From Muribaculaceae bacterium (GTDB lineage Bacteria; Bacteroidota; Bacteroidia; Bacteroidales; Muribaculaceae), in NCBI GenBank assembly GCA_017505535.1, contig JAFVPD010000031.1, forward strand, positions 62,001 to 126,000: a stretch of DNA of 64,000 bases. The letters are read 5' to 3'. How positions within the stretch are numbered: the first letter of the stretch is position 1; every line of letters begins with the position of its first letter. The notes below the pieces were generated by a model that saw only the letters and a list, made by a program, of their open reading frames with translations, ran no database searches and had not been told where the DNA came from. This document shows positions 1-64,000 of the stretch, piece after piece. A program made the position numbers and the translations under genes.

Positions 1-645
1 GGAGAGATTGAGCGTATTGACATTGAGCAGGTAGTAACATCTAACTCTTTTAATGATACAATTGATATAGGAATTCCAGCCCACTTGATTAGCTATCGCC
101 CAGATGTCATCGCAGCAGAATATGCTGTGAGAGAAGCCTTTGCCATCAAAGATGCTGCCAGCGCCGCAATGTACCCACGAATTACAATCAGTGGCAATCT
201 TGCAACAGAAGAAAGCCTTTACGGTTCATGGAAAAACTTCCCCACATCAGTAGTTTACAACCTATTTGCAGGATTGACTCAACCGCTGTTTCGAAAAAAA
301 GAATTGAAACACGACTTGCGCATAAAAGAAATCACCACACATCAAAAAGTAGCCGATTTCAAGCAAACATTGTTGAAGGCTTGTATCGATGTTTCAAACG
401 TATTAGCCAACTATAAAACTAATCGCGAAGTGATAGCCAATATGGCAAAACGTTACGATGCGTTATTTAATGCCTATACATTTAGCCGTCAACTCAACCT
501 CACAAATAGAGCTGATTACATTGACGTACTTGCAGCACAGGGACAATTGCTTAACGCTCGAATGGAACTATCAGATGCAATGATTGCCTATTATACTAAT
601 CGCGTCGCAATATATCGCGTCCTTGGGGGTGGAGCTATGCTATAG
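1..645 (+). CDS. TolC-family outer membrane efflux protein, 3' part
   Basis: The reading frame is open from base 1, so the gene begins outside the window and only its last 214 codons are present. The segment starts in a motif typical of OEP/TolC repeats (IPAHLISYRPDV, where the arginine-proline-aspartate turn is conserved) and continues as long amphipathic helices with a small beta segment, as in the second TolC repeat. TolC trimers form the outer membrane channel of RND or ABC tripartite exporters. The upstream inner-membrane and adaptor genes would lie to the left. A strong terminator follows 72 bases after the stop. The substrate cannot be deduced. Confidence 0.85.
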   Translation, partial: GEIERIDIEQVVTSNSFNDTIDIGIPAHLISYRPDVIAAEYAVREAFAIKDAASAAMYPRITISGNLATEESLYGSWKNFPTSVVYNLFAGLTQPLFRKKELKHDLRIKEITTHQKVADFKQTLLKACIDVSNVLANYKTNREVIANMAKRYDALFNAYTFSRQLNLTNRADYIDVLAAQGQLLNARMELSDAMIAYYTNRVAIYRVLGGGAML

Positions 646-717
646 GTAACATGCCGCAAAAAACATCTAAGCCACTTTATTTATATCAGACTCTAATCAA
701 TCTTATCCACAAACAAT

Positions 718-757
718 ACGAGAGGCAGCAATTTGATTGCTGCCTCTCGTGTTTTTT
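718..757 (+). terminator. Rho-independent terminator
   Basis: A perfect 14-bp stem (718-731 with 737-750), 5-base loop, then GTTTTTTCT. It ends the efflux operon and lies between convergent genes. Confidence 0.9.
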
Positions 758-781
758 CTAAAATCTATTACAATTGTGATA

Positions 782-1372
782 TTACAATGTAAGAACGATG
801 TTGTACTCTTCGGCAATACGACGCATATTCAATATAGCATAACGCATACGGCCAAGAGCAGTGTTAATGCTTACATTTGTTGCATCGGCAATTTCTTTAA
901 AACTCATGTTTCGATAATATCTCATGAGCAAAACTTCACGTTGTGAATCGGGCAACGCCATTACGATGCGACGAACATCTTTGTGTATTTGGTCGGTAAT
1001 TAAATGGTGCTCAATATTTTCTTCACACAGGTCACGACGATTGAGCATGTCGGTGTCATCATCATCGGTAGAAACTGTGTTTTCTGATTTTTCTTGACGA
1101 TAATAATCAATAATGAGATTATGAGCTATACGTGAAATCCATGCCGAAAATTTACCGGTTTCGGTATATCTTCCTTGCTTAATGGTCATAATAGCTTTGA
1201 CAAACGTTTCCTGAAATATATCATCGGCAACGTCTCTATTCTTAACTATGTGTAATATATAGGAGAAAACTCGTGCTTGATGACGTTTGAGTAAAACGTC
1301 AAAAGCCTCATTATTACCTTTAGCATAATCTGCCACCAATTGATCATCGGTGAGCTTCAAAAGTGCTTGCAT
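782..1372 (-). CDS. ECF-type RNA polymerase sigma factor
   Basis: This 196-residue protein has the two-domain layout of sigma-70 family ECF factors. Region 2 (about residues 25-98) ends in SAWISRIAHNLIIDYYR, which contacts the -10 element. Region 4 (about 138-182) contains LPDSQREVLLMRYY followed by a helix-turn-helix with SFKEIADATNVSINTALGRM. The linker is acidic (STDDDDTD). No anti-sigma gene adjoins it: the next gene upstream is rsgA, so it is either controlled from elsewhere or is a housekeeping-like ECF factor as in many Bacteroidales. A good TAnnTTTG element lies about 100 bases upstream of the start. Confidence 0.93.
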   Translation of the reverse strand: MQALLKLTDDQLVADYAKGNNEAFDVLLKRHQARVFSYILHIVKNRDVADDIFQETFVKAIMTIKQGRYTETGKFSAWISRIAHNLIIDYYRQEKSENTVSTDDDDTDMLNRRDLCEENIEHHLITDQIHKDVRRIVMALPDSQREVLLMRYYRNMSFKEIADATNVSINTALGRMRYAILNMRRIAEEYNIVLTL

Positions 1373-1468
1373 TACTATTCTATTTTAATGATTTAGAGTA
1401 GTGTTGTGCTATAGGCAATATCGGTTTTAGAGTGATTAATGATTGAGTATTTGATAATTTTACGGCAA

Positions 1469-1476
1469 CAAAAGTA
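1469..1476 (-). promoter_or_regulatory. -7 promoter element of the sigma gene
   Basis: TACTTTTG on the minus strand fits the Bacteroidota -7 consensus TAnnTTTG, leaving a 5' leader of about 90 bases. Confidence 0.6.
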
Positions 1477-1572
1477 ATTCATAAATTCTGAAAATACAAA
1501 CAATCGACAAAAAAAATGACCTATTTCACAAAAATTGCACAATATTTCCAGAAAATTACGTTACATTGTTAC

Positions 1573-2520
1573 TTAAAACGGCTTACGATATTTATCAGGC
1601 GAGAGATCATCAAGAATGCTCAGATAGGAATTATAACGCGATTGAGACACTAAATTATTGTCTAAGGCGTCTCTCACTGCGCACCCCGGCTCATGAGTGT
1701 GGGTGCAATCGCTATATCGGCAATCTTGTGATATTCTAAATATCTCAGGAAAAAAATGCGACACTTCATGCTCGTCAAAATCAATAGTGCCAAATCCTTT
1801 CACTCCCGGAGTGTCAATAATATACCCATCATCATCGGGGAGTTGAAACATTTCCGAAAAAGTAGTAGTGTGCATTCCTGTATCGTGGGTACTTGAAATT
1901 TCAGCCGTACGCAAATTGATGCCAGGAATAACGGAATTAATGAGCGTTGACTTCCCCACCCCCGAATTACCGGAGAGAAGAGAAATTTTTCCACTTAACA
2001 TCACACGCAATTCATCAATACCTTCGCCTGTTATCGCCGATGTTTTTAAGACAGTATAACCTATTGAATTGTATAAATAAGAAACCGCATCAAGCAATTC
2101 AGCATCATCTTGTTCTTCAAGCAAATCTACTTTATTTATGACAATTACAGCCGGAACTCTATATGCCTCTGCTGTCGCAAGAAAACGGTCGATAAACGTT
2201 GTCGATGTTGTAGGGTGAGAAAGTGTCACTATCAAAAATGCGCAGTCAATATTTGCGGCAATAATGTGAGCTTCCTTTGATAAGTTGCTTGCTCGACGTA
2301 TTATGTAATTTTTTCTTGGGATAATTGATGTGATGAACGCAGACCCATCGGGTGCTACATCAGAAATTTCAACATTATCCCCAACGGCAATCGGATTGGT
2401 TGTGCGTATTCCTTTTAGACGGAAATTTCCCTTAATTTTACAATTTATCTCATTCCCATCATTGGTTTTTACCACATACCAACTACCCGTATTTCTAATT
2501 ACTATTCCGTTTTTATTCAT
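1573..2520 (-). CDS. rsgA: Ribosome small-subunit-dependent GTPase A
   Basis: RsgA is a circularly permuted GTPase that checks late 30S subunit assembly. The 315-residue protein shows an N-terminal OB fold (about 1-75), then the G motifs in permuted order: NKVD (129-132, G4), TSA (160-162, G5), GNSGVGKS (184-191, P-loop) and DTPG (236-239, G3). A C-terminal zinc-binding segment has C267, C272, H274/H276 and C280. Length and all motifs are normal for the family. The gene stands alone with its own promoter-like element. Confidence 0.97.
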
Positions 2521-2596
2521 TATTATTTTATCACTATTGTCGCAAAATTCAAGTCAGTAAGGTCTAAAAAATCACGAAAAGCGTCATTTTCAACGG

Positions 2597-2604
2597 CAAA
2601 TATA
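2597..2604 (-). promoter_or_regulatory. -7 promoter element of rsgA
   Basis: TATATTTG on the minus strand, about 77 bases before the rsgA start codon, matches TAnnTTTG. Confidence 0.5.
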
Positions 2605-2657
2605 CGAAAAATAGCATTTTTATAAGCATAAAAGTAGGATTATTTGCGAATATTTCG

Positions 2658-2665
2658 TAATTTTG
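2658..2665 (+). promoter_or_regulatory. -7 promoter element of the winged-helix gene
   Basis: TAATTTTG followed by CA, 53 bases upstream of the start codon at 2718. Confidence 0.65.
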
Positions 2666-2717
2666 CACCCGATTTAGAAAATTGAATTCATTTATTAACA
2701 ACTAAGTACTACAAAAC

Positions 2718-2927
2718 ATGAATGTAGAAACAATTGGTACATGGGCAGGCCTCGTATGGAATGCTCTCAATGAAAAAGACGTTTTAGGTAACAAAGAAAT
2801 TAAGAAAGCTACAAAACTTAAAGACAAAGAACTTTATGCTGCAATTGGTTGGTTGGCTCGTGAGGGCAAGCTCAACATTGCAGAAAGCGAAGATGGTAAA
2901 GAATTAGTTCTTTCTCTCGTTAAGTAA
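2718..2927 (+). CDS. Winged helix-turn-helix protein, DUF2582 family
   Basis: This 69-residue protein begins MNVETIGTWAGLVWNALNE and continues with NKEIKKATKLKDKELYAAIGWLAREGKL, the compact winged-helix fold of the DUF2582 family found in Bacteroidota. A recognition-helix-like segment (about 36-50) is followed by a wing (51-69). The role is unknown; the family is thought of as DNA-binding or as a protein interaction module. It is monocistronic, with its own promoter and terminator, and its codons look like those of a well-expressed gene. Confidence 0.85.
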   Translation: MNVETIGTWAGLVWNALNEKDVLGNKEIKKATKLKDKELYAAIGWLAREGKLNIAESEDGKELVLSLVK

Positions 2928-2945
2928 TTATACCCTCTACAATAA

Positions 2946-2990
2946 AATAGGCTGAATATTCTCTATGATTGGGATATTCAGCCTATTTTG
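2946..2990. terminator. Bidirectional terminator
   Basis: A 14-bp perfect stem (2946-2959 with 2974-2987) with A-rich and T-rich flanks serves the convergent winged-helix and TPR genes. Confidence 0.85.
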
Positions 2991-3002
2991 TATTTAATCG
3001 GT

Positions 3003-3833
3003 TTATTCCAAATGTTTTTTCAACATCTCAGCCCGTTGTGGATCAACCCCAAGCTCTATTGCACGTTTTAAATCGGCCTGAGCATCGGCATTACTATATC
3101 GCAACTTGTTCAGATAAGCTCGGTATAAATATAGCTCGGCATCATTGGGGTCTATCGCCAAGCCTTCAGCAATATCACTCGCCGCCTCTCCCAGTTGGTC
3201 AGTGAGAAGATACATTGCAGCTCTTCCACTATAATATTCTATCTCTTTTGATCTATTCAGCAATTTAGTGTACTGAATAATAGCCTCAAACGGCCGTCCT
3301 GTAGCCGAATACAACGAAGCGAGACCAATTGCGGTATAGTCATCATCGGGAGCCAATCGCTCCAACATTTTGAAATCACTCTCAGCCGTTTCCACATCGC
3401 CACCATACATCGCCATCATTCCGTGCATAAACCGAGGCTCTATGGCAGCCGAATCAAGTTGCAGAATCAGTTCATAATCGGCATAGGCTTCTTTATCTCG
3501 TCCAATGGCTCGTAACACTTTTGCTCGATTGCTGAGTATGGTTACAGACCCCGGAGCAATTGCATGGGCGTGATTAAGAATGTCCAATGCAAGACTATCC
3601 CTGCCGGCATACAATCTCACCATTCCCAAATTGGACATTAACAATACGTTTGTAGGATTACTTGGCTCCATGCGCATTGCACTGACCAACAAAGTCTCGG
3701 CATCGTCCCAACGTTGCTCGGCTATTGCAGTATCAGCACGTCCAACTATATCGATATACTCCGATGCTTGCGCAAAAATATTTTGTGCAATAATCGCCAT
3801 TAATAGGCCTAATATTATTTTTACATTCCTCAT
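3003..3833 (-). CDS. Secreted tetratricopeptide-repeat protein
   Basis: The 276-residue product begins with a signal peptide (MRNVKIILGLLMAIIAQNIFAQ; cleavage probably after the alanine-glutamine step). The rest is a series of 34-residue helical hairpins with TPR spacing, for example DDAETLLVSAMRMEPSNPTN, KEAYADYELILQLD and DIAEGLAIDPNDAELYLYRA. TPR proteins are scaffolds; a periplasmic or envelope-assembly role is likely but no partner is visible. It is monocistronic with a TACCTTTG promoter element just before the start. Confidence 0.88.
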   Translation of the reverse strand: MRNVKIILGLLMAIIAQNIFAQASEYIDIVGRADTAIAEQRWDDAETLLVSAMRMEPSNPTNVLLMSNLGMVRLYAGRDSLALDILNHAHAIAPGSVTILSNRAKVLRAIGRDKEAYADYELILQLDSAAIEPRFMHGMMAMYGGDVETAESDFKMLERLAPDDDYTAIGLASLYSATGRPFEAIIQYTKLLNRSKEIEYYSGRAAMYLLTDQLGEAASDIAEGLAIDPNDAELYLYRAYLNKLRYSNADAQADLKRAIELGVDPQRAEMLKKHLE

Positions 3834-3850
3834 ATTGCAATTTTATTCCA

Positions 3851-3858
3851 CAAAGGTA
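3851..3858 (-). promoter_or_regulatory. -7 promoter element of the TPR gene
   Basis: TACCTTTG on the minus strand, 17 bases before the start codon at 3833; the 5' leader is very short. Confidence 0.6.
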
Positions 3859-3945
3859 AAAATTATCCACAAAACCAATGCCTACATTATATTGAATTAA
3901 CAGACATTATGTATCTTCAATTATAAATAATGCGCCAAAAAGTAG

Positions 3946-3953
3946 TATCTTTG
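3946..3953 (+). promoter_or_regulatory. -7 promoter element of the permease-ribBA unit
   Basis: TATCTTTG followed by CA, 34 bases upstream of the start at 3988. Confidence 0.65.
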
Positions 3954-3987
3954 CAATTTAATAATAAAAGACAAGCACTCAACTGAA

Positions 3988-5901
3988 ATGTTAAAAATAA
4001 AAAGATTATATACATTTATGCTACAGAGCTTTATTCCTCTGTTGCTCATGACATTCTTTATATGTCTTTTTATTGTGTTGATGCAATTCCTATGGAAATA
4101 CATTGACGACTTAGTAGGTAAAGGCCTTGAATTTAGCGTAATTGTTGAATTGTTTTTCTACGCAGCACTTACATTAGTTCCAATGGCACTACCATTGGCT
4201 GTATTGCTTGCGTCGCTCATGACTTTTGGGAACTTAGGAGAACGATTTGAGCTCACTGCAATGAAAGCGTCAGGAGTTTCCTTGCTCAAATCAATGCGCC
4301 CTATCATTGCTTTAATGATCGTCATCGCGATTGGTGCATTTTTCTTTCAGAACAATGTACTTCCGGTTGCTCAAACCAAGATGTGGACTCTACTATACTC
4401 CATGAGGCAAAAATCTCCGGAACTTGAAATACCCGAAGGTGTATTTTATGATCAAATTCCGGGATATAACCTATTTGTTCAGAAAAAAGATGCTGAAACA
4501 GGCCTTTTACACAATGTAATGATATATGACGTCTCGGCCGGTTTTGACAATTCTCGCATCATTCTTGCCGACACAGGAAAAATGAGTATGACCGCCGACA
4601 AGAAACATCTATTCCTTTCATTAAAACAAGGCGAACAATTTGAAAACCTCAAAGAGCAAGGGACTACTCGTGGCAATGTACCATACAGACGTGAATCATT
4701 CACGGAAAAAGAAATCATGATTGCATTTGATGCCAATTTCAACCGAATGGACGAAGATGGAATGCGCAATCAATATGTGGGAAAAAACATTTCTGAACTG
4801 CAAGCAACGATAGACTCAGTCAAATATAGAGTTGATAGCATCGGACTCTTATATGGGCAAGCACTCAAAGAAACTCCATTCCTTGGACTCCCCTACTATC
4901 GACGCGTTTACGAAAAAGGGGCAATAGTAAACAAGCCACAAAAGCCGGTAACACTCACAACGCCAATAAATCTTGATTCGTTGGTTATAGGAAAAAGCGC
5001 CGGGACCCACAAAGGTTGCCTCACTCAAGCTCTCAACGAAGCAAAACGTAGCCGACAGGACTATGAATTCAAAAGTTATACCATGGGAGATGACCGCAAA
5101 ACCATACGTCGCCATGGCATTGAACTTATGAAAAAATTCACTCTCTCATTTGCGTGCATCATATTCTTTTTCATTGGAGCGCCATTAGGCGCAATCATAC
5201 GCAAAGGAGGTCTTGGTATGCCCCTTGTTATATCGGTATTCCTTTTTATATTCTATTACATCATAGACAACACCGGCTACAAAATGGCACGAAATGGGTC
5301 GCTTGAAGTGTGGCAAGGAATGTGGTTGAGCTCAGCAGTTCTTCTGCCATTGGGTGTTTTCTTCACCTACAAGGCCGTAAACGACTCTGCCGTATTCAAC
5401 ATTGACGCCTACACAATATTCTTCCGCAAATTATTGGGCCGAAACGAAGTGAGAAACGTTCAAATGAAAGAAGTTATCATTGATGAGGTTGAAAATACCC
5501 AAGCACTGATGCTCCTCAATTCACTCAAAGAACATGCTACTCAGTTCTTAAATCAATATAAATCCCGCCAAAACTATTTGTCATATTGGCTAAACGGATT
5601 TGACCGTACAAAGCTACATAGCTTATCTAAAGAGGTCGAAACAGTTGTTGAATACCTATCAAATTCACGCGATAAAATGGTAATAAACCGATTGATGGAC
5701 CTTCCAATAATGCGTAGTCTGTGGCTATACAAGCCATCAAGCTACAAATGGATTGGCATCACATGTGTTATTTTATTCCCCATTGGCCTACCTATATATC
5801 TTTTAGGAATTTCCAGCCAAAAGCACTTACTGAATGAAATAAAATCGATTCTCAAAACATGCGACGACCTTGAGAAATCAATCAACAATAATAATCCCTA
5901 A
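3988..5901 (+). CDS. LptF/LptG-family permease (YjgP/YjgQ)
   Basis: Inner-membrane component of the ABC transporter that extracts lipopolysaccharide and passes it to the Lpt bridge. The start (MLKIKRLYTFMLQSFIPLLLMTFFI) is the typical amphipathic helix plus first transmembrane segment. Helices follow at about 45-80 and 100-125, then a periplasmic beta-jellyroll domain (about 130-380), then three more helices near 390-480. At 637 residues it is much longer than the roughly 360-residue proteobacterial proteins; the extra length is a C-terminal cytoplasmic helical part with one more hydrophobic pair near 590-615, a form seen in Bacteroidota. ribBA follows after 33 bases, so the two are probably co-transcribed. 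Confidence 0.92.
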   Translation: MLKIKRLYTFMLQSFIPLLLMTFFICLFIVLMQFLWKYIDDLVGKGLEFSVIVELFFYAALTLVPMALPLAVLLASLMTFGNLGERFELTAMKASGVSLLKSMRPIIALMIVIAIGAFFFQNNVLPVAQTKMWTLLYSMRQKSPELEIPEGVFYDQIPGYNLFVQKKDAETGLLHNVMIYDVSAGFDNSRIILADTGKMSMTADKKHLFLSLKQGEQFENLKEQGTTRGNVPYRRESFTEKEIMIAFDANFNRMDEDGMRNQYVGKNISELQATIDSVKYRVDSIGLLYGQALKETPFLGLPYYRRVYEKGAIVNKPQKPVTLTTPINLDSLVIGKSAGTHKGCLTQALNEAKRSRQDYEFKSYTMGDDRKTIRRHGIELMKKFTLSFACIIFFFIGAPLGAIIRKGGLGMPLVISVFLFIFYYIIDNTGYKMARNGSLEVWQGMWLSSAVLLPLGVFFTYKAVNDSAVFNIDAYTIFFRKLLGRNEVRNVQMKEVIIDEVENTQALMLLNSLKEHATQFLNQYKSRQNYLSYWLNGFDRTKLHSLSKEVETVVEYLSNSRDKMVINRLMDLPIMRSLWLYKPSSYKWIGITCVILFPIGLPIYLLGISSQKHLLNEIKSILKTCDDLEKSINNNNP

Positions 5902-5934
5902 ATAATTATACATAGAACAAATTAGTAACAATAT

Positions 5935-7152
5935 ATGAAACCGATAATACTTGACCCCATAGAAGAAGCCCTCAAAGACTTTGCTGAGGGAAAGTTTGTA
6001 ATCGTTGTAGATGATGAAGATCGCGAAAATGAAGGAGACTTGATATGTGCTGCCGAGAAAATCACCCCCGAGCAAGTTAATTTTATGCTCAAGAATGCTC
6101 GTGGAGTTCTTTGTGTTCCCATCACCCTTTCTCGCTGTCGCGAGCTAAATCTTAGTCGCCAAGTTGACGACAACACATCGGTATTGGGAACACCATTTAC
6201 CATCACAGTTGATAAACTTGACGGTTGTTCTACCGGAGTTTCTATCGAGGATCGTGCGGCTACTATCAGAGCTCTTGCCGATCCCAATTCTACGCCCGAC
6301 ACATTTGGACGTCCGGGACACATCAATCCGCTATATGCACAAGATGAAGGCGTATTGCGCCGTCCGGGGCACACCGAAGCAGGAGTAGATTTGGCACGAC
6401 TTTCGGGACTATATCCTGCCGCCGCACTCATGGAAATCATGAGCGATGATGGCACTATGGCTCGTCTCCCCGAATTGAGACAAAAGGCTGACGAATGGGG
6501 CATGAAACTTGTATCTATCGCCGACCTCATTGCTTACCGCATTAAGCAAGAATCTCTCGTTGAAAAAGGAGAGGAAGTTGACATGCCCACTAAATATGGT
6601 CATTTCAGACTCATTCCATTCCGTCAAAAAAGCAATGGTCTTGAACACATCGCTTTAATAAAAGGAGACTTAACAACTGCCGAACCTGCACTTGTCAGAG
6701 TACATTCATCGTGCGCTACCGGCGACATTTTTGCGTCAAAACGTTGTGATTGTGGCGAGCAACTCCACAAGGCCATGAGCATGATTGAACGTGAAGGTAG
6801 AGGTGCAATAGTATATCTCAATCAAGAAGGTAGAGGCATTGGGTTGATGGATAAAATCAAAGCCTACAAACTTCAAGAAAATGGCATGGACACAGTTGAT
6901 GCCAACTTGCATTTAGGACACAGAGCAGATGAACGCAACTATGGTGTAGGGGCTCAAATCTTGCGCTCGATAGGCGTCACAAAAATGCGTCTCATGTCAA
7001 ACAATCCGGTGAAACGCATAGGGCTTGAAGGATTTGGACTTGAAGTCGTAGAGAATATTCCCATCGAGATTGAACCAAACGAGTATAATCGCACATATAT
7101 GATTACAAAGAAGACTCGCATGGGACACGATTTGCACAATCTTGACAATTAA
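5935..7152 (+). CDS. ribBA: Bifunctional DHBP synthase / GTP cyclohydrolase II
   Basis: This catalyses both entry steps of riboflavin synthesis. The N-terminal half (about 1-205, RibB) makes 3,4-dihydroxy-2-butanone 4-phosphate from ribulose 5-phosphate and shows [11 protein letters not shown] (26-36), RPGHINPL (126-133) and RRPGHTEAG (142-150). The C-terminal half (about 215-405, RibA) opens GTP and shows the zinc cysteines C260, C271 and C273 in [18 protein letters not shown], then NQEGRGIGL. Both halves keep their active-site residues, so it should be truly bifunctional. No FMN riboswitch lies in front of it. Confidence 0.97.
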
Positions 7153-7242
7153 GATTTTTCTGAAAAATTTTTTTGGCAATCATATAATAAAGTAACACCA
7201 TGATTCGTTTTATAGGTGTAACTAATTTAATATGAATTGCCT

Positions 7243-7413
7243 ATGAAGAATGTTTCTACATCATCAGCGACAGTTCATTCCTCTTCAAACCAGAGTGTAG
7301 CCACTGCTCCCCGTCCAAAGAAAACGACGTTGGACTTCATTCGACAATTCGCAAGAAGCTACCACTGCGAGCATGGACTTAACGCCACTCTAAGCGGAAT
7401 GATTGTCAACTAA
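7243..7413 (+). CDS. Small conserved-looking protein (56 codons)
   Basis: ATG at 7243 opens a 56-residue frame ending in TAA at 7411, directly followed by a strong terminator, which supports a real gene. The N-terminal half is serine/threonine/alanine-rich and disordered. The C-terminal half (TTLDFIRQFARSYHCEHGL then SGMIVN) resembles, from memory, short Bacteroidales proteins carrying an IRQFAR..Y motif and ending in a short hydrophobic I/V-N tail. No function is known to me. It has no clear promoter of its own and may be read through from ribBA; an 11-codon frame (7200-7235) precedes it. Confidence 0.6.
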   Translation: MKNVSTSSATVHSSSNQSVATAPRPKKTTLDFIRQFARSYHCEHGLNATLSGMIVN

Positions 7414-7417
7414 AACA

Positions 7418-7459
7418 ACAGAGCGAAGCCAGTTTCAAAGCTTCGCTCTGTTTGTTTTT
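7418..7459 (+). terminator. Rho-independent terminator
   Basis: A perfect 12-bp stem (7418-7429 with 7440-7451) followed by TTGTTTTT, four bases after the small gene. Confidence 0.88.
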
Positions 7460-7473
7460 AAGCCAACTTTTAC

Positions 7474-7481
7474 TAAATTTG
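7474..7481 (+). promoter_or_regulatory. -7 promoter element
   Basis: TAAATTTG upstream of the secreted unknown protein, giving a 5' leader of about 90 bases. Confidence 0.55.
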
Positions 7482-7577
7482 CGAGAACAAGGACAATTTG
7501 GTTGCGAGCTCATGAAATTCCTCCTATATGCGGAGAATAAAATCAACCTTATACATCATATATAAAACCTATAAATT

Positions 7578-8336
7578 ATGATACGATTTAACTTTTTCAA
7601 TTTAACCCGCAAGGTGTTGCTGCTTTTTATTCTCATTATTTGTAGTCCTGGAAGCATCTTCTCAAAAGACAAGACCGATGATGCAACATCATTTGCCATA
7701 GAAGTTTACTTCAAAGATGGCACTACAATTAATGGATATAACCGAACTGACTTTACAGGAGGGAAATCTACTCTTGGGATAAGTAAAGAGCCTAAGGGGA
7801 AAATAGAAAAATATGAAAGCGAACTAATAGATTCTATCGTTTTTCCTCCATCAGCAAATGATACAACAAGAGTTGTTTGGATTCCGTTAAAAGCGCACAA
7901 ACAACCAGCCGGTCAAAAAAACATTTTTAGTAGAAACGAATTTTTCAAGAAACCTGTTTTTCTAATGAAAGTATTTACGGGAAAAAGTATTACAGGATAT
8001 ATTCTACCCACCTATGACGCAACTCCGAATAATTATAAAGGAATAACGACAATCACGACATGGAGTGTGAACTCATATTACATTACTGAACCAAACATTG
8101 ACTATGCCTACTGTTATTGGAAATCAGAGAAAGGTATAATGTTATTTTTTGGCAGTATGATAAAAAAATCACTCAAGCAATACCCCGATATGATTGAGCT
8201 TTTTAATCAAAAAATTATCACGAAAGATGAATTCTTAAGCGATCCATCTATATGTTATTTGTATTTTGACGACCTCATTACAAATCAACAAGTTGATACG
8301 GGAAATGAATCGGGTTCAAATGACAAAGAAAATTAA
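7578..8336 (+). CDS. Secreted protein of unknown function
   Basis: I do not recognise this 252-residue protein. It starts with a signal peptide (positively charged MIRFNFFNLTRK, hydrophobic VLLLFILIICSPGSIFS). The mature part is lysine- and aromatic-rich and mostly beta-like. Its opening (FAIEVYFKDGTTINGYNRTDF) suggests a small beta domain in which a compound is presented on a strand-turn-strand motif, but this does not identify a family. The end is polar (NQQVDTGNESGSNDKEN). The gene is more A+T-rich than its neighbours by eye, which could mean recent acquisition or weak selection. It is monocistronic. Confidence 0.7.
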   Translation: MIRFNFFNLTRKVLLLFILIICSPGSIFSKDKTDDATSFAIEVYFKDGTTINGYNRTDFTGGKSTLGISKEPKGKIEKYESELIDSIVFPPSANDTTRVVWIPLKAHKQPAGQKNIFSRNEFFKKPVFLMKVFTGKSITGYILPTYDATPNNYKGITTITTWSVNSYYITEPNIDYAYCYWKSEKGIMLFFGSMIKKSLKQYPDMIELFNQKIITKDEFLSDPSICYLYFDDLITNQQVDTGNESGSNDKEN

Positions 8337-8370
8337 TTGGACACAAAGAATAAAGAAAACTAATTAAATT

Positions 8371-8410
8371 AAAACACCACCAAGCCAAATTTGACTTGGT
8401 GGTGTTTTGA
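8371..8410. terminator. Bidirectional terminator
   Basis: A perfect 14-bp stem (8371-8384 with 8395-8408) including A4/T4 ends lies between the convergent secreted-protein gene and glyA. Confidence 0.88.
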
Positions 8411-8430
8411 TAATTTGGGGTTATACGTTA

Positions 8431-9711
8431 TTAGTAAGCAAACATTGGATATCCTTCCATGATTGTATTTACTTTTTCTTTAACCGAAGCGATGATTTTA
8501 GCATCTTCAGGGTTAGAGAGAACTGTATCAATCATTTCTACGATTTCGCCCATGAGGTCTTCTTTTGCTCCACGAGTAGTAATCGCAGGAGTACCAAGAC
8601 GAATACCTGAAGTGAGGAATGGAGAGCGGCTATCAAATGGCACCATATTCTTGTTTGCAGTGATGTCAGCTTCAACAAGAACTTTTTCTGCAACCTTACC
8701 TGTCAATTCAGGGAATTTAGTGCGGAGGTCAACAAGCATACAATGGTTGTCGGTTCCACCTGAGATAATTTTATAGCCTTTATCTACAAGCGCTTGAGCC
8801 ATTACAGAGGCATTTTTCTTCACTTGAGTTTGATATTCTTTATATGATGGTTGCAATGCTTCACCAAAGGCTACAGCCTTAGCAGCAATTACATGTTCCA
8901 ATGGACCACCTTGAACACCGGGGAAAACAGCAGAATCAAGCAATGAAGACATCATGCGAGTAACACCCTTTGGAGTTTTCTTTCCCCAAGGATTTTCAAA
9001 ATCTTCGCCCAATAAAATAATACCACCACGAGGGCCACGAAGAGTTTTGTGGGTTGTAGAAGTCACAATGTGGGCATATTTCACCGGATTGTCAAGCAAT
9101 CCTGCTGCAATGAGACCTGCTGGGTGTGCCATATCTACCATGAAAATAGCACCGATTTCGTCGGCAAGACGACGCATGCGAGCATAATCCCATTCACGAG
9201 AATAGGCACTTGCTCCACCGATAATCAATTTGGGGCGTTCGCGGCGAGCAACTTCCTCCATTTGTTCATAGTCAACAAGACCAGTGTCTTCTTTTACATT
9301 GTATTCCAAGGCCTGGAACATCAATCCAGAGAAATTCACAGGGCTACCATGAGAAAGGTGACCACCATGTGAGAGATTAAGTCCGAGGAATTTATCACCT
9401 GGTTTAAGGCAAGCCATAAATACAGCCATATTGGCTTGTGCACCTGAATGAGGTTGTACATTGGCGTAAGCTGCACCAAAAATTTCTTTCAAACGATCTA
9501 TTGCCAATTGTTCGGCTTCATCTACCACTTGGCAACCACCATAATAACGATGTCCGGGATATCCCTCAGCATACTTATTTGTAAGGCAAGAACCCATTGC
9601 CTGCATTACTTGTTCACTAACAAAGTTTTCAGAAGCGATTAGCTCAATGCCATGACGTTGACGCTGATGTTCACGCTCAATAATGTCAAAAATTTTGTTG
9701 TCTCTTTCCAT
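8431..9711 (-). CDS. glyA: Serine hydroxymethyltransferase
   Basis: PLP enzyme interconverting serine and glycine with tetrahydrofolate, the main source of one-carbon units. The 426-residue length is standard. The PLP lysine is K222 in [14 protein letters not shown]; the substrate-binding segments [13 protein letters not shown] and HGGHLSHG are intact. It lies 22 bases downstream of the flavin reductase gene on the same strand with no promoter motif in the gap, so it probably belongs to the pyrBI transcription unit. Codon choice looks like that of a highly expressed gene. Confidence 0.97.
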
Positions 9712-9733
9712 TGAAATTGTATTTATTGATTAT

Positions 9734-10309
9734 TTATTTTTTCTTTTTCTTCTTTTGTACAGTCCACCCAAAACGTCCTATTTTCTCTCCTTGAGTATAA
9801 TAGGCGCCATGATTATAACTAACGAGCTGTGCCTGTTCCATATTAAATGCGCCTGTCGTAGGATCAAGATATTGCTCATCGGCAAGCACATTCACCACTT
9901 CGGCTAAAAACATATGATGCGAACCAAGAGGAATTATTTCCTTTACACGGCATTCTATACTGATTGGAGCTTGCTCAACATAGGGACAAGTCACTGCGAC
10001 TCCATCAATTGGGGTCAGTCCGGTTTCTTTCCATTTATCAAAATCACGACCCGATTTCACGCCACACCAATCAACAGCTTGGGCCATTTCTTTTGTTGTG
10101 AGATTAATTGTGAACTGCATCTCTTCTTTGATGATTTGATAGCTATGCCTTTCTGGACGCACCGAGATGTAACACATTGCCGGATTTGTACATACAGTCC
10201 CGGTCCATGCAACAGTAATGAGGTTGCGACGTTGTGGAGAATTCCCACAACTGACCAATACTGCGGGTAACGGATATATCATTGTCCCGGGTTTCCAGCT
10301 CTGTTTCAT
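9734..10309 (-). CDS. Flavin reductase-like (FMN-binding split barrel) protein
   Basis: The 191-residue protein has the flavin reductase / FMN-binding split-barrel fold: an N-terminal strand pair MIYPLPAVLVSCG, then NLITVAWTGTVCTNPAMCYISVRPERHSY, which shapes the flavin pocket in this family. Such proteins reduce flavins or act as isolated electron carriers; substrate is unknown. I start at the ATG at 10309 (MKQSWKPGTM) because the longer frame begins with TTG inside the pyrI stop region. The C-terminus is a run of seven lysines encoded by an A-rich tract, which may be slippage-prone. Confidence 0.85.
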   Translation of the reverse strand: MKQSWKPGTMIYPLPAVLVSCGNSPQRRNLITVAWTGTVCTNPAMCYISVRPERHSYQIIKEEMQFTINLTTKEMAQAVDWCGVKSGRDFDKWKETGLTPIDGVAVTCPYVEQAPISIECRVKEIIPLGSHHMFLAEVVNVLADEQYLDPTTGAFNMEQAQLVSYNHGAYYTQGEKIGRFGWTVQKKKKKK

Positions 10310-10320
10310 CAACAAGAAAG

Positions 10321-10785
10321 TCAATCAATTATGGCTTCGCTACTTTTCACAGTGTGTCCACAATAATGACAACGTATCGTTACATCATCATTATCAACGA
10401 CTTCAAATCGAGTTTTCATCGGCTCATTATTGGTGATGCATTTAGGGTTATTGCATTTCACAATTCCTACAATTGTTTCAGGCAATGACACTCGATGTTT
10501 TTCCACGACTTCAAAATCGCGTATAATATTTACTTTTGCCGATGGGGCAATCAAAGCAATGCGGTTTAGAATTGCTTCAGGGAACAGAACATCTGCAACT
10601 TTGATTATGCCTTTAGTTCCAAGTTTACTGCTTTCGAGATTATTTCCTATCGTAATGTGAGTCTGCAACTTTTCAATTCCAAGAATTTTCACAGCTTTGA
10701 AAAGCATTGACGATGGTATATGATCTATTACCGTTCCATTTTGTAATGCAGCTACGGCAAGTTCTTTTTTATTTGTTGTCATCAC
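10321..10785 (-). CDS. pyrI: Aspartate carbamoyltransferase regulatory chain
   Basis: The regulatory subunit binds nucleotides and holds the catalytic trimers together. The 154-residue chain has an N-terminal allosteric domain (about 1-100) and a C-terminal zinc domain with C111, C116, C139 and C142 (CNNPKC and CHYC). Its start overlaps the pyrB stop by 4 bases (ATGA), implying translational coupling and a fixed stoichiometry. The enzyme is therefore likely to be of the allosteric E. coli type. Confidence 0.97.
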
Positions 10786-11711
10786 TTGTCCTCCTTGTTT
10801 ATATCAATACCTAATGCTTTACATATTATAGCTTGACGAGCATATAATCCATTTTGAGCCTGTTGGAAGTAATAGGCTTTTGGGTTATCATCTACATCAT
10901 AGTCGATTTCATTGACACGAGGTAGCGGGTGAAGTATGCGCAAATTATCACGAGAGCCGTCGAGCATTGCATTGTGAAGCGTATATAAATTTTTCACGCG
11001 CTCATATTCCATTATATCGGTGAATCGTTCACGTTGCACTCTCGTCATATAAATAATATCGGACGAATTTATCACCTCAGCTGAGAATTCTTTATGCTCG
11101 GTATATTTAATTCCATTTTTATCACAGAAATCTTTATATTCAGCAGGCATTTTCAACTCATCACATGCAACAAATCGGAATGTCGGATTGAAATATTGCA
11201 TTGCCATTAACAATGAATGTACTGTTCGACCATATTTCAAGTCGCCAACCATTGTTATTGTGAGGTTATCAAGAGTTCCTTGCGTTTTGTATATCGAATA
11301 TAAATCAAGCATTGTTTGTGATGGGTGCTGATTTGCTCCATCTCCGGCATTGATTACAGGTGTATCGGTAACTTCACTAGCATACCGCGCAGCTCCTTCG
11401 AGATAGTGGCGCATTATTATCAAGTCAACATAATTACTCACCATCTTAATGGTATCCTTCAAAGTTTCACCTTTTGAAGAACTTGTTGTACTTGCATCGG
11501 AGAAACCTATTATTCTACCACCCAAGCGGTTTACTGCGGTCTCAAAGCTGAGACGAGTACGCGTTGATGGTTCAAAAAACAAGGTGGCAATAACTTTGCC
11601 ATCAAGGATTTTGTGATTTGGATTCTCCTCGAAGTATCGTGCTTGATTGAGCAAGCTGAGAATCTCTTCTTTACTTATATCAGAGATTGAAACGAGGCTA
11701 CTGCTATTCAT
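10782..11711 (-). CDS. pyrB: Aspartate carbamoyltransferase catalytic chain
   Basis: Catalyses carbamoyl phosphate + aspartate to carbamoylaspartate, the committed pyrimidine step. The 309-residue chain shows the carbamoyl phosphate loop STRTR (49-53), the SSSKGET loop (about 77-83), HPSQ (129-132) and the aspartate-binding [10 protein letters not shown] near residue 262. It is the first gene of pyrB-pyrI-flavin reductase-glyA. Two TAACTTTG elements lie upstream. No pyrimidine attenuator is visible in the 5' region. Confidence 0.97.
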
Positions 11712-11748
11712 CGCTTGAATTGACTTTAGGGTGATTAATTATAATAAT

Positions 11749-11768
11749 CAAAGTTAGCCACAAAGTTA
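11749..11768 (-). promoter_or_regulatory. Two -7 promoter elements of the pyrBI unit
   Basis: TAACTTTG occurs twice on the minus strand (11749-11756 and 11761-11768), 38 and 50 bases before pyrB; either or both may be used. Confidence 0.6.
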
Positions 11769-11825
11769 ACTCATTCTTGAGCGACAAGCAAATTATTTAA
11801 GCATGAATTTTCAGTAAATTTAAGT

Positions 11826-12416
11826 TTAATCTGATATTGAATTCTCATCATCACCAATTTCTTCTTCCAAGGCCTGACGCATTTCCTTGAGCAATCGTCT
11901 ATTGCGCATTTTTGAGATTAGGCCCACTATTGCCCCCACAATCAAGCCTACCCATGCGCCATATACCACCTCAGGGGTTTCTAATTTGTGTATTTCCATC
12001 AACATAAACACAATCAATGGAGCACCGGTTATAATTCCAATCCACCCAACACCACGGTATAAACGTTCCATGTCATACACTGTGATTAGTGCTTCTTTTA
12101 TCGACATTTTCATATAATTCATCGTGCGCAACTTATTCCACACATAAGCCATTGAAATTGCCATGATAACAAAAAACACCATGTAGCTTATATACAATTC
12201 AGGCCTCACCTCCACTTGCGATGCAAATAAAACCATCCACAATGGAGATATCACACAAAACAACAGTTTCACGCCAAATTGCGTTGTGAGTCTTTGCTTT
12301 GCATTTGTAGCTTTATTTTTTTTCAATCTTTCGGTCAAACGATGATTTGCCTCCTCAACCTTATCTATGCGCAACTCAATCTGTTGCCATTGTTTTTTCA
12401 ATTCGTCAAGTTCCAT
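11826..12416 (-). CDS. Membrane protein next to an ECF sigma gene, possible anti-sigma factor
   Basis: The 196-residue protein has a charged coiled-coil-like N-terminus (MELDELKKQWQQIELRIDKV, about 1-40) followed by four hydrophobic segments near 50-68, 76-95, 120-140 and 150-170 and an acidic tail. It is the next gene after the second ECF sigma factor, 13 bases downstream of it. Bacteroidales sigma genes are often followed by such short cytoplasmic-helix plus multi-span proteins. An anti-sigma role is inferred from this layout only; no known anti-sigma domain is visible. Confidence 0.65.
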   Translation of the reverse strand: MELDELKKQWQQIELRIDKVEEANHRLTERLKKNKATNAKQRLTTQFGVKLLFCVISPLWMVLFASQVEVRPELYISYMVFFVIMAISMAYVWNKLRTMNYMKMSIKEALITVYDMERLYRGVGWIGIITGAPLIVFMLMEIHKLETPEVVYGAWVGLIVGAIVGLISKMRNRRLLKEMRQALEEEIGDDENSISD

Positions 12417-12429
12417 AATCGTCTATCCA

Positions 12430-12918
12430 TTATTTATTACCACTTTCTATTAACTTTGCTTTAATACGATGCAACCGCGATGCCACATTATTGCGCGTCA
12501 AACCGGTCACTTCGGCTATTTCATCGTAGGATTTTTCATCAAGCCACATCAAAATAATAGCCTTTTCCATTCGATTAAGTCGATTTATCAATTGATACAT
12601 CTCCTTTAACTGCGAACTACGACTGTCATCATAGGGAATATCTATAATTTCATCTACCGGCAATGAGATGCCAAATTTTCCACTACGACGAAATATCGAT
12701 ACGCAGGTATTGATACACACTCGATAAACCCATGTTGAGAGTTGTGCATCACCCCTAAACCCGTCCATTCCTTGCCACAAATTAACCATCACCTCTTGAT
12801 AGAGATCATTAAAATGATTTTCATCATTGGCATACATATAGCACACCTTATAGATTATCTGCTTGTTACAATCTATTAGGGCAAGAAAGCGCTGTTCTTT
12901 TTCTTCTTTTTTATTCAT
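12430..12918 (-). CDS. ECF-type RNA polymerase sigma factor
   Basis: The 162-residue sigma factor has region 2 (about 18-85) with FNDLYQEVMVNLWQGMDGF and AQLSTWVYRVCINTCVSIFRR, and region 4 (about 105-155) with YDEIAEVTGLTRNNVASRLHRIKAKL as the helix-turn-helix. The gene heads a two-gene unit with the membrane protein downstream, the usual arrangement for membrane-regulated ECF factors. No canonical TAnnTTTG element was found upstream, which would fit self-recognition of a different promoter. Confidence 0.92.
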   Translation of the reverse strand: MNKKEEKEQRFLALIDCNKQIIYKVCYMYANDENHFNDLYQEVMVNLWQGMDGFRGDAQLSTWVYRVCINTCVSIFRRSGKFGISLPVDEIIDIPYDDSRSSQLKEMYQLINRLNRMEKAIILMWLDEKSYDEIAEVTGLTRNNVASRLHRIKAKLIESGNK

Positions 12919-13032
12919 TAATCCCGATGATGTTTAATCGTTAGACGCAAATTAATGGGATTAGTTGCATAAACAACTCAAAAATTGTCAACAAAATTAC
13001 ATTTTCAGCCCCATAATCCCATAATTAATTTG

Positions 13033-13040
13033 TATTTTTG
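13033..13040 (+). promoter_or_regulatory. -7 promoter element
   Basis: TATTTTTG, 45 bases before the ATG at 13086. A 6-codon frame (ATG at 13051, TGA at 13069) lies in the leader. Confidence 0.6.
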
Positions 13041-13085
13041 TAGTCAACAAATGGCACTACTATCTCTTTGACACAATTTACACAC

Positions 13086-13730
13086 ATGAAACAACATTTA
13101 TCCGACATATTATCATCAATAAAAGAATGTAATAGTTTATTAGATAATGGAGCAATAGAAGATGCTGTACTTCTATCGGGCGAAGCTCTTGCTAAAGCCC
13201 ATCACTTTTGGGCCTCTGCTATAAACAACCATAGCGAATCTCAACACGAAGTAAACATCATGGCAATAGCCGCATCAATCCACTGCTATGCTTTAGCTCT
13301 CATGGGAAAAACCAATGATGCTTATTCCACAGCAATTGGAGCCATACTTCAAATTACGATAGACAACAACCGAAGTCGCAACATTGACAATTCAATGCTA
13401 TCTATTTACACTACAGCGGCAGTATCGTTAATGAGAATATTGTCAGAAAACCCACCATGCGACTCTGAGGCCAAAGAACATGGCACTATCATCACTCGCT
13501 ACATCGCCTCTTTATTATACTATTATTACAATCTCATTGGCAATGAGATACCCGATTCGCCATACTTAGAATCGGCTTACGCTGCACTCAATCATTTAAG
13601 ACAATTCACAACAATAGAAACTCCTACTATAAATGTTCTTGGGCAATGGGTTTCACCCAATGAGCCCCACGACATCATCGGAGATCTCATAGGGCGAAGC
13701 AGAGCCCTATCATTACTATCAGATTTATAA
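13086..13730 (+). CDS. Cytoplasmic helical protein of unknown function
   Basis: I do not recognise this 214-residue protein. It has no signal peptide or membrane segment. The first two thirds read as antiparallel helices with alanine-rich, weakly TPR-like spacing (EDAVLLSGEALAKAHHFWASAI, ASIHCYALALMGKTNDAYSTAI). The end (EPHDIIGDLIGRSRALSLL) is short and acidic to basic. I chose the ATG at 13086; an upstream TTG at 13068 is also in frame. It shares a strand with bcp-ispD-recG, 18 bases upstream of bcp, so it may lead that operon. Confidence 0.7.
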   Translation: MKQHLSDILSSIKECNSLLDNGAIEDAVLLSGEALAKAHHFWASAINNHSESQHEVNIMAIAASIHCYALALMGKTNDAYSTAIGAILQITIDNNRSRNIDNSMLSIYTTAAVSLMRILSENPPCDSEAKEHGTIITRYIASLLYYYYNLIGNEIPDSPYLESAYAALNHLRQFTTIETPTINVLGQWVSPNEPHDIIGDLIGRSRALSLLSDL

Positions 13731-13748
13731 CCTTTAAAAACTACGATT

Positions 13749-14198
13749 ATGAATATTGGAGACAAGATACCTCAATCACTTGGGTTTGACATGAATGGAA
13801 ATGAAGTGCTTTCATCTCAGTTTGCAGGGAAAAAGCTTGTGATATATTTCTATCCCAAAGATAACACTCCCGGGTGTACCGCCGAAGCTTGCAGCTTTAG
13901 CAACGAATATTCTCAACTGCGCAATGCCGGATACGAAATCATCGGAATAAGCAAAGATTCTGCAACATCTCACAAAAAATTTGCAGAAAAATATTCTTTA
14001 CCTTTTACTTTAATTTCTGACGTTGATTTAAAACTAAATCAGGAATTTGGAGTATGGAGAGAAAAGAAAATGTGTGGCCGCACATCAATGGGGACCGTAC
14101 GCACGACTTTCGTCACCGACACCGATGGCATCATAACACACATCATCTCAAAAGTGGACACCAAAAACGCCGCCAACCAGATTCTTGAGCTCAAATGA
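13749..14198 (+). CDS. bcp: Thioredoxin-dependent thiol peroxidase
   Basis: Peroxiredoxin of the BCP/PrxQ class that reduces hydrogen peroxide and organic hydroperoxides with thioredoxin. The 149-residue protein has the peroxidatic cysteine C43 in DNTPGCTAEACSF, with C48 five residues later, the PrxQ resolving position, so an intramolecular disulfide is expected. The length is standard. Its stop overlaps the ispD start by 4 bases. Confidence 0.95.
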   Translation: MNIGDKIPQSLGFDMNGNEVLSSQFAGKKLVIYFYPKDNTPGCTAEACSFSNEYSQLRNAGYEIIGISKDSATSHKKFAEKYSLPFTLISDVDLKLNQEFGVWREKKMCGRTSMGTVRTTFVTDTDGIITHIISKVDTKNAANQILELK

Positions 14199-14887
14199 CA
14201 ACACCTCCAATCTATAACATAATAGTCGCAGCCGGCAAAGGCACTCGATTTGGCGCAGAGCTCCCTAAACAGTTTTGCATGCTCAACGAGCTCCCTATAT
14301 TAATGCACACAATCAACCAAATGCGCATTGCCCTACCGACGTCTAAAATCGTCGTAGTCCTGAATCGGGATTTTGTTGATTTTTGGAACGAACTATGCGA
14401 TAAATTCCAATTCTCATCGCCTCAAATTGTCATTGGAGGAGAGACTCGTTGGCAATCGGTAAAAAATGCTATTGACTCAATTGCCGAAGCCATTCCCGAC
14501 AACTCTACCATCACAATCCACGATGGGGCTCGTCCCATCATAGACAAGCAGATGGTTGCTCGCACCATTAATGCCACATTAACCCATTCAGGTGCAATCC
14601 CGGTCATACCGGTAACTGATTCGATCAGACAATTATACCACGACGGAACATCTTGCCCGGTTGATCGATCTTGTTATAGAGCAGTGCAAACTCCACAAGC
14701 CTTTCAGGCTCACAAACTCATTAAAGCTTACACACTTCCATATTGCGATAGCTTTACTGACGATGCATCAGTTTTGGCCGCAGCAAACTTTAACGACATC
14801 GCTTTGGTTGAAGGCGACCCAAAGAACATAAAAATAACCCACCCATCCGACATTAAAATTGCGGCTATATACATGAGCGAACAATGA
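14195..14887 (+). CDS. ispD: 2-C-methyl-D-erythritol 4-phosphate cytidylyltransferase
   Basis: Third step of the MEP isoprenoid pathway, coupling CTP to methylerythritol phosphate. The 230-residue chain shows the nucleotide-binding signature VAAGKGTRFGAELPKQF (11-27), the GGETRWQSV motif and HDGARP. Length is standard. It overlaps bcp and recG by 4 bases each (ATGA), so all three genes are translationally coupled, although their functions are unrelated. Confidence 0.96.
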   Translation: MTTPPIYNIIVAAGKGTRFGAELPKQFCMLNELPILMHTINQMRIALPTSKIVVVLNRDFVDFWNELCDKFQFSSPQIVIGGETRWQSVKNAIDSIAEAIPDNSTITIHDGARPIIDKQMVARTINATLTHSGAIPVIPVTDSIRQLYHDGTSCPVDRSCYRAVQTPQAFQAHKLIKAYTLPYCDSFTDDASVLAAANFNDIALVEGDPKNIKITHPSDIKIAAIYMSEQ

Positions 14888-16974
14888 ATCGGCTACGAGA
14901 CACCAACATAATGTATCTCAAAGGAGTTGGACCTGCGAGAGCAGAACTACTTGATAAACAACTCGGTATCAAGTCATTCTTCGACCTTCTCTTCCACTTC
15001 CCTACAAATTACATTGATAGGTCAACGACCTATCGCATTAAAGACTTTTCAGGCGAAATGCCCGCTATACAACTCAAAGGTCGTTTCATATCTTTCACCA
15101 CCCAAGGAGAAGGCGCAAGAACACGTCTTATCGGACTATTCAGTGACGGTTCGGGAACGATTGAGGTCGTATGGTTTCAAAAGATCAAGCAAATACGCAA
15201 AGCTTATAGCACAGGTTTTGAATATGTTTTATTCGGCAAACCAACCCTATTCAATAATCGTTGGAATATTGTACACCCCGAAATAGACACGCCATCGTCA
15301 GCAATTGCCACCCAAGGCATCAGAGGCGTATATCCTTTAACAGAAACGCTCCGCAACCGAGGAATTACGTCTCGAGTAATATTTAATTGGGTTCAAACCA
15401 TTCTCTCAAACATCAAAGAAATTAGCGAAACATTACCCCAATCGGTAATCGAACGCAACCATCTAATGGGATTACTTGACGCGATTAAAAACATTCACAC
15501 TCCACAGAGCCCAGACCTATTACAAAAAGCTAAACTAAGACTTAAATTTGAAGAGTTGTTCTACATACAACTCAACATATTACAATATACAATCAGACGC
15601 TTATCAGCCATTGGAGGTTTCAATTTCAATCACATTGGAGATTATTTCAACACCTTCTACAACCAATGCCTCCCGTTTGAACTAACAGGAGCTCAAAAAA
15701 GAGTTATCAAAGAAATCAGAGCCGATATGCGCTCAGGGCATCAAATGAACCGGTTGCTTCAAGGAGACGTAGGAAGCGGGAAAACTCTCGTAGCACTTCT
15801 GTGTATGCTCATCGCATTAGACAACAATACACAAGCCTGCCTGATGGCTCCAACCGAAATTCTTGCAACACAACATTTTGAGACAATATCCAATCTTGTA
15901 CAATCAATCGGCGTAAACGTAAAACTGTTGACCGGGTCCACCCGCAAAAAAGAGCGAGATGAAATCCACCGTCAACTTGAAGATGGAAGTTTACACATTC
16001 TCATAGGCACTCATGCCGTAATAGAAGACAACGTCAAGTTTCACAATCTCGGATTTATCGTCATTGACGAGCAGCATAGATTTGGAGTTGCACAACGAGC
16101 TCGGCTTTGGAATAAAAACCACACACCGCCCCACGTGTTGGTGATGACAGCAACGCCCATTCCTCGCACATTGGCGATGACAGTCTATGGTGATTTAGAC
16201 GTATCAATAATAGACGAGCTCCCACCCGGCCGCAAGCCGGTGACAACCGCACTAAGATTTGACAATCAACGGCTTGACGTATATAAACACATTGGGAGAC
16301 AGCTTAAGGAAGGGCGACAAGTTTACATTGTTTATCCCCTCATTCAAGAAAATGAAAAACTTGATTTACGATGTCTTGAAGAGGGATATGAACTGATACG
16401 AGAAACATTCCCGATGTATAAAGTCGCATATGTTCACGGAAAGATGAAACCATCGGAAAAAGATCACCAAATGACCTTGTTTGCAACTCACAAAGCCGAC
16501 ATTCTTGTTGCCACAACAGTCATAGAGGTGGGAGTAAACGTACCCAACGCAACAACAATGCTGATTGAGAATGCCGAACGTTTTGGTTTGTCTCAGCTAC
16601 ACCAACTACGTGGGCGCGTGGGCCGCGGTGAAGGCCAAAGCTATTGCATACTCATGACTAAGCACCAAATAGCCTCAGAAACCCGTAAACGCCTTGAGAT
16701 AATGACGTCAACCACCGATGGATTTTTAATCGCTGAAGCCGACTTGAAAATGCGAGGACCGGGCGATTTGGAAGGCACCATGCAAAGCGGACTGCCACTA
16801 AATCTTCGCATCGCAAACATCGCCACCGACGGACAAATAATTCAATTGGCCCGCGACACAGCCGAAGAAATTCTCAAAGAAGACCCACAATTGAGTCTCC
16901 CTCAAAACAGCATTTTACTAAATCAGCTTAAACTCCTATTCAACAAAGTGATAGATTGGAGCAGAATAAGCTGA
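14884..16974 (+). CDS. recG: ATP-dependent DNA helicase RecG
   Basis: RecG remodels stalled replication forks and branch-migrates Holliday junctions. The 696-residue protein has the N-terminal wedge/OB domain (about 50-160), the Walker A motif GDVGSGKT (about 294-301), the DEQH box (about 394-397), MTATPIPRTLAMT (motif III) and a normal C-terminal helicase lobe with the VGVNVPNAT and QLHQLRGRVGRG motifs. The start at 14884 overlaps the ispD stop. Confidence 0.97.
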   Translation: MNRLRDTNIMYLKGVGPARAELLDKQLGIKSFFDLLFHFPTNYIDRSTTYRIKDFSGEMPAIQLKGRFISFTTQGEGARTRLIGLFSDGSGTIEVVWFQKIKQIRKAYSTGFEYVLFGKPTLFNNRWNIVHPEIDTPSSAIATQGIRGVYPLTETLRNRGITSRVIFNWVQTILSNIKEISETLPQSVIERNHLMGLLDAIKNIHTPQSPDLLQKAKLRLKFEELFYIQLNILQYTIRRLSAIGGFNFNHIGDYFNTFYNQCLPFELTGAQKRVIKEIRADMRSGHQMNRLLQGDVGSGKTLVALLCMLIALDNNTQACLMAPTEILATQHFETISNLVQSIGVNVKLLTGSTRKKERDEIHRQLEDGSLHILIGTHAVIEDNVKFHNLGFIVIDEQHRFGVAQRARLWNKNHTPPHVLVMTATPIPRTLAMTVYGDLDVSIIDELPPGRKPVTTALRFDNQRLDVYKHIGRQLKEGRQVYIVYPLIQENEKLDLRCLEEGYELIRETFPMYKVAYVHGKMKPSEKDHQMTLFATHKADILVATTVIEVGVNVPNATTMLIENAERFGLSQLHQLRGRVGRGEGQSYCILMTKHQIASETRKRLEIMTSTTDGFLIAEADLKMRGPGDLEGTMQSGLPLNLRIANIATDGQIIQLARDTAEEILKEDPQLSLPQNSILLNQLKLLFNKVIDWSRIS

Positions 16975-17112
16975 AACAAAAAACATGTTATAAAACATAT
17001 TTCTTCCGCAACATACACTATCTCAACGCATTACAACGGCAGATTAAGTCATCAACATTTAATTTCACATATTTTACGACGCCAAAAATTTCGCTAATTG
17101 CTTGAAAATATG

Positions 17113-17120
17113 TAACTTTG
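17113..17120 (+). promoter_or_regulatory. -7 promoter element of ndk
   Basis: TAACTTTG, 34 bases upstream of the ndk start codon. Confidence 0.65.
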
Positions 17121-17153
17121 AAAGAATTTTTATCGCAAAACAGCTAAAGAATC

Positions 17154-17615
17154 ATGGAACAAACCCTTGTTATAATCAAACCCTCGGCAATAGAGCGTGG
17201 TCTCATCGGCGAAATCATCTCTCGTTTTCAACGTAAAGGCTTAAACATTGCCGGACTAAAAATGATGCAACTTGATGAAAAAATATTGCGCGAGCATTAT
17301 GCCCATCTTGTTGATCGACCATTTTTCCCATGGATTCTTGAGTCAATGATGGCCACTCCGGTGATAGTTGCTTGCATCAAAGGAACCGACGCAGTCAGCA
17401 TCGTGAGAATGATGACTGGAGCAACAAACGGGCGAAAAGCCGAGCCAGGCACCATCAGAGGCGACTTCAGTGTAAGTTCACAAGAAAACATTATTCACGC
17501 TTCAGATAGCGTTGAAAATGCAATTATTGAAATAAACCGCTTCTTCAAACCCGAAGAAATTTTTGATTACACATCGGTAGCGATAAAATTCATTTACGCC
17601 CCAGACGAACATTAA
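17154..17615 (+). CDS. ndk: Nucleoside diphosphate kinase
   Basis: Transfers gamma-phosphate between nucleoside triphosphates and diphosphates through a phosphohistidine. The 153-residue chain begins with the classic MEQTLVIIKPSAIERGLIG and carries the active-site histidine H115 in ENIIHASDS. The Kpn loop and the NGRKAEPGTIRGDF nucleotide motif are intact. It has its own promoter; the peptidase gene follows after 24 bases and may be co-transcribed. Confidence 0.97.
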   Translation: MEQTLVIIKPSAIERGLIGEIISRFQRKGLNIAGLKMMQLDEKILREHYAHLVDRPFFPWILESMMATPVIVACIKGTDAVSIVRMMTGATNGRKAEPGTIRGDFSVSSQENIIHASDSVENAIIEINRFFKPEEIFDYTSVAIKFIYAPDEH

Positions 17616-17639
17616 TTTAACACTAACCATTTTAACCTA

Positions 17640-18620
17640 ATGCTTTTCAACAAAAAAATTACAGTAGCCGCAGTATTGCTCATGGGCCTATGGGTAAGCA
17701 CCTCGGCACAAGAATATCGACTCCCCGACTCTCATGCGGCTGAACATCGCAACTTGATAGCCGAACAATCCAACATCAACGACAAAATCAAAGTCGAGGA
17801 CACAAAACAATTCCTCGATGACCTCTTAAACGACGAAGAAGCCGAGCCAGAAATCGACATCTACACCGAAGGTTGGGACAGCAAACGTGTAAATCCATAC
17901 GTTAATGCCGTAGTTCCCGATACAAAAGATATTGATGTAACAAATTTCTCAATGCCTCACCCCGGATATGTAACATCAGATTATGGCTATCGTCGCCGTT
18001 TCCGTCGCCAACACAAAGGAATCGACATTAAAGCACACATAGGCGACACAATTCGTTCAGCATTTAACGGAAAGATACGTCTCACCAACTATGAAAGAAG
18101 AGGATATGGATATTACGTCATAATTCGCCATGAAAACGGACTTGAAACCGTATATGGCCACCTTTCTAAATTCTTGGTGACAGAAGATCAATATGTAAAA
18201 GCCGGAGACCCCATCGCCCTTGCAGGTAACACAGGTCGCAGTTTTGGAGCTCACCTCCATTTTGAGACTCGTTATATGGGTATTCCCATTAATCCAGCTG
18301 CAATATTTGACTTCCCCAACCAAACAACCCACACCGACATCTATACATTTGACATAAATACTTACAAAAATGCTCGCAACTACTCTGCCGCATCAAATCG
18401 TAAGTACATGGCCAAATATCGCGAAGAAAACAAAGCAAAATTTGAAGCAGCAGCAAAAACAACAGCCAAAGGCAATGGCAAAACCTATCGCATACGTCGC
18501 GGTGATAGCCTTAGCAAAATTGCAACTCGCAACGGAGTTACTGTTAAACAGCTCTGTCGCCTCAATGGGCTAAAAACAACGAGCAAGCTACAAATAGGAC
18601 AAGTAATACGTCTCAGATAA
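17640..18620 (+). CDS. Secreted M23 (LytM) metallopeptidase with C-terminal LysM
   Basis: Predicted envelope peptidoglycan hydrolase or regulator. Order: signal peptide (1-23), acidic linker (about 40-80), M23 domain (about 105-220) and LysM (about 280-326). Zinc and catalytic residues are present: H125 and D129 in HKGIDIKA, H174 in VYGHLS and the HLHFE pair H205/H207. All active-site residues remain, so it is likely an active endopeptidase rather than an EnvC/NlpD-like regulator. LysM binds glycan. A strong terminator follows. Confidence 0.93.
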   Translation: MLFNKKITVAAVLLMGLWVSTSAQEYRLPDSHAAEHRNLIAEQSNINDKIKVEDTKQFLDDLLNDEEAEPEIDIYTEGWDSKRVNPYVNAVVPDTKDIDVTNFSMPHPGYVTSDYGYRRRFRRQHKGIDIKAHIGDTIRSAFNGKIRLTNYERRGYGYYVIIRHENGLETVYGHLSKFLVTEDQYVKAGDPIALAGNTGRSFGAHLHFETRYMGIPINPAAIFDFPNQTTHTDIYTFDINTYKNARNYSAASNRKYMAKYREENKAKFEAAAKTTAKGNGKTYRIRRGDSLSKIATRNGVTVKQLCRLNGLKTTSKLQIGQVIRLR

Positions 18621-18640
18621 CTTTACTCCCTCAATCCTCA

Positions 18641-18690
18641 AAGTAAAAAGGTCTCCGATGGTATCGGAGACCTTTTTACTTTTTGCTATT
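18641..18690 (+). terminator. Rho-independent terminator
   Basis: A perfect 20-bp stem (18641-18660 with 18664-18683) with a GGT loop, ending in a T-rich arm. Confidence 0.92.
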
Positions 18691-18800
18691 TTATCTCAAT
18701 AAATCTGACAAAATTTCACCAAAAATCACCTTTTATAAAAAAAAGATATATTTTTAAAGAAAAAACTTGAAAAATGTTAGGACAATAACAGAAATAATTA

Positions 18801-18808
18801 TAACTTTG
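18801..18808 (+). promoter_or_regulatory. -7 promoter element of gdhA
   Basis: TAACTTTG giving a leader of about 105 bases that contains a 7-bp inverted repeat at 18827-18842 (CAATATT / AATATTG) close to the expected start of the transcript. Confidence 0.6.
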
Positions 18809-18917
18809 CGCCATGATCTTCTACCTCAATATTCCAATATTGAAAACCGGAGACAAAAAACCATATTGATTCATAAATCTACATTATATAATATAATAAT
18901 ATAAAAGGATTAGTCTT

Positions 18918-20255
18918 ATGAAAGCTACCGAAGTTATTGACAATTTAAAACGTCGTTTCCCAAATGAGCCTGAATATCTCCAGGCAGTAGAAGAAGTGTT
19001 AACTACAATTGAAGACACTTACAACGAACACCCCGAATTTGAACGCTACAACCTCATAGAACGCCTATGCATACCCGACCGCATCTACTCTTTCAGAGTA
19101 TCATGGGTTGACGACAAAGGCAATGTACAAAACAACATGGGATACCGCATTCAACACAACAATGCAATTGGCCCATACAAAGGTGGAATACGTTTCCACT
19201 CTTCAGTGAACCAATCAATTCTCAAATTCCTCGCGTTTGAACAAACCTTCAAAAACTCATTGACCACACTCGCTATGGGTGGAGGCAAAGGAGGATCAGA
19301 CTTTTCACCAAGAGGCAAAAGCGACATGGAAGTAATGAGATTTTGCCAAGCATTCATGACCGAATTATGGAGACACATCGGTCCCGATACCGACGTTCCT
19401 GCAGGAGACATCGGCGTAGGTGGTCGCGAAGTTGGATACATGTATGGTATGTACAAAAAAATGACACATGAATTCACCGGGACATTCACCGGAAAAGGTC
19501 GCGAATTTGGCGGATCGCTCGTGCGCCCCGAAGCAACTGGATATGGCAATGTTTACTTCCTCTTGAACATGCTTGCAACAAAAGGAATTGACATTAAAGA
19601 CAAGAAAGTTGCAATCTCAGGATCAGGAAACGTTGCGACCTATACAGCTAAAAAACTTTTGCAACTTGGAGCAAAGGTTGTGTCAATGAGCGATTCAAAC
19701 GGAACAATATATGTTCCCGATGGAATCACACAAGAACAACTTGACTACATATTTAAACTCAAAAACATATATCGCGGAAGAATTCGTGAATTTGCTGAAG
19801 AATATGACTGTCAATACTTTGATGGCGAACGTCCCTGGCAACATGTAAAATGTAACATCGCAATGCCTTCGGCAACACAAAACGAGCTTGATGGAGACGA
19901 TGCTCGCGCACTTCTTGCAAATGGCTGTTTTGCAGTTTCAGAAGGAGCCAACATGCCCTCGACTCCCGACGCAATCAAGGAATTCCTTAACGCAAAAATT
20001 CTTTATGCCCCAGGAAAGGCAGCCAATGCCGGAGGTGTTTCTGTTTCAGGTCTTGAAATGGCTCAAAACTCTCAAAAACTTTCTTGGAGCGCCGAAGAAG
20101 TTGACGCCAAGCTCAAAGGAATCATGGCTGAAATTCACAAACAATGTGAAATCTACGGCAAACAAGAAGATGGCTACATCAACTATGTCAAAGGTGCAAA
20201 TGTTGCAGGCTTCATGAAAGTAGCTAAAGCAATGATGGCACAAGGCATCGTGTAA
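18918..20255 (+). CDS. gdhA: Glutamate dehydrogenase (NADP type, 445 residues)
   Basis: Hexameric enzyme making glutamate from 2-oxoglutarate and ammonia, the major ammonia-assimilation route in gut Bacteroidales. The catalytic region GGGKGGSDF contains K124; PAGDIGVGGREVGYM follows. The Rossmann domain starts near VAISGSGNVATYTAKKL. The 445-residue length and sequence features fit the E. coli-like NADP-dependent class, although cofactor choice cannot be proven by eye. It is monocistronic with highly biased codons. Confidence 0.96.
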   Translation: MKATEVIDNLKRRFPNEPEYLQAVEEVLTTIEDTYNEHPEFERYNLIERLCIPDRIYSFRVSWVDDKGNVQNNMGYRIQHNNAIGPYKGGIRFHSSVNQSILKFLAFEQTFKNSLTTLAMGGGKGGSDFSPRGKSDMEVMRFCQAFMTELWRHIGPDTDVPAGDIGVGGREVGYMYGMYKKMTHEFTGTFTGKGREFGGSLVRPEATGYGNVYFLLNMLATKGIDIKDKKVAISGSGNVATYTAKKLLQLGAKVVSMSDSNGTIYVPDGITQEQLDYIFKLKNIYRGRIREFAEEYDCQYFDGERPWQHVKCNIAMPSATQNELDGDDARALLANGCFAVSEGANMPSTPDAIKEFLNAKILYAPGKAANAGGVSVSGLEMAQNSQKLSWSAEEVDAKLKGIMAEIHKQCEIYGKQEDGYINYVKGANVAGFMKVAKAMMAQGIV

Positions 20256-20279
20256 CTTGATGACAAATATCTAATCCAT

Positions 20280-20328
20280 AAAAAGCACAAGAGCCATGCC
20301 CCGGCATGACTCTTGCGCTTTTTATTCT
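20280..20328 (+). terminator. Rho-independent terminator
   Basis: Interrupted stem from 20280 to 20323 (AAAAAGC, CAAGAG and CATGCC arms with single mismatches), then TTTATTCTTTT. Confidence 0.85.
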
Positions 20329-20426
20329 TTTAATTCTGTTATCACAATTCCATTTTTACATTAGTCGCCCAATTAGGCTTTAGGGTTAATTGACAAGTGG
20401 ATATGTGATTTATGGAAAAAAATTAT

Positions 20427-20434
20427 TATCTTTG
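20427..20434 (+). promoter_or_regulatory. -7 promoter element of the glycogen operon
   Basis: TATCTTTG followed by CA. It lies downstream of an in-frame ATG at 20412, so that codon cannot be the start of this transcript; the ATG at 20463 is. Confidence 0.7.
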
Positions 20435-20462
20435 CACTTTCAAAATTCGAAAATCTACAATA

Positions 20463-22112
20463 ATGGATAAAACAACGGTAAAAATTGACCTGCTGTTTGA
20501 GACAAGTTGGGAGGTTTGCAATAAGATAGGCGGAATATACACCGTGTTATCAACTAAAGCAAAAACTTTACAAAAACTATATAAAGACAAGACAATATTC
20601 ATTGGCCCCGATGTATGGAGTGATGAAAATCCATCGCCATATTTTATTGAGTCACGCACTTTACTCAAAGATTGGAAAACCAATGCGCAACTCCCCGAAG
20701 GCGTAAATGTGAGAATAGGCCGATGGGATATTCCGGGAAAACCCATAGTGATTTTAGTCAAATTTGACGCATTGTATGCTGTCAAAGATGAATTCTACGG
20801 ACTCATGTGGAATTTATATGGAGTTGACTCATTGCATGCCTATGGTGACTACGACGAAGCGTGTGCATTTTCACATGCTGCAGGCCTTGTGATTGAAAGC
20901 ATTTGCCGTTATCAAGGCATTGAAGGCAAAAACGTTATTGCCCACTTTGATGAATGGACAACCGGAATGGGGCTATTATATGTAAAACATGTATTACCCC
21001 AAGTTGCCACCGTATTTACCACACATGCCACAAGCATCGGACGTAGCATTTGTGGCAACAACAAGCCTTTGTATGACTACCTAAAAGGATACAACGGCGA
21101 CCAAATGGCCGGCGAGTTGAATATGCAATCAAAGCACTCATTGGAAAAAGCAGCGGCTCATAATGCCGACAGCTTTACGACTGTGAGCGAAATCACAGCA
21201 ACAGAGTGTGAGCAACTCCTCGATAAACGTCCACATGTGGTAACGCCCAATGGATTTGAACAAAACTTTGTTCCGGCAAAATCAAAATTTGCTCAAGCCC
21301 GTCAATCAGCTCGCGAAGTTCTATTAAATGTAGCTTCATCTCTCATAGGCAACAAGCTACCCGATGACACGTTTATTATAGCAACATCAGGACGTTGTGA
21401 ATATCGCAACAAAGGCATTGACGTATTCCTTGACTCAATGATTAAGCTAAGTCAAGCCAATAACTCGCGCAAAATATTGGCCTATGTGATGGTTCCGGCT
21501 TGGGTTAAAGAACCAAGAGCCGACTTAGCCAAAGCTGTAACACTCAAGCGAAAATCTCAACTTGAGGACCCGGTGATAACACATTGGCTCAACAACATGG
21601 ATTATGATCCCATTATATCACGAATTCATGGATTGAATATCACTAACGACAAAAATTCCAATGTTACAATAATATATGTACCATGCTATCTCAACGGTAA
21701 TGATGGCATTTTCAACCTATCTTATTACGACTTAGTCATTGGAATGGACGCAACAGTTTTCCCGTCATATTATGAGCCTTGGGGATATACCCCACTTGAA
21801 AGTGTTGCATTTGGAGTTCCCACAATCACCACAACCCTATCGGGATTTGGACAATGGATTTTATCTTCATTCCAAAATGACTTTAACGATTGTGGTGTAA
21901 ACGTTATTTCACGCGGAGATTTCAATTATGAACAAGTAACCGAAGGCATTGCCCAATCGTTGCGATCATTAATTGACAATGACTCAAAAACAACAACTCA
22001 AATAGGCAAAGCTGCAATGACAACTGCCGCAACAGCTTCATGGAGTAACTTCATCAGCTATTATCAAGAAGCCTACTCTATCGCAATAGAAAACGCCCAT
22101 AATAACCGATAA
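20463..22112 (+). CDS. Glycogen synthase, GT3 type
   Basis: The 549-residue glycosyltransferase opens with FETSWEVCNKIGGIYTVLSTKA-like sequence, the hallmark of eukaryotic-type (GT3) glycogen synthases rather than bacterial GlgA (GT5). The second domain has ATSGRCEYRNKGIDVFLDSM and the acceptor/donor motif FPSYYEPWGYTPLESVAFGVPTITT. GT3 enzymes elongate alpha-1,4-glucan from UDP-glucose in yeast and animals; the donor here is inferred. Start chosen at 20463 because the promoter covers the upstream in-frame ATG. glgP follows after 75 bases. Confidence 0.9.
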   Translation: MDKTTVKIDLLFETSWEVCNKIGGIYTVLSTKAKTLQKLYKDKTIFIGPDVWSDENPSPYFIESRTLLKDWKTNAQLPEGVNVRIGRWDIPGKPIVILVKFDALYAVKDEFYGLMWNLYGVDSLHAYGDYDEACAFSHAAGLVIESICRYQGIEGKNVIAHFDEWTTGMGLLYVKHVLPQVATVFTTHATSIGRSICGNNKPLYDYLKGYNGDQMAGELNMQSKHSLEKAAAHNADSFTTVSEITATECEQLLDKRPHVVTPNGFEQNFVPAKSKFAQARQSAREVLLNVASSLIGNKLPDDTFIIATSGRCEYRNKGIDVFLDSMIKLSQANNSRKILAYVMVPAWVKEPRADLAKAVTLKRKSQLEDPVITHWLNNMDYDPIISRIHGLNITNDKNSNVTIIYVPCYLNGNDGIFNLSYYDLVIGMDATVFPSYYEPWGYTPLESVAFGVPTITTTLSGFGQWILSSFQNDFNDCGVNVISRGDFNYEQVTEGIAQSLRSLIDNDSKTTTQIGKAAMTTAATASWSNFISYYQEAYSIAIENAHNNR

Positions 22113-22187
22113 TTAGATTGGTTATTAATCATTTGAGTTGAATTAATTAGACAATCAATTAACACAATTTTTATATATTACAAACTT

Positions 22188-24746
22188 ATGAAATTACAAG
22201 TAAGCAACACTAATGCACCCGTTTGGCGTGACATTACTGTAAAATCAGACTTACCTTCAGAACTCAAACCACTTGAGGAATTAGCAAAAAACCTTTGGTG
22301 GGTGTGGAATAGCAAAGGTAAATCTCTTTTCCGTGAGCTTAACCCTGACTTGTGGCGTGCCACAGGTGAAAACCCCGTAATGTTGTTGCAACAACTCAGC
22401 TTTGAACGTCTTCAAGAAATCATTGCTGACAAAGAATTAATGTTGCGCATTGAAAAAGTTTACGCTTCATTCAAAGAGTACATGAAGAAGCCTATGCGCA
22501 AAGACGTTCCATCAATCGCATATTTTTCAATGGAATATGGGTTGTGCAATGCGTTGAAGATCTATTCAGGAGGACTTGGCGTACTTGCTGGTGACTACAT
22601 CAAAGAAGCATCAGACAGCTGCATCGACATGACAGCTGTTGGATTCCTTTATCGTCATGGTTATTTTACTCAAACACTCTCAGTTGACGGACAACAAATC
22701 GCCAACTACGAGCCTCAAAACTTCAATCAATTACCAATCGAACAAGTTTGTGACGAGAACGGATCTCCTGTAATCCTTGAAGTACCCTACCCCGGTCGCA
22801 TTATATATTCTCACATTTGGCGTGTTAATGTAGGTCGCATGAAATTATATCTCATGGATACCGACTTTGACATGAACAGTGAGTTTGACCGTCCCATCAC
22901 ACACCAACTTTATGGTGGAGACTGGGAAAATCGCATCAAACAAGAATATCTTCTTGGTATTGGTGGTGTACTCATGTTGAAAAAACTCGGCATCAAAACC
23001 GACCTCTATCACTGTAACGAAGGCCATGCAGCTCTCTTAAACCTCCAACGTCTTGTTGACTACGTTCAAGAACAACACCTTGACTTCAACGTGGCAATGG
23101 AAATGGTGCGTGCATCAAGCCTTTACACAGTTCACACTCCAGTACCTGCCGGCCACGACTACTTTGACGAAGGTCTCTTCTATAAATACATGAATGAGTT
23201 CCCCGCAAAACTTGGCATTGAATGGGCCGACCTCATGAATATGGGACGTGAGAACCCCGGATCAAACGATCGATTCTCAATGAGTGTATTTGCGCTTAAC
23301 ACATGTCAAGAAGCCAATGGTGTTAGCTGGTTGCATGGTGAAGTGTCAAAGAAAATGTTTGCCGGAATTTGGAAAGGATATAATTGGCAAGAATCTCACG
23401 TAGGATACGTTACAAATGGTGTACACATGCCAACATGGGCTGCATCGGAATGGAAAGAGTTCTACGCTAAAAAACTTGGCAAAGAAGTATTTGACGATCA
23501 AAGCAACCCAGAAGCATGGGACGGAATTTTCAAAGTTGCAGACGAAGAAATCTGGAACATGCGCGTATTGTTGAAGAATAAATTCATCAACTTTGTAAAG
23601 AAAGACTTCAAAGCTAAATGGCTTGCAAACCAAGGTGATCCTTCAGCTGTAATGAAAATCGTTGACAAAATCAATCCCAACGCGCTCATTATCGGTTTCG
23701 CACGTCGTTTTGCAACATACAAACGCGCTCACCTTCTCTTCACCGACCTCGATCGTTTGGCTAAGATTGTAAACAACGAACAATTCCCTGTTCAATTTGT
23801 ATTCTCAGGAAAAGCTCACCCTGCCGATGGCGCAGGACAAGGACTCATCAAGCGCATCATGGAAATCTCACGCATGCCTCAATTCCTTGGCAAAATCATT
23901 TTCTTGGAAGACTACAACATGATTGTTGCCAAACGTCTTGTTACCGGTGTTGACATTTGGTTGAACACACCAACTCGTCCTCTTGAAGCATCAGGTACTT
24001 CAGGCGAAAAAGCTGAAATGAATGGTGTGCTCAACTTCTCAGTTCTTGATGGCTGGTGGTATGAAGGTTATCGTTTTGACGAAAAGGCTGGTTGGGCATT
24101 AACAGACAAACGCACATTCACCGACCAAGCACAACAAGATAAACTTGATGCTGCAACAATCTATTCAATGCTTGAGAACGAAATTATTCCTTTGTATTTT
24201 GCTAAAAATTCTAAAGGTTACTCTCCCGAATGGATTCAATACATCAAGGGCTCAATCGGACACATTGCGCCTCACTTCACAATGAAACGTATGATCGACG
24301 ACTATATTGATCGTTTCTACAACAAAGAAGGAAAACGCACTGCCGAACTCAAAGCCAATGACTATGCTAAAGCTCGTGAAATCGTTGCATGGAAAGAACG
24401 TGTTGCATCGGCATGGGACGGCATTAAAGTATTGAACGTTGAAGGTTATAACGCAGCCCTCAACAACATGACCGGCCAACCCTACGAAGTTGTTGTTACA
24501 ATTGACACAAATGGTCTTGGTAAAGATCTCGGCCTTGAAAACGTTATTTACAAGCAAGAAAGTGGCGAAGAAAAACTTTGGGATACTGTACAATTTGAGA
24601 TAGTCAAAGAAGAAGGAAACATCGTTACATTTGCCTTGAAGAGCATTCTCAAAGATGCAGGAGTATTCCGTTATGCTTATCGCATCTATCCTAAAAACGA
24701 AGCTCTTCCTCATCGTCAAGACTTCGCTTACGTTCGTTGGGTATAA
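22188..24746 (+). CDS. glgP: Alpha-glucan phosphorylase (GT35)
   Basis: Releases glucose 1-phosphate from glycogen. The 852-residue protein begins with the N-terminal domain seen in the long alpha-glucan family phosphorylases (DUF3417, [13 protein letters not shown]) and continues with the catalytic barrel: [28 protein letters not shown], and the PLP region with [22 protein letters not shown]. It pairs with the GT3 synthase upstream, so synthesis and breakdown of glycogen are encoded together. Codon bias is that of an abundant protein. A strong terminator follows. Confidence 0.95.
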
Positions 24747-24765
24747 TTCCCAATTGATATCAACT

Positions 24766-24799
24766 AAAAACGGCCACTATATAGTGGCCGTTTTTTTTT
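24766..24799 (+). terminator. Rho-independent terminator
   Basis: A perfect 15-bp self-complementary stem (24766-24780 with 24781-24795) and a run of nine T. Confidence 0.92.
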
Positions 24800-24985
24800 G
24801 CTATTCACACATAGATAATTTAATAACGTTACTCCAATAAATACCAAGGCTTTAACTTTAACAAAGGAATATAAACAACTATTTTTCAACAAATAATTTT
24901 TTGTTCGCAATAGGAATTTGTTTAGAATTAACGTAAAAAACAGACAAAATGTTGTCATTTGCAATGTGTTTATACTTATAATTGC

Positions 24986-24993
24986 TATATTTG
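24986..24993 (+). promoter_or_regulatory. -7 promoter element of the aryl-acid operon
   Basis: TATATTTG followed by CA, 19 bases before the ATG at 25012. It rules out the upstream in-frame start at 24982. From 24800 to 24985 I see no gene, only A+T-rich sequence. Confidence 0.65.
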
Positions 24994-25011
24994 CAATTTA
25001 AATATGAGAAA

Positions 25012-25761
25012 ATGAAAATTACGATCTTACAACGAGATATACAGTGGGCAAATCCGGCCGAAAATATTAAAAGAGCCGACGAGGCTATCAATAAAAACGC
25101 AGGCTCGGATATATATGTTTTGCCCGAAATGTTTTCTACAGGTTTTTGTACTAATCCAGAGGGAATAGCAGAGAGCATTGATAGTCCGACTTTACACTGG
25201 ATGAAACAAAAATCGGCTGAAATTAATGCAGCGATAGCCGGTAGTGTAGCCGTTACAAATAACGATCAATACTATAATCGTTTCTATTTTGTAAAACCCG
25301 ATGGCAATGTCACTTATTATGATAAAAAACACTTGTTTACATATGGCGGAGAGCATCTTAGATTTACACCTGGGGAGGAGCGTATCGTAGTAGAATTCAG
25401 AGGAGTACGCATTTTGCTTGAGGTTTGTTATGACTTGAGGTTCCCTGTATGGTCTCGTAATCGTGGAGATTATGATATGATTTTATATGTAGCGAGTTGG
25501 CCCACACCACGTGTTGCTGCGTGGAGTGCATTGTTGGTGGCTCGAGCCATAGAGAATCAATGTTATGTAGCAGGTGTTAATCGAGTGGGCACTGACCCCT
25601 CATGTGAATATAATGGAGGCAGTGTCGTGATTGATCCTTATGGAAAAAAAATTGCGTCATGTATTGATGGCGAAGAGAGTGAAGCAACGGCCGAAATAGA
25701 CATAGAGGATTTAGAGGCGTTTCGCAAGAAATTTCCTGTGTTGAATGATGCAGATAAATAA
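25012..25761 (+). CDS. Nitrilase-superfamily amidase, omega-amidase-like
   Basis: The 249-residue carbon-nitrogen hydrolase has the Glu-Lys-Cys triad E39 (VLPEMF), K106 (YDKKHLF) and C139 (LEVCYDLRFPVW). The sequence around C139 and the short length fit the YafV/omega-amidase branch, which hydrolyses 2-oxoglutaramate or 2-oxosuccinamate, the by-products of glutamine or asparagine transaminases. That job fits the aminotransferase three genes downstream. It heads a six-gene operon with gaps or overlaps of 24 bases or less. Substrate is inferred. Confidence 0.85.
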   Translation: MKITILQRDIQWANPAENIKRADEAINKNAGSDIYVLPEMFSTGFCTNPEGIAESIDSPTLHWMKQKSAEINAAIAGSVAVTNNDQYYNRFYFVKPDGNVTYYDKKHLFTYGGEHLRFTPGEERIVVEFRGVRILLEVCYDLRFPVWSRNRGDYDMILYVASWPTPRVAAWSALLVARAIENQCYVAGVNRVGTDPSCEYNGGSVVIDPYGKKIASCIDGEESEATAEIDIEDLEAFRKKFPVLNDADK

Positions 25762-25781
25762 CAGTCATAAAAAAAGAAGAA

Positions 25782-27383
25782 ATGATAGAACGAAAATTAT
25801 TGTTGGGAGATGAAGCGATTGCATTAGGTGCCATTCATGCTGGTATCAGCGGAGTGTATGCCTATCCAGGAACTCCCTCAACTGAGATAACTGAATATAT
25901 TCAAGCACATGCAACAGATGTGCGTAGCCGTTGGTGTACCAATGAAAAAACAGCAATGGAAGCTGCTTTAGGAATGTCCTATGCCGGGAAACGTGCATTG
26001 GTGTGTATGAAACACGTTGGAATGAACGTTGCAGCTGATGCATTTGTAAATTCGGCAATAACAGGAGTAAATGGGGGCCTAGTTGTGCTTGCAGCAGATG
26101 ATCCATCGATGCACTCGTCTCAAAATGAGCAAGACTCACGTTTCTATGGTAAGTTTGCAATGATACCCATCCTTGAACCCTCCTCTCAACAGGAAGCATA
26201 CGATATGATGCAGTATGCTTATGATTTGTCGGAAAACATGAAATTGCCTGTATTGATGCGCATTGTTACTCGATTGGCCCATTCGCGTGCAGACGTTGAG
26301 GTGAGAAATGCCATTGCTCAAAATACCCTTAACCCTGATAATGAACGCACTCATTGGGTATTGTTACCGGGTAATGCCCGCCGACAATATGCAGGATTGG
26401 TTGCAAAACAACCGGACTTGTCGGCATCTTCAGAAAATTCAATATACAACAAAACGATAGCTGTCAATGAAGGGAAAGCTCGTATAGGAGTGATTTCATG
26501 TGGTATCGCTTATAATTATGTGATGGAAAACGCCCCTATGGATTTGGGTGTTTCTGTATTGAAAATATCTCAATATCCAATTCCCTCCAATTCAATAAAA
26601 TCATTTGCAACTAAGTGCGACTCCATTCTTGTCGCCGAAGATGGCCAACCATTTGTAGAAGAACAAGTAAAATCATTGCTTGGCGCAGAATATAACTTGA
26701 AAGGCCGATTGACAGGTGATCTCCCTCGCATGGGCGAATTAACGCCTGATTGCGTTGGCACAGTTTTAGGAGTAACGATTGAACAAACGTTTGAAAATCC
26801 ACAAAATGTAATGCCTCGTCCTCCTGCATTGTGTCAAGGTTGCGGGCATAGAGATGTTTATGATGCATTAAATAAAGTTGCTGCAGACTACTCCGATGCT
26901 CGCATTTTTGGAGATATCGGGTGTTACACCCTTGGGGCATTGCCTCCTTTCCGCGCAATAGATAGTTGTGTTGATATGGGTGCTTCTATTACGATGGCAA
27001 AAGGTGCTGCTAATGCAGGCGTTCATCCAGCCATTGCTGTTATAGGAGATTCAACATTTACACATTCCGGAATGACAGGATTGTTGGACGCAGTTAATGA
27101 TAAATCCAATATCACAGTTGTGATTTCAGATAATCTCACTACTGCCATGACGGGAGGGCAAGACTCAGCCGGAACAAATAAATTTGAAGCTATTTGTTTA
27201 GGACTGGGAGTTGAACCTGAGCATGTGCGTGTAGTAGTTCCGTTACCTAAAAACATGGAAGAAATCACTCGCATTATTCGAGAAGAAATCGAGTATCAAG
27301 GAGTGTCTGTTATTATACCTCGTCGAGAATGCATTCAAACACTAAATCGTAAACTACGCCAACAAAAAGTTCAAAAACAATGA
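25782..27383 (+). CDS. iorA: Indolepyruvate (2-oxoacid) ferredoxin oxidoreductase, alpha subunit
   Basis: The TPP-containing large subunit that, with IorB, interconverts arylpyruvates and arylacetyl-CoA using ferredoxin. Pyrimidine-binding domain features are N-terminal (GVYAYPGTPSTEITEYI). The TPP domain starts at CQGCGHRDVYDAL (C351, C354) and contains GDIGCYTLG and a metal-binding GDSTF..N stretch. Canonical IorA carries a C-terminal ferredoxin-like domain with two 4Fe-4S motifs. This 533-residue form stops at about the end of the TPP domain and lacks them, so electrons must reach it by another route. Confidence 0.93.
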   Translation: MIERKLLLGDEAIALGAIHAGISGVYAYPGTPSTEITEYIQAHATDVRSRWCTNEKTAMEAALGMSYAGKRALVCMKHVGMNVAADAFVNSAITGVNGGLVVLAADDPSMHSSQNEQDSRFYGKFAMIPILEPSSQQEAYDMMQYAYDLSENMKLPVLMRIVTRLAHSRADVEVRNAIAQNTLNPDNERTHWVLLPGNARRQYAGLVAKQPDLSASSENSIYNKTIAVNEGKARIGVISCGIAYNYVMENAPMDLGVSVLKISQYPIPSNSIKSFATKCDSILVAEDGQPFVEEQVKSLLGAEYNLKGRLTGDLPRMGELTPDCVGTVLGVTIEQTFENPQNVMPRPPALCQGCGHRDVYDALNKVAADYSDARIFGDIGCYTLGALPPFRAIDSCVDMGASITMAKGAANAGVHPAIAVIGDSTFTHSGMTGLLDAVNDKSNITVVISDNLTTAMTGGQDSAGTNKFEAICLGLGVEPEHVRVVVPLPKNMEEITRIIREEIEYQGVSVIIPRRECIQTLNRKLRQQKVQKQ

Positions 27384-27955
27384 AAAAAGATATAATATTG
27401 ACAGGAGTGGGAGGACAAGGGATTCTCACTATAGCAACAATTATAGGAGATGCAGCAGCTGCAAACGGACTGAGTTTAAAGCAAGCAGAGGTACATGGAA
27501 TGAGCCAAAGAGGTGGCGATGTTCAATCCAATTTGCGATTATCTACCGAGGAGATACATTCTGATTTGATAAAACAAGGTGCCGCTGATTTGATAATATC
27601 AATGGAGCCAATGGAAGCTCTTAGATATGTACCATATTTGAATAAAGGCGGTTGTGTGGTAACATCGTCCCACCCATTTAAAAACATTCAAAATTATCCC
27701 AATGAAGAAGAACTAATGCACGAAATAAACAACGTGCCTAATGTGGAAGTGCTTCCCATTGATGATATTGCAAAAAACAATAGTATGCCCAAGAGTGCCA
27801 ATATCGTATTATTAGGTATGGCCGCAAAATATATTGAGATCTTGACTCCAGAACAACTTCGCCAAAGTATCGCCCGCGTCTTTGCATCAAAAGGGACTGC
27901 AGTAGTGGAGATGAATCAGAAAGCATTCGATATAGGATTACAATCTGTAAAATAA
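27380..27955 (+). CDS. iorB: Indolepyruvate ferredoxin oxidoreductase, beta subunit
   Basis: The gamma-domain partner of IorA. It begins with MKKDIILTGVGGQGILTIATIIGDAA, the conserved glycine motif of the 2-oxoacid oxidoreductase gamma/delta fold, and carries EVHGMSQRGGDVQSNLR, typical of IorB. The 191-residue length is standard. Its start overlaps the iorA stop by 4 bases, as expected for obligate partners. Confidence 0.95.
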   Translation: MKKDIILTGVGGQGILTIATIIGDAAAANGLSLKQAEVHGMSQRGGDVQSNLRLSTEEIHSDLIKQGAADLIISMEPMEALRYVPYLNKGGCVVTSSHPFKNIQNYPNEEELMHEINNVPNVEVLPIDDIAKNNSMPKSANIVLLGMAAKYIEILTPEQLRQSIARVFASKGTAVVEMNQKAFDIGLQSVK

Positions 27956-27962
27956 ATTATAG

Positions 27963-29273
27963 ATGAAAATATTTAGTGAAGAGTTGGTAGAGAAAGCCGT
28001 TAAAGAATTACATGTGGCAGATCTCTCTAAAGCAACAATAGGCGAAGTTTTACTTGTTGCTCAATATTTGGAAAAGGAAACCGGAATTCCTTTTATTCGC
28101 ATGGATCAAGGGTCTCCCGGCTTGCCGGTAAATCAAATGGGTGTAGAGGCTGAAAAGGCCGCTCTTGATAGAGGTGTTGGCTCACAATATCCTGCGGCAT
28201 CAGGTGTGCCTGAATTGAAACAAGCGGCATCACGTTTTGTTAAAGCATTTTTAGATATAGATATTTCACCACGTTCATGCATTCCAACTGTGGGCAGTGT
28301 GGCAGGCTCATATGGTTCTTTTATCGCTTGTACACAACGCACTCCAGGAAAGAACAAGGTATTATTTATTGACCCCGGATTCCCCATTCAGAAATCCCAA
28401 TTGCGCATTATAGGTGCCGAGTGGAAAGAGTTTGACATCTATAATTATCGTGGCAAGGCATTACATGAGAAACTTGAAAGCATGTTGAGCGATGGAGATG
28501 TCGCTGCAATAGTATATTCCAATCCTAACAATCCAGCATGGATATGCCTTGAAGATGAGGAGTTGGAAATAATTGGCAAGTTAGCTACAAAATATGACAT
28601 CATCGTAATGGAAGATTTGGCATATTTTTGCATGGACTTCCGACATGATATGGGGCACCCGTTTGAGCCTCCTTATCCACCCACCGTAGCTCGATATACC
28701 AACAATTATATAATAATGCTCTCATCGTCAAAGATTTTTAGCTATGCCGGTCAACGCATGGCATTGACATGTATCAGCGATAAATTATATGATAGACATT
28801 TTCCGGCGTTAGCTCAACGATACAATGATTCCGGAGTGTTTGGACAAACTTTGGTTGCGTCAATATTATATATGATAACATCGGGGTGCACGGCATCAAC
28901 ACAATATGCCTATGCTGAGATGTTGCGCCTCTCAACTGAGGGGAAAATCAATTTTGTTGAAGACACACGAGAGTATGCTCGCCGAGCAGAAAAGATGAAA
29001 AAGATATTTACCGACAATGGGTTCCACATTATTTATGATTATGATGTAACTCAAGAGGTTGGCGATGGCTTTTTCTTTACGATAGGATATGGCAATATGA
29101 CCGGAGGAGAATTGCTCAAAGAATTACTCTACTATGGAGTGAGTAGTATTTCTCTATCAACAACAGGAAGCGAGCAACAAGGCGTACGTGCATGTACATC
29201 GCGCATGCGAGAAGAGTTATATGACGTGATGAATGAGCGCATGAAAGCATTTCAAGAAGATCACCCATTATAA
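27963..29273 (+). CDS. PLP-dependent aminotransferase (class I/II)
   Basis: The 436-residue fold-type I aminotransferase has the PLP lysine at about K257 in SSSKIFSYAGQRMAL, plus YSNPNNPAWICLEDEELEII (substrate and PLP phosphate region) and a C-terminal arginine-bearing SLSTTGSEQQGVRAC. Its position between iorAB and an aryl-CoA ligase suggests it aminates or deaminates aromatic 2-oxoacids. With the omega-amidase upstream, glutamine could be its amino donor. Specificity is inferred from context. Confidence 0.88.
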   Translation: MKIFSEELVEKAVKELHVADLSKATIGEVLLVAQYLEKETGIPFIRMDQGSPGLPVNQMGVEAEKAALDRGVGSQYPAASGVPELKQAASRFVKAFLDIDISPRSCIPTVGSVAGSYGSFIACTQRTPGKNKVLFIDPGFPIQKSQLRIIGAEWKEFDIYNYRGKALHEKLESMLSDGDVAAIVYSNPNNPAWICLEDEELEIIGKLATKYDIIVMEDLAYFCMDFRHDMGHPFEPPYPPTVARYTNNYIIMLSSSKIFSYAGQRMALTCISDKLYDRHFPALAQRYNDSGVFGQTLVASILYMITSGCTASTQYAYAEMLRLSTEGKINFVEDTREYARRAEKMKKIFTDNGFHIIYDYDVTQEVGDGFFFTIGYGNMTGGELLKELLYYGVSSISLSTTGSEQQGVRACTSRMREELYDVMNERMKAFQEDHPL

Positions 29274-29295
29274 ATGAACGAAACAATACAATAAT

Positions 29296-30594
29296 ATGAT
29301 TTGGAATCCCAATAAAGAGTGCATGAGTCGTGATGAGATGCATGCTCTTCAAAGCAAACGATTACAGAAATTAGTAACTTATGTTTATCACAATGTGCCA
29401 TTCTATCGCAATAAAATGCAATCAATGGACATCGCTCCAGAGGACATCAAGAGTATTGACGACATTGTGAAATTGCCATTTACAACCAAACAGGATTTGC
29501 GAGATAATTTTCCCTATGGATTGCAAGCAGCACCATCGTCAGAAATTGTGCGTGTGCATGCTTCATCAGGGACAACAGGTAATCCTACTATTGTTGGTTA
29601 TACACGCAAAGACTTGGCTGTGTGGTCAGAAGTGATGGCTCGATGTTTAACTGCCTATGGCGTAACTCGCAATGATACGTTCTCGGTAAGTTACGGCTAT
29701 GGTTTATTCACCGGAGGCCTTGGTGCGCACTATGGAGTGGAAAATCTTGGTGCTACCGTAGTTCCCACATCTACCGGAAACACAGAGAAACACATTCGCC
29801 TCATTCGCGACTTGAAGATTTCCGGCATAGCATGTACACCATCCTATGCACTATATTTGGCGGAAACTCTTGAAAAAATGGGGTTATCGAAAGATGACAT
29901 CAGTTTGCGTATAGGTGCATTTGGAGCTGAGCCATGGACCGAAAACATGCGCAAAGAGATTGAAGAACGTTTAGGATTGAAAGGTTATAATATTTATGGA
30001 TTGAGTGAAATAATGGGCCCGGGGGTGTCTTATGAATGTCAAGAACAAAATGGTTCTCACATTAACGAAGACCATTTCTATCCTGAAATTATTAACCCCG
30101 AGACATTGGAACAATTGCCCTATGGAACGCAAGGAGAGTTGGTATTTACAACATTGACCAAAGAGGGTATGCCATTATTGCGTTATCGCACAAAAGACTT
30201 GTGCACATTGTTAGATGGAGAGTGTGCATGTGGACGCACAGAAGTGCGCATGGGACGTATCGTTGGTAGAAGTGATGATATGCTCATCATACGAGGTATA
30301 AACGTGTTCCCATCACAGGTTGAAAGTGTTATACTTGAAATGCCCGAATTTGAGCCACAATATATGTTGGTTGTTGAGCGAGTGAATAATTTGGACACTT
30401 TACAGGTTCAGGTAGAAGTACGCAAAGACTTCTTTAGTGGCGATGTCGGTAGCATGTTGGCAATGAAGAAACGATTGGCCGATAAACTCAAAAGTGTACT
30501 TTCAATTAGTGCTGAAGTGCGCTTGATGGAACCTAATGGCATTGAACGTAGTCAGGGTAAAGGAAAGCATGTGATTGATAAACGTATTTTGTAA
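29296..30594 (+). CDS. Phenylacetate-CoA ligase-like aryl-CoA ligase
   Basis: Adenylate-forming enzyme activating an arylacetate to its CoA thioester. The 432-residue length, the P-loop HASSGTTGNPTIVGYT, the YGYGLFTGGLGAHYG segment and the C-terminal GRSDDMLIIRGINVFPSQVE are typical of the PaaK family. In this operon the likely substrates are phenylacetate, indoleacetate or hydroxyphenylacetate. Confidence 0.93.
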   Translation: MIWNPNKECMSRDEMHALQSKRLQKLVTYVYHNVPFYRNKMQSMDIAPEDIKSIDDIVKLPFTTKQDLRDNFPYGLQAAPSSEIVRVHASSGTTGNPTIVGYTRKDLAVWSEVMARCLTAYGVTRNDTFSVSYGYGLFTGGLGAHYGVENLGATVVPTSTGNTEKHIRLIRDLKISGIACTPSYALYLAETLEKMGLSKDDISLRIGAFGAEPWTENMRKEIEERLGLKGYNIYGLSEIMGPGVSYECQEQNGSHINEDHFYPEIINPETLEQLPYGTQGELVFTTLTKEGMPLLRYRTKDLCTLLDGECACGRTEVRMGRIVGRSDDMLIIRGINVFPSQVESVILEMPEFEPQYMLVVERVNNLDTLQVQVEVRKDFFSGDVGSMLAMKKRLADKLKSVLSISAEVRLMEPNGIERSQGKGKHVIDKRIL

Positions 30595-30611
30595 CTTAAA
30601 ATAAACGTGAT

Positions 30612-31019
30612 ATGACAATTAAGCAATTATCAATTTTCCTTGAAAATAAAACAGGAAGAATAAATGACTTGACCAAAATATTGGGTAAATATGGCATTAA
30701 TATGCATGCATTCAGCATGGCTGAAACTACCGATTTTGGTATTTTGCGATTAATCGTATCAGATGTGGAGCGTGCTGTTGAGGTGTTGCGCGAAGAAAAC
30801 TTTGCCGTAATGCTCACAGATGTTGTGTGTATCAGTTGCCCAAATGTAGCCGGATCACTCTCTGAAATTCTTGCACATTTGGCAAATAACGATATATTCA
30901 TTGAGTATATGTATGCGTTTGCTGAAGGCGATAAAGCAAATGTGGTTATTCACCCCAACGATCTTGAAAAGTGTGTTGCCGAGCTAAAAAAATGCGATTG
31001 TAACATTAACTCCCTCTAA
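30612..31019 (+). CDS. Tandem ACT-domain protein
   Basis: The 135-residue protein consists of two ACT domains (about 1-68 and 70-135). The first begins TIKQLSIFLENKTGRINDLTKILGKYGINMHAFSM and the second SCPNVAGSLSEILAHLANNDIFIEYMYA. Free-standing tandem ACT proteins beside aryl-CoA ligases are common in anaerobes and are thought to sense amino acids, here probably aromatic ones. There is no catalytic domain. It is the last gene of the operon, followed by a terminator. Confidence 0.9.
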   Translation: MTIKQLSIFLENKTGRINDLTKILGKYGINMHAFSMAETTDFGILRLIVSDVERAVEVLREENFAVMLTDVVCISCPNVAGSLSEILAHLANNDIFIEYMYAFAEGDKANVVIHPNDLEKCVAELKKCDCNINSL

Positions 31020-31039
31020 AACACATCGACCTATAAAAA

Positions 31040-31082
31040 ACGAGACTGCCCAACTTTTCAAGTTAGACAGTCTCATTTTTAT
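31040..31082 (+). terminator. Rho-independent terminator
   Basis: Stem GAGACTG (31042-31048) with CAGTCTC (31068-31074), a further inner stem AACTT/AAGTT, then ATTTTTATG. Confidence 0.88.
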
Positions 31083-31096
31083 GCTTAAAATTTTTC

Positions 31097-31711
31097 TTAG
31101 AACAAATAAGCCGCAGTAATGGTCCAATAACGATTCTTACCTTCAATTCCGGCAGCATCTATCGTATTGGGACTTAATGTTTCAATTGCTTTAGTCAAAC
31201 CAAGGCCATAACTTGCTCCTATTTGAATTTTATTAATCAATTGCACACCTACACCAAAATTCCATGCAACATCAACTTTTTTGTTTTTGTAAGCATTCTC
31301 AATTTCTTCTTTACTTGTGAGGAAAGCAACACTTGGTCCGGTGAAAATATAAGGAGAAACAACTTTACCCACAACCGGCAAACCGATTTTCCATTTTAGG
31401 TTCAATGGTATTTCAATATAATCACGGTTGTTTGCAGGTTTTTCTGTACCGTTTTCATATATGTTTCCGGTGCGATGAACATACATTGCCGAAATGTCAA
31501 ATCCAAGGTTTGCGATAGGAAGCATCACTTCAAGCATTGCACCTCCGGTGAATCCGGCACGATTATCGGCAGAGATAATACTTTCATCAAATTTCAAATC
31601 ATTTACAGCGACTCCGGCCTTAAGACCAAACTTCACTTGAGCGTTCATTGTAGTTGCTCCAATTGCAAAAATCATTGCAACAGCAATCAAAATTCGTTTT
31701 AAGTTCTTCAT
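31097..31711 (-). CDS. PorT-like outer membrane beta-barrel protein
   Basis: The 204-residue protein has a clear signal peptide (MKNLKRILIAVAMIFAIG...NAQ) and then alternating strands of an eight-stranded barrel (QVKFGLKAGVAVNDL, YIEIPLNLKWKIGLP, SYGLGLTKAIETL, ending WTITAAYLF with a terminal aromatic). This is the outer-membrane beta-barrel (OMP_b-brl_2 type) family common in Bacteroidota. The function is unknown. It is monocistronic with a TAACTTTG element before it. Confidence 0.88.
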   Translation of the reverse strand: MKNLKRILIAVAMIFAIGATTMNAQVKFGLKAGVAVNDLKFDESIISADNRAGFTGGAMLEVMLPIANLGFDISAMYVHRTGNIYENGTEKPANNRDYIEIPLNLKWKIGLPVVGKVVSPYIFTGPSVAFLTSKEEIENAYKNKKVDVAWNFGVGVQLINKIQIGASYGLGLTKAIETLSPNTIDAAGIEGKNRYWTITAAYLF

Positions 31712-31751
31712 TTTTAGGTTGATTTTAAATTAGTATTGATATAATAATAAA

Positions 31752-31759
31752 CAAAGTTA
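31752..31759 (-). promoter_or_regulatory. -7 promoter element of the barrel gene
   Basis: TAACTTTG on the minus strand, 40 bases before the start at 31711. Confidence 0.6.
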
Positions 31760-31816
31760 CAGCAGAGTTGCCGTTATTGCAAATTTTTTGGCTAAAAGTT
31801 CTACATTTATAACATC

Positions 31817-31832
31817 TAAATTTGTAAATTTG
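31817..31832 (+). promoter_or_regulatory. Tandem -7 promoter elements before the DUF59 gene
   Basis: TAAATTTG occurs twice back to back (31817-31824 and 31825-31832). The second lies only 7 bases before the ATG at 31840, so that transcript would be leaderless or nearly so. Confidence 0.6.
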
Positions 31833-31839
31833 CACTATT

Positions 31840-32160
31840 ATGACAGAAGAATTAAGATTAAGCCTCACAGAAAAGGTCGTAACGATGCTAAAAACCGTGT
31901 ACGACCCCGAAGTTCCCGTTGATATATATGAATTGGGCCTCATATATGGAATTGATATTGATGATGACGGAAACCTCAAAATTACAATGACTTTAACTGC
32001 TCCGGCATGCCCTGCTGCTGACTTTATTGTTGAAGACACCCGCATAAAACTTGAAAGTATTGATGGCATAAATAGCGTTGATATCCAAATTGTTTTTGAG
32101 CCCGAATGGAACAAAGACATGATGAGCGAAGAAGCCAAGCTTGAACTCGGAATGTTATAA
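31840..32160 (+). CDS. DUF59 / MIP18-family protein (SufT-like)
   Basis: The 106-residue protein carries the DUF59 core: VTMLKTVYDPEVPVDIYELGLIYGIDI and MTLTAPACPAADFIVEDTRIKL, including the conserved cysteine in the TAPACP motif. Members such as SufT help iron-sulfur cluster maturation. The lpxH gene follows after 12 bases and is probably co-transcribed. Confidence 0.92.
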   Translation: MTEELRLSLTEKVVTMLKTVYDPEVPVDIYELGLIYGIDIDDDGNLKITMTLTAPACPAADFIVEDTRIKLESIDGINSVDIQIVFEPEWNKDMMSEEAKLELGML

Positions 32161-32172
32161 CATTATTTTAGC

Positions 32173-32922
32173 ATGAGACAATATACCTATTTTATATCTG
32201 ACTTACATTTAGGGGCTACATACCTTAAAAACCCACTTGACTATGAGAGGAGGGTTGTCTCTTGGCTAAAATCGATAAAAGACGATGCTAAATCGCTCTA
32301 CTTAATGGGTGATATTCTTGACTATTGGTATGAATATCGCACCGTTGTTCCACGCGGATTCACTCGCTTTTTTGGTACAATAGCAGAGTTGGCCGATTCA
32401 GGCGTGGAAATCACGTGGTTCATAGGCAACCACGACATTTGGATTTTTGACTATCTCCCTCAAGAATTAGGAATACGCATTGTTGATGGCTCTGAAATTG
32501 TAGAAATAGAAGGGAAACGATTCTTCCTTGCTCATGGAGATGGAATTGGCAAGTTGTCAGCGGGATTTAAACTCATCAGGTCGCTCTTTCGCAACCGATT
32601 CTGTCAATGGCTATTTGCGACAATTCACCCTCGATGGACTATCCCATTTGCCCACAGATGGTCATCTCATAGTAGAAATTACTCCGACGAAGCTCCTCAA
32701 TCCAATGAAGAGCTTAAAGAGATTCTAATCCCATTTTGTCAAGACTATCTAAAAGAAGACCCTACTATTAACTACTTTGTTATGGGACATCTTCACATCA
32801 TGTTAAATCACCAATTACAGCCTCAATCCCGACTAATTATTCTCGGAGATTGGATTCATCATTTTTCTTATGCGAAATTTGATGGCATTCAATTAACACT
32901 ACATCAGCACAGCGACAAATAG
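32173..32922 (+). CDS. lpxH: UDP-2,3-diacylglucosamine diphosphatase
   Basis: Metallophosphoesterase of the lipid A pathway that hydrolyses UDP-diacylglucosamine to lipid X. The 249-residue chain shows D10 and H12 (ISDLHLG), D47 (MGDILDYW), N86 and H87 (FIGNHDIW), the HGDG motif near 121 and GHLH near 205, the full calcineurin-like set. The RTVVPRGFTRFFG segment corresponds to the lipid-binding cap. No other lpx gene is next to it. Confidence 0.93.
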   Translation: MRQYTYFISDLHLGATYLKNPLDYERRVVSWLKSIKDDAKSLYLMGDILDYWYEYRTVVPRGFTRFFGTIAELADSGVEITWFIGNHDIWIFDYLPQELGIRIVDGSEIVEIEGKRFFLAHGDGIGKLSAGFKLIRSLFRNRFCQWLFATIHPRWTIPFAHRWSSHSRNYSDEAPQSNEELKEILIPFCQDYLKEDPTINYFVMGHLHIMLNHQLQPQSRLIILGDWIHHFSYAKFDGIQLTLHQHSDK

Positions 32923-33090
32923 GAATTTTTAGCTTTATTAACAGCAAAATGTCACAAAACATAAACTCCTATAACTCAAAGAAATATACAATTCTTTCCC
33001 AATCGGGTAAAAATGGAATGTGTGAAAAGGTGTTTTTAAACATATAAAAATATTTGGTTAACCCACCAAAAAAGGTGACCTTTGCATCAC

Positions 33091-33178
33091 AAACCTAAAA
33101 CAATCTTTTTTACCTTAGAAATTGTACCTATTGGAAACCCATAGGACGGAGCGTTGAGATGACGCTCCGTTTTATTTT
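33091..33178 (+). ncRNA. Candidate small RNA with own promoter and terminator
   Basis: No gene lies between lpxH (ends 32922) and the convergent PAP2 gene (33199). A promoter-like pair TTTG (33053-33056), 20 bases, GACCTTTG (33077-33084) precedes about 85 bases that contain hairpin CCTAT/ATAGG (33127-33145) and end in a rho-independent terminator at 33146-33176. This could be an intergenic small RNA, or merely the lpxH terminator region. Confidence 0.35.
33146..33178 (+). terminator. Rho-independent terminator
   Basis: Perfect 9-bp stem ACGGAGCGT/ACGCTCCGT (33146-33154 with 33162-33170) followed by TTTATTTTAT on the plus strand only. Confidence 0.8.
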
Positions 33179-33187
33179 ATATCATTA

Positions 33188-33214
33188 GTCTGCCACATTT
33201 AAAATGCGGCAGAC
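33188..33214 (-). terminator. Hairpin at the 3' end of the PAP2 gene
   Basis: GTCTGCC (33188-33194) pairs with GGCAGAC (33208-33214) with further pairing inside. It overlaps the stop codon; the T-tract is weak, so it may be a weak terminator or RNA-stability hairpin. Confidence 0.5.
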
Positions 33215-34458
33215 ATAGAAATGCCTACATTTATAGCGCCAATATTAAATGACTTTGATTGAGTTGTGGTTATTCCATAGATTGTGGAAGGCTTAACTCC
33301 AAACTCGTAGTGTGATATTTCATAACCGATTGTAGCCCCAACACTCATATAATCAGTCAGTCTCATGTCAAATCCCACGTTTGCCATTCCACTCATTGAA
33401 CTACTACTTGAAGAAACACTCCGTTCTTCTGATTTTACATGAAGATGCGCCGAATACTTTGCGCCAACTTCGGCATTAAAAGCGAAAACATCATTAATCG
33501 CAACCCTATATGATGGAACAAGTGTAACACCAACTGAATTTAACGGAGCAACAAAAGTACGCTTGCCACAACTCTCAACAAAAATCGGAGCTGAGCGCAT
33601 CGACATAGCTATCCCCACTCCCCAATTATCATTAAATGGGTACACCGCTTCAACCGACGTTTCAATCGCCGGAGATAGGCTCAACGTAACATCTCCCAAT
33701 TGCATATCGGTAAGAGGAATTGAAAATGTATTAGACAAAGTAAACGATGGTGTAAAATCATTAGGCTCTGTAATTTCCGAGATGCGATGTTCAATTTGCC
33801 GATTTCCCGAAATAATATCTCCAATATAATAACCGGCTTGCGCCGACAAAATACCAATACCAGCACCGGCAAACACATCACTCGGCATGTGCCTACGGTC
33901 AATGACGCGTTGCATACCAATAGCCGAGGCCACTGAATAAGCCCCTACGGCATACCATGGACTACGCCAAGCCAATTCTCGAGCTGTTACCGTTGCACCC
34001 AAATATGCCCACGCAGTATGTCCCGATGGGAATGAACGCATATCACTTCCATCGGGTCTCATTGACTCATAATTGTCCTTTAATAACGATACCGTTGTCG
34101 CCATTATCGCCACCGACGCTCCATGTGAAATTGCCATACGTCCCCAACCCGAGCGTGTTGGCGAACCACACATTTTCATCACCCATGGAAATGCAAGAGG
34201 AGTATATTGTGCAATATCAACAACACCTTTTTGTTCTTCGGAAAATCTCACTGCACTCCAATCATGCATTGACCTACTTGCTATCACTCCCGGAATGGTA
34301 TATCCAGCCCCGGCAATGGTTATCCCCCACCATGCATTTTTAGAAGAATGAGAATAGGGCGAAAATCGGGACGATGATAAAATAGTATCGGGTGATTCTA
34401 TTGCAAATGCGTCAGCAATAGAAATTAAACCTATCAATAGAACTAATAAACGATTCAT
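33199..34458 (-). CDS. PAP2 phosphatase fused to an outer membrane barrel-like domain
   Basis: The 419-residue protein starts with a signal peptide (1-19). The first half (about 40-215) has the PAP2 active site: K127 through RP at 134-135, PSGHT (144-148) and R-x-x-D-R-R-H followed by D194 (IDRRHMPSD). The second half (about 235-419) consists of alternating strands ending in an aromatic residue (...GISMSAAF), as in outer membrane barrels. It would dephosphorylate lipid or isoprenoid phosphates, with a lipid A phosphate as a possible target. The fusion occurs in Bacteroidota. Confidence 0.85.
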   Translation of the reverse strand: MNRLLVLLIGLISIADAFAIESPDTILSSSRFSPYSHSSKNAWWGITIAGAGYTIPGVIASRSMHDWSAVRFSEEQKGVVDIAQYTPLAFPWVMKMCGSPTRSGWGRMAISHGASVAIMATTVSLLKDNYESMRPDGSDMRSFPSGHTAWAYLGATVTARELAWRSPWYAVGAYSVASAIGMQRVIDRRHMPSDVFAGAGIGILSAQAGYYIGDIISGNRQIEHRISEITEPNDFTPSFTLSNTFSIPLTDMQLGDVTLSLSPAIETSVEAVYPFNDNWGVGIAMSMRSAPIFVESCGKRTFVAPLNSVGVTLVPSYRVAINDVFAFNAEVGAKYSAHLHVKSEERSVSSSSSSMSGMANVGFDMRLTDYMSVGATIGYEISHYEFGVKPSTIYGITTTQSKSFNIGAINVGISMSAAF

Positions 34459-34486
34459 ATTAACTCAAACAAAATGGAATAATACA

Positions 34487-34494
34487 CAAATATA
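34487..34494 (-). promoter_or_regulatory. -7 promoter element of the PAP2 gene
   Basis: TATATTTG on the minus strand, 28 bases before the start codon. Confidence 0.55.
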
Positions 34495-34540
34495 CAACAA
34501 TTATTTTATCAATATATCACCACAAATTCTCAAATCGTCA

Positions 34541-35887
34541 TTATTTGTTCCGGCTCTTTTGCCACACTATGAATATGACTATAATTGTCAGCAATTCAGC
34601 AGCAGGCATAGACAGCCATATTCCTGTAATATTTATCAATTGAGGTATAATTATAAAACATGGCAATAAAAACACACATCCTCGAAGCAAAACAAACAAT
34701 GTTGAATGTTTAACGCGTTCGATACTCTGATAATAACCAATAGTCGCAACATTCATTATGAACGGGATTATCCCAACAGCCAAATAAGGGAAACCATTTA
34801 CGGCTATTCGCCCTGCTTCACTCCCCTCCGCAACAAACAAGTAAACCAGTTTGTCGGGAATCAATACAAATAACAATGACACGATTAAACCACACACTAA
34901 CGATGACATAAACAATAATCTTCGTGCCTTTTTTATTTGATGCCATCTACTGAGGCCATAATTATAACTGATTATTGGTTGTGCCGATTGTGCTATAGAG
35001 TTACCTATCATAAAGAAAAACGGCATATAATAGCACGCAATTCCAAATGCTCCCACACCGGCATCACCCAAATAGCTCATAAACACTATATTTCCAACAA
35101 AAACAAGTACCGCAAGAGACATTTCACCCAATAATGTTGAGAAACCAATCTTACATTGATACATAATATTGCGCATTGTCAATCGCATGCTTTTCATGCT
35201 TAATTTCATGCGTATCAACCCCAATGTTTCGGCATAAAAGAGTAAATAAATCATTGCCATTAATCCACCTAAAAATATAGATATTCCTGTGGCTATCGCG
35301 GCCCCTTTTATGCCCATACCCAACGGAAAAATAAACACCCAATCAAGCACTGCATTCAACACCGATGGAATTATATTGCACCACATAGCAAATCGAGGAG
35401 ACCCATCTACCCTTATAATAAAGAGCCCTATTAACGACCACATTTCAAATATAAAACAAGGCACAAGCCATATCATGTAGTCAATCACCAATGGCAACAA
35501 TGTTTCAGATGCGCCCAATAATCGCGCCGTTTTTTCGGGGAAGAAAAATATGAGTCCACACAATAATAGAGTAAATATACTTGACACAATAATTGATTGA
35601 GTAATATTCAATCGTGCGGCTTTTATATTTTTTCGAGATAAATGCACCGACGCAACAACCGAACAACCTGTTCCTATCATCAGCCCCAATCCTGCCATAA
35701 TTTGATAAATGGGTACTACTATATTAACCGAGGCAACGCCTTCAGCACCAACCCCACGCCCCATAAACACACCATCAATCGCTGTCATTGCCGACATTGA
35801 TATTGTGCCAAGAATTGTTGGTATCAATAATTTCCTAAACAGTCTTGAAATGTTTTCTGTTTCAAAATCTATTGCATCTCGTTTCAT
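34541..35887 (-). CDS. MATE-family multidrug efflux transporter
   Basis: The 448-residue polytopic protein shows the twelve hydrophobic segments and internal two-fold repeat of MATE antiporters. It begins with KLLIPTILGTISMSAMTAIDGVFMGRGVGAEGVASVNI, matching the first helix pair, with a mirrored segment near residues 255-300. Such pumps exchange sodium or protons for cationic drugs or metabolites. The roughly 100-base leader contains a strong hairpin with a short T-tract that could act as an attenuator. Confidence 0.93.
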   Translation of the reverse strand: MKRDAIDFETENISRLFRKLLIPTILGTISMSAMTAIDGVFMGRGVGAEGVASVNIVVPIYQIMAGLGLMIGTGCSVVASVHLSRKNIKAARLNITQSIIVSSIFTLLLCGLIFFFPEKTARLLGASETLLPLVIDYMIWLVPCFIFEMWSLIGLFIIRVDGSPRFAMWCNIIPSVLNAVLDWVFIFPLGMGIKGAAIATGISIFLGGLMAMIYLLFYAETLGLIRMKLSMKSMRLTMRNIMYQCKIGFSTLLGEMSLAVLVFVGNIVFMSYLGDAGVGAFGIACYYMPFFFMIGNSIAQSAQPIISYNYGLSRWHQIKKARRLLFMSSLVCGLIVSLLFVLIPDKLVYLFVAEGSEAGRIAVNGFPYLAVGIIPFIMNVATIGYYQSIERVKHSTLFVLLRGCVFLLPCFIIIPQLINITGIWLSMPAAELLTIIVIFIVWQKSRNK

Positions 35888-35900
35888 TTTTATTCTTTAT

Positions 35901-35952
35901 TTAAGCCAAAACCGGATAAGAATTTCTGAGCGCACTCAGCATCTTATCCGGC
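35901..35952 (-). promoter_or_regulatory. Attenuator-like hairpin in the MATE leader
   Basis: On the minus strand a 10-bp stem (35912-35921 with 35942-35951) encloses a second 5-bp hairpin (35926-35930 with 35935-35939) and is followed by TTTTGG, 24 bases before the MATE start. The minus-strand T-tract argues against it being a terminator for the divergent gene. Confidence 0.5.
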
Positions 35953-35988
35953 TATAATAGTTACGACTAATCGCCTCCGATGAACACA

Positions 35989-36004
35989 CAAAAGTACAAA
36001 ATTA
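35989..36004 (-). promoter_or_regulatory. Tandem -7 promoter elements of the MATE gene
   Basis: TACTTTTG (35989-35996) and TAATTTTG (35997-36004) lie back to back on the minus strand. Confidence 0.6.
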
Positions 36005-36091
36005 CCCTTATTCACACAACTTATGCGACGAGAAAAACTCTTTGCTCAAAAGTACCACTGAAATATATTTTAGAGACACAGAAAAAATGTG

Positions 36092-36099
36092 TAGCTTTG
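36092..36099 (+). promoter_or_regulatory. -7 promoter element of the phosphatase-nuclease operon
   Basis: TAGCTTTG followed by CA, 32 bases before the ATG at 36132; it excludes the longer frame starting at 36042. Confidence 0.65.
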
Positions 36100-36131
36100 C
36101 AATATACGAAATTACATACAACCTACTCATC

Positions 36132-36548
36132 ATGAAAATACTGATCATATGCACTGGGAATAGCTGTCGTAGCCAAATGGCTCATGGCTTTTTGCAAAGC
36201 CTAAGCCCCAACCTTGAGGTTTATTCAGCAGGTACCAATCCCGCCCCTTGCGTTAACGCTAAAGCTATAATAGCCATGAGCGAAATTGGCATCGACATTT
36301 CCTCACACCGTCCTATTAATATAAACAAATATCTCTCTGAATGTTGGGATTACGTCATTACTGTATGCGGAGGAGCCAATGAAAGTTGCCCTTCATTTTT
36401 GGGTAAAGTAACACATCGCCTTCATTTAGGATTTGAAGATCCATCAGAAGCAGTTGGGTCGGAGGAATTTATCAGCAACGAATTTAGGCGCATAAGAGAC
36501 GAAATAAGAGATGTTTTCACCCAATTATACCACGACATCAGTAAATAA
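36132..36548 (+). CDS. Low-molecular-weight phosphotyrosine phosphatase / arsenate reductase-like protein
   Basis: The 138-residue protein has the P-loop CTGNSCRS (C7 to R13, CX5R) at its N-terminus and a DPS motif (ED-PSEAVGSEEF) as general acid region. The fold is shared by tyrosine phosphatases and thioredoxin-coupled ArsC. A second P-loop cysteine (C12) is present, and C78-like cysteines occur in VITVCGGANESCP, which resembles the arsenate-reductase triad. I lean to an ArsC-type enzyme. No other ars gene is adjacent. Confidence 0.8.
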   Translation: MKILIICTGNSCRSQMAHGFLQSLSPNLEVYSAGTNPAPCVNAKAIIAMSEIGIDISSHRPININKYLSECWDYVITVCGGANESCPSFLGKVTHRLHLGFEDPSEAVGSEEFISNEFRRIRDEIRDVFTQLYHDISK

Positions 36549-36555
36549 CACTACG

Positions 36556-37581
36556 ATGAAGAAGATATTTGCAACTCTTATTCTATTCTGTGTTGCTCAT
36601 TGTGCCACAACCCTCAATGCACAATCCTTATCTGACAGATTGAAAGGGAAATGTGGTGCAGAATTAAAATCGGCGATAAATAGTTGCTATCGACCTAAGC
36701 ACATTGTGTCGGACTATGTTGGGATTGGTGGAGCTTGGGAAGCATTTCGCAACACCGACGCTATTAATGGTTGCGTGGTTGACCGCTACTCATCACAATC
36801 TCGATCCTTCTCTTCAGATGGGCACTCACCTTCTCAAGAGATGACGATTGACCAAATTGTGAATTTAGCATGGTGGGAAGACAATAATAAATATGGGGAT
36901 ACATTAAAATTTGACCTTCACCATTTAATTCCATGCGACCAAAATGTTCCGTCACTCAAAGAAGACTTTCCTCCCGGAATAGTAACAAATGCAACCTACG
37001 ACAATGGTGTTTGGAAATCGGGATTAGGTGAAATTTCGGGATATCCTACTAACATTTATGAACCGGCCGAGGAGTACAAAGGTGATTTTGCTCGAGCCAT
37101 CATGTACATTATTTCAATATATCCCAATAATAAATGGCAAGGTCGCGGAATAAACTTTTGCCAAAACAACACCTATCCCGCAATCAATAACTATGCAAAA
37201 CAATTGTTACTTAACTGGCATCGCAACGATCCTGTAAGCGATTTTGAGGAACAACGTAATAATGCGATTACCGAGATTCAAGGCAATAGCAATCCTTTTA
37301 TTGACTTTCCACAATTAGCCGAACACGTTTGGGGCACATTGGCCGAAACACCTTTTGATGTTAACCCAGTAAGAGTTCCGCTACGTTCTACTTATAAATT
37401 ATCAGATGATTATATTGAGCTTTACCATCCTTCAATACCACAAGATGTTACATGGAGCATAAATAACTCCGGCATCACAACCAATCGCGTAAAGCCTTCC
37501 GATTTAGGCGTAGGAATACATCAATTACGTTTCCGTAATGGTAGCATCAAAGGCAAACTCATGATTAAAATTATAGAATAA
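36556..37581 (+). CDS. Secreted endonuclease I-family nuclease
   Basis: The 341-residue protein has a signal peptide (1-22) and an Endonuclease I (EndA/NucM-like) domain: the metal and catalytic segment FDLHHLIPCD (D120, H122, H123), EPAEEYKGDFARAIMYI and the late motif NWHRNDPVSDFEEQRNNAI followed by QGNSNPFIDFP. A C-terminal extension of about 70 residues forms a small beta domain. It would degrade external DNA, for nutrients or biofilm turnover. I chose the ATG at 36556; the lipoprotein gene follows with a 1-base overlap. Confidence 0.88.
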   Translation: MKKIFATLILFCVAHCATTLNAQSLSDRLKGKCGAELKSAINSCYRPKHIVSDYVGIGGAWEAFRNTDAINGCVVDRYSSQSRSFSSDGHSPSQEMTIDQIVNLAWWEDNNKYGDTLKFDLHHLIPCDQNVPSLKEDFPPGIVTNATYDNGVWKSGLGEISGYPTNIYEPAEEYKGDFARAIMYIISIYPNNKWQGRGINFCQNNTYPAINNYAKQLLLNWHRNDPVSDFEEQRNNAITEIQGNSNPFIDFPQLAEHVWGTLAETPFDVNPVRVPLRSTYKLSDDYIELYHPSIPQDVTWSINNSGITTNRVKPSDLGVGIHQLRFRNGSIKGKLMIKIIE

Positions 37582-38249
37582 TGAAAACTACGATTATATG
37601 CGCTCTCCTAACGATACTTTTTTCTATCACTTCAATTTCATGCTCAAATAGCTCTGATGAAGAGTTGCAACCGTCATTGAGTTCCAACAATGTCACCCTC
37701 TCTGAAGGCGCATCTACAACAATCACTCTGACAAATGGAACTATCATCTATGCTAAAGCATCTGATGAGATCGTTTCTATCAAAGTGGACAAAAACAACA
37801 TTCAAATCACAGCCATCAAAGCAGGAGAAACGACCATAACTATCTGCACAGGCCGACATAAGCTCACATGTGCTGTAACTATAACTAAACGTGACAACAA
37901 TCCTGAAACAGATGAAGACAAACCATATGATACCACCGAGCTCCAAAACTCCACATCACGCCTGATATCGTCATCATTTTCAATCACATATGATACACCG
38001 GGAATTATATTTTCCATAGAGAATGACAACCACATTACTATTTACGATCTCAACACCGACAATCGTGTTAATTTCTCGTTCATAGGCGAAAAAGCATTGG
38101 GCGAATTAAACCAACCGCGGTTAACCATCAATGACAGCATAGTTTCTATCACTAATGCTCGCATTGAACAGCTAACCGCAGATGGAATGTGGATTCTCCT
38201 CACAACAATAGAAGGAGATCACATTTGGCTTGTTATAACCGATATCTAA
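37581..38249 (+). CDS. Lipoprotein with Ig-like (BIG2-type) domain
   Basis: The 222-residue product has a lipoprotein signal ending ISCSNSSDEE (lipobox cysteine near residue 21), so it is likely exported and lipid-anchored. The first domain (about 30-108) has the strand pattern of bacterial Ig-like group 2 domains (GASTTITLTNGTI, AGETTITICTGRHKLTCAVTITKRD). A threonine-rich linker leads to a second beta domain of unknown family. It is translationally coupled to the nuclease gene. The 3' end overlaps the convergent phosphoesterase gene by 4 bases. Confidence 0.75.
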   Translation: MKTTIICALLTILFSITSISCSNSSDEELQPSLSSNNVTLSEGASTTITLTNGTIIYAKASDEIVSIKVDKNNIQITAIKAGETTITICTGRHKLTCAVTITKRDNNPETDEDKPYDTTELQNSTSRLISSSFSITYDTPGIIFSIENDNHITIYDLNTDNRVNFSFIGEKALGELNQPRLTINDSIVSITNARIEQLTADGMWILLTTIEGDHIWLVITDI

Positions 38250-40060
38250 TCGGTCACTTGATAAATTTTTCCTTCAATCAATGACACATAAACATTACCG
38301 GTTGTGGGATCTATATCAATACCATTGATTTCAGAAACGCCCAAATTATAGACACGTTCTACGCACCTCTTTATTGGGTCAACTTTCACGACCTTACCTT
38401 GTCGTGATCCGGCAAAAACTTTCCCTTCGGCATTTTCGGCCACAATACAAGGTGCGTGCTCATAACCAAGAGTCATATCTACAATCCACAATTCGTTAAA
38501 TTCATTCCCGAGAGTTGAAACTGCAACCAACTCTCCGTCCATTGTTTTGGCATATACTCGCGAACCATCATTGCTCACGCCAAGACTTTCACGATACTTA
38601 TGGTCCTTGTTGCGCCAAATTGTTTTTCCTGTTTTTCGATCAATTGCTGTCATATAACGATCGGGGGCAACAATGATTACTTTATCATCAGTCACTACAG
38701 GCACCACATTACCAGGCCCAAGTTGATTATTTTTTTTGCCATTATTCCATTTCCATTTTAGCGCACCGGTTGAAGCATCAAGACAATACAAATATGTATC
38801 CCAAGCGCCAAAGAATATTTCGTTGCCATCAATTACCGAAGCCGCCTGACAATAATTACTTATTGAATCAAATCGCCAAATCAACTTGCGTGTTGCAACA
38901 TTCCATTTTTCCATTTTATTATATCCTCCAAGATATAAATCATTTCCGAGACACACACCATCGGCAACATAAGCTCCCTCAGAAGAATCACGTTGTAAAA
39001 TCTCACCGGTTTTACGATCAATCCATAACAACTCTTTAGTGGCCGACGGCACTATCAAATAGTCTCCGGCAACAATTGGACGTGCAAATAACGATGCGCC
39101 TGTTGCAACCGACCATAACTCTTTATTTTTCTCATTTTTAGCCACGGCTTTAACCTCACCGAGAGATGTTCCAAAATATATAGCTTTTTCATCAATTGCT
39201 AAACGTGTAAAAATTGAGGCATCACTTTCATATGCCATGTTTTCATTACAATCTAAAAATGGACTCACATAGGTTTTAGTTGCATCGGGTAATTCCGAAG
39301 CAAAAGCATCAACTCTAACAGCCTCTTGTCCCAATTGTTTATTGTAAAAAATCACCGAGTCGGGAGTGACGTCCATAATTGTATATCCAAAGTCGCCATT
39401 TTTACGATCAAGAGAACGCACCATCATGCAATTAATTCCTCCATTCTCACTGCGATATTTTTCATATTTGTGATAATGTCCGTTTACATGAGCTATAACA
39501 GGATATTTCTTTAGAAAATCGCAATAGGTTTGGAAATTATCAAGGTCCTTGAGCAACGGATAGTGATTGAACGACACTACACGTTTCCCGTCGGAAACTT
39601 TTTCGGACAATGTTTTATCAAGCCAATAAAGGTCCTCTTGCTTAACATGTCCATCTCCCATTTTCATATATGGACCACAAGCGATTCCCACAATGACCAA
39701 GTCATCAACCTCAGCCACAAAACGGTCATTACCCCACAAATCAAAAATTGTTTTAGTGGCACTTTGCGACCATGTTGTTTCATGGTTTCCCGGAAGCACA
39801 TACAATTTATGCTTGATTCCGTCAAGAATAGACTTCACATTATGCAATTCTTTATCAGAGCCCTCATTTGTGAGGTCGCCATTCATTACAACAATATCGG
39901 CATCAATTCCATTGATTTCAGCTACAGCCTCTTTCAATTTTGATTCACATTCATTACCCGGCACAACATGCACATCGGCCAAAACCACAATGCGCGTAGC
40001 CGTCATTAATGGCGATATTAGCGCCATTGCTACAATCAGGAAAAACAATCTTAGTTTCAT
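38246..40060 (-). CDS. Metallophosphoesterase with PQQ-like beta-propeller
   Basis: The 604-residue secreted protein has a signal peptide (about 1-21), a calcineurin-like phosphoesterase domain (about 22-245; VLADVHVVPG, VVMNGDLTNEG, VLPGNHETT, SFNHYPLL, HVNGHYH) and a C-terminal PQQ-type propeller (about 280-604) with repeated WSVATGASLFARPIVAGDYLI, WRFDSISNY and GKTIWRNKDH blades. The metal-binding aspartates, asparagine and histidines are intact. The propeller is probably a binding or protein-interaction domain. The physiological substrate is unknown. Confidence 0.88.
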   Translation of the reverse strand: MKLRLFFLIVAMALISPLMTATRIVVLADVHVVPGNECESKLKEAVAEINGIDADIVVMNGDLTNEGSDKELHNVKSILDGIKHKLYVLPGNHETTWSQSATKTIFDLWGNDRFVAEVDDLVIVGIACGPYMKMGDGHVKQEDLYWLDKTLSEKVSDGKRVVSFNHYPLLKDLDNFQTYCDFLKKYPVIAHVNGHYHKYEKYRSENGGINCMMVRSLDRKNGDFGYTIMDVTPDSVIFYNKQLGQEAVRVDAFASELPDATKTYVSPFLDCNENMAYESDASIFTRLAIDEKAIYFGTSLGEVKAVAKNEKNKELWSVATGASLFARPIVAGDYLIVPSATKELLWIDRKTGEILQRDSSEGAYVADGVCLGNDLYLGGYNKMEKWNVATRKLIWRFDSISNYCQAASVIDGNEIFFGAWDTYLYCLDASTGALKWKWNNGKKNNQLGPGNVVPVVTDDKVIIVAPDRYMTAIDRKTGKTIWRNKDHKYRESLGVSNDGSRVYAKTMDGELVAVSTLGNEFNELWIVDMTLGYEHAPCIVAENAEGKVFAGSRQGKVVKVDPIKRCVERVYNLGVSEINGIDIDPTTGNVYVSLIEGKIYQVTD

Positions 40061-40223
40061 AACATCTATGATTTTAATAATTTATTTCTTAATCATCAAA
40101 TCGGATTTACCCAAACGGGGAAATCAGCTAAAAATCAAACGGTTGGGAAATCTCCTTCTGCAAAAAATAGTTTATGTTAATACAATTGAGTGTAAAGATA
40201 GTCAATTAACGGCAAATATTTAC

Positions 40224-40231
40224 TACTTTTG
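40224..40231 (+). promoter_or_regulatory. -7 promoter element of dnaG
   Basis: TACTTTTG, 13 bases before the dnaG ATG at 40245. Confidence 0.65.
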
Positions 40232-40244
40232 TAGAGAATTCACT

Positions 40245-42443
40245 ATGAAAAGAATTGATAGAGAAACCGTACAACGTATCCTTGACACCGCCGACATCGT
40301 TGATGTCATCGGTGATTTTGTCAGCTTAAAGCGCAAAGGGACCAACTTCATGGGTTTGTGCCCGTTTCATAACGAGCGTACGCCCTCATTTTCTGTGTCA
40401 CGAACAAAGCAAATTTTCAAATGCTTCAGTTGTGGCAAGAGTGGTCGTGTTTTGAGTTTTGTCATGGATCATGAACAACTCTCCTATACCGAAGCATTGC
40501 GCTATCTCGCAAAAAAATACAACATCGAGATTCACGAACACGAGATGAGCGAGAAGGAACGCGAAGAAGAGTCGGAGCGAGAGAGCATGTTGGCTATCAA
40601 TGAATTTGCGCTACAACATTTCAAGCAAAACTTACTTGATACCCCCGATGGAAGAGCAATCGGACTCTCCTACTTTCAAGAACGTGGAATCTCCGATGCA
40701 ATGATTCAAAAATTTCAACTTGGATATGCATTAGACCAACGCGATGCCCTTTACAATGCTGCAATTTCGCAAGGATATAACGAAAAATTCTTGTTCTCTA
40801 CCGGATTATGTGGGAAAAGCGACAACGGAAAGCCCTACGACAAATACAAAGGGCGTGTGATTTTCCCCATCTTTGGCATCTCAGGAAAAGCTATCGCATT
40901 TGGCGGTCGAACGCTCTCTGCCCGCAAAGACATTGCTAAATATGTCAACTCTCAGGAATCAATAATATACCACAAAAGCAACGTACTTTATGGCCTATAT
41001 CAAGCCAAACAGGCCATTATGAAATATGATCGTTGCATACTGGTTGAAGGATACATGGACGTAATTTCAATGTTTCAATCAGGCATTGAAAATGTTGTTG
41101 CTTCTTCTGGGACATCTCTCACTGAAGGCCAAATAAGATTAATACATCGTTTCACCGAAAATATTCTTGTCATATACGATGGTGATGCAGCCGGAATAAA
41201 AGCATCACTCAGGGGCATCGACATGTTGTTGGCCGAGGGAATGAATGTGAAAGTATTATTACTTCCCGATGGCGATGACCCCGACTCGTTTGCCAAGAAA
41301 CATTCTTCGCAAGAATTTGTGGACTATATTAAGGAAAATGAGACCGACTTTATGAGATTTAAGACATCTATATTGTTGCAAGGTCTCGAAGATGACCCGA
41401 TGGCACGTTCTCGAGTCATCAACGATATTGTCCGCTCAATCTCTGTAATCCCCGACTCAATAACTCGGGCTGAATATGTCAAGAGTTGTAGTCGCATGCT
41501 TGAAATAGATGACACAATACTCATCAAACAAGTCAACAAATTTGTAACAGAGCGCATTGCAAAAGAAGCTGAACGAAATCAGAGAAAACAAGCTACAGAT
41601 TCAATTGAAAGCATTATCGATGAAGGACAATTACCGATCAAGAGCCCCGATAATAACGCCACAGAGGCGCAACAATCTCATCGTGAAACGCCTAAAATCC
41701 TATATAAAATCGAGGCAGAAGTCTTACGCTATGCAATCAAGTATGGACTTGTTGAAATTGGAAACGAATATGACGAAAATGCCAATTCTACACCCTTGTC
41801 ATTAATCTCATATATCAAAGATGAGATGGAAATAAATAATCTGTCTTTCTCTGTTCCGATTTTTCAACAGATTTTTGACGAAGCCTTAGAAATTAAGATT
41901 AATTCTTGGCCTGAAGATATAACTCGACACAACCAAGAGTTACTAACTCGTCGCCAACAAGAAATTATTGCAGGTGAAGACAAAATCAAGCGTGAAGCAA
42001 AAGACTTGTCAAGCATTAATGCGCTTGAAAAAATGCTTCTTGAAAATGTTGATAAACAATACTTGCAATCTCTTAATGAATACACTATCATGTATCTTGA
42101 GAAAGCTCTTTCTGCATCGCCCGAAGATGCAGTGAGAGACGTCACCATTAAACTCACCAGCGAACGACACACTTTAAGTAAAGTTCATACTAAATATTCC
42201 AAAATAGAAACCGAACAGGATAGACTTGTCGAGCTCGTTCCAAGAGCTATTTATGAATGGAAAGATGCCCTTATTGCCCTTGAAATTGACAATATACGCC
42301 AACGCATCAAAGAAATCTCATCTCAGCCCAACCCCGACGGAGAAGAACTTCAAAAACTTTTGCAACAAAACATTATCTTGTTGCAAAAGCGCAGTGAATT
42401 TGCCAAAGAAATAGGCGACCGAGTGATAACACCTCGCAAATGA
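40245..42443 (+). CDS. dnaG: DNA primase
   Basis: DnaG makes RNA primers for replication. From the ATG at 40245 the protein has 732 residues, with the zinc domain C39-x2-H42 ... C60-x2-C63, the catalytic N-terminal subdomain, and the TOPRIM motifs VEGYMDVIS (near 266-274) and DGDAAG (near 312-317). A long charged C-terminal region (about 430-732) replaces the E. coli helicase-binding domain and is larger than usual. The open frame extends 184 codons upstream through the phosphoesterase gene, but that part lies upstream of the promoter element and is not coding. Confidence 0.95.
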   Translation: MKRIDRETVQRILDTADIVDVIGDFVSLKRKGTNFMGLCPFHNERTPSFSVSRTKQIFKCFSCGKSGRVLSFVMDHEQLSYTEALRYLAKKYNIEIHEHEMSEKEREEESERESMLAINEFALQHFKQNLLDTPDGRAIGLSYFQERGISDAMIQKFQLGYALDQRDALYNAAISQGYNEKFLFSTGLCGKSDNGKPYDKYKGRVIFPIFGISGKAIAFGGRTLSARKDIAKYVNSQESIIYHKSNVLYGLYQAKQAIMKYDRCILVEGYMDVISMFQSGIENVVASSGTSLTEGQIRLIHRFTENILVIYDGDAAGIKASLRGIDMLLAEGMNVKVLLLPDGDDPDSFAKKHSSQEFVDYIKENETDFMRFKTSILLQGLEDDPMARSRVINDIVRSISVIPDSITRAEYVKSCSRMLEIDDTILIKQVNKFVTERIAKEAERNQRKQATDSIESIIDEGQLPIKSPDNNATEAQQSHRETPKILYKIEAEVLRYAIKYGLVEIGNEYDENANSTPLSLISYIKDEMEINNLSFSVPIFQQIFDEALEIKINSWPEDITRHNQELLTRRQQEIIAGEDKIKREAKDLSSINALEKMLLENVDKQYLQSLNEYTIMYLEKALSASPEDAVRDVTIKLTSERHTLSKVHTKYSKIETEQDRLVELVPRAIYEWKDALIALEIDNIRQRIKEISSQPNPDGEELQKLLQQNIILLQKRSEFAKEIGDRVITPRK

Positions 42444-42599
42444 TGCCATCACCACTCAGCACAACCTATCCCCCCAAAAAACAAGCCTTAAGCACTCTTT
42501 TATTGAAAAAATCGTGCAAACAAACTATTTGCATAGTCAAATTAGCCATATAGGTGATTAAATCAATCACAAATCCTTTGCTATAATTCAAATTATTCG

Positions 42600-42607
42600 T
42601 AATTTTG
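42600..42607 (+). promoter_or_regulatory. -7 promoter element of mutAB
   Basis: TAATTTTG giving a leader of about 70 bases. The leader has a 7-bp hairpin ACCCTTA/TAAGGGT (42621-42627 with 42633-42639). No cobalamin riboswitch features are present. Confidence 0.6.
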
Positions 42608-42684
42608 TACGGAATAACCGACCCTTAAAATATAAGGGTTCAGAACCATAAAAACATTAACTCTAAATTATAAACTTATCCAAA

Positions 42685-44538
42685 ATGGCAGAAAAGAAAG
42701 AAAAATTGTTCGACCAATTTCCTGCTATTACCACTGAAGAGTGGAAGGCCAAAGTTGACGCCGACCTTAAAGGTGTTCCCTTTGAAAAGAAATTGGTATG
42801 GAGAACAAATGAAGGTTTCAATGTACAGCCCATGTATAGAGCCGAAGACATTGAAAATCTCAAATCAACAGATTCTCTTCCCGGAGAATATCCCTATGTA
42901 CGCGGAACTCGCACTGAAAATGATTGGCTCACTCGCCAAGAAATCATTGCAAACACTCCTGCTGAGGCTAACGCCAAAGCCATCGAGGTGCTTGGTAAAG
43001 GTGTGACTTCACTTGGTTTCAAAGTTGAAGAAACCACTCCTGAAACAGTAGCAACATTGCTCAAAGACATTGACATCACCAAAGTTGAAATCAACCTCTC
43101 TTGCTGTCCTTGCCATGCCACAGAACTTGCTCAAGCTCTCGTTGACTACGTAAAAGCTGCAGGAGCATGTGAATCATTCCGTGGTTCAATTGACTTCAAC
43201 CCCTATCGTCGTGCATTCAAGCATGGAGCTCAAATTCCTGCTGAAATGGCCGCTAAAGCTGTTGAACTCATCAATATCGTTAAAGACGTGCCTGCACTAA
43301 GAGTTCTTTCTGTTAACTCTGACATACTCAACAATGCAGGTGCTTATATCTTCCAAGAACTTGGATATGCTCTTGCATGGGGTGCTGAATGGCTTTCACT
43401 CCTCACTGAAGCAGGCATTGCTGTTGATGAAGTTGCAAAACGCATCAAATTCAACATGGGTATTTCGTCAAACTACTTCATGGAACTTGCAAAATTCCGT
43501 GCAGCTCGTATGCTTTGGGCTCAAATCGTTGAGCAATTCCAACCAGCATGCAAATGCTCTTGCAAAATGCTTGCACATGCAACCACATCAACATTTAACA
43601 TGACCATCTTTGATGCTCACGTTAACTTGTTGCGTTCTCAAACAGAAGCTATGTCGGCTGCTCTTGCAGGTGTAGATTCTATCACAGTGACCCCATTTGA
43701 TAAAGCCTACAAAACTCCCGACGATTTCTCTGAACGCATTGCTCGCAATCAACAATTCCTTCTCAAAGAAGAAAGTCACCTTGACAAAGTTGTTGACCCA
43801 GCCGGTGGTTCTTACTACGTAGAAACACTCACTGCTTCTATCGCACAAGAAGCATGGAAACTTTTCCTTGACGTTGAAGAAAAAGGCGGATTCCTTGCTT
43901 GCGTAAACAACGGAACAGTTCAAGATGCAGTAAATGCATCATCTGAAAAACGTCATGGTGACATGGCTCGTCGTAAAGAAATTCTTCTCGGAACCAACCA
44001 ATACCCCAACTTCGGAGAAATGGCTGCTGACAAGATTGTCAACACAGGTTGCGCTTGCTCATGCGCCAACAAAGCTGAAGGTGAAGGCGAAGGTAAAAAA
44101 CTTTCAACAAAACGCGCTGCAAGCGACTTTGAAAATTTGCGACTTGCTACTGAAGCAGCGGCAAACCGTCCCAAAGTGTTCATGTTGACAATCGGCAACC
44201 TTGCAATGCGTCTTGCTCGCTCTCAATTCTCAGCCAACTTCTTTGGTTGCGCAGGATATGAAATCATTGACAACCTCGGATTTAACACAGTTGAAGAAGG
44301 CGTTAACGCTGCTATTGAAAAGAACGCCGACATCATTGTTATTTGCTCAAGCGATGACGAATACGCAACACTTGCGCCCGAAGCATTCAAAGCAATCAAC
44401 GGACGTGCTGAGTTTGTTGTAGCCGGCGCTCCTGCTTGCACAGAAGAACTCCAGGCTCAAGGTATCACTAACTTTATTCACGTGCGTAGCAATGTGCTTG
44501 AAACACTTCAGGCATTCAACGCCAAACTTCTTAAATAA
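42685..44538 (+). CDS. mutA: Methylmalonyl-CoA mutase small subunit
   Basis: Non-catalytic partner of MutB in the succinyl-CoA to methylmalonyl-CoA rearrangement that leads to propionate. The 617-residue chain follows MutB-like architecture: N-terminal TIM barrel (about 60-450) and a C-terminal flavodoxin-like domain, but lacks the cobalamin-binding DxHxxG motif, as expected of a small subunit. Two cysteine-rich patches occur: PACKCSCKM (about 290-298) and GCACSCANKAEGEGEGKK (about 452-470), the latter a glycine/glutamate linker. Codons indicate very high expression. Confidence 0.95.
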   Translation: MAEKKEKLFDQFPAITTEEWKAKVDADLKGVPFEKKLVWRTNEGFNVQPMYRAEDIENLKSTDSLPGEYPYVRGTRTENDWLTRQEIIANTPAEANAKAIEVLGKGVTSLGFKVEETTPETVATLLKDIDITKVEINLSCCPCHATELAQALVDYVKAAGACESFRGSIDFNPYRRAFKHGAQIPAEMAAKAVELINIVKDVPALRVLSVNSDILNNAGAYIFQELGYALAWGAEWLSLLTEAGIAVDEVAKRIKFNMGISSNYFMELAKFRAARMLWAQIVEQFQPACKCSCKMLAHATTSTFNMTIFDAHVNLLRSQTEAMSAALAGVDSITVTPFDKAYKTPDDFSERIARNQQFLLKEESHLDKVVDPAGGSYYVETLTASIAQEAWKLFLDVEEKGGFLACVNNGTVQDAVNASSEKRHGDMARRKEILLGTNQYPNFGEMAADKIVNTGCACSCANKAEGEGEGKKLSTKRAASDFENLRLATEAAANRPKVFMLTIGNLAMRLARSQFSANFFGCAGYEIIDNLGFNTVEEGVNAAIEKNADIIVICSSDDEYATLAPEAFKAINGRAEFVVAGAPACTEELQAQGITNFIHVRSNVLETLQAFNAKLLK

Positions 44539-44547
44539 TTAACGACA

Positions 44548-46680
44548 ATGAGACCAAATTTTAAATCAATCGATATAACAGCCGATGCTTTTGGCGCACA
44601 ACACGCTCCAATCGCACAAGGAGAAGAATGGCTCACTCCCGAACTCATTCCCGTTAAGCCCATTTACACAAAAGATGACCTCGAAGGTCTTGAACACCTC
44701 AACTATGTTGCCGGTCTTCCTCCATTCCTTCGTGGCCCATATAGTGGCATGTATGCAATGCGTCCTTGGACCATTCGTCAATATGCAGGATTCTCTACTG
44801 CAGCTGAATCAAACGCATTCTATCGCAGAAATCTTGCATCGGGACAAAAAGGTCTTTCTGTTGCATTTGACCTTGCTACTCACCGCGGATATGATGCCGA
44901 CCACGAACGTGTAGTTGGTGACGTTGGTAAAGCAGGTGTATCTATCTGCTCTCTCGACGACATGAAAGTGCTATTTGACGGAATTCCCTTGAACAAAATG
45001 TCGGTTTCTATGACAATGAATGGTGCTGTACTTCCCGTACTTGCATTCTATATCAATGCCGGACTTGAACAAGGTGCTAAGCTCGAAGAGATGGCCGGTA
45101 CAATCCAAAACGACATTCTTAAAGAATTCATGGTGCGTAACACATATATCTATCCACCGGAATTCTCTATGCGCATTATCGCCGATATTTTTGAGTACAC
45201 TTCTCAAAACATGCCTAAATTCAACTCAATCTCTATCTCAGGTTACCACATGCAAGAAGCAGGTGCTACATGCGACATTGAGTTGGCTTACACTCTCGCC
45301 GACGGTCTTGAATACCTTCGTGCCGGTGTTAACGCAGGAATGGATATCGACGCATTTGCTCCTCGCTTGTCATTCTTCTGGGCAATTGGCATGAACTTCT
45401 TCATGGAAATTGCAAAGATGCGTGCAGCTCGTATGCTTTGGGCTAAGATTGTTAAACAATTCAATCCTAAAAACCCAAAATCACTCGCATTGCGCACACA
45501 CTCTCAAACATCAGGGTGGTCACTCACTGAGCAAGACCCATTCAACAACGTGGGCCGCACATGTATCGAAGCTATGGGCGCTGCTCTTGGTCACACTCAG
45601 TCACTCCACACCAATGCTCTTGACGAAGCAATTGCACTCCCAACCGACTTCTCAGCACGTATTGCCCGCAATACTCAAATCTACATTCAAGAAGAAACCT
45701 ACATCACTAAAGAAATTGACCCATGGGCAGGTTCTTACTATGTAGAATCTTTGACCAACGAAATTGCTCACCGTGCTTGGGAACACATCCAAGAAATTGA
45801 AAAACTTGGTGGCATGGCTAAAGCTATCGAAAGTGGATTGCCTAAACTTCGCATCGAAGAAGCATCTGCTCGCACTCAAGCTCGCATCGACTCTGGTCGT
45901 CAAACTATCGTGGGTATCAACAAATATCGTCTCGAACATGAAGACCCAATCGATATCCTCGAAATCGACAACACCGAAGTGCGCAAAGACCAAATCGCCC
46001 GTCTTGACGTGGTTAAAGCCAACCGTGATGAAGCTGCGGTTAAAGCAGCACTCGAAGCTATCACTGAATGTGTTCGCACTAAACAAGGCAACCTCCTTGA
46101 CCTTGCGGTGAAAGCAGCGGGTCTCCGTGCGACTCTTGGTGAAATTTCAGATGCCTGCGAAGCTGTCGTAGGTCGTTATAAAGCAGTAATCAGAACTATT
46201 TCAGGCGTGTATTCAAGCGAAACAAAACAAGATGCAGACTTCGTGAAAGCACAGCTATTGTGTGAAGAGTTTGCAAAGAAAGAAGGTCGTCAACCGCGCA
46301 TCATGATTGCGAAGATGGGACAAGACGGCCACGACCGTGGTGCTAAAGTTGTTGCAACAGGTTATGCCGACTGCGGTTTCGACGTAGATATGGGACCATT
46401 GTTCCAAACTCCGGCCGAAGCTGCTCGTCAAGCTGTTGAAAACGACGTTCACATTCTTGGTGTATCATCTCTTGCTGCCGGTCACAAAACTCTTGTACCA
46501 CAAGTTATCGAAGAATTGAAGAAACTCGGTCGTGAAGACATTATCGTTGTTGCCGGTGGTGTAATCCCCGCTCAAGACTATGACTTCCTCTACAAAGCCG
46601 GTGTTGCAGCTATCTTTGGTCCTGGTACTCGCATTCCCGTTTCAGCAATCAAGATGCTTGAAATCCTCATGGAAGAATAA
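44548..46680 (+). CDS. mutB: Methylmalonyl-CoA mutase large (catalytic) subunit
   Basis: Adenosylcobalamin enzyme. The 710-residue chain has the substrate-binding TIM barrel with [19 protein letters not shown] and the C-terminal B12 domain with [18 protein letters not shown], the DxHxxG histidine near residue 594 being the lower cobalt ligand. The SLAAGHKTL and GGVIPAQDY segments are also conserved. mutA precedes it by 9 bases. Epimerase and decarboxylase genes are not in this window. A strong terminator follows. Confidence 0.97.
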
Positions 46681-46703
46681 GATTCAACTTTCTCCATACA
46701 ATA

Positions 46704-46738
46704 AAAAAACAGCGCTCAATGAGCGCTGTTTTTTTATT
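46704..46738 (+). terminator. Rho-independent terminator
   Basis: A 14-bp stem (46704-46717 with 46721-46734), AAT loop and T-tract. The A-rich 5' arm lets it serve the convergent gene too. Confidence 0.9.
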
Positions 46739-46768
46739 TTCATTAATTAATTATTGCTCTAATTAGTT

Positions 46769-47938
46769 TCACCCTATTCCAGATGGTTTCATCTCACAAT
46801 AGCGCTCATACCATTGTTGCTTTTCGGGAGTGTCAATGGGATCATACTCATTGATGACACAACCTGTTGAAAGGTCATCGGCAAGAGCTAGAATTATTTC
46901 CGAAAGTTCGAGTATTTCTTCCAACTCCTTACCCTCAGGGCAGAAGATATTGTGCTTTTTAATGTGTTCATAACCATAAATCGCACCCATAATATTACCA
47001 CAAACAGAACCGGTTGAGTCGCTATCGCCGTCATGATTGACCGAAGCGATAATCGCGTCTTCAACACTATCGATGTGACGAATGGCGCAGTAGAGAGCAA
47101 TAGCCCAAGTCTCCTCTGCAACCCAACCTTCACCCAATTGACGTATTGCATCAATATCAGAGACATCGGAATGCGCCAAATACATAGCCCTGTTTGTCAG
47201 TTCTTTTAAGTATCGTTTATCTGACTCGTATTTATCTTTATATATACAATCAAGGAGATTTACAGTTTCGGAGACTATGCAACCAATCTTTTCTTTGACC
47301 TGATTTATTGACAACGGCACAACCTTGTAAAGCAACACTGTGAGCAATGACGCCGGCAAGAATCCGAGAGGGTGCTTATGAGTACACTCAGCTATCTCAC
47401 CACCGGCTTCGGCAAGTTCTTCAATTGTATAACCTCTCTCATTTCTTGACGCAAATCCGGCGCTGAGTAATGCCATAGGAGCCACACGCATTATACCTCC
47501 GCAACCCTTACTATTATTTTGCACCTTTTCACCCTTGAACAGGCTTGCACAAGCTTGCAAGCAAGTGTTACCAGGTGCTCGACATTCTTTCAACTCGGGA
47601 AGGTCGCAAAGCCAAGTGTGCCCAACCCTCACATTTGAATTTCCCGTTTGTGTGTAGTACCAATCAAGATATGCATCTCTTACATATTTTTCAGGACGAC
47701 CACCGATGCCACGCATGTAGCCACGAGTTAATCCCATAAGCATTCCATTGGCTGTAAAAAGCGTCATCTGTGTGTCATCGCTTATCAGGGCTTTGCCGTT
47801 ATGTAGTGCAAACTTGGTTATTCCATGTTCACCAAAGCGAGATAGTATGGCACCTCGACTCATAAATTCCACTTCGTAGCCGAGCGCATCACCTGCTGCA
47901 CCCGCTATCAAACAACCCCGAACTTTATCTTTTATCAT
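46769..47938 (-). CDS. ADP-ribosylglycohydrolase (DraG/ARH family)
   Basis: The 389-residue protein shows the ARH metal-site motifs: GAAGDALG near the N-terminus, DDTQMTLFTANGML, and the late GDSDSTGSVCGNIMGAIYG, with all aspartates expected for the dinuclear magnesium centre. Such enzymes remove ADP-ribose from proteins or other acceptors, or act on related nucleosides. I chose the ATG at 47938 (MIKDKVRGCL), since the family begins there; a longer frame to 48007 exists. No ADP-ribosyltransferase gene is nearby. No clear promoter motif was found. Confidence 0.9.
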   Translation of the reverse strand: MIKDKVRGCLIAGAAGDALGYEVEFMSRGAILSRFGEHGITKFALHNGKALISDDTQMTLFTANGMLMGLTRGYMRGIGGRPEKYVRDAYLDWYYTQTGNSNVRVGHTWLCDLPELKECRAPGNTCLQACASLFKGEKVQNNSKGCGGIMRVAPMALLSAGFASRNERGYTIEELAEAGGEIAECTHKHPLGFLPASLLTVLLYKVVPLSINQVKEKIGCIVSETVNLLDCIYKDKYESDKRYLKELTNRAMYLAHSDVSDIDAIRQLGEGWVAEETWAIALYCAIRHIDSVEDAIIASVNHDGDSDSTGSVCGNIMGAIYGYEHIKKHNIFCPEGKELEEILELSEIILALADDLSTGCVINEYDPIDTPEKQQWYERYCEMKPSGIG

Positions 47939-48001
47939 ATTGTCTTGAATATTAAAATTCCATTCTAAATTCTTCTGTTTTTGCTCGGCTCTAATTCTCA
48001 A

Positions 48002-48046
48002 AACCAAAGAGGGTGCACTTCAAAATTTTCATTTTGGCACACCCTC
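48002..48046 (-). terminator. Rho-independent terminator of the acyl-CoA synthetase gene
   Basis: AGAGGGTG (48007-48014) pairs with CACCCTCT (48039-48046), with inner AAAAT/ATTTT pairing; the minus strand continues TTGGTTTT. Confidence 0.75.
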
Positions 48047-48071
48047 TAACTATTTACACATTATTATATTA

Positions 48072-49727
48072 TTATCCGTGTTGATAGAGATAGCGCTTTA
48101 TTGAGCGTTTGGGAGTTTTTTCAAACTCCTCGTGATACACTTTCACGCGACTTATCTGAGAGTAGGCCGGCAATTCTTTATTGAGCAAAGTTATATTTTC
48201 TTGCATCATTGCTTCAAGAGCTTCCATTGTTATGCCTTGAGATGTTGCATTGTCAATGTCGGGATATACCAAAGCCACAAGTTTATTATCTTGATCAATT
48301 ACAATTGATTCGCACACATAGGGCATATTATTCAACTTCTGCTCAATCTCTTCGGGATAGATGTTTTGTCCCGACGGACCGAGTATCATATTCTTGTCGC
48401 GGCCTCGTATATAGATAAATCCGTCTTCATCAATCTGACAAATGTCGCCGGTGTTCATCCAACCATCTTTAAATACCGCCTTAGTTGCTTCGGGATTTTT
48501 ATAATATCCTTTCATGAGATTTTCTCCTCTCACCCATAACACACCCGGCACTTCTTGAGGATTGGGCGAATCAATAAATGACTCCATTCGGTCAACAACC
48601 TTTCCGCATGACCCTACCTGATTTTCATTCCAAGGAGCATAGGCGATGAGCGGAGCACACTCGGTCATTCCATATCCGACAGTATATTTAAATCCGATTC
48701 GGCGCAAGAATGCTTCCACATCTTTATTTAGCGCCGCACCTCCAATGATTATCTGCTCGAGATTGCCACCAAATGTTTCATACAATTTTTCTTTTATCTT
48801 GCCCAACAAATGGTCATCAACCAAAGGCACTCTCATGAGCATCTTCATCAATGGTTTTTCAAGCAACGGGAACACCTTTGTCTTAATGATTTTTTCAAGA
48901 ATCAAAGGCACCGAAATAATCATCTTTGGTTTTACCTGTGCAAATGCGTCCATTATCACTTTGGGAGACGGCACTCGAGTGAGGAAATGAATGTGACAAC
49001 CTTTCACAAACGTGTGTAGGAGTTCTATTGCCAATCCATACATGTGGGCCAAGGGCAACATACACACCATTCCATCACCGGGACTTGGATAAGGCAAATG
49101 GTCCATACAGAATTTCACATTTGACCAAATGTTACCATAGGAAAGCATCACACCCTTTGAAAAACCGGTTGAGCCCGACGTATAGTTAATCAATGCCAAT
49201 TCATCAAATTCATCTTTGTGATATGACACATCATCAGCAGTGAAACGCTCGGGATATTGACGGCCAAAATACTCATTCAAGTGAGCACGCGCATCGGCAA
49301 ACTCGGCATTGCGTGATAGAAATTGGGCAAAATCTTTAATGTGTAACACACCCTCAAGATTTGGCATCAATGATGGATCGAGATTTTCCCATATACTTCC
49401 ATCGACAAACAATATTTTAGCATCGCTATGTGACACTAAGTGATGAATATTGTCGGCTTTAAACTCATGCAAAATGGGCACTGCTACAGCTCCATAGGTC
49501 ACAGTTGCTAAAAAAGCTACTGCCCATTGCGAAGAATTGCGACCACACAATGCTATCTTGTCACCAGGCACTACGCCGGTGTGTTTAAACAATAAATGGA
49601 GTTTAGCTATCTTGCGTGCTACATCTTTATACTGAAACGTTGAGCCATTAAAATCGGTCAACGCCGGACGATCCCAATTCTTACAAATGGAATCTTGAAA
49701 TAATTTATTCAAACTACGAATACTCAT
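48072..49727 (-). CDS. Long-chain fatty acid-CoA ligase-like AMP-binding enzyme
   Basis: The 551-residue adenylate-forming enzyme has the P-loop INYTSGSTGFSKGVMLSYGN, the VGYGMTECAPLI motif, WMNTGDICQID and the RGRDKNMILGPSGQNIYPEEIE linker with catalytic-hinge features, ending with PKRSIKRYLY where the active-site lysine is expected. This fits FadD-like activation of fatty acids for phospholipid synthesis or breakdown. The ATG at 49727 is chosen; the longer frame starts upstream without support. TATTTTTG precedes it. Confidence 0.9.
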   Translation of the reverse strand: MSIRSLNKLFQDSICKNWDRPALTDFNGSTFQYKDVARKIAKLHLLFKHTGVVPGDKIALCGRNSSQWAVAFLATVTYGAVAVPILHEFKADNIHHLVSHSDAKILFVDGSIWENLDPSLMPNLEGVLHIKDFAQFLSRNAEFADARAHLNEYFGRQYPERFTADDVSYHKDEFDELALINYTSGSTGFSKGVMLSYGNIWSNVKFCMDHLPYPSPGDGMVCMLPLAHMYGLAIELLHTFVKGCHIHFLTRVPSPKVIMDAFAQVKPKMIISVPLILEKIIKTKVFPLLEKPLMKMLMRVPLVDDHLLGKIKEKLYETFGGNLEQIIIGGAALNKDVEAFLRRIGFKYTVGYGMTECAPLIAYAPWNENQVGSCGKVVDRMESFIDSPNPQEVPGVLWVRGENLMKGYYKNPEATKAVFKDGWMNTGDICQIDEDGFIYIRGRDKNMILGPSGQNIYPEEIEQKLNNMPYVCESIVIDQDNKLVALVYPDIDNATSQGITMEALEAMMQENITLLNKELPAYSQISRVKVYHEEFEKTPKRSIKRYLYQHG

Positions 49728-49769
49728 GGTAATAATTTTTTTGCCCCTACTGAGGCAGATTACTAAAAG

Positions 49770-49777
49770 CAAAAATA
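49770..49777 (-). promoter_or_regulatory. -7 promoter element of the acyl-CoA ligase gene
   Basis: TATTTTTG on the minus strand, 42 bases before the start at 49727. Confidence 0.55.
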
Positions 49778-49841
49778 CTCATTTTTATCCATTCTCAAAA
49801 GTTTATCACCACAATTTATCAATAATGCGAATTTTTCTGCG

Positions 49842-49849
49842 TAAATTTG
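49842..49849 (+). promoter_or_regulatory. -7 promoter element of the TlpA-like gene
   Basis: TAAATTTG, 40 bases before the start at 49890. Confidence 0.6.
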
Positions 49850-49889
49850 TCAAATAAATAACAACATTTAATTAAATTCAGATTATAAC

Positions 49890-50942
49890 ATGAAAAAGAA
49901 TCTTCTCTATGCAGCAGGCGTTGCACTCGTCATGACAGCCTGCTCTCAAGCACCCTCTACCGACTATAACGTAGAGTACAATGCCACCGCCGAAAACAAT
50001 GGCCTCACAGCCTACCTCATGGACTACGACGATAAAGACGTGAAGCTCGACAGCACAACAATCGTTGACGGAAAAGCAGTTTTCAATGGCACAATCGATG
50101 CAGCACGCATTGCTCGCCTCGTAATCAATGGCAAGCCCAAAGCTACATTTGTTCTTGAAGCAGGAAACATCTCAATCGACAGTTTAGGCACTGCTGCCGG
50201 TGCACCTCTTAACGATGCTTTTGAAGCGTTCAACAATGCCAGCGACTCATTGCGCAAAGAATATATGATCGTTGCCGCTAAAGCAAAAAATGACACTACA
50301 TTGCTCGCTCAATTGGAAACTATTCAAAACGAATATACTGCATTGGAAGAAGCTACCGCAGCACAAAACCAAGGAAACCCCATCGGATACTATCTATTCC
50401 TTCAAAAAGCTTATCAATTTGATGGCGCTCAACTCGACTCTGCTCTTGCTGCCGACTCTACCCTACTTCAATACAAACGCGTGACAAAATTGGTTGACGC
50501 AGCTAAACGCAAATTAGCCACTTCGGCCGGCAATCAATTCACCGACTTTGAAATCACTCACGAAGGCAACACTCAACGTCTAAGCGACTATGTTGGCAAA
50601 GGCGACTATGCTATCGTTGACTTCTGGGCAAGCTGGTGCGGTCCTTGTATGAGAGAAGCCGAAACACTCAAAGAAATCTACAAAAAATGGGGCGGGAAAG
50701 GCCTTGAAATCGTTGGGGTTGCTGTGTGGGACGAACCCGCGAACTCATTAAAAGCAATCGACGACAAGAAACTCACATGGAAACACATCATCAACGGCCA
50801 AAACCTTCCAACCGACCTTTACGGCATTTCAGGCATTCCATGCATCGTTGTTGTTGATCCACAAGGCATGATCATTGCTCGCGACGTGCGCGGCGAAGAC
50901 CTCAAACAACTCATCGACGAAAAACTTTCAGAAAAGAAATAA
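49890..50942 (+). CDS. TlpA-like thioredoxin lipoprotein with DUF4369-type N-terminus
   Basis: The 350-residue protein has a lipoprotein signal (MKKNLLYAAGVALVMTACSQ, lipid cysteine C18), an N-terminal beta domain of the DUF4369 type (about 25-130), a helical linker and a C-terminal thioredoxin fold with WCGPC (C250, C253) and the cis-proline loop GISGIPCIVVVDPQG. It probably reduces periplasmic disulfides, as in cytochrome maturation or oxidative repair. Interestingly a further cysteine directly follows the cis-proline. A terminator follows. Confidence 0.9.
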   Translation: MKKNLLYAAGVALVMTACSQAPSTDYNVEYNATAENNGLTAYLMDYDDKDVKLDSTTIVDGKAVFNGTIDAARIARLVINGKPKATFVLEAGNISIDSLGTAAGAPLNDAFEAFNNASDSLRKEYMIVAAKAKNDTTLLAQLETIQNEYTALEEATAAQNQGNPIGYYLFLQKAYQFDGAQLDSALAADSTLLQYKRVTKLVDAAKRKLATSAGNQFTDFEITHEGNTQRLSDYVGKGDYAIVDFWASWCGPCMREAETLKEIYKKWGGKGLEIVGVAVWDEPANSLKAIDDKKLTWKHIINGQNLPTDLYGISGIPCIVVVDPQGMIIARDVRGEDLKQLIDEKLSEKK

Positions 50943-50964
50943 GCCACTACCCTCTCACAATCAA

Positions 50965-51010
50965 CAACGAGACTGCTCCCTCCGGAATCAGTCTCGTTGT
51001 CGTTTTTCTT
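50965..51010 (+). terminator. Rho-independent terminator
   Basis: CAACGAGACTG (50965-50975) pairs with CAGTCTCGTTG (50989-50999); then TCGTTTTTCTTTT. Confidence 0.9.
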
Positions 51011-51074
51011 TTCGCGATTATAATGATGTGAATATTTTTAAGGCATTAGTATATGAGATAATGTCAAAAATGAG

Positions 51075-51114
51075 ATAACGGAATAGCCTGCGAGGTCGCA
51101 GACTATTCCGTTAT
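51075..51114 (-). terminator. Long inverted repeat ending the methylase-helicase cassette
   Basis: ATAACGGAATAG (51075-51086) pairs with CTATTCCGTTAT (51103-51114), and inside it CTGCGA with TCGCAG. It lies 16 bases after the helicase stop. The minus strand continues CTCATTTTTG, so it can terminate the cassette. It is G+C-richer than the surrounding spacer and marks the left edge of the accessory region. Confidence 0.75.
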
Positions 51115-51130
51115 AAAGGTTCTAATAATA

Positions 51131-54013
51131 TTACTCTACCTCCAAGAACCCCATTAGGAACGCATCGGGGAAGATGAATTTCTTTTCGCCGAGGGTGAAT
51201 TTGATGTGGATAAACTTTTCGTTCTTGTTGATTTTAACAACCATTCCTTTGCCGAATTTCTTGTGTATGACGTTACTATCAACTCCGATTGATTCTAATT
51301 TTGTTTCAAGATCTTGCACAGCTTGTTTCTCTTGCGAAACGGGCTCAACAGTTATGGCTATTGCCGGCTGTGGTTGAACGACAGGCTTATGTTGTGGCTG
51401 TTCTGCACGCTTATCCTCAGTTGTTTCGCTACTTCTCGAATATGCACTATAATCAACCTCACTCATTGAGGATTGTTGATTATAGAACAGTTTCTCATAT
51501 TGAGTTTTGCGGATTGTGGTGTCCCAGCCGCCGACCTCTTCGTTGGTATGTTTGTCAATGCCGGTATATGTTAGGCTCGCATCCTCGTAGCGTTTGAACT
51601 TGAAGATAGCATCATTCATCAGCGGTGCGTTGAATACGCCCAACGAGCAAAGCATATTGAAGTCCTCGACACTCAAGCCCGTAACCTTTTTGAATAGTCC
51701 CGGCTCCAACTGCGAGATAACATCTTTCAGGCATCGTTCACGATAGTCGGTCAAGTACATAAATACAGGTATTCGGGTAGCAAATTTTATCAGTTTCTCC
51801 TGAATCTGTTTGCGTTTGCTCTTCATCTCCTTTTCCTCAGCAGAGATTTCTTTTTTCTCTTTTGGTGTCGGGTCGGGGTTCTCTTTCTTTGCCTTCTTGA
51901 CAGCTTCTGATTTATTGATAATGGTAGTAAGGTCGCTGTTGAGGTTGCGGAAGCCCTCGATGTTCATCAAAGCCCGCATCGCTTCGGGGCTTGCAAGCAA
52001 GCGTTTCAGCGTGTCGTTATCTACATTCACAAGCAGAGCAGATTCCCAACGCTTTGCGAGCAGTGTTGCCGATGTTCCTGCAAGTGCAATGTCAAGAATG
52101 TCCTGTGCATCGACCTCTTTCATGCTGCTGCCGTCGTAAGCAAGTACGGGCAAGAACTTGATAAATTCGCCTACCTTCGCTTCGGGATTGCTTTCGTTTA
52201 TATCCAAGCGGCAACTGTAATCCGATATTTGTCGCAAGGCTCTGTCAAGCGCAAAGTCGAATACATAGCACTCATTCTTCATTATGGTTTTGCTTCCCTC
52301 TTCGTTCTTTACCTCCCAAGGACTCTGCACTCGGAACGCAGCCTGAAAATAGGTTTCAGGGCTTTTCAAATTACGGAGCATAAATATACCAGTCCAAGGT
52401 TTAACTGTTACACCCGTTGTCAACTTACCGCAAGTAAGTGTAATGGTCTTTGTTTCCAACGGATCGCCCATATTGGCTTGCACAGGGTGCAGAGCATCAA
52501 GACCGATACCTGCTGCTGTTCCGGCACAAACTACTACCTTGTAGTCGTGATAGAATTTGTTCTGTCTTTGTGCAAGCAGATTAGCCATTGCAAAGCACGA
52601 TGCTACATTAGGCAAGAACCATAATGTGTGCGAAAGCACATTGAGTAAACGTGTATCGCTGAATGGCATTGGCGGTCGCTTGTCATGTCCGAGTTTGAGG
52701 TCATCAACGCTTGCAGGTAGATAACCGCCACGAATAAGGTCGAGCCATTTCTGTACCTCATTCTCATATTTGAAACGGGCATTCTCGCCTTTGCCCTCTG
52801 CTGCAAAGAATAGGTTAAGGTCGAATTCATCAAATTCGCCTTGTTTGGCCACCTCTTGTATCTCATCGGGCATACGATAGGTAAGCATAACCATTCGTGG
52901 CAAGGCAAGATACGGATTACCGCTCCCTTTCCACTCTGCTTTTGCTCGTTGTTCATCACTATAAGTCCAGTTGAAAATCTGCTCCTCGATAAACTCCCCA
53001 TTGTTTATAGCTCTGAACGGTGTTCCCGACAAAAAGAGATAATATCGTGTAGAGATTGGCAACCACGATTCGTTAATGGCGTTGTTTGCCTCGTCTTTCT
53101 TGTACTTTTCGGCGTCAAAATCTACGGCACTTTCCTCGTCTTCTTTCTCAAATAGCTCCTTTGCACGCTCTTTCCAAGCACCGAAGTGATATTCATCGAA
53201 GATTACCAAATCCCAATTAGTAGCGTGTATAAACTCATTCTTGGTTTTAATGCCGCCACTCTCGTTTGTGCCCAGCAGGTCTTGGAACGAACCGAACACA
53301 ACTATGGGCTTTGATTTGTCCGCTCTGTGGAACTCTTGGTCGATATTCAGATTGTTGTTGCGTGCGTCCTTGTTGGAGATATATTGCCAACCCTCAAAAT
53401 CGATGTGTGAAACAAGGTCTTCACGCCAAGCCGATTCAACTGCGGGTTTGAAGGTAAGAATCAATATACGCGACAAGCCCATCTTCTTTGCCAACTGATA
53501 CGAAGCAAAGGTCTTTCCGAAACGCATTTTTGCGTTCCAAAGAAATTTGGGGATACGATTAGGCTCGTCTTTCAGTGCTTGCTCAAAATAAGTTTTTGTC
53601 TGCTCCACTGCACGGAACTGCTCGGGGCGCATGGTAAAGTTTTGCGTTCTATTCTCTTCGATTGCCACGCCTGTGCGGAGCGACAAGATTGCAGCCATGA
53701 TATCAGGCACCGAGCAACGGAACCATTCATCAGTCTTGTCAAGCGGGTTAAGGCGTTTACAACCTTTGCGTTCAAGCAATCGATGAACATCCTTGTCGGT
53801 AAAGCAAGAGCCGTCGTTGCTCATAGCCGACTCTACCAATACAATCTCATACTGCACTTTGCTTGTGTGCAGTTGCTCGTCTATGCGTTCTTTGGCTGTG
53901 CGGTCGGTGTAACCTAACTTTAGATAACCTTTGTGGGAATCTACCCCAATCAAACGATAGGCATATATCGTTGGAGTAACGGTAGGTCGTTGAGGAAAAT
54001 AGTTGTGTTCCAT
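51131..54013 (-). CDS. GIY-YIG / SF2 helicase fusion of a restriction-like cassette
   Basis: The 960-residue protein combines three parts. Residues 15-100 resemble the T5orf172/GIY-YIG nuclease fold (IYAYRLIG, YLKLGYTDRTAKERI, DKDVHRLLERKG, DEWFRCS); the usual glutamate of the E-x-x-LH step appears as aspartate 75 or nearby. Residues 126-600 form an SF2 helicase: MRPEQFRAVEQT, Walker A AKMRFGKT (161-168), DEYH (273-276), LSGTPF, and QAAFRVQSPW as motif VI. The last 45 residues (HKKFGKGMVVKI ... KFIFPDAF) look like the SH3/tudor-like tail of PcrA/UvrD. A charged linker with PKEKKEISAEEKE separates them. It probably translocates on DNA and cleaves unmodified DNA; this is inferred. Confidence 0.8.
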   Translation of the reverse strand: MEHNYFPQRPTVTPTIYAYRLIGVDSHKGYLKLGYTDRTAKERIDEQLHTSKVQYEIVLVESAMSNDGSCFTDKDVHRLLERKGCKRLNPLDKTDEWFRCSVPDIMAAILSLRTGVAIEENRTQNFTMRPEQFRAVEQTKTYFEQALKDEPNRIPKFLWNAKMRFGKTFASYQLAKKMGLSRILILTFKPAVESAWREDLVSHIDFEGWQYISNKDARNNNLNIDQEFHRADKSKPIVVFGSFQDLLGTNESGGIKTKNEFIHATNWDLVIFDEYHFGAWKERAKELFEKEDEESAVDFDAEKYKKDEANNAINESWLPISTRYYLFLSGTPFRAINNGEFIEEQIFNWTYSDEQRAKAEWKGSGNPYLALPRMVMLTYRMPDEIQEVAKQGEFDEFDLNLFFAAEGKGENARFKYENEVQKWLDLIRGGYLPASVDDLKLGHDKRPPMPFSDTRLLNVLSHTLWFLPNVASCFAMANLLAQRQNKFYHDYKVVVCAGTAAGIGLDALHPVQANMGDPLETKTITLTCGKLTTGVTVKPWTGIFMLRNLKSPETYFQAAFRVQSPWEVKNEEGSKTIMKNECYVFDFALDRALRQISDYSCRLDINESNPEAKVGEFIKFLPVLAYDGSSMKEVDAQDILDIALAGTSATLLAKRWESALLVNVDNDTLKRLLASPEAMRALMNIEGFRNLNSDLTTIINKSEAVKKAKKENPDPTPKEKKEISAEEKEMKSKRKQIQEKLIKFATRIPVFMYLTDYRERCLKDVISQLEPGLFKKVTGLSVEDFNMLCSLGVFNAPLMNDAIFKFKRYEDASLTYTGIDKHTNEEVGGWDTTIRKTQYEKLFYNQQSSMSEVDYSAYSRSSETTEDKRAEQPQHKPVVQPQPAIAITVEPVSQEKQAVQDLETKLESIGVDSNVIHKKFGKGMVVKINKNEKFIHIKFTLGEKKFIFPDAFLMGFLEVE

Positions 54014-54017
54014 AATA

Positions 54018-55541
54018 TTACTCCATTGGGCGTATCATTGATTCAATAAAAGATATCTCATCATCTGTTAAGCCATATTTAGCGTACAGTTTTTCATCAG
54101 TCCACTCTTCTGTAAAATCTTGAATAGGGACAAAGGAATAAACTCTTGCAGGTGCATCTTGGGTGTTCTTCTTCAATAATACCATAAATCGAAAAAATCG
54201 AGTCTTGATATATGAGAGCACATTTTCACTTCTCTTTTTATTGGCATAAGGTCCTATTACCATATAGGTTTCAGTACAACATGTATTCGGTTCACCCAAG
54301 AAAGGTTTGTTTAATATCTGATGTGGGAAATCTTCGCCTGCACCATACGCACGAGTTATATATATCTTATATTCATCTACCCAAGAAATATTTTGAGTTA
54401 TCTCGGCTCTATCTACATAACCCTCGGTTTTGTTTGCATACAGCTTTACAGCTCCAACAAATGGTTTTTCTTTTCCTTTTACAAAAGTTCTAAAGCCAAA
54501 AGGTTTTTGAGAACTAATCTGAGTATTCATAGTCGGTTCTTTGAATGCTTGAACTTTTCTTAATATTGAAATAGCATCATTATATCTAATAAATGTATCA
54601 CAGCCCTTCTCAAGCAAAGGTCTCCGCATTGTTGATACTTCATTATTTCTCATGGTCCTAATTTCGCAATCCCCCTTACGATCTCTATCCCACAGAAAAT
54701 AACATACACCTCCTTTAATTTCTACACCAGGGAAACATTCTGAAGAAATTGGGAAATCAACAATGGTGCGTATCCTTTCGTCATGTAGCATCTCATCTCT
54801 AAAATCATCAAGACCTCGACCTCCTGCAAACCAACGAGAAGGTACAATCATCGTTAAATAACGAGGAGTTAGTTTTTTTGCCTGTTGAATAAATCTATGA
54901 TACAAAGGTATAGCTCCACCTCTTTGTCTATCTTCCGTATCTCCTCCATCACTCATTTGATATGGTGGGTTGCCTATAATCACATCGAATTTCATATTGA
55001 ATACTTTCTTTACATCTAAATTATGGATAAACTGATAAGCGTGGGTTTCAAGTTCTGCCCCACGATCATATTCGCTCTGCGAAGCACCGCAATAGATACA
55101 TTTGCCATCTTTCCAAGTATGCTTGATGCGTTGGTAGATGATATTTCCTTGCGGTTTGTCTTCGGGAAACTGATATGCCGAAAACTCACTACTTGGGAAC
55201 TTGCTGCAATAGACACTTCGGCGAGAAAGCAGGCTTGTCAGTTCGGTAATGGCAATACCAAAGAGTTGCTTGGAAAAGATATGCTCTATACGCTTCTCAA
55301 GGTCGGGTATCTGCTGTTCAAGTCCTTTGATAAGTCGTTTGGCAATCTCACGCAGAAAAACGCCACTCTTGCAACAAGGGTCTAGAAAAGTGGTATCGGG
55401 GTTCTTGAACAACTCCTGTGGGAGCATATCAATAATCTTGTTTGCCAATTCAGGAGGAGTAAATACCTCATCATTGCTAAGATTGGCAATGCACGAAAGC
55501 ACGTCGGGATTATAGACGCTTTTGAACAAACTATTCTCCAT
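54018..55541 (-). CDS. Eco57I-like adenine-N6 DNA methyltransferase
   Basis: The 507-residue protein has the N6-adenine methyltransferase motifs in order: DEVFTPPELANKII (24-37), SAM motif I FLDPCCKSGVFL (52-63) and the catalytic NPPYQM (191-196). The rest (about 240-507) is likely a target-recognition domain. A C-x2-C pair lies at 148/151 (KCIYCG). The ATG at 55541 is chosen: it overlaps the upstream methylase gene by 11 bases, and the longer frame to 55703 runs entirely within that gene. The helicase gene follows after only 4 bases, implying co-expression. Confidence 0.9.
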   Translation of the reverse strand: MENSLFKSVYNPDVLSCIANLSNDEVFTPPELANKIIDMLPQELFKNPDTTFLDPCCKSGVFLREIAKRLIKGLEQQIPDLEKRIEHIFSKQLFGIAITELTSLLSRRSVYCSKFPSSEFSAYQFPEDKPQGNIIYQRIKHTWKDGKCIYCGASQSEYDRGAELETHAYQFIHNLDVKKVFNMKFDVIIGNPPYQMSDGGDTEDRQRGGAIPLYHRFIQQAKKLTPRYLTMIVPSRWFAGGRGLDDFRDEMLHDERIRTIVDFPISSECFPGVEIKGGVCYFLWDRDRKGDCEIRTMRNNEVSTMRRPLLEKGCDTFIRYNDAISILRKVQAFKEPTMNTQISSQKPFGFRTFVKGKEKPFVGAVKLYANKTEGYVDRAEITQNISWVDEYKIYITRAYGAGEDFPHQILNKPFLGEPNTCCTETYMVIGPYANKKRSENVLSYIKTRFFRFMVLLKKNTQDAPARVYSFVPIQDFTEEWTDEKLYAKYGLTDDEISFIESMIRPME

Positions 55542-56214
55542 AATCCTGTACCTTCTTATAATGTGTAATATATCTGCGGAGGAATATGCCGCCCTCCTCC
55601 TTTTGCTCTTCTGTAAGAGCAAAGAGATTACCTTCGCTATTATCGTTATAGAGAAGAAGGTCGGACAACGTATAGTCGGAACGCTGCATTTGAGAGCCAC
55701 CAATTAGCGTCCATTCGGAAAAGACAATGGGCGCAGAGGTGTCTTTGCCCTCAGCATCAACACACATCAATGTAAGTGCATTACCATTGATAATATTTCG
55801 GCTGATGATGAACTTGGCAGCTTCGCGTGTTTCATCCGATGCCTCGTTTTTACAATGGTCGGAATATTCCTCGTTCCAGATTTTGTAAAGACGTTCACGA
55901 CAAACAAATACATTGTCGTTCATTATATCCACACCGTAAAGGCTTCCAATAGCGACAATGGCTTGTTTTTCGTAGTCGCGTGGGCTTTTCTTGTATTTCC
56001 TGCGGAGTTCGGCAAGTTTGCGTTTGAGAATAACAGCCAAGAAATTGCCATCACCGCAAGCCGGTTCCAAGAAACGGGAGTCCGGCCGCAGACATTCATT
56101 CGCAACAAGGTCGCACATAGCGTTTACCTCACGCTCGGCAGTGAAGACCTCGCCTCGTTCGGCTACACGCTCTTTAGATTTTATTTGAGTGGTATCTGAT
56201 TTTAAAACAGACAT
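55531..56214 (-). CDS. Small methyltransferase-like subunit lacking NPPY
   Basis: The 227-residue protein opens like an N6-methyltransferase: AERGEVFTAEREVNAMCDLV (18-37) and SAM motif I FLEPACGDGNFL (48-59). No NPPY/DPPY catalytic motif follows; it ends with a polar region (NLFALTEEQKEEGGIFLRRY). It may be a SAM-binding partner, a regulator, or a remnant of a split enzyme. It precedes the Eco57I-like gene with an 11-base overlap (ATGGAGAATAG). The start codon at 56214 is adjacent to a hairpin that could hold it closed. Confidence 0.8.
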   Translation of the reverse strand: MSVLKSDTTQIKSKERVAERGEVFTAEREVNAMCDLVANECLRPDSRFLEPACGDGNFLAVILKRKLAELRRKYKKSPRDYEKQAIVAIGSLYGVDIMNDNVFVCRERLYKIWNEEYSDHCKNEASDETREAAKFIISRNIINGNALTLMCVDAEGKDTSAPIVFSEWTLIGGSQMQRSDYTLSDLLLYNDNSEGNLFALTEEQKEEGGIFLRRYITHYKKVQDYGE

Positions 56215-56242
56215 AGCCCTATATGTTTTAGCGGTTAGGGCT
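56215..56242 (-). promoter_or_regulatory. Hairpin adjoining the start codon of the methylase cassette
   Basis: AGCCCTA (56215-56221) pairs with TAGGGCT (56236-56242); the minus-strand stem ends directly before the ATG at 56214, so it can hinder initiation. Confidence 0.6.
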
Positions 56243-56283
56243 ACAAAATCCGCGGGTTAGTATCAAATGATTAGGTCAAGACA

Positions 56284-56323
56284 CAAAAAAAGCGTGAAGC
56301 CCTGCACTGTCGCTCGCTTCACG
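56284..56323 (-). terminator. Attenuator-like terminator in the cassette leader
   Basis: CGTGAAGC (minus strand, 56316-56323) pairs with GCTTCACG (56293-56300), followed by a run of seven T (56285-56291). It sits 70 bases before the first cassette gene, between promoter and coding region. Confidence 0.85.
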
Positions 56324-56486
56324 ATCTGAGGCCTTCGCATTGCCCTACCTGTCGAAACGAGCAACGCATAAGCCCCACGCCGATATGTATAACCACTATT
56401 CTATGCCTATGGTTGTCATTGGCGTAGAGATACACCAATGACAACAAGACATAGGAAGGGCTGTATATAACATACCCACGGGGCAT
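56319..56486 (-). CDS. 55-codon leader open frame
   Basis: ATG at 56486 (minus strand) opens 55 codons ending in TGA at 56319-56321. The product (MPRGYVIYSPSYVLLS..., ending RQVGQCEGLRS) has no recognisable domain. Its stop codon lies within the 5' arm of the terminator (56316-56323), so a ribosome finishing it would keep that arm unpaired. It may be a leader peptide, or an accidental frame inside a structured RNA. A shorter alternative frame starts 4 bases upstream. Confidence 0.35.
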   Translation of the reverse strand: MPRGYVIYSPSYVLLSLVYLYANDNHRHRIVVIHIGVGLMRCSFRQVGQCEGLRS

Positions 56487-56634
56487 TCATCGTTGCTTGG
56501 TTCTGAACTTGCAATTTGAAATTTTCCTACGATTTCAGAATGTCAAAACCAAAGCGTCAATAAACGCCTTTTTTATATGTCTTGTCCCACCCTCCCGTTT
56601 TCATTTTGATGAAAACAATCGGCGTAGGACATTG

Positions 56635-56665
56635 CAAAGTTAGTTAAAATGTTATTTGTTCCAAA
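56635..56665 (-). promoter_or_regulatory. Promoter of the methylase-helicase cassette
   Basis: On the minus strand TTTG (56662-56665), exactly 19 bases, then TAACTTTG (56635-56642): the best full match to the Bacteroidota promoter consensus in the window. Sequence upstream (56666-56790) holds no gene. Confidence 0.8.
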
Positions 56666-56793
56666 ATTTTTTAATCTTTCTGTTTCGCTGAGGTGGCGGG
56701 GATAGAGTCCAACAGCAAATCTAAATTCTAAATTTTATCTAGGACAATATTGGTTTTATGCGCAAAAGGCTTTCGTGAATGAGAAATTTATAT

Positions 56794-56801
56794 TAATTTT
56801 G
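56794..56801 (+). promoter_or_regulatory. -7 promoter element of manA
   Basis: TAATTTTG, 49 bases before the manA start. Confidence 0.6.
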
Positions 56802-56849
56802 TCATTCCGTGCGCCGAAAATTGGCATAAAAATATTTTAACGCATAGAA

Positions 56850-57833
56850 ATGAGCAACTTAGGACCTCTGAGATTTAAACCATATTTCAAAACCGTATTG
56901 TGGGGCGGCAGTCGCATTGCCTCATTTAAAGGCGTGCCTCCACTCAATGAACCGGTGGGTGAAAGTTGGGAAATATCGGGACTTGATGGGTTTGTTTCGG
57001 TTGTATCGGAAGGCAAATATGCCGGAATGACAATTGAAGAACTCATCGCAAATTTTGGAGGAGAATTGCTCGGAAGAAAAGTACACCGCATTTATGGTAA
57101 TACATTCCCGTTGCTCATTAAATTTATCGACGCAAGCAAAGACCTTTCAATCCAAGTGCACCCCGACGACACTTTAGCACGCGAGCGCCATGGTTGTTGG
57201 GGTAAAACCGAACTTTGGTACACACTTGACCCGGAGCCCGGAGCTTACATATATTCAGGTCTTCAAGCAAGCACAACTCCCGAACAATTACAAAAGCACA
57301 TTGAGAATAACACGTTTAGCGACGTGTTGGCCAAGTTTACCCCAAATCGAGGTGATTTGTTTTACTTGCCTGCCGGGCGCATTCACAGCATCGGAGCCGG
57401 AAATCTCATTCTCGAAATACAACAAACGTCAGATATAACCTATCGCGTTTATGACTACAACCGCACCGATTTAAATGGCCGTAAACGTGAATTGCACATT
57501 GATCTCGCACTTGATGCAATCGATTTCAGAGTACACGAAGACTATATGCGCCACATTGACCCTATTGTCAATCGTGAAATAGTGCTTAAAGAATGTCCGT
57601 TTTTCACTGCCACATTATTAAGCATCGACTGCCGATTCCGTCTTCAAGTGTCGCGCTACAACTCATTCCGCATCATAATTGCAACACGTGGACATGGTGC
57701 TATCACCGACAGTTTTGGTAATGAAACGTCGTTGCGTCAAGGTGAAACACTACTCATTCCGGCAAATACTCGCTGGGTTGATATCATTCCTCACAGCGAC
57801 GACCTTGAAATCGTTACAGCCTACATTCAATAA
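56850..57833 (+). CDS. manA: Class I mannose-6-phosphate isomerase
   Basis: Zinc enzyme converting fructose 6-phosphate and mannose 6-phosphate, feeding GDP-mannose synthesis for surface glycans. The 327-residue length fits the short type I form. Conserved segments are PYFKTVLWGGSRI, the zinc-binding SIQVHPDD, WGKTELWY and the LPAGRIHSIGAGNLILEIQQ cupin motif. It starts just right of the accessory cassette. An uncharacterised gene follows after 22 bases. Confidence 0.94.
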   Translation: MSNLGPLRFKPYFKTVLWGGSRIASFKGVPPLNEPVGESWEISGLDGFVSVVSEGKYAGMTIEELIANFGGELLGRKVHRIYGNTFPLLIKFIDASKDLSIQVHPDDTLARERHGCWGKTELWYTLDPEPGAYIYSGLQASTTPEQLQKHIENNTFSDVLAKFTPNRGDLFYLPAGRIHSIGAGNLILEIQQTSDITYRVYDYNRTDLNGRKRELHIDLALDAIDFRVHEDYMRHIDPIVNREIVLKECPFFTATLLSIDCRFRLQVSRYNSFRIIIATRGHGAITDSFGNETSLRQGETLLIPANTRWVDIIPHSDDLEIVTAYIQ

Positions 57834-57855
57834 CGCCTAATTTTCATCCACAGCA

Positions 57856-58998
57856 GTGGCTCGCGTTCACCTTTTCAATCCCGAAAACGATCTTGCTCTT
57901 GCACAAGGCTCAAGCAATTATACAGCCCCACCCAATGCCGTAGCATTGCACAATGCAGGCGAGATGCTACCCATGTGGTATGCCACTGATGGTGATTATA
58001 TCATTGCTCCAAACGCTGATGCCCAATGGCTGAGGCACGTGTCTCAGCAATTTAATCTCAACATCGAAATATTCAACAACAGCAACAAATCCAACCTTAC
58101 AGAAGCTTGCCCATGGGGTTGGTCGCACGATGCTCGCCGTCAGCTGATTAAAGCCGGTGTTTCAGATTCTATTTTATATAATGATGACAAATTAAACAAA
58201 CTACGCCGACTGAGTCATCGTCACACATCACTCTTGGTGATGCAGCAACTTCAGCAACGTCTCCCCTTTTCAATTCCCCCACTACCCATTGAAGCACTCT
58301 CGCCCGACGAAGTCGTCAGCTATCGCAACACCCACAAAGGCTGCTTTATCAAATCGCCATGGTCAAGTAGCGGACGTGGAGTTTTTGATGCTTCTATGCT
58401 TTCATCAGACGAATTAATGCGTCGAGCCAACGGCATCATACGCCGACAAGGCTCTGTAATGTGTGAAGTTGCGCTTAATAAGATACAAGATTTTGCGATG
58501 CTGTTTTATAGCAACGGACAAAATGTTTCATTTATAGGATATTCATCATTTTTCACTGAACACATAGGCGCATATAGCGGGAACATCGTTGCTCCTGATA
58601 GCGAGATAAAACGCCAACTCTCCACGATGATTGATCCGAAACACCTTGACATTACTTCAAGCGTCTTATCTGAAATATTAACCGAATTTATTACCCCTCA
58701 TTACACAGGATTTTTGGGTGTTGATATGCTCATTTATCGAGACTCGAACAACCAACCATGCCTTGCACCATGCCTTGAGGTAAACTTGCGTACAACTATG
58801 GGCATTGTTGCATGGCACCTCAGCAATAGATTTCTTGCGCCAGGAAGCCTCGGCAAGATGAAAGTGGAATTCAAAAATTCACAAACCAATCTCCCTACAC
58901 CCGTCATTTACGACCATAGACTTGCGGAAGGAACAATCAATCTTGTTCCGCCCAACAATAATTTCAGCATCACGTTTGAGGCTACCCCCCAACCATGA
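57856..58998 (+). CDS. Uncharacterised ATP-grasp-like protein
   Basis: The 380-residue protein is not one I can name. The N-terminal domain (about 1-110) begins MARVHLFNPENDLALAQGSSNYTAPP, resembling the pre-ATP-grasp domain of some ligases. The region GCFIKSPWSSSGRGV (about 161-175) looks like the ATP-grasp lysine plus glycine loop, and LEVNLRTTMGIVAW (about 315-328) like the metal-binding E-x-N motif. This suggests an ATP-dependent carboxylate-amine or related ligase. It appears specific to Bacteroidales. The start is the GTG at 57856, not certain. It follows manA closely. Confidence 0.65.
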   Translation: MARVHLFNPENDLALAQGSSNYTAPPNAVALHNAGEMLPMWYATDGDYIIAPNADAQWLRHVSQQFNLNIEIFNNSNKSNLTEACPWGWSHDARRQLIKAGVSDSILYNDDKLNKLRRLSHRHTSLLVMQQLQQRLPFSIPPLPIEALSPDEVVSYRNTHKGCFIKSPWSSSGRGVFDASMLSSDELMRRANGIIRRQGSVMCEVALNKIQDFAMLFYSNGQNVSFIGYSSFFTEHIGAYSGNIVAPDSEIKRQLSTMIDPKHLDITSSVLSEILTEFITPHYTGFLGVDMLIYRDSNNQPCLAPCLEVNLRTTMGIVAWHLSNRFLAPGSLGKMKVEFKNSQTNLPTPVIYDHRLAEGTINLVPPNNNFSITFEATPQP

Positions 58999-59005
58999 TA
59001 ACCAT

Positions 59006-59593
59006 CTACCAATTCTTCAACTCAGTATAAAGTCGGTGTAGTGGAAGGCCCATTACATTATAGAAACTTCCATTTATTGCTCTCACCCCCATGCAACCAA
59101 TCCATTCTTGAATACCATAGGCTCCGGCTTTATCCATAGGTTTAAATTGGTTTACATAGAATTCAATTTCATCATTTTCTATCACTGCAAACTCAACCTC
59201 CGTCTCCACTGAAAACGACACTTGTCGGTCGATAGAACTGATTGACACTCCTGTAATTACATGATGACAATGTCCCGATAGCGCCCTCAACATATCTGAC
59301 GCCTCAGCCGGATTTAATGGTTTTCCCAAAACTTTTCCTTGATTTATCACCACAGTATCGGCAGTTATCAACAATTCATCTTGGGCCAAGTCTTTTCGAT
59401 AGGCATCGGCTTTCTTTTTTGAAAGGTATTGAGCCACCTGTTCAACGGGCAAGTCTTCGGGATAAGATTCATCTACTTCACGGCCCGGAGCAACCTCAAA
59501 ATCGATAGCTAATCGTGACAATAATTCACGTCGGCGAGGAGAAGCACTCGCAAGTAATATTTTATAACTTCTCAAATTCTCTAACACACCCAT
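59006..59593 (-). CDS. maf: Maf-like nucleotide pyrophosphatase
   Basis: Maf proteins hydrolyse non-canonical or modified nucleoside triphosphates (dTTP/UTP or m7GTP class). The 195-residue product has the opening motif LLASASPRRRELL, EDLPVEQVAQYLSKKKA, the TADTVV motif and GKPLNPAEASDMLRALSG. The ATG at 59593 is selected because it overlaps the upstream gene by a single base (TAATG). It is the last gene of a five-gene leftward unit. Confidence 0.94.
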   Translation of the reverse strand: MGVLENLRSYKILLASASPRRRELLSRLAIDFEVAPGREVDESYPEDLPVEQVAQYLSKKKADAYRKDLAQDELLITADTVVINQGKVLGKPLNPAEASDMLRALSGHCHHVITGVSISSIDRQVSFSVETEVEFAVIENDEIEFYVNQFKPMDKAGAYGIQEWIGCMGVRAINGSFYNVMGLPLHRLYTELKNW

Positions 59594-60117
59594 TACCAAC
59601 CAAAAGCATTTGCAGTTGACATCCAATCGCCACGCACTCTCATAATCTGTTCAAGCAAATCTCTTGCGACTCCATATCCACCATTGACCGGCGAGATATA
59701 TGTCGAAATCTCCTTTACATCATCAGCCGCATCGGCCGGAGCTACCGACAATCCCACCATTTTCATTGCCTCAAAATCAGGAATATCATCACCTACATAT
59801 GCGACCTCATCGGGGTGCAAATTGTGAAGAGCCATCCACTCTTTCAAAATTGGCACTTTAACCGATGCTCTCAAATATATATCCTCAATCCCAAGATTTG
59901 CAAACCTCACTCTCACGGCCTCGCTATCAGCCCCTGTAATTATAGCAATCTTATACCCTTGTTTCACTGCAAGTTGCAATGCATATCCATCTTTTATGTT
60001 CACCATACGCATTGGGATTCCATCGTGCGATAAAGGTATCGTTGAAGGCGACAAAACCCCATCAACATCAAACGCAATGGCCTTTATTAAACGTAGATCG
60101 TAATTTATTCTACTCAT
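59593..60117 (-). CDS. kdsC: KdsC-like HAD phosphatase
   Basis: Predicted 3-deoxy-D-manno-octulosonate 8-phosphate phosphatase or a close HAD-IIIA relative. The 174-residue protein shows IKAIAFDVDGVLSP (catalytic aspartates D16 and D18), VNIKDGYALQLAVKQGYKIAIITG (motif II threonine) and VAYVGDDIPDFEAMKMVG (motif III). Length and lack of a cap domain match KdsC. Kdo is needed for lipid A core. It overlaps the DUF2520 gene by 8 bases and maf by 1. Exact substrate is inferred. Confidence 0.82.
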   Translation of the reverse strand: MSRINYDLRLIKAIAFDVDGVLSPSTIPLSHDGIPMRMVNIKDGYALQLAVKQGYKIAIITGADSEAVRVRFANLGIEDIYLRASVKVPILKEWMALHNLHPDEVAYVGDDIPDFEAMKMVGLSVAPADAADDVKEISTYISPVNGGYGVARDLLEQIMRVRGDWMSTANAFGW

Positions 60118-60910
60118 CACCAAGTTTTATATATCTATTCATTATACTTTGTGACAAAATCTTATATATCTCTGCCACATCGGGTTTCAGCATAGCCAAA
60201 TGACTCTGAATCGTCTGTTTATCACCTCTACGCGCCGGACCGGTTTGAGCATCATGAGGAGACAGATTCTCGGCCTTGTTGAGGGTCACTTGCATCAGCG
60301 GGAATAGTACGCTCAAAGGGATATTCTTTTCAGAGAGAACATCTTCGGCCAATGCCCACAAATGATTGGTGAAATTACATGCCAATACCGCAGCCACATG
60401 AATGAGACGGCGGCTCTCACTATCGGCCTCACGCACCTCCGATGATAAATTTTGCGCTATGCCTCGTATTTCAGATAACGACTCCGGGGTATTCCCTTCT
60501 ATAAAAAAAGGTACAGACGAAACATCAACCGGCACGTCTCGAGAAAAAGTTTGCAACGGATACAACACACCATACCTACCGGCCTTACCTTCAAAAACTT
60601 TCGCAGCAACCGAGCCTGAAGTGTGCATCCACAACGCATCGCCACATTTTCCAGCAAGTTTATCGGCAACCATAGATATAGCATCGTCATGTACCGAAAC
60701 TATATAAATATCAGCATTCGGGTCAATATCATCAAAAGAGTCTATAGCTACACAGTTGGGAAGTTGCATCGATAAACGCCGAGCATTTTCAATCGTGCGG
60801 CTATATACTTGAGTCACATGATAATACGCTGAAAGAGATTTTGACAGATGCGTGGCAACATTGCCCGCACCAATCATCACCACTCGCCTATTTATTCCAC
60901 ATCTTTCCAT
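60110..60910 (-). CDS. Rossmann-like / DUF2520 oxidoreductase-like protein
   Basis: The 266-residue protein has an N-terminal nucleotide-binding fold (RRVVMIGAGNVATHLSKSL, glycine motif GAGNVA) and a C-terminal DUF2520 helical domain (HVAAVLACNFTNHLWALAEDVL; PQ-like KADL replaced by DAQTGPARRGD). The pairing resembles pyrroline-5-carboxylate or ketopantoate reductase-like proteins. The function is unknown. Start at the ATG at 60910; it overlaps the nitroreductase gene end by 19 bases. Confidence 0.85.
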   Translation of the reverse strand: MERCGINRRVVMIGAGNVATHLSKSLSAYYHVTQVYSRTIENARRLSMQLPNCVAIDSFDDIDPNADIYIVSVHDDAISMVADKLAGKCGDALWMHTSGSVAAKVFEGKAGRYGVLYPLQTFSRDVPVDVSSVPFFIEGNTPESLSEIRGIAQNLSSEVREADSESRRLIHVAAVLACNFTNHLWALAEDVLSEKNIPLSVLFPLMQVTLNKAENLSPHDAQTGPARRGDKQTIQSHLAMLKPDVAEIYKILSQSIMNRYIKLGDE

Positions 60911-61434
60911 GTACCAATGTGTACTTTTTCCCAAAGCAATTTGGAAGTATCACAAGGACGGCGTTCTTCATCTTTGTATCCAAATGTCATCACACACAAC
61001 ACCGGCAATGTATCAGGCATTTGCAACAACTCTTGGATATGCTCTTCAGCCGGAGTAATTCCATCGGCCATAAATCGTCCTCTCACTTGAATCCAACAAG
61101 AGCCGATGCCCAAGTCGGCAGCTTGCAACTGCATATATGCTGCAGCAATAGAGCCATCTTCTACCCATGGATCGGTCAACGTTGGGTCAACTGCCACAAC
61201 CACAGCAAAAGCCGCTTTGGCAATAGGAGCTGCTCCGGCAGGTTTACATTGACTCAATCGTTCCAACATTTCTTTATCGTCAACGACAATAAACTGCCAT
61301 GGGCGAGAGCTTTTTGATGTGGGAGCCATGAGGGCGGCCTCAAGTATAAGTCGCACATCATCGGCATTTACTTCTTGTGTTGTATAACGACGTATGCTGC
61401 GTCGGTTGACCAGCAATTCATGAAGATTTTCCAT
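60892..61434 (-). CDS. Nitroreductase-family FMN protein
   Basis: The 180-residue protein begins MENLHELLVNRRSIRRYTTQEV, the FMN-phosphate RRSIR motif of the NfsA/NfnB-like superfamily, and contains MAPTSKSSRPWQFIVVD and a DLGIGSCW segment. Such enzymes use NAD(P)H to reduce nitroaromatics, quinones or other acceptors. The natural acceptor is unknown. It is 31 bases downstream of the HU-SPOR gene, so read-through from that promoter is likely. Confidence 0.9.
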   Translation of the reverse strand: MENLHELLVNRRSIRRYTTQEVNADDVRLILEAALMAPTSKSSRPWQFIVVDDKEMLERLSQCKPAGAAPIAKAAFAVVVAVDPTLTDPWVEDGSIAAAYMQLQAADLGIGSCWIQVRGRFMADGITPAEEHIQELLQMPDTLPVLCVMTFGYKDEERRPCDTSKLLWEKVHIGTWKDVE

Positions 61435-61465
61435 AAAATATTGTTTTGAAAAATTATATGACTAT

Positions 61466-62446
61466 TTATCTACGGCACACCCAAGCGGCAGGATATTTGC
61501 TTCTGAATGTGTCATTTTTCGTTGGTTCGAGAGCTTGTGTTGCAGTAGCTCCTGTTGCGGCATAAATTCTAAATTTTCCGCTTGATTCAAGGATTTTCAA
61601 TGAGGATTCATTGCGTTCTAAGATATACTCTTCGGCAAGTTCACGCGATGCAAGCGACGCAACAATCAAACAATAGGCATCGTTTTCTTCACATCGCCAT
61701 GATTTACTTGTGGGATCAACACTTGCTACATATTCTTTAACCGATACCGTATCGGCTATGGCCACAGCTTCGGGGTCGCATGGCATAGCAATGAATAATT
61801 CAGCATCAGCTGCAGGTTCCGATATCGGGTTCACCTTTGTGGGTGCCGTAATCTTAGGTGTTGAAATTGATGCATAGCTAGCATTATCGTCCAACACTAC
61901 CGGGGTTGATAGAGTTATTCCAAGCAATATCAATAGCAACAATGATGCAGCAATACGGAACAAGCTACGACTCACCGGAACGTAAATCACATCTTTACGT
62001 TTTATGATTTCTACTTCAGGCTCTACTTGCTTTGGTTGTTCCAACTCAACAGGCAACAACGACATAAATTCGCCCATTATTGATGTTGACAATGTTGGCT
62101 CAAATACAACTGATCCATCAGATGATTTCAAAAATATACCTATGCGACCCAATGCCAACTCTCCATCTTCATCAAACTGGTGACGCAAAGCATTTACCTC
62201 TGTTGAAATTTTATTTGAAGCGGCATCATAGCTGATTTTTTCACGACGCATCACCGATGATGCTAACAACCCATCTTGATGTGATATTGAGGCATTGAAA
62301 CCGATTAATCGCGAAGGTGGCAACATCTGTCCATTTTCGGTAAACGATGCCGGCTGATACTGAGCTATAAATGCACCCCAACCAGGCACAATCACACAAT
62401 CATGATTGCGCAAGAGGTATTCGATATGTTCGCATATAGTAATCAT
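61466..62446 (-). CDS. HU/CCDC81-like and SPOR domain protein
   Basis: The 326-residue membrane protein starts with the HU-CCDC81 prokaryotic domain pair (ICEHIEYLLRNHDCVIVPGWGAFIAQ; about 1-130), followed by a basic stretch, one transmembrane segment near 170-192 (SLFRIAASLLLLILLGITLS), a proline-rich region and a C-terminal SPOR-like domain (about 250-326; CLIVASLASRELAEEYI). SPOR domains bind denuded peptidoglycan, so it probably links cytoplasmic DNA-binding-like domains to division sites. The start at 62446 is fixed by the promoter only 6 bases away. Confidence 0.88.
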   Translation of the reverse strand: MITICEHIEYLLRNHDCVIVPGWGAFIAQYQPASFTENGQMLPPSRLIGFNASISHQDGLLASSVMRREKISYDAASNKISTEVNALRHQFDEDGELALGRIGIFLKSSDGSVVFEPTLSTSIMGEFMSLLPVELEQPKQVEPEVEIIKRKDVIYVPVSRSLFRIAASLLLLILLGITLSTPVVLDDNASYASISTPKITAPTKVNPISEPAADAELFIAMPCDPEAVAIADTVSVKEYVASVDPTSKSWRCEENDAYCLIVASLASRELAEEYILERNESSLKILESSGKFRIYAATGATATQALEPTKNDTFRSKYPAAWVCRR

Positions 62447-62451
62447 TGTTG

Positions 62452-62459
62452 CAAAATTA
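62452..62459 (-). promoter_or_regulatory. -7 element of a leaderless HU-SPOR transcript
   Basis: TAATTTTG on the minus strand lies 5 bases before the ATG at 62446, implying an mRNA starting at or near the start codon. Confidence 0.65.
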
Positions 62460-62514
62460 ATCAACTTATTTCAACTAATCAAATTTCCATCAATAAAAAT
62501 ATGGTGTTAAAACA

Positions 62515-62543
62515 AAAAAAAGAGTTGATTGCTCAACTCTTTT
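62515..62543 (-). terminator. Terminator of the tRNA gene
   Basis: Minus-strand stem AGAGTTGA/TCAACTCT (62533-62540 with 62521-62528), GCAA loop, then a run of T. Confidence 0.85.
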
Positions 62544-62545
62544 TG

Positions 62546-62620
62546 TCGGGGTGAAAGGATTCGAACCTTCGACCCCCTGCTCCCAAAGCAGGTGCGCTAA
62601 CCGGACTGCGCTACGCCCCG
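62546..62620 (-). tRNA. tRNA-Pro (anticodon TGG)
   Basis: The minus strand folds as a tRNA: acceptor CGGGGCG with CACCCCG, D stem GCGC/GCGC, anticodon stem CCTGC/GCAGG with loop TTTGGGA (anticodon TGG, reads CCA), T arm GAAGG-TTCGAAT-CCTTT. The CCA end is not encoded. Acceptor pair 6-67 is C-A, a mismatch. A promoter element lies 28 bases upstream. Confidence 0.95.
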
Positions 62621-62647
62621 AATGCATGTCTTCCGACTTTTGCGATG

Positions 62648-62655
62648 CAAAGTTA
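62648..62655 (-). promoter_or_regulatory. -7 promoter element of the tRNA gene
   Basis: TAACTTTG on the minus strand 28 bases before the tRNA 5' end. Confidence 0.65.
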
Positions 62656-62831
62656 CGCATTATTTTTTTCTCTTGCAATATTTCTGCAAAATATTTGCAT
62701 TTTCTTTTTTCATATAATCAAAACTGCCATCTATCTCATTATTATTCATAGCTGTTTCGTAACATTTTGTGATATTTTTAGCCTCAAATGTTTTTTAACA
62801 TCTCAAATTTGTATTTTTCTCTTACATTATA

Positions 62832-62839
62832 TAACTTTG
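62832..62839 (+). promoter_or_regulatory. -7 promoter element of the GDPD gene
   Basis: TAACTTTG, 49 bases upstream of the ATG at 62888. Confidence 0.65.
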
Positions 62840-62887
62840 GGGGATATATCATGTTAAACCAAACTTTAAATTCTAAAACTGTATTAC

Positions 62888-64000
62888 ATGAAACGATTAA
62901 TTACGTTATTGTTTACTGTAGCAACAGTGTTGTTAGCTACAGCTCAACCCTACTTAGTAGGGCATCGTGGGAGTTATTGGGGTGTTGAAAATACCGAAGA
63001 AGCTTTTATCAATGGAGCTAAAAAGGGCTATGACTACCTTGAAACAGACATCAAAGTAACAAAAGATGGAAAATTTGTGTGTTGGCACGACGACAACCTG
63101 ACAAAGGCGTCAAGCGAACCATCTATCGCGTCTAACACTCTATCTTATCTCAAGTCACAAAAACTCACTCAAACTCGTGGTGGCGTTACCTATACCGGTT
63201 ATATTTGCACCCTTGAAGAGTATCTTGACATTTGTAAAGAATATGGAGTAGCACCTGTTATTGAATTTAAATGGGCTACCGGCATTAACTCTAACGACTG
63301 CTCAAACATTCCTGCTCTGGTTAAAATAGTAGAGGAAAAAGGGTTCCGTAACAACTGTTACATCTTCACTTCTATGCAAAAATGTTTGCAATATGTTAAG
63401 ACCAATTATCCCGACATGGAAATCATGTATCTTTGCTACGACACAGCATTTGAAAGTAGCCGTTCTTGGTGTATCTCCAACAAAGCTCACATTGGTCCGG
63501 GCATAGGTAGTGGTATCACTAAAGCGGGTGTACAAGCCTATCACGATGAAGGTTTACTGGTAAACGCTTGGTCAATCAACTCTACAAGTGATTATAAAAC
63601 ATATGGCAACTATGGTTGTGACTTCATCACTACCGACTATCTTGATCCCGAAGAACTACCAACATTATCAACCCCAACAACAATGATTGGTGGCATTAAG
63701 ACAGATAAAAACGAAGTCACTCTAACAGCAGGCGTAGGAGAATCAGTATATGCCGACATCACTGTTTCAGGGTCTAATATGGGTGGGGCCATCAGCGTTT
63801 CGTCAAGTAACTCGGCATTTACTGTCACAAACAACACAACGGTTTCATCAGGTTCTCTCAGCGGTAAAGTGCGCGTAACATTCAAGCCCTCCGCCGAAGG
63901 CGTTTCTACAGGCACTATCACTCTCAAAGGCACAACCAAAGCCGGCAAAGAAGTATCAACTACCATTGCTGTTACAGGTAAATGTGCCATCAAATTCAAC
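62888..64000 (+). CDS. Secreted glycerophosphodiester phosphodiesterase-like protein, 5' part
   Basis: An open frame from the ATG at 62888 to the window end (371 codons, incomplete). It encodes a signal peptide (MKRLITLLFTVATVLLATAQ) and a GDPD domain: VGHRGSYWGVENTEEAF with H-R-G, LETDIKVTKDGKFVCWHDDNL with catalytic Glu, Asp and His, and the late NAWSINSTSDYKTYGNYGCDFITTDY. It is followed by an Ig-like/secretory beta domain (SVYADITVSGSNMGG...) that runs off the window. It would cleave glycerophosphodiesters or phospholipid head groups. Confidence 0.9.
   Translation, partial: MKRLITLLFTVATVLLATAQPYLVGHRGSYWGVENTEEAFINGAKKGYDYLETDIKVTKDGKFVCWHDDNLTKASSEPSIASNTLSYLKSQKLTQTRGGVTYTGYICTLEEYLDICKEYGVAPVIEFKWATGINSNDCSNIPALVKIVEEKGFRNNCYIFTSMQKCLQYVKTNYPDMEIMYLCYDTAFESSRSWCISNKAHIGPGIGSGITKAGVQAYHDEGLLVNAWSINSTSDYKTYGNYGCDFITTDYLDPEELPTLSTPTTMIGGIKTDKNEVTLTAGVGESVYADITVSGSNMGGAISVSSSNSAFTVTNNTTVSSGSLSGKVRVTFKPSAEGVSTGTITLKGTTKAGKEVSTTIAVTGKCAIKFN

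Follow-up and report, generated by a model that had tools for sequence, protein, structure and literature searches.

A pseudoknotted leader RNA family ahead of Bacteroidales accessory genes, a putative two-stage riboregulator

Introduction

What might a long and deeply folded RNA be doing ahead of a cassette of defence-like genes? The question is raised by a locus in a 64,000-nucleotide stretch of a Muribaculaceae genome (contig JAFVPD010000031.1), called the window throughout, in which an earlier sequence-only reading had noted a promoter, a strongly structured leader and a terminator ahead of such a cassette, and had proposed that a structured regulatory RNA controls it. The analysis described here points to a family of cis-acting leaders of about 300 nt, absent from Rfam and spread across the Bacteroidales, which would act as a putative two-stage riboregulator, on termination and then on translation. 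Judged from sequence, we give this reading a probability of roughly 0.58.

The leader RNA of the window

Reading of both strands places the promoter, the RNA and the terminator on the minus strand, all pointing into the cassette at 56214-51131 (Table 1). The promoter TTTG-N19-TAACTTTG is present as claimed, and the terminator, a stem followed by seven T residues, does lie 70 nt ahead of the ATG of the first cassette gene. The strong structure is likewise borne out: over the region 56284-56628, the predicted fold of the minus strand reaches -151.2 kcal/mol vs -97.1 kcal/mol for shuffled sequences (z -9.2, 0/100), and the plus strand gives a weaker fold of -102.8 kcal/mol (z -5.8). The perfect stem with a four-base loop, announced as 14 bp, is real and reaches 15 bp counting G-U pairs (56445-56431 / 56426-56412, loop TCTC, minus strand); it falls where conservation across the family is lowest, outside the conserved core. 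A generic scan for sigma-70 promoters and terminators, the rules of which are unsuited to Bacteroidales promoters, missed both the promoter and the terminator of the window and was set aside. Downstream, the three cassette genes resemble a split version of the type IIG restriction enzyme-methyltransferase of PADLOC (PDLC03626).

Table 1. Features of the leader and of the cassette in the window, with the evidence for each
Feature	Position	Strand	Evidence or remark
Promoter: -33 TTTG (56665-56662), 19-nt spacer, -7 TAACTTTG (56642-56635)	56635..56665	minus	sequence
Leader RNA, predicted start about 56631-56628, predicted 3' end within T7	56285..56631	minus	fold and homologues, from which both ends are predicted
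P1, variable 5' stem	56582..56631	minus	fold; sequence varies among copies
P2 hairpin AAGGCG...CGCTTT	56551..56570	minus	94% paired over copies, covariation z 10
P3 GGTTTTGAC / GTTCAGAACC, enclosing P3b hairpin GAAAT/ATTTC and kissing loop CGTAGGAAA	56499..56550	minus	covariation, swap and slide tests
PK1 5' strand	56535..56543	minus	partner TCAGATCGT at 56329-56321
P4 peripheral domain, including the 15-bp TCTC-loop stem	56383..56476	minus	fold; only the base GTATGT/ACATAT conserved
P5 GTTGCTCGTT / AAGCGAGCGAC	56309..56365	minus	97.7% paired, 134 copies
PK2: 3'-domain loop AATGCGAAG, kisses the P3b loop	56333..56341	minus	covariation, swap test
Closing stem GCGTGGGGC / GCTTCACGC, immediately before the T-run	56292..56380	minus	98% paired, swap z 10.4
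Alternative terminator hairpin CGTGAAGC / GCTTCACG and T7	56285..56323	minus	3' strand common with closing stem; covariation z 6.8-7.7
Terminator stem CGTGAAGC/GCTTCACG	56323-56316 / 56300-56293	minus	followed by T7 at 56291-56285
Post-terminator hairpin GCGG/CCGC, loop AGCCCT (56242-56237)	56231..56253	minus	loop complementary to leader 3'-strand AGGGCT (56303-56298)
TAGGGCT touching the start codon	56215..56221	minus	can pair with the loop AGCCCT, masking the ATG
First cassette gene, 227-aa methyltransferase-like protein	55531..56214	minus	MmeI_Mtase E 1.4e-5, slightly below the Pfam cut-off; PADLOC MTase_II
Eco57I-type N6 methyltransferase	54018..55703	minus	Eco57I E 5.8e-37; listed from TTG, true start probably MENSLF further in
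MUG113 (GIY-YIG-like) and ResIII helicase	51131..54013	minus	PDLC03626 E 8.7e-34

Distribution of the family

The sequence-only reading suspected similar sequences elsewhere in the Bacteroidales and suggested a BLASTN comparison; the suspicion was correct, homologues being found across the order, and relatives turn up by blastn in 137 of the 198 genomes compared from the window's taxonomic family. With a covariance model (R1) built on the 3' domain, between 1 and 17 copies are detected in each of 38 out of 39 well-assembled genomes of that family, and four in the genome that contains the window. In GTDB, a pattern scan returned at least 120 stretches and, among the matches listed, nearly all are from Bacteroidales (Bacteroides, Phocaeicola, Parabacteroides, Prevotella/Segatella, Muribaculaceae, Paludibacteraceae, Odoribacter). 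Two listed records are labelled Firmicutes or Lachnospiraceae; the labels are taken as naming errors, as these records derive from metagenomes and as L112 looks identical in RNA and first gene to L021, which comes from a genome in the family of the window. The exact pattern occurs in 26 of 392 genomes of the order, from many families, vs no match for the reversed control pattern, and this count is a lower bound since the consensus of a single subfamily served as the pattern. A phylum-wide covariance search gave matches only in the same order, under strict filters that may miss copies elsewhere.

Mobile elements carry the family as well. Four viral contigs match it, and other subfamilies match Phocaeicola plasmids and two unannotated phage records; by blastn, the RNA of the window itself has no match in phage records and one short match in plasmids. 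Among cultured commensals, copies are carried by Phocaeicola dorei CL06T03C03 (plasmid pBdorCL06T03-4, locus L247, about 5001-5257), Bacteroides finegoldii and Segatella copri. L057 (IMG/VR) and L100, one of them from a viral contig, retain the conserved 5' portion of the 3' domain but have a different 3' end that lacks a terminator. In Prevotella ihumii (NZ_LT706987.1; L066:1254-1290), an abiF RNA of Rfam (RF03085, 47.8 bits) lies on the opposite strand a few hundred bases from a leader copy, placing two RNA-associated systems side by side.

No family of Rfam 15, at gathering or relaxed thresholds, matches the RNA of the window or that of 12 other loci drawn from several subfamilies, and matches to mir-33, ncr952 and MIR7533 were rejected as spurious. 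Spurious miRNA matches fall in a long array of degenerate repeats (GGTGGTGAGGT...) behind the RNA copy of L036 (G534:C53). Further, no published description of the leader family was found in a search of the literature outside preprints, supplements and most subscription journals.

Covariation and the conserved core

A covariation test on homologous leaders had been proposed along with the original observation, and across 134 distinct aligned copies (effective number about 127) covariation is very strong, with every Watson-Crick type seen, in statistics that ignore phylogeny and are safeguarded by controls in which the 3' halves are swapped or the partner columns are slid. PK1, which joins the last part of P3's 5' strand to the bases that follow GCC in the 3' domain, covaries with z up to 40 and four Watson-Crick types, and its pairing is 95.0% in the true copies vs 61.2% after the 3'-half swap (z 31). 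PK2, formed between the P3b loop CTTCGCA and TGCGAAG in the loop GGC-AATGCGAAG-GCC, covaries with z 21-24 and is 97.9% paired vs 89.9% with swapped halves (z 13). Swapping clearly lowers pairing in P2, P3, P3b, the closing stem and the terminator hairpin too, and sliding the partner by 1-3 columns destroys it in PK1, PK2, P5 and the closing stem. As P5 is nearly invariant, its support comes from conservation and not from covariation. The PK3 pairing is clear in some copies and amounts to 67% over the 134-copy alignment.

Competing partners of the 3' strand and a hairpin beyond the terminator

The 3' strand just before the T-run has two conserved and mutually exclusive partners, both of which covary: it may complete the closing stem (98% paired, swap z about 10) or the terminator hairpin (87% paired, swap z 9.6). 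Both pairings are possible in 111 of 134 copies, and alignment column 319 covaries with its PK1 partner and with its terminator-hairpin partner. A terminator together with an exclusive alternative pairing is the arrangement of a transcription attenuator, seen here at the level of sequence with termination predicted, and, as the closing stem and the hairpin both end at the T-run, either could act as the putative terminator. T-runs of at least four residues are present in 97 of 132 copies; the other 35 have no clear T-run, and predicted termination is not universal in the family.

The structure continues further than had been noticed. About 40 nt past the terminator stands a short hairpin of variable stem, the loop of which is complementary to the 3' strand of the leader (for example GACTCCC/GGGAGTC, GATTCCC/GGGAATC and TTGCCCC/GGGGCAA). 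The mean complementarity of cognate loops is 4.17 nt vs 3.11 nt in a family-wide permutation (z 8.7, 0/1000), and by eye it is visible as well in the three divergent copies that the window's genome carries. The loop match precedes the ATG by a median of 24 nt (quartiles 20-31). Moreover, copies that lack a T-run keep the kissing loop, so that leader and hairpin appear to belong to a single mRNA element. The start-side repeat that can mask the ATG in the window is found before two unrelated cargo genes, a methyltransferase (window, L005) and a PLD-helicase (L002-L004), and is thus probably part of the leader module; it is seen only in the window's subfamily. Folded alone, the start region of the window has a z of -3.2, with the start codon partly paired.

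Genes downstream of the leader

The RNA and the next gene share a strand in 130 of 132 copies, vs 65 of 124 for the upstream gene, a random 65/59 split. The ATG of the next gene follows the RNA by a median of 71 nt. Ahead of the RNA, 99 of 121 copies have a promoter box TAnnTTTG, vs 2.8% of random 60-nt windows, and such a box stands between RNA and gene in only five of 132 spacers. A same-strand gene directly downstream and no separate promoter for it is the layout of a cis-acting leader. The coupling, the promoter and the covariation give good support to the earlier proposal of a structured regulatory RNA before the cassette, but the RNA is not confined to defence cassettes and precedes unrelated accessory genes.

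Among 105 first genes, no Pfam family has more than six members (LRR_5 6, LytTR 3, DUF4007 2, NusG 2, and many single families). PADLOC recognizes BrxP (BREX), SspB/DUF4007, helicases (HKD+Snf2, GajB-like, HerA) and methyltransferases, and the kinds seen overall include restriction-modification, BREX and DUF4007/SspB proteins, helicases, leucine-rich-repeat proteins, lipoproteins, LytTR and NusG. A crude screen marks 48% of the first genes as secreted or lipoprotein-like vs 29% of neighbouring genes, and the neighbour control set holds DNA polymerase I, GyrB and a class II tRNA synthetase, none of which is among the listed first-gene families. PADLOC families number 116 among first genes vs 63 in the neighbour controls, a count of families and not of genes, taken from lists that both hold defence genes. 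As the first genes are unrelated, a defence-specific role was rejected as a general rule, and the RNA is better described as a general cis-acting leader of accessory genes. Leaders in four different genomes (L023, L080, L097, L170) precede small, similar HTH-like proteins of 68-84 aa.

A proposed two-stage mechanism and its alternatives

In the mechanism that we favour, the conserved promoter box would start the transcript, the core would fold with PK1 and PK2, and the 3' strand would be taken by either the terminator hairpin or the core's closing stem. Most transcripts would stop at the T-run and some polymerases would read through, at a frequency decided by the state of the core, itself set by a ligand, a protein or a co-transcriptional event. 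In the read-through mRNA, the downstream loop would pair with the 3' strand of the leader and keep the start site open; in the window's subfamily it could alternatively pair with AGGGCU beside the AUG and close it. The leader would in this way gate accessory genes at transcription and again at translation, the gated genes here being a split type IIG restriction system. The argument for two stages draws on the covariation and swap tests and the exclusive, covarying partners of the 3' strand; on the complementarity of the downstream loop, its position before the ATG and its persistence without a T-run; on the strand of the next gene and the placement of promoter boxes before the RNA and rarely in the spacer; and on the T-run, the start-masking repeat with two cargo families and the joint movement of RNA and cargo. 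Points that weigh against it are the lack of a common pathway among the target genes, the copies without a clear T-run, the restriction of the masking repeat to one subfamily and the weak core pairing of the window copy.

Since the RNA has its own promoter and terminator and is present in several copies per genome, the terminated product might instead be a stable, independent small RNA acting in trans, with its 3' strand binding the hairpin loops of its own and paralogous mRNAs; paralogous families of small RNAs do exist in Bacteroides (FopS, PMC11697453). We regard this as rather unlikely. The near-total coupling to a same-strand next gene and the cognate-specific loops fit action in cis better, the pairing strand is buried in a stable stem, and copies without a T-run retain the loop. 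Moreover, the gene has no promoter box of its own, and its mRNA would still need read-through of the leader.

The mobility of the leader raises another alternative, in which the RNA-hairpin module marks or guides the insertion of new genes as part of a gene-exchange system and its function as a leader is secondary. A 5.7-kb unit of RNA, PLD-helicase and methyltransferase, 98% identical in G053 and G089, sits behind different upstream genes; the homology begins at the RNA promoter, and RNA and cargo move together. G125 and G149 have the upstream gene and the RNA in common, and the cargo switches right after the post-terminator hairpin. Behind ddl, L044 (G000:C4) and L038 (G089:C50) carry different RNA subfamilies and different cargo, which suggests that the ddl-adjacent site is a hot spot for accessory genes. 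The window RNA, too, is a mosaic: over the 5' domain and P4 it shares 95% identity with L002, which drops to 57% in the 3' loop, and in that loop it matches L117/L153 at 89%; gene conversion between copies may have produced the mosaic. All of these would suit a gene-exchange system, which we nevertheless hold to be distinctly improbable. The same data are explained by homologous recombination within a conserved leader; unsystematic inspection showed no shared recombinase and neither terminal repeats nor a target duplication; and the fixed distance from hairpin to ATG points to expression.

The mosaic copy of the window also bears on a caution raised beforehand, that leader variants with broken pairing would speak against the RNA. 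It is partly such a variant: PK1 forms 6 of 8 scored pairs (95% in the family) and PK2 4 of 7 pairs (98% family-wide), and the total of 10/15 places it among the seven lowest of 134 copies, in a family of strong covariation. The weakened core pairing may impair this copy. Homologues of the window's first gene accompany this RNA in the window, in G114, twice in G624 and in L117; two further homologues have a short, distant, low-score version of the RNA, and three show none, one of these lying too close to a contig end to judge. In L245 (G624:C12) the homologue is broken by six in-frame stops, and the leader upstream still scores 116.8 bits. Short and distant versions of the RNA (16.8 and 20.9 bits) stand before the methyltransferase homologues of L243 and L244, with similar pairing by eye, and possibly represent a minimal form of a superfamily.

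A passive insulator or transcript stabilizer, in which a strong terminator and a structured 5' end act without switching, would account for the terminator and the deep structure, but simple terminators need neither covarying pseudoknots nor a cognate downstream loop, and this explanation is very improbable. Chance intergenic structure or an unrecognized coding sequence is hardly credible and already refuted by the shuffles, by covariation with every Watson-Crick type and by homologues in many genera.

Implications

It is rare for large pseudoknotted RNAs to be present in nearly all genomes of an abundant family of gut bacteria, and this leader is without an Rfam entry. If it is a switch, it would form a shared layer of control over the defence and surface genes of gut Bacteroidales, the regulation of which is poorly understood, and its partner signal could be sought directly. 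A bolder and rather doubtful thought is that the RNA is a general-purpose switch, open to horizontal exchange, which responds to one common cellular signal and gates many unrelated accessory genes of Bacteroidales (restriction-modification, BREX, surface and regulatory genes), its kissing loop picking between the terminator strand and the start codon. As the leaders are multicopy, tied to genes and covarying, the idea should be quickly testable by compensatory mutations in a cultured strain.

Comparison with known RNAs

Among metabolite riboswitches and transcription attenuators, the closest are the cobalamin riboswitches, in which a kissing loop reaches to the expression platform. The leader resembles the cobalamin type in its pseudoknotted 5' leader, its competing terminator stem and a loop near the translation start that pairs back, and differs from riboswitches in its unrelated targets, in a loop hairpin that lies beyond the terminator and in the lack of an Rfam match. 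Riboswitches usually, if not absolutely, serve targets of one pathway, and no such pathway emerges from the 105 first genes. Ligand binding being only putative and the targets having no common pathway, the leader is not classed as a riboswitch, though it is attenuator- or riboswitch-like.

The IS110 bridge RNA, the msr-msd of retrons and the guide RNAs of IscB/TnpB are structured RNAs beside mobile genes with short complementarity to adjacent sequence. The leader is like the bridge RNA, the retron RNA and OMEGA RNA in each of these respects, and may differ from them in its genes: no reverse transcriptase, IS110 recombinase or IscB/TnpB is found among the 25 commonest first-gene families or the listed protein starts.

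Comparative genomics has yielded candidate structured RNAs of Bacteroidetes such as Bacteroidales-1, Bacteroides-1 and Bacteroid-trp (Weinberg 2010, PMC2864571), and those among them with an Rfam entry do not match the leader. A set of 3161 candidate RNAs of the human microbiome may include fragments of the leader family; the examples in its main text, on which the comparison is based, span 40-132 bp and come from other contexts (PMC8040213). The FopS small RNAs of Bacteroides measure 65-70 nt, carry a single terminator hairpin and target susC mRNAs in trans (PMC11697453), and the leader departs from their design of about 65-70 nt, a single-stranded 5' seed and a terminator hairpin. Like FopS and GibS (PMC11697453), it is a multicopy RNA family found in Bacteroidaceae and would base-pair near translation starts; unlike FopS, it is about 300 nt long, pseudoknotted and tied to the gene that follows it.
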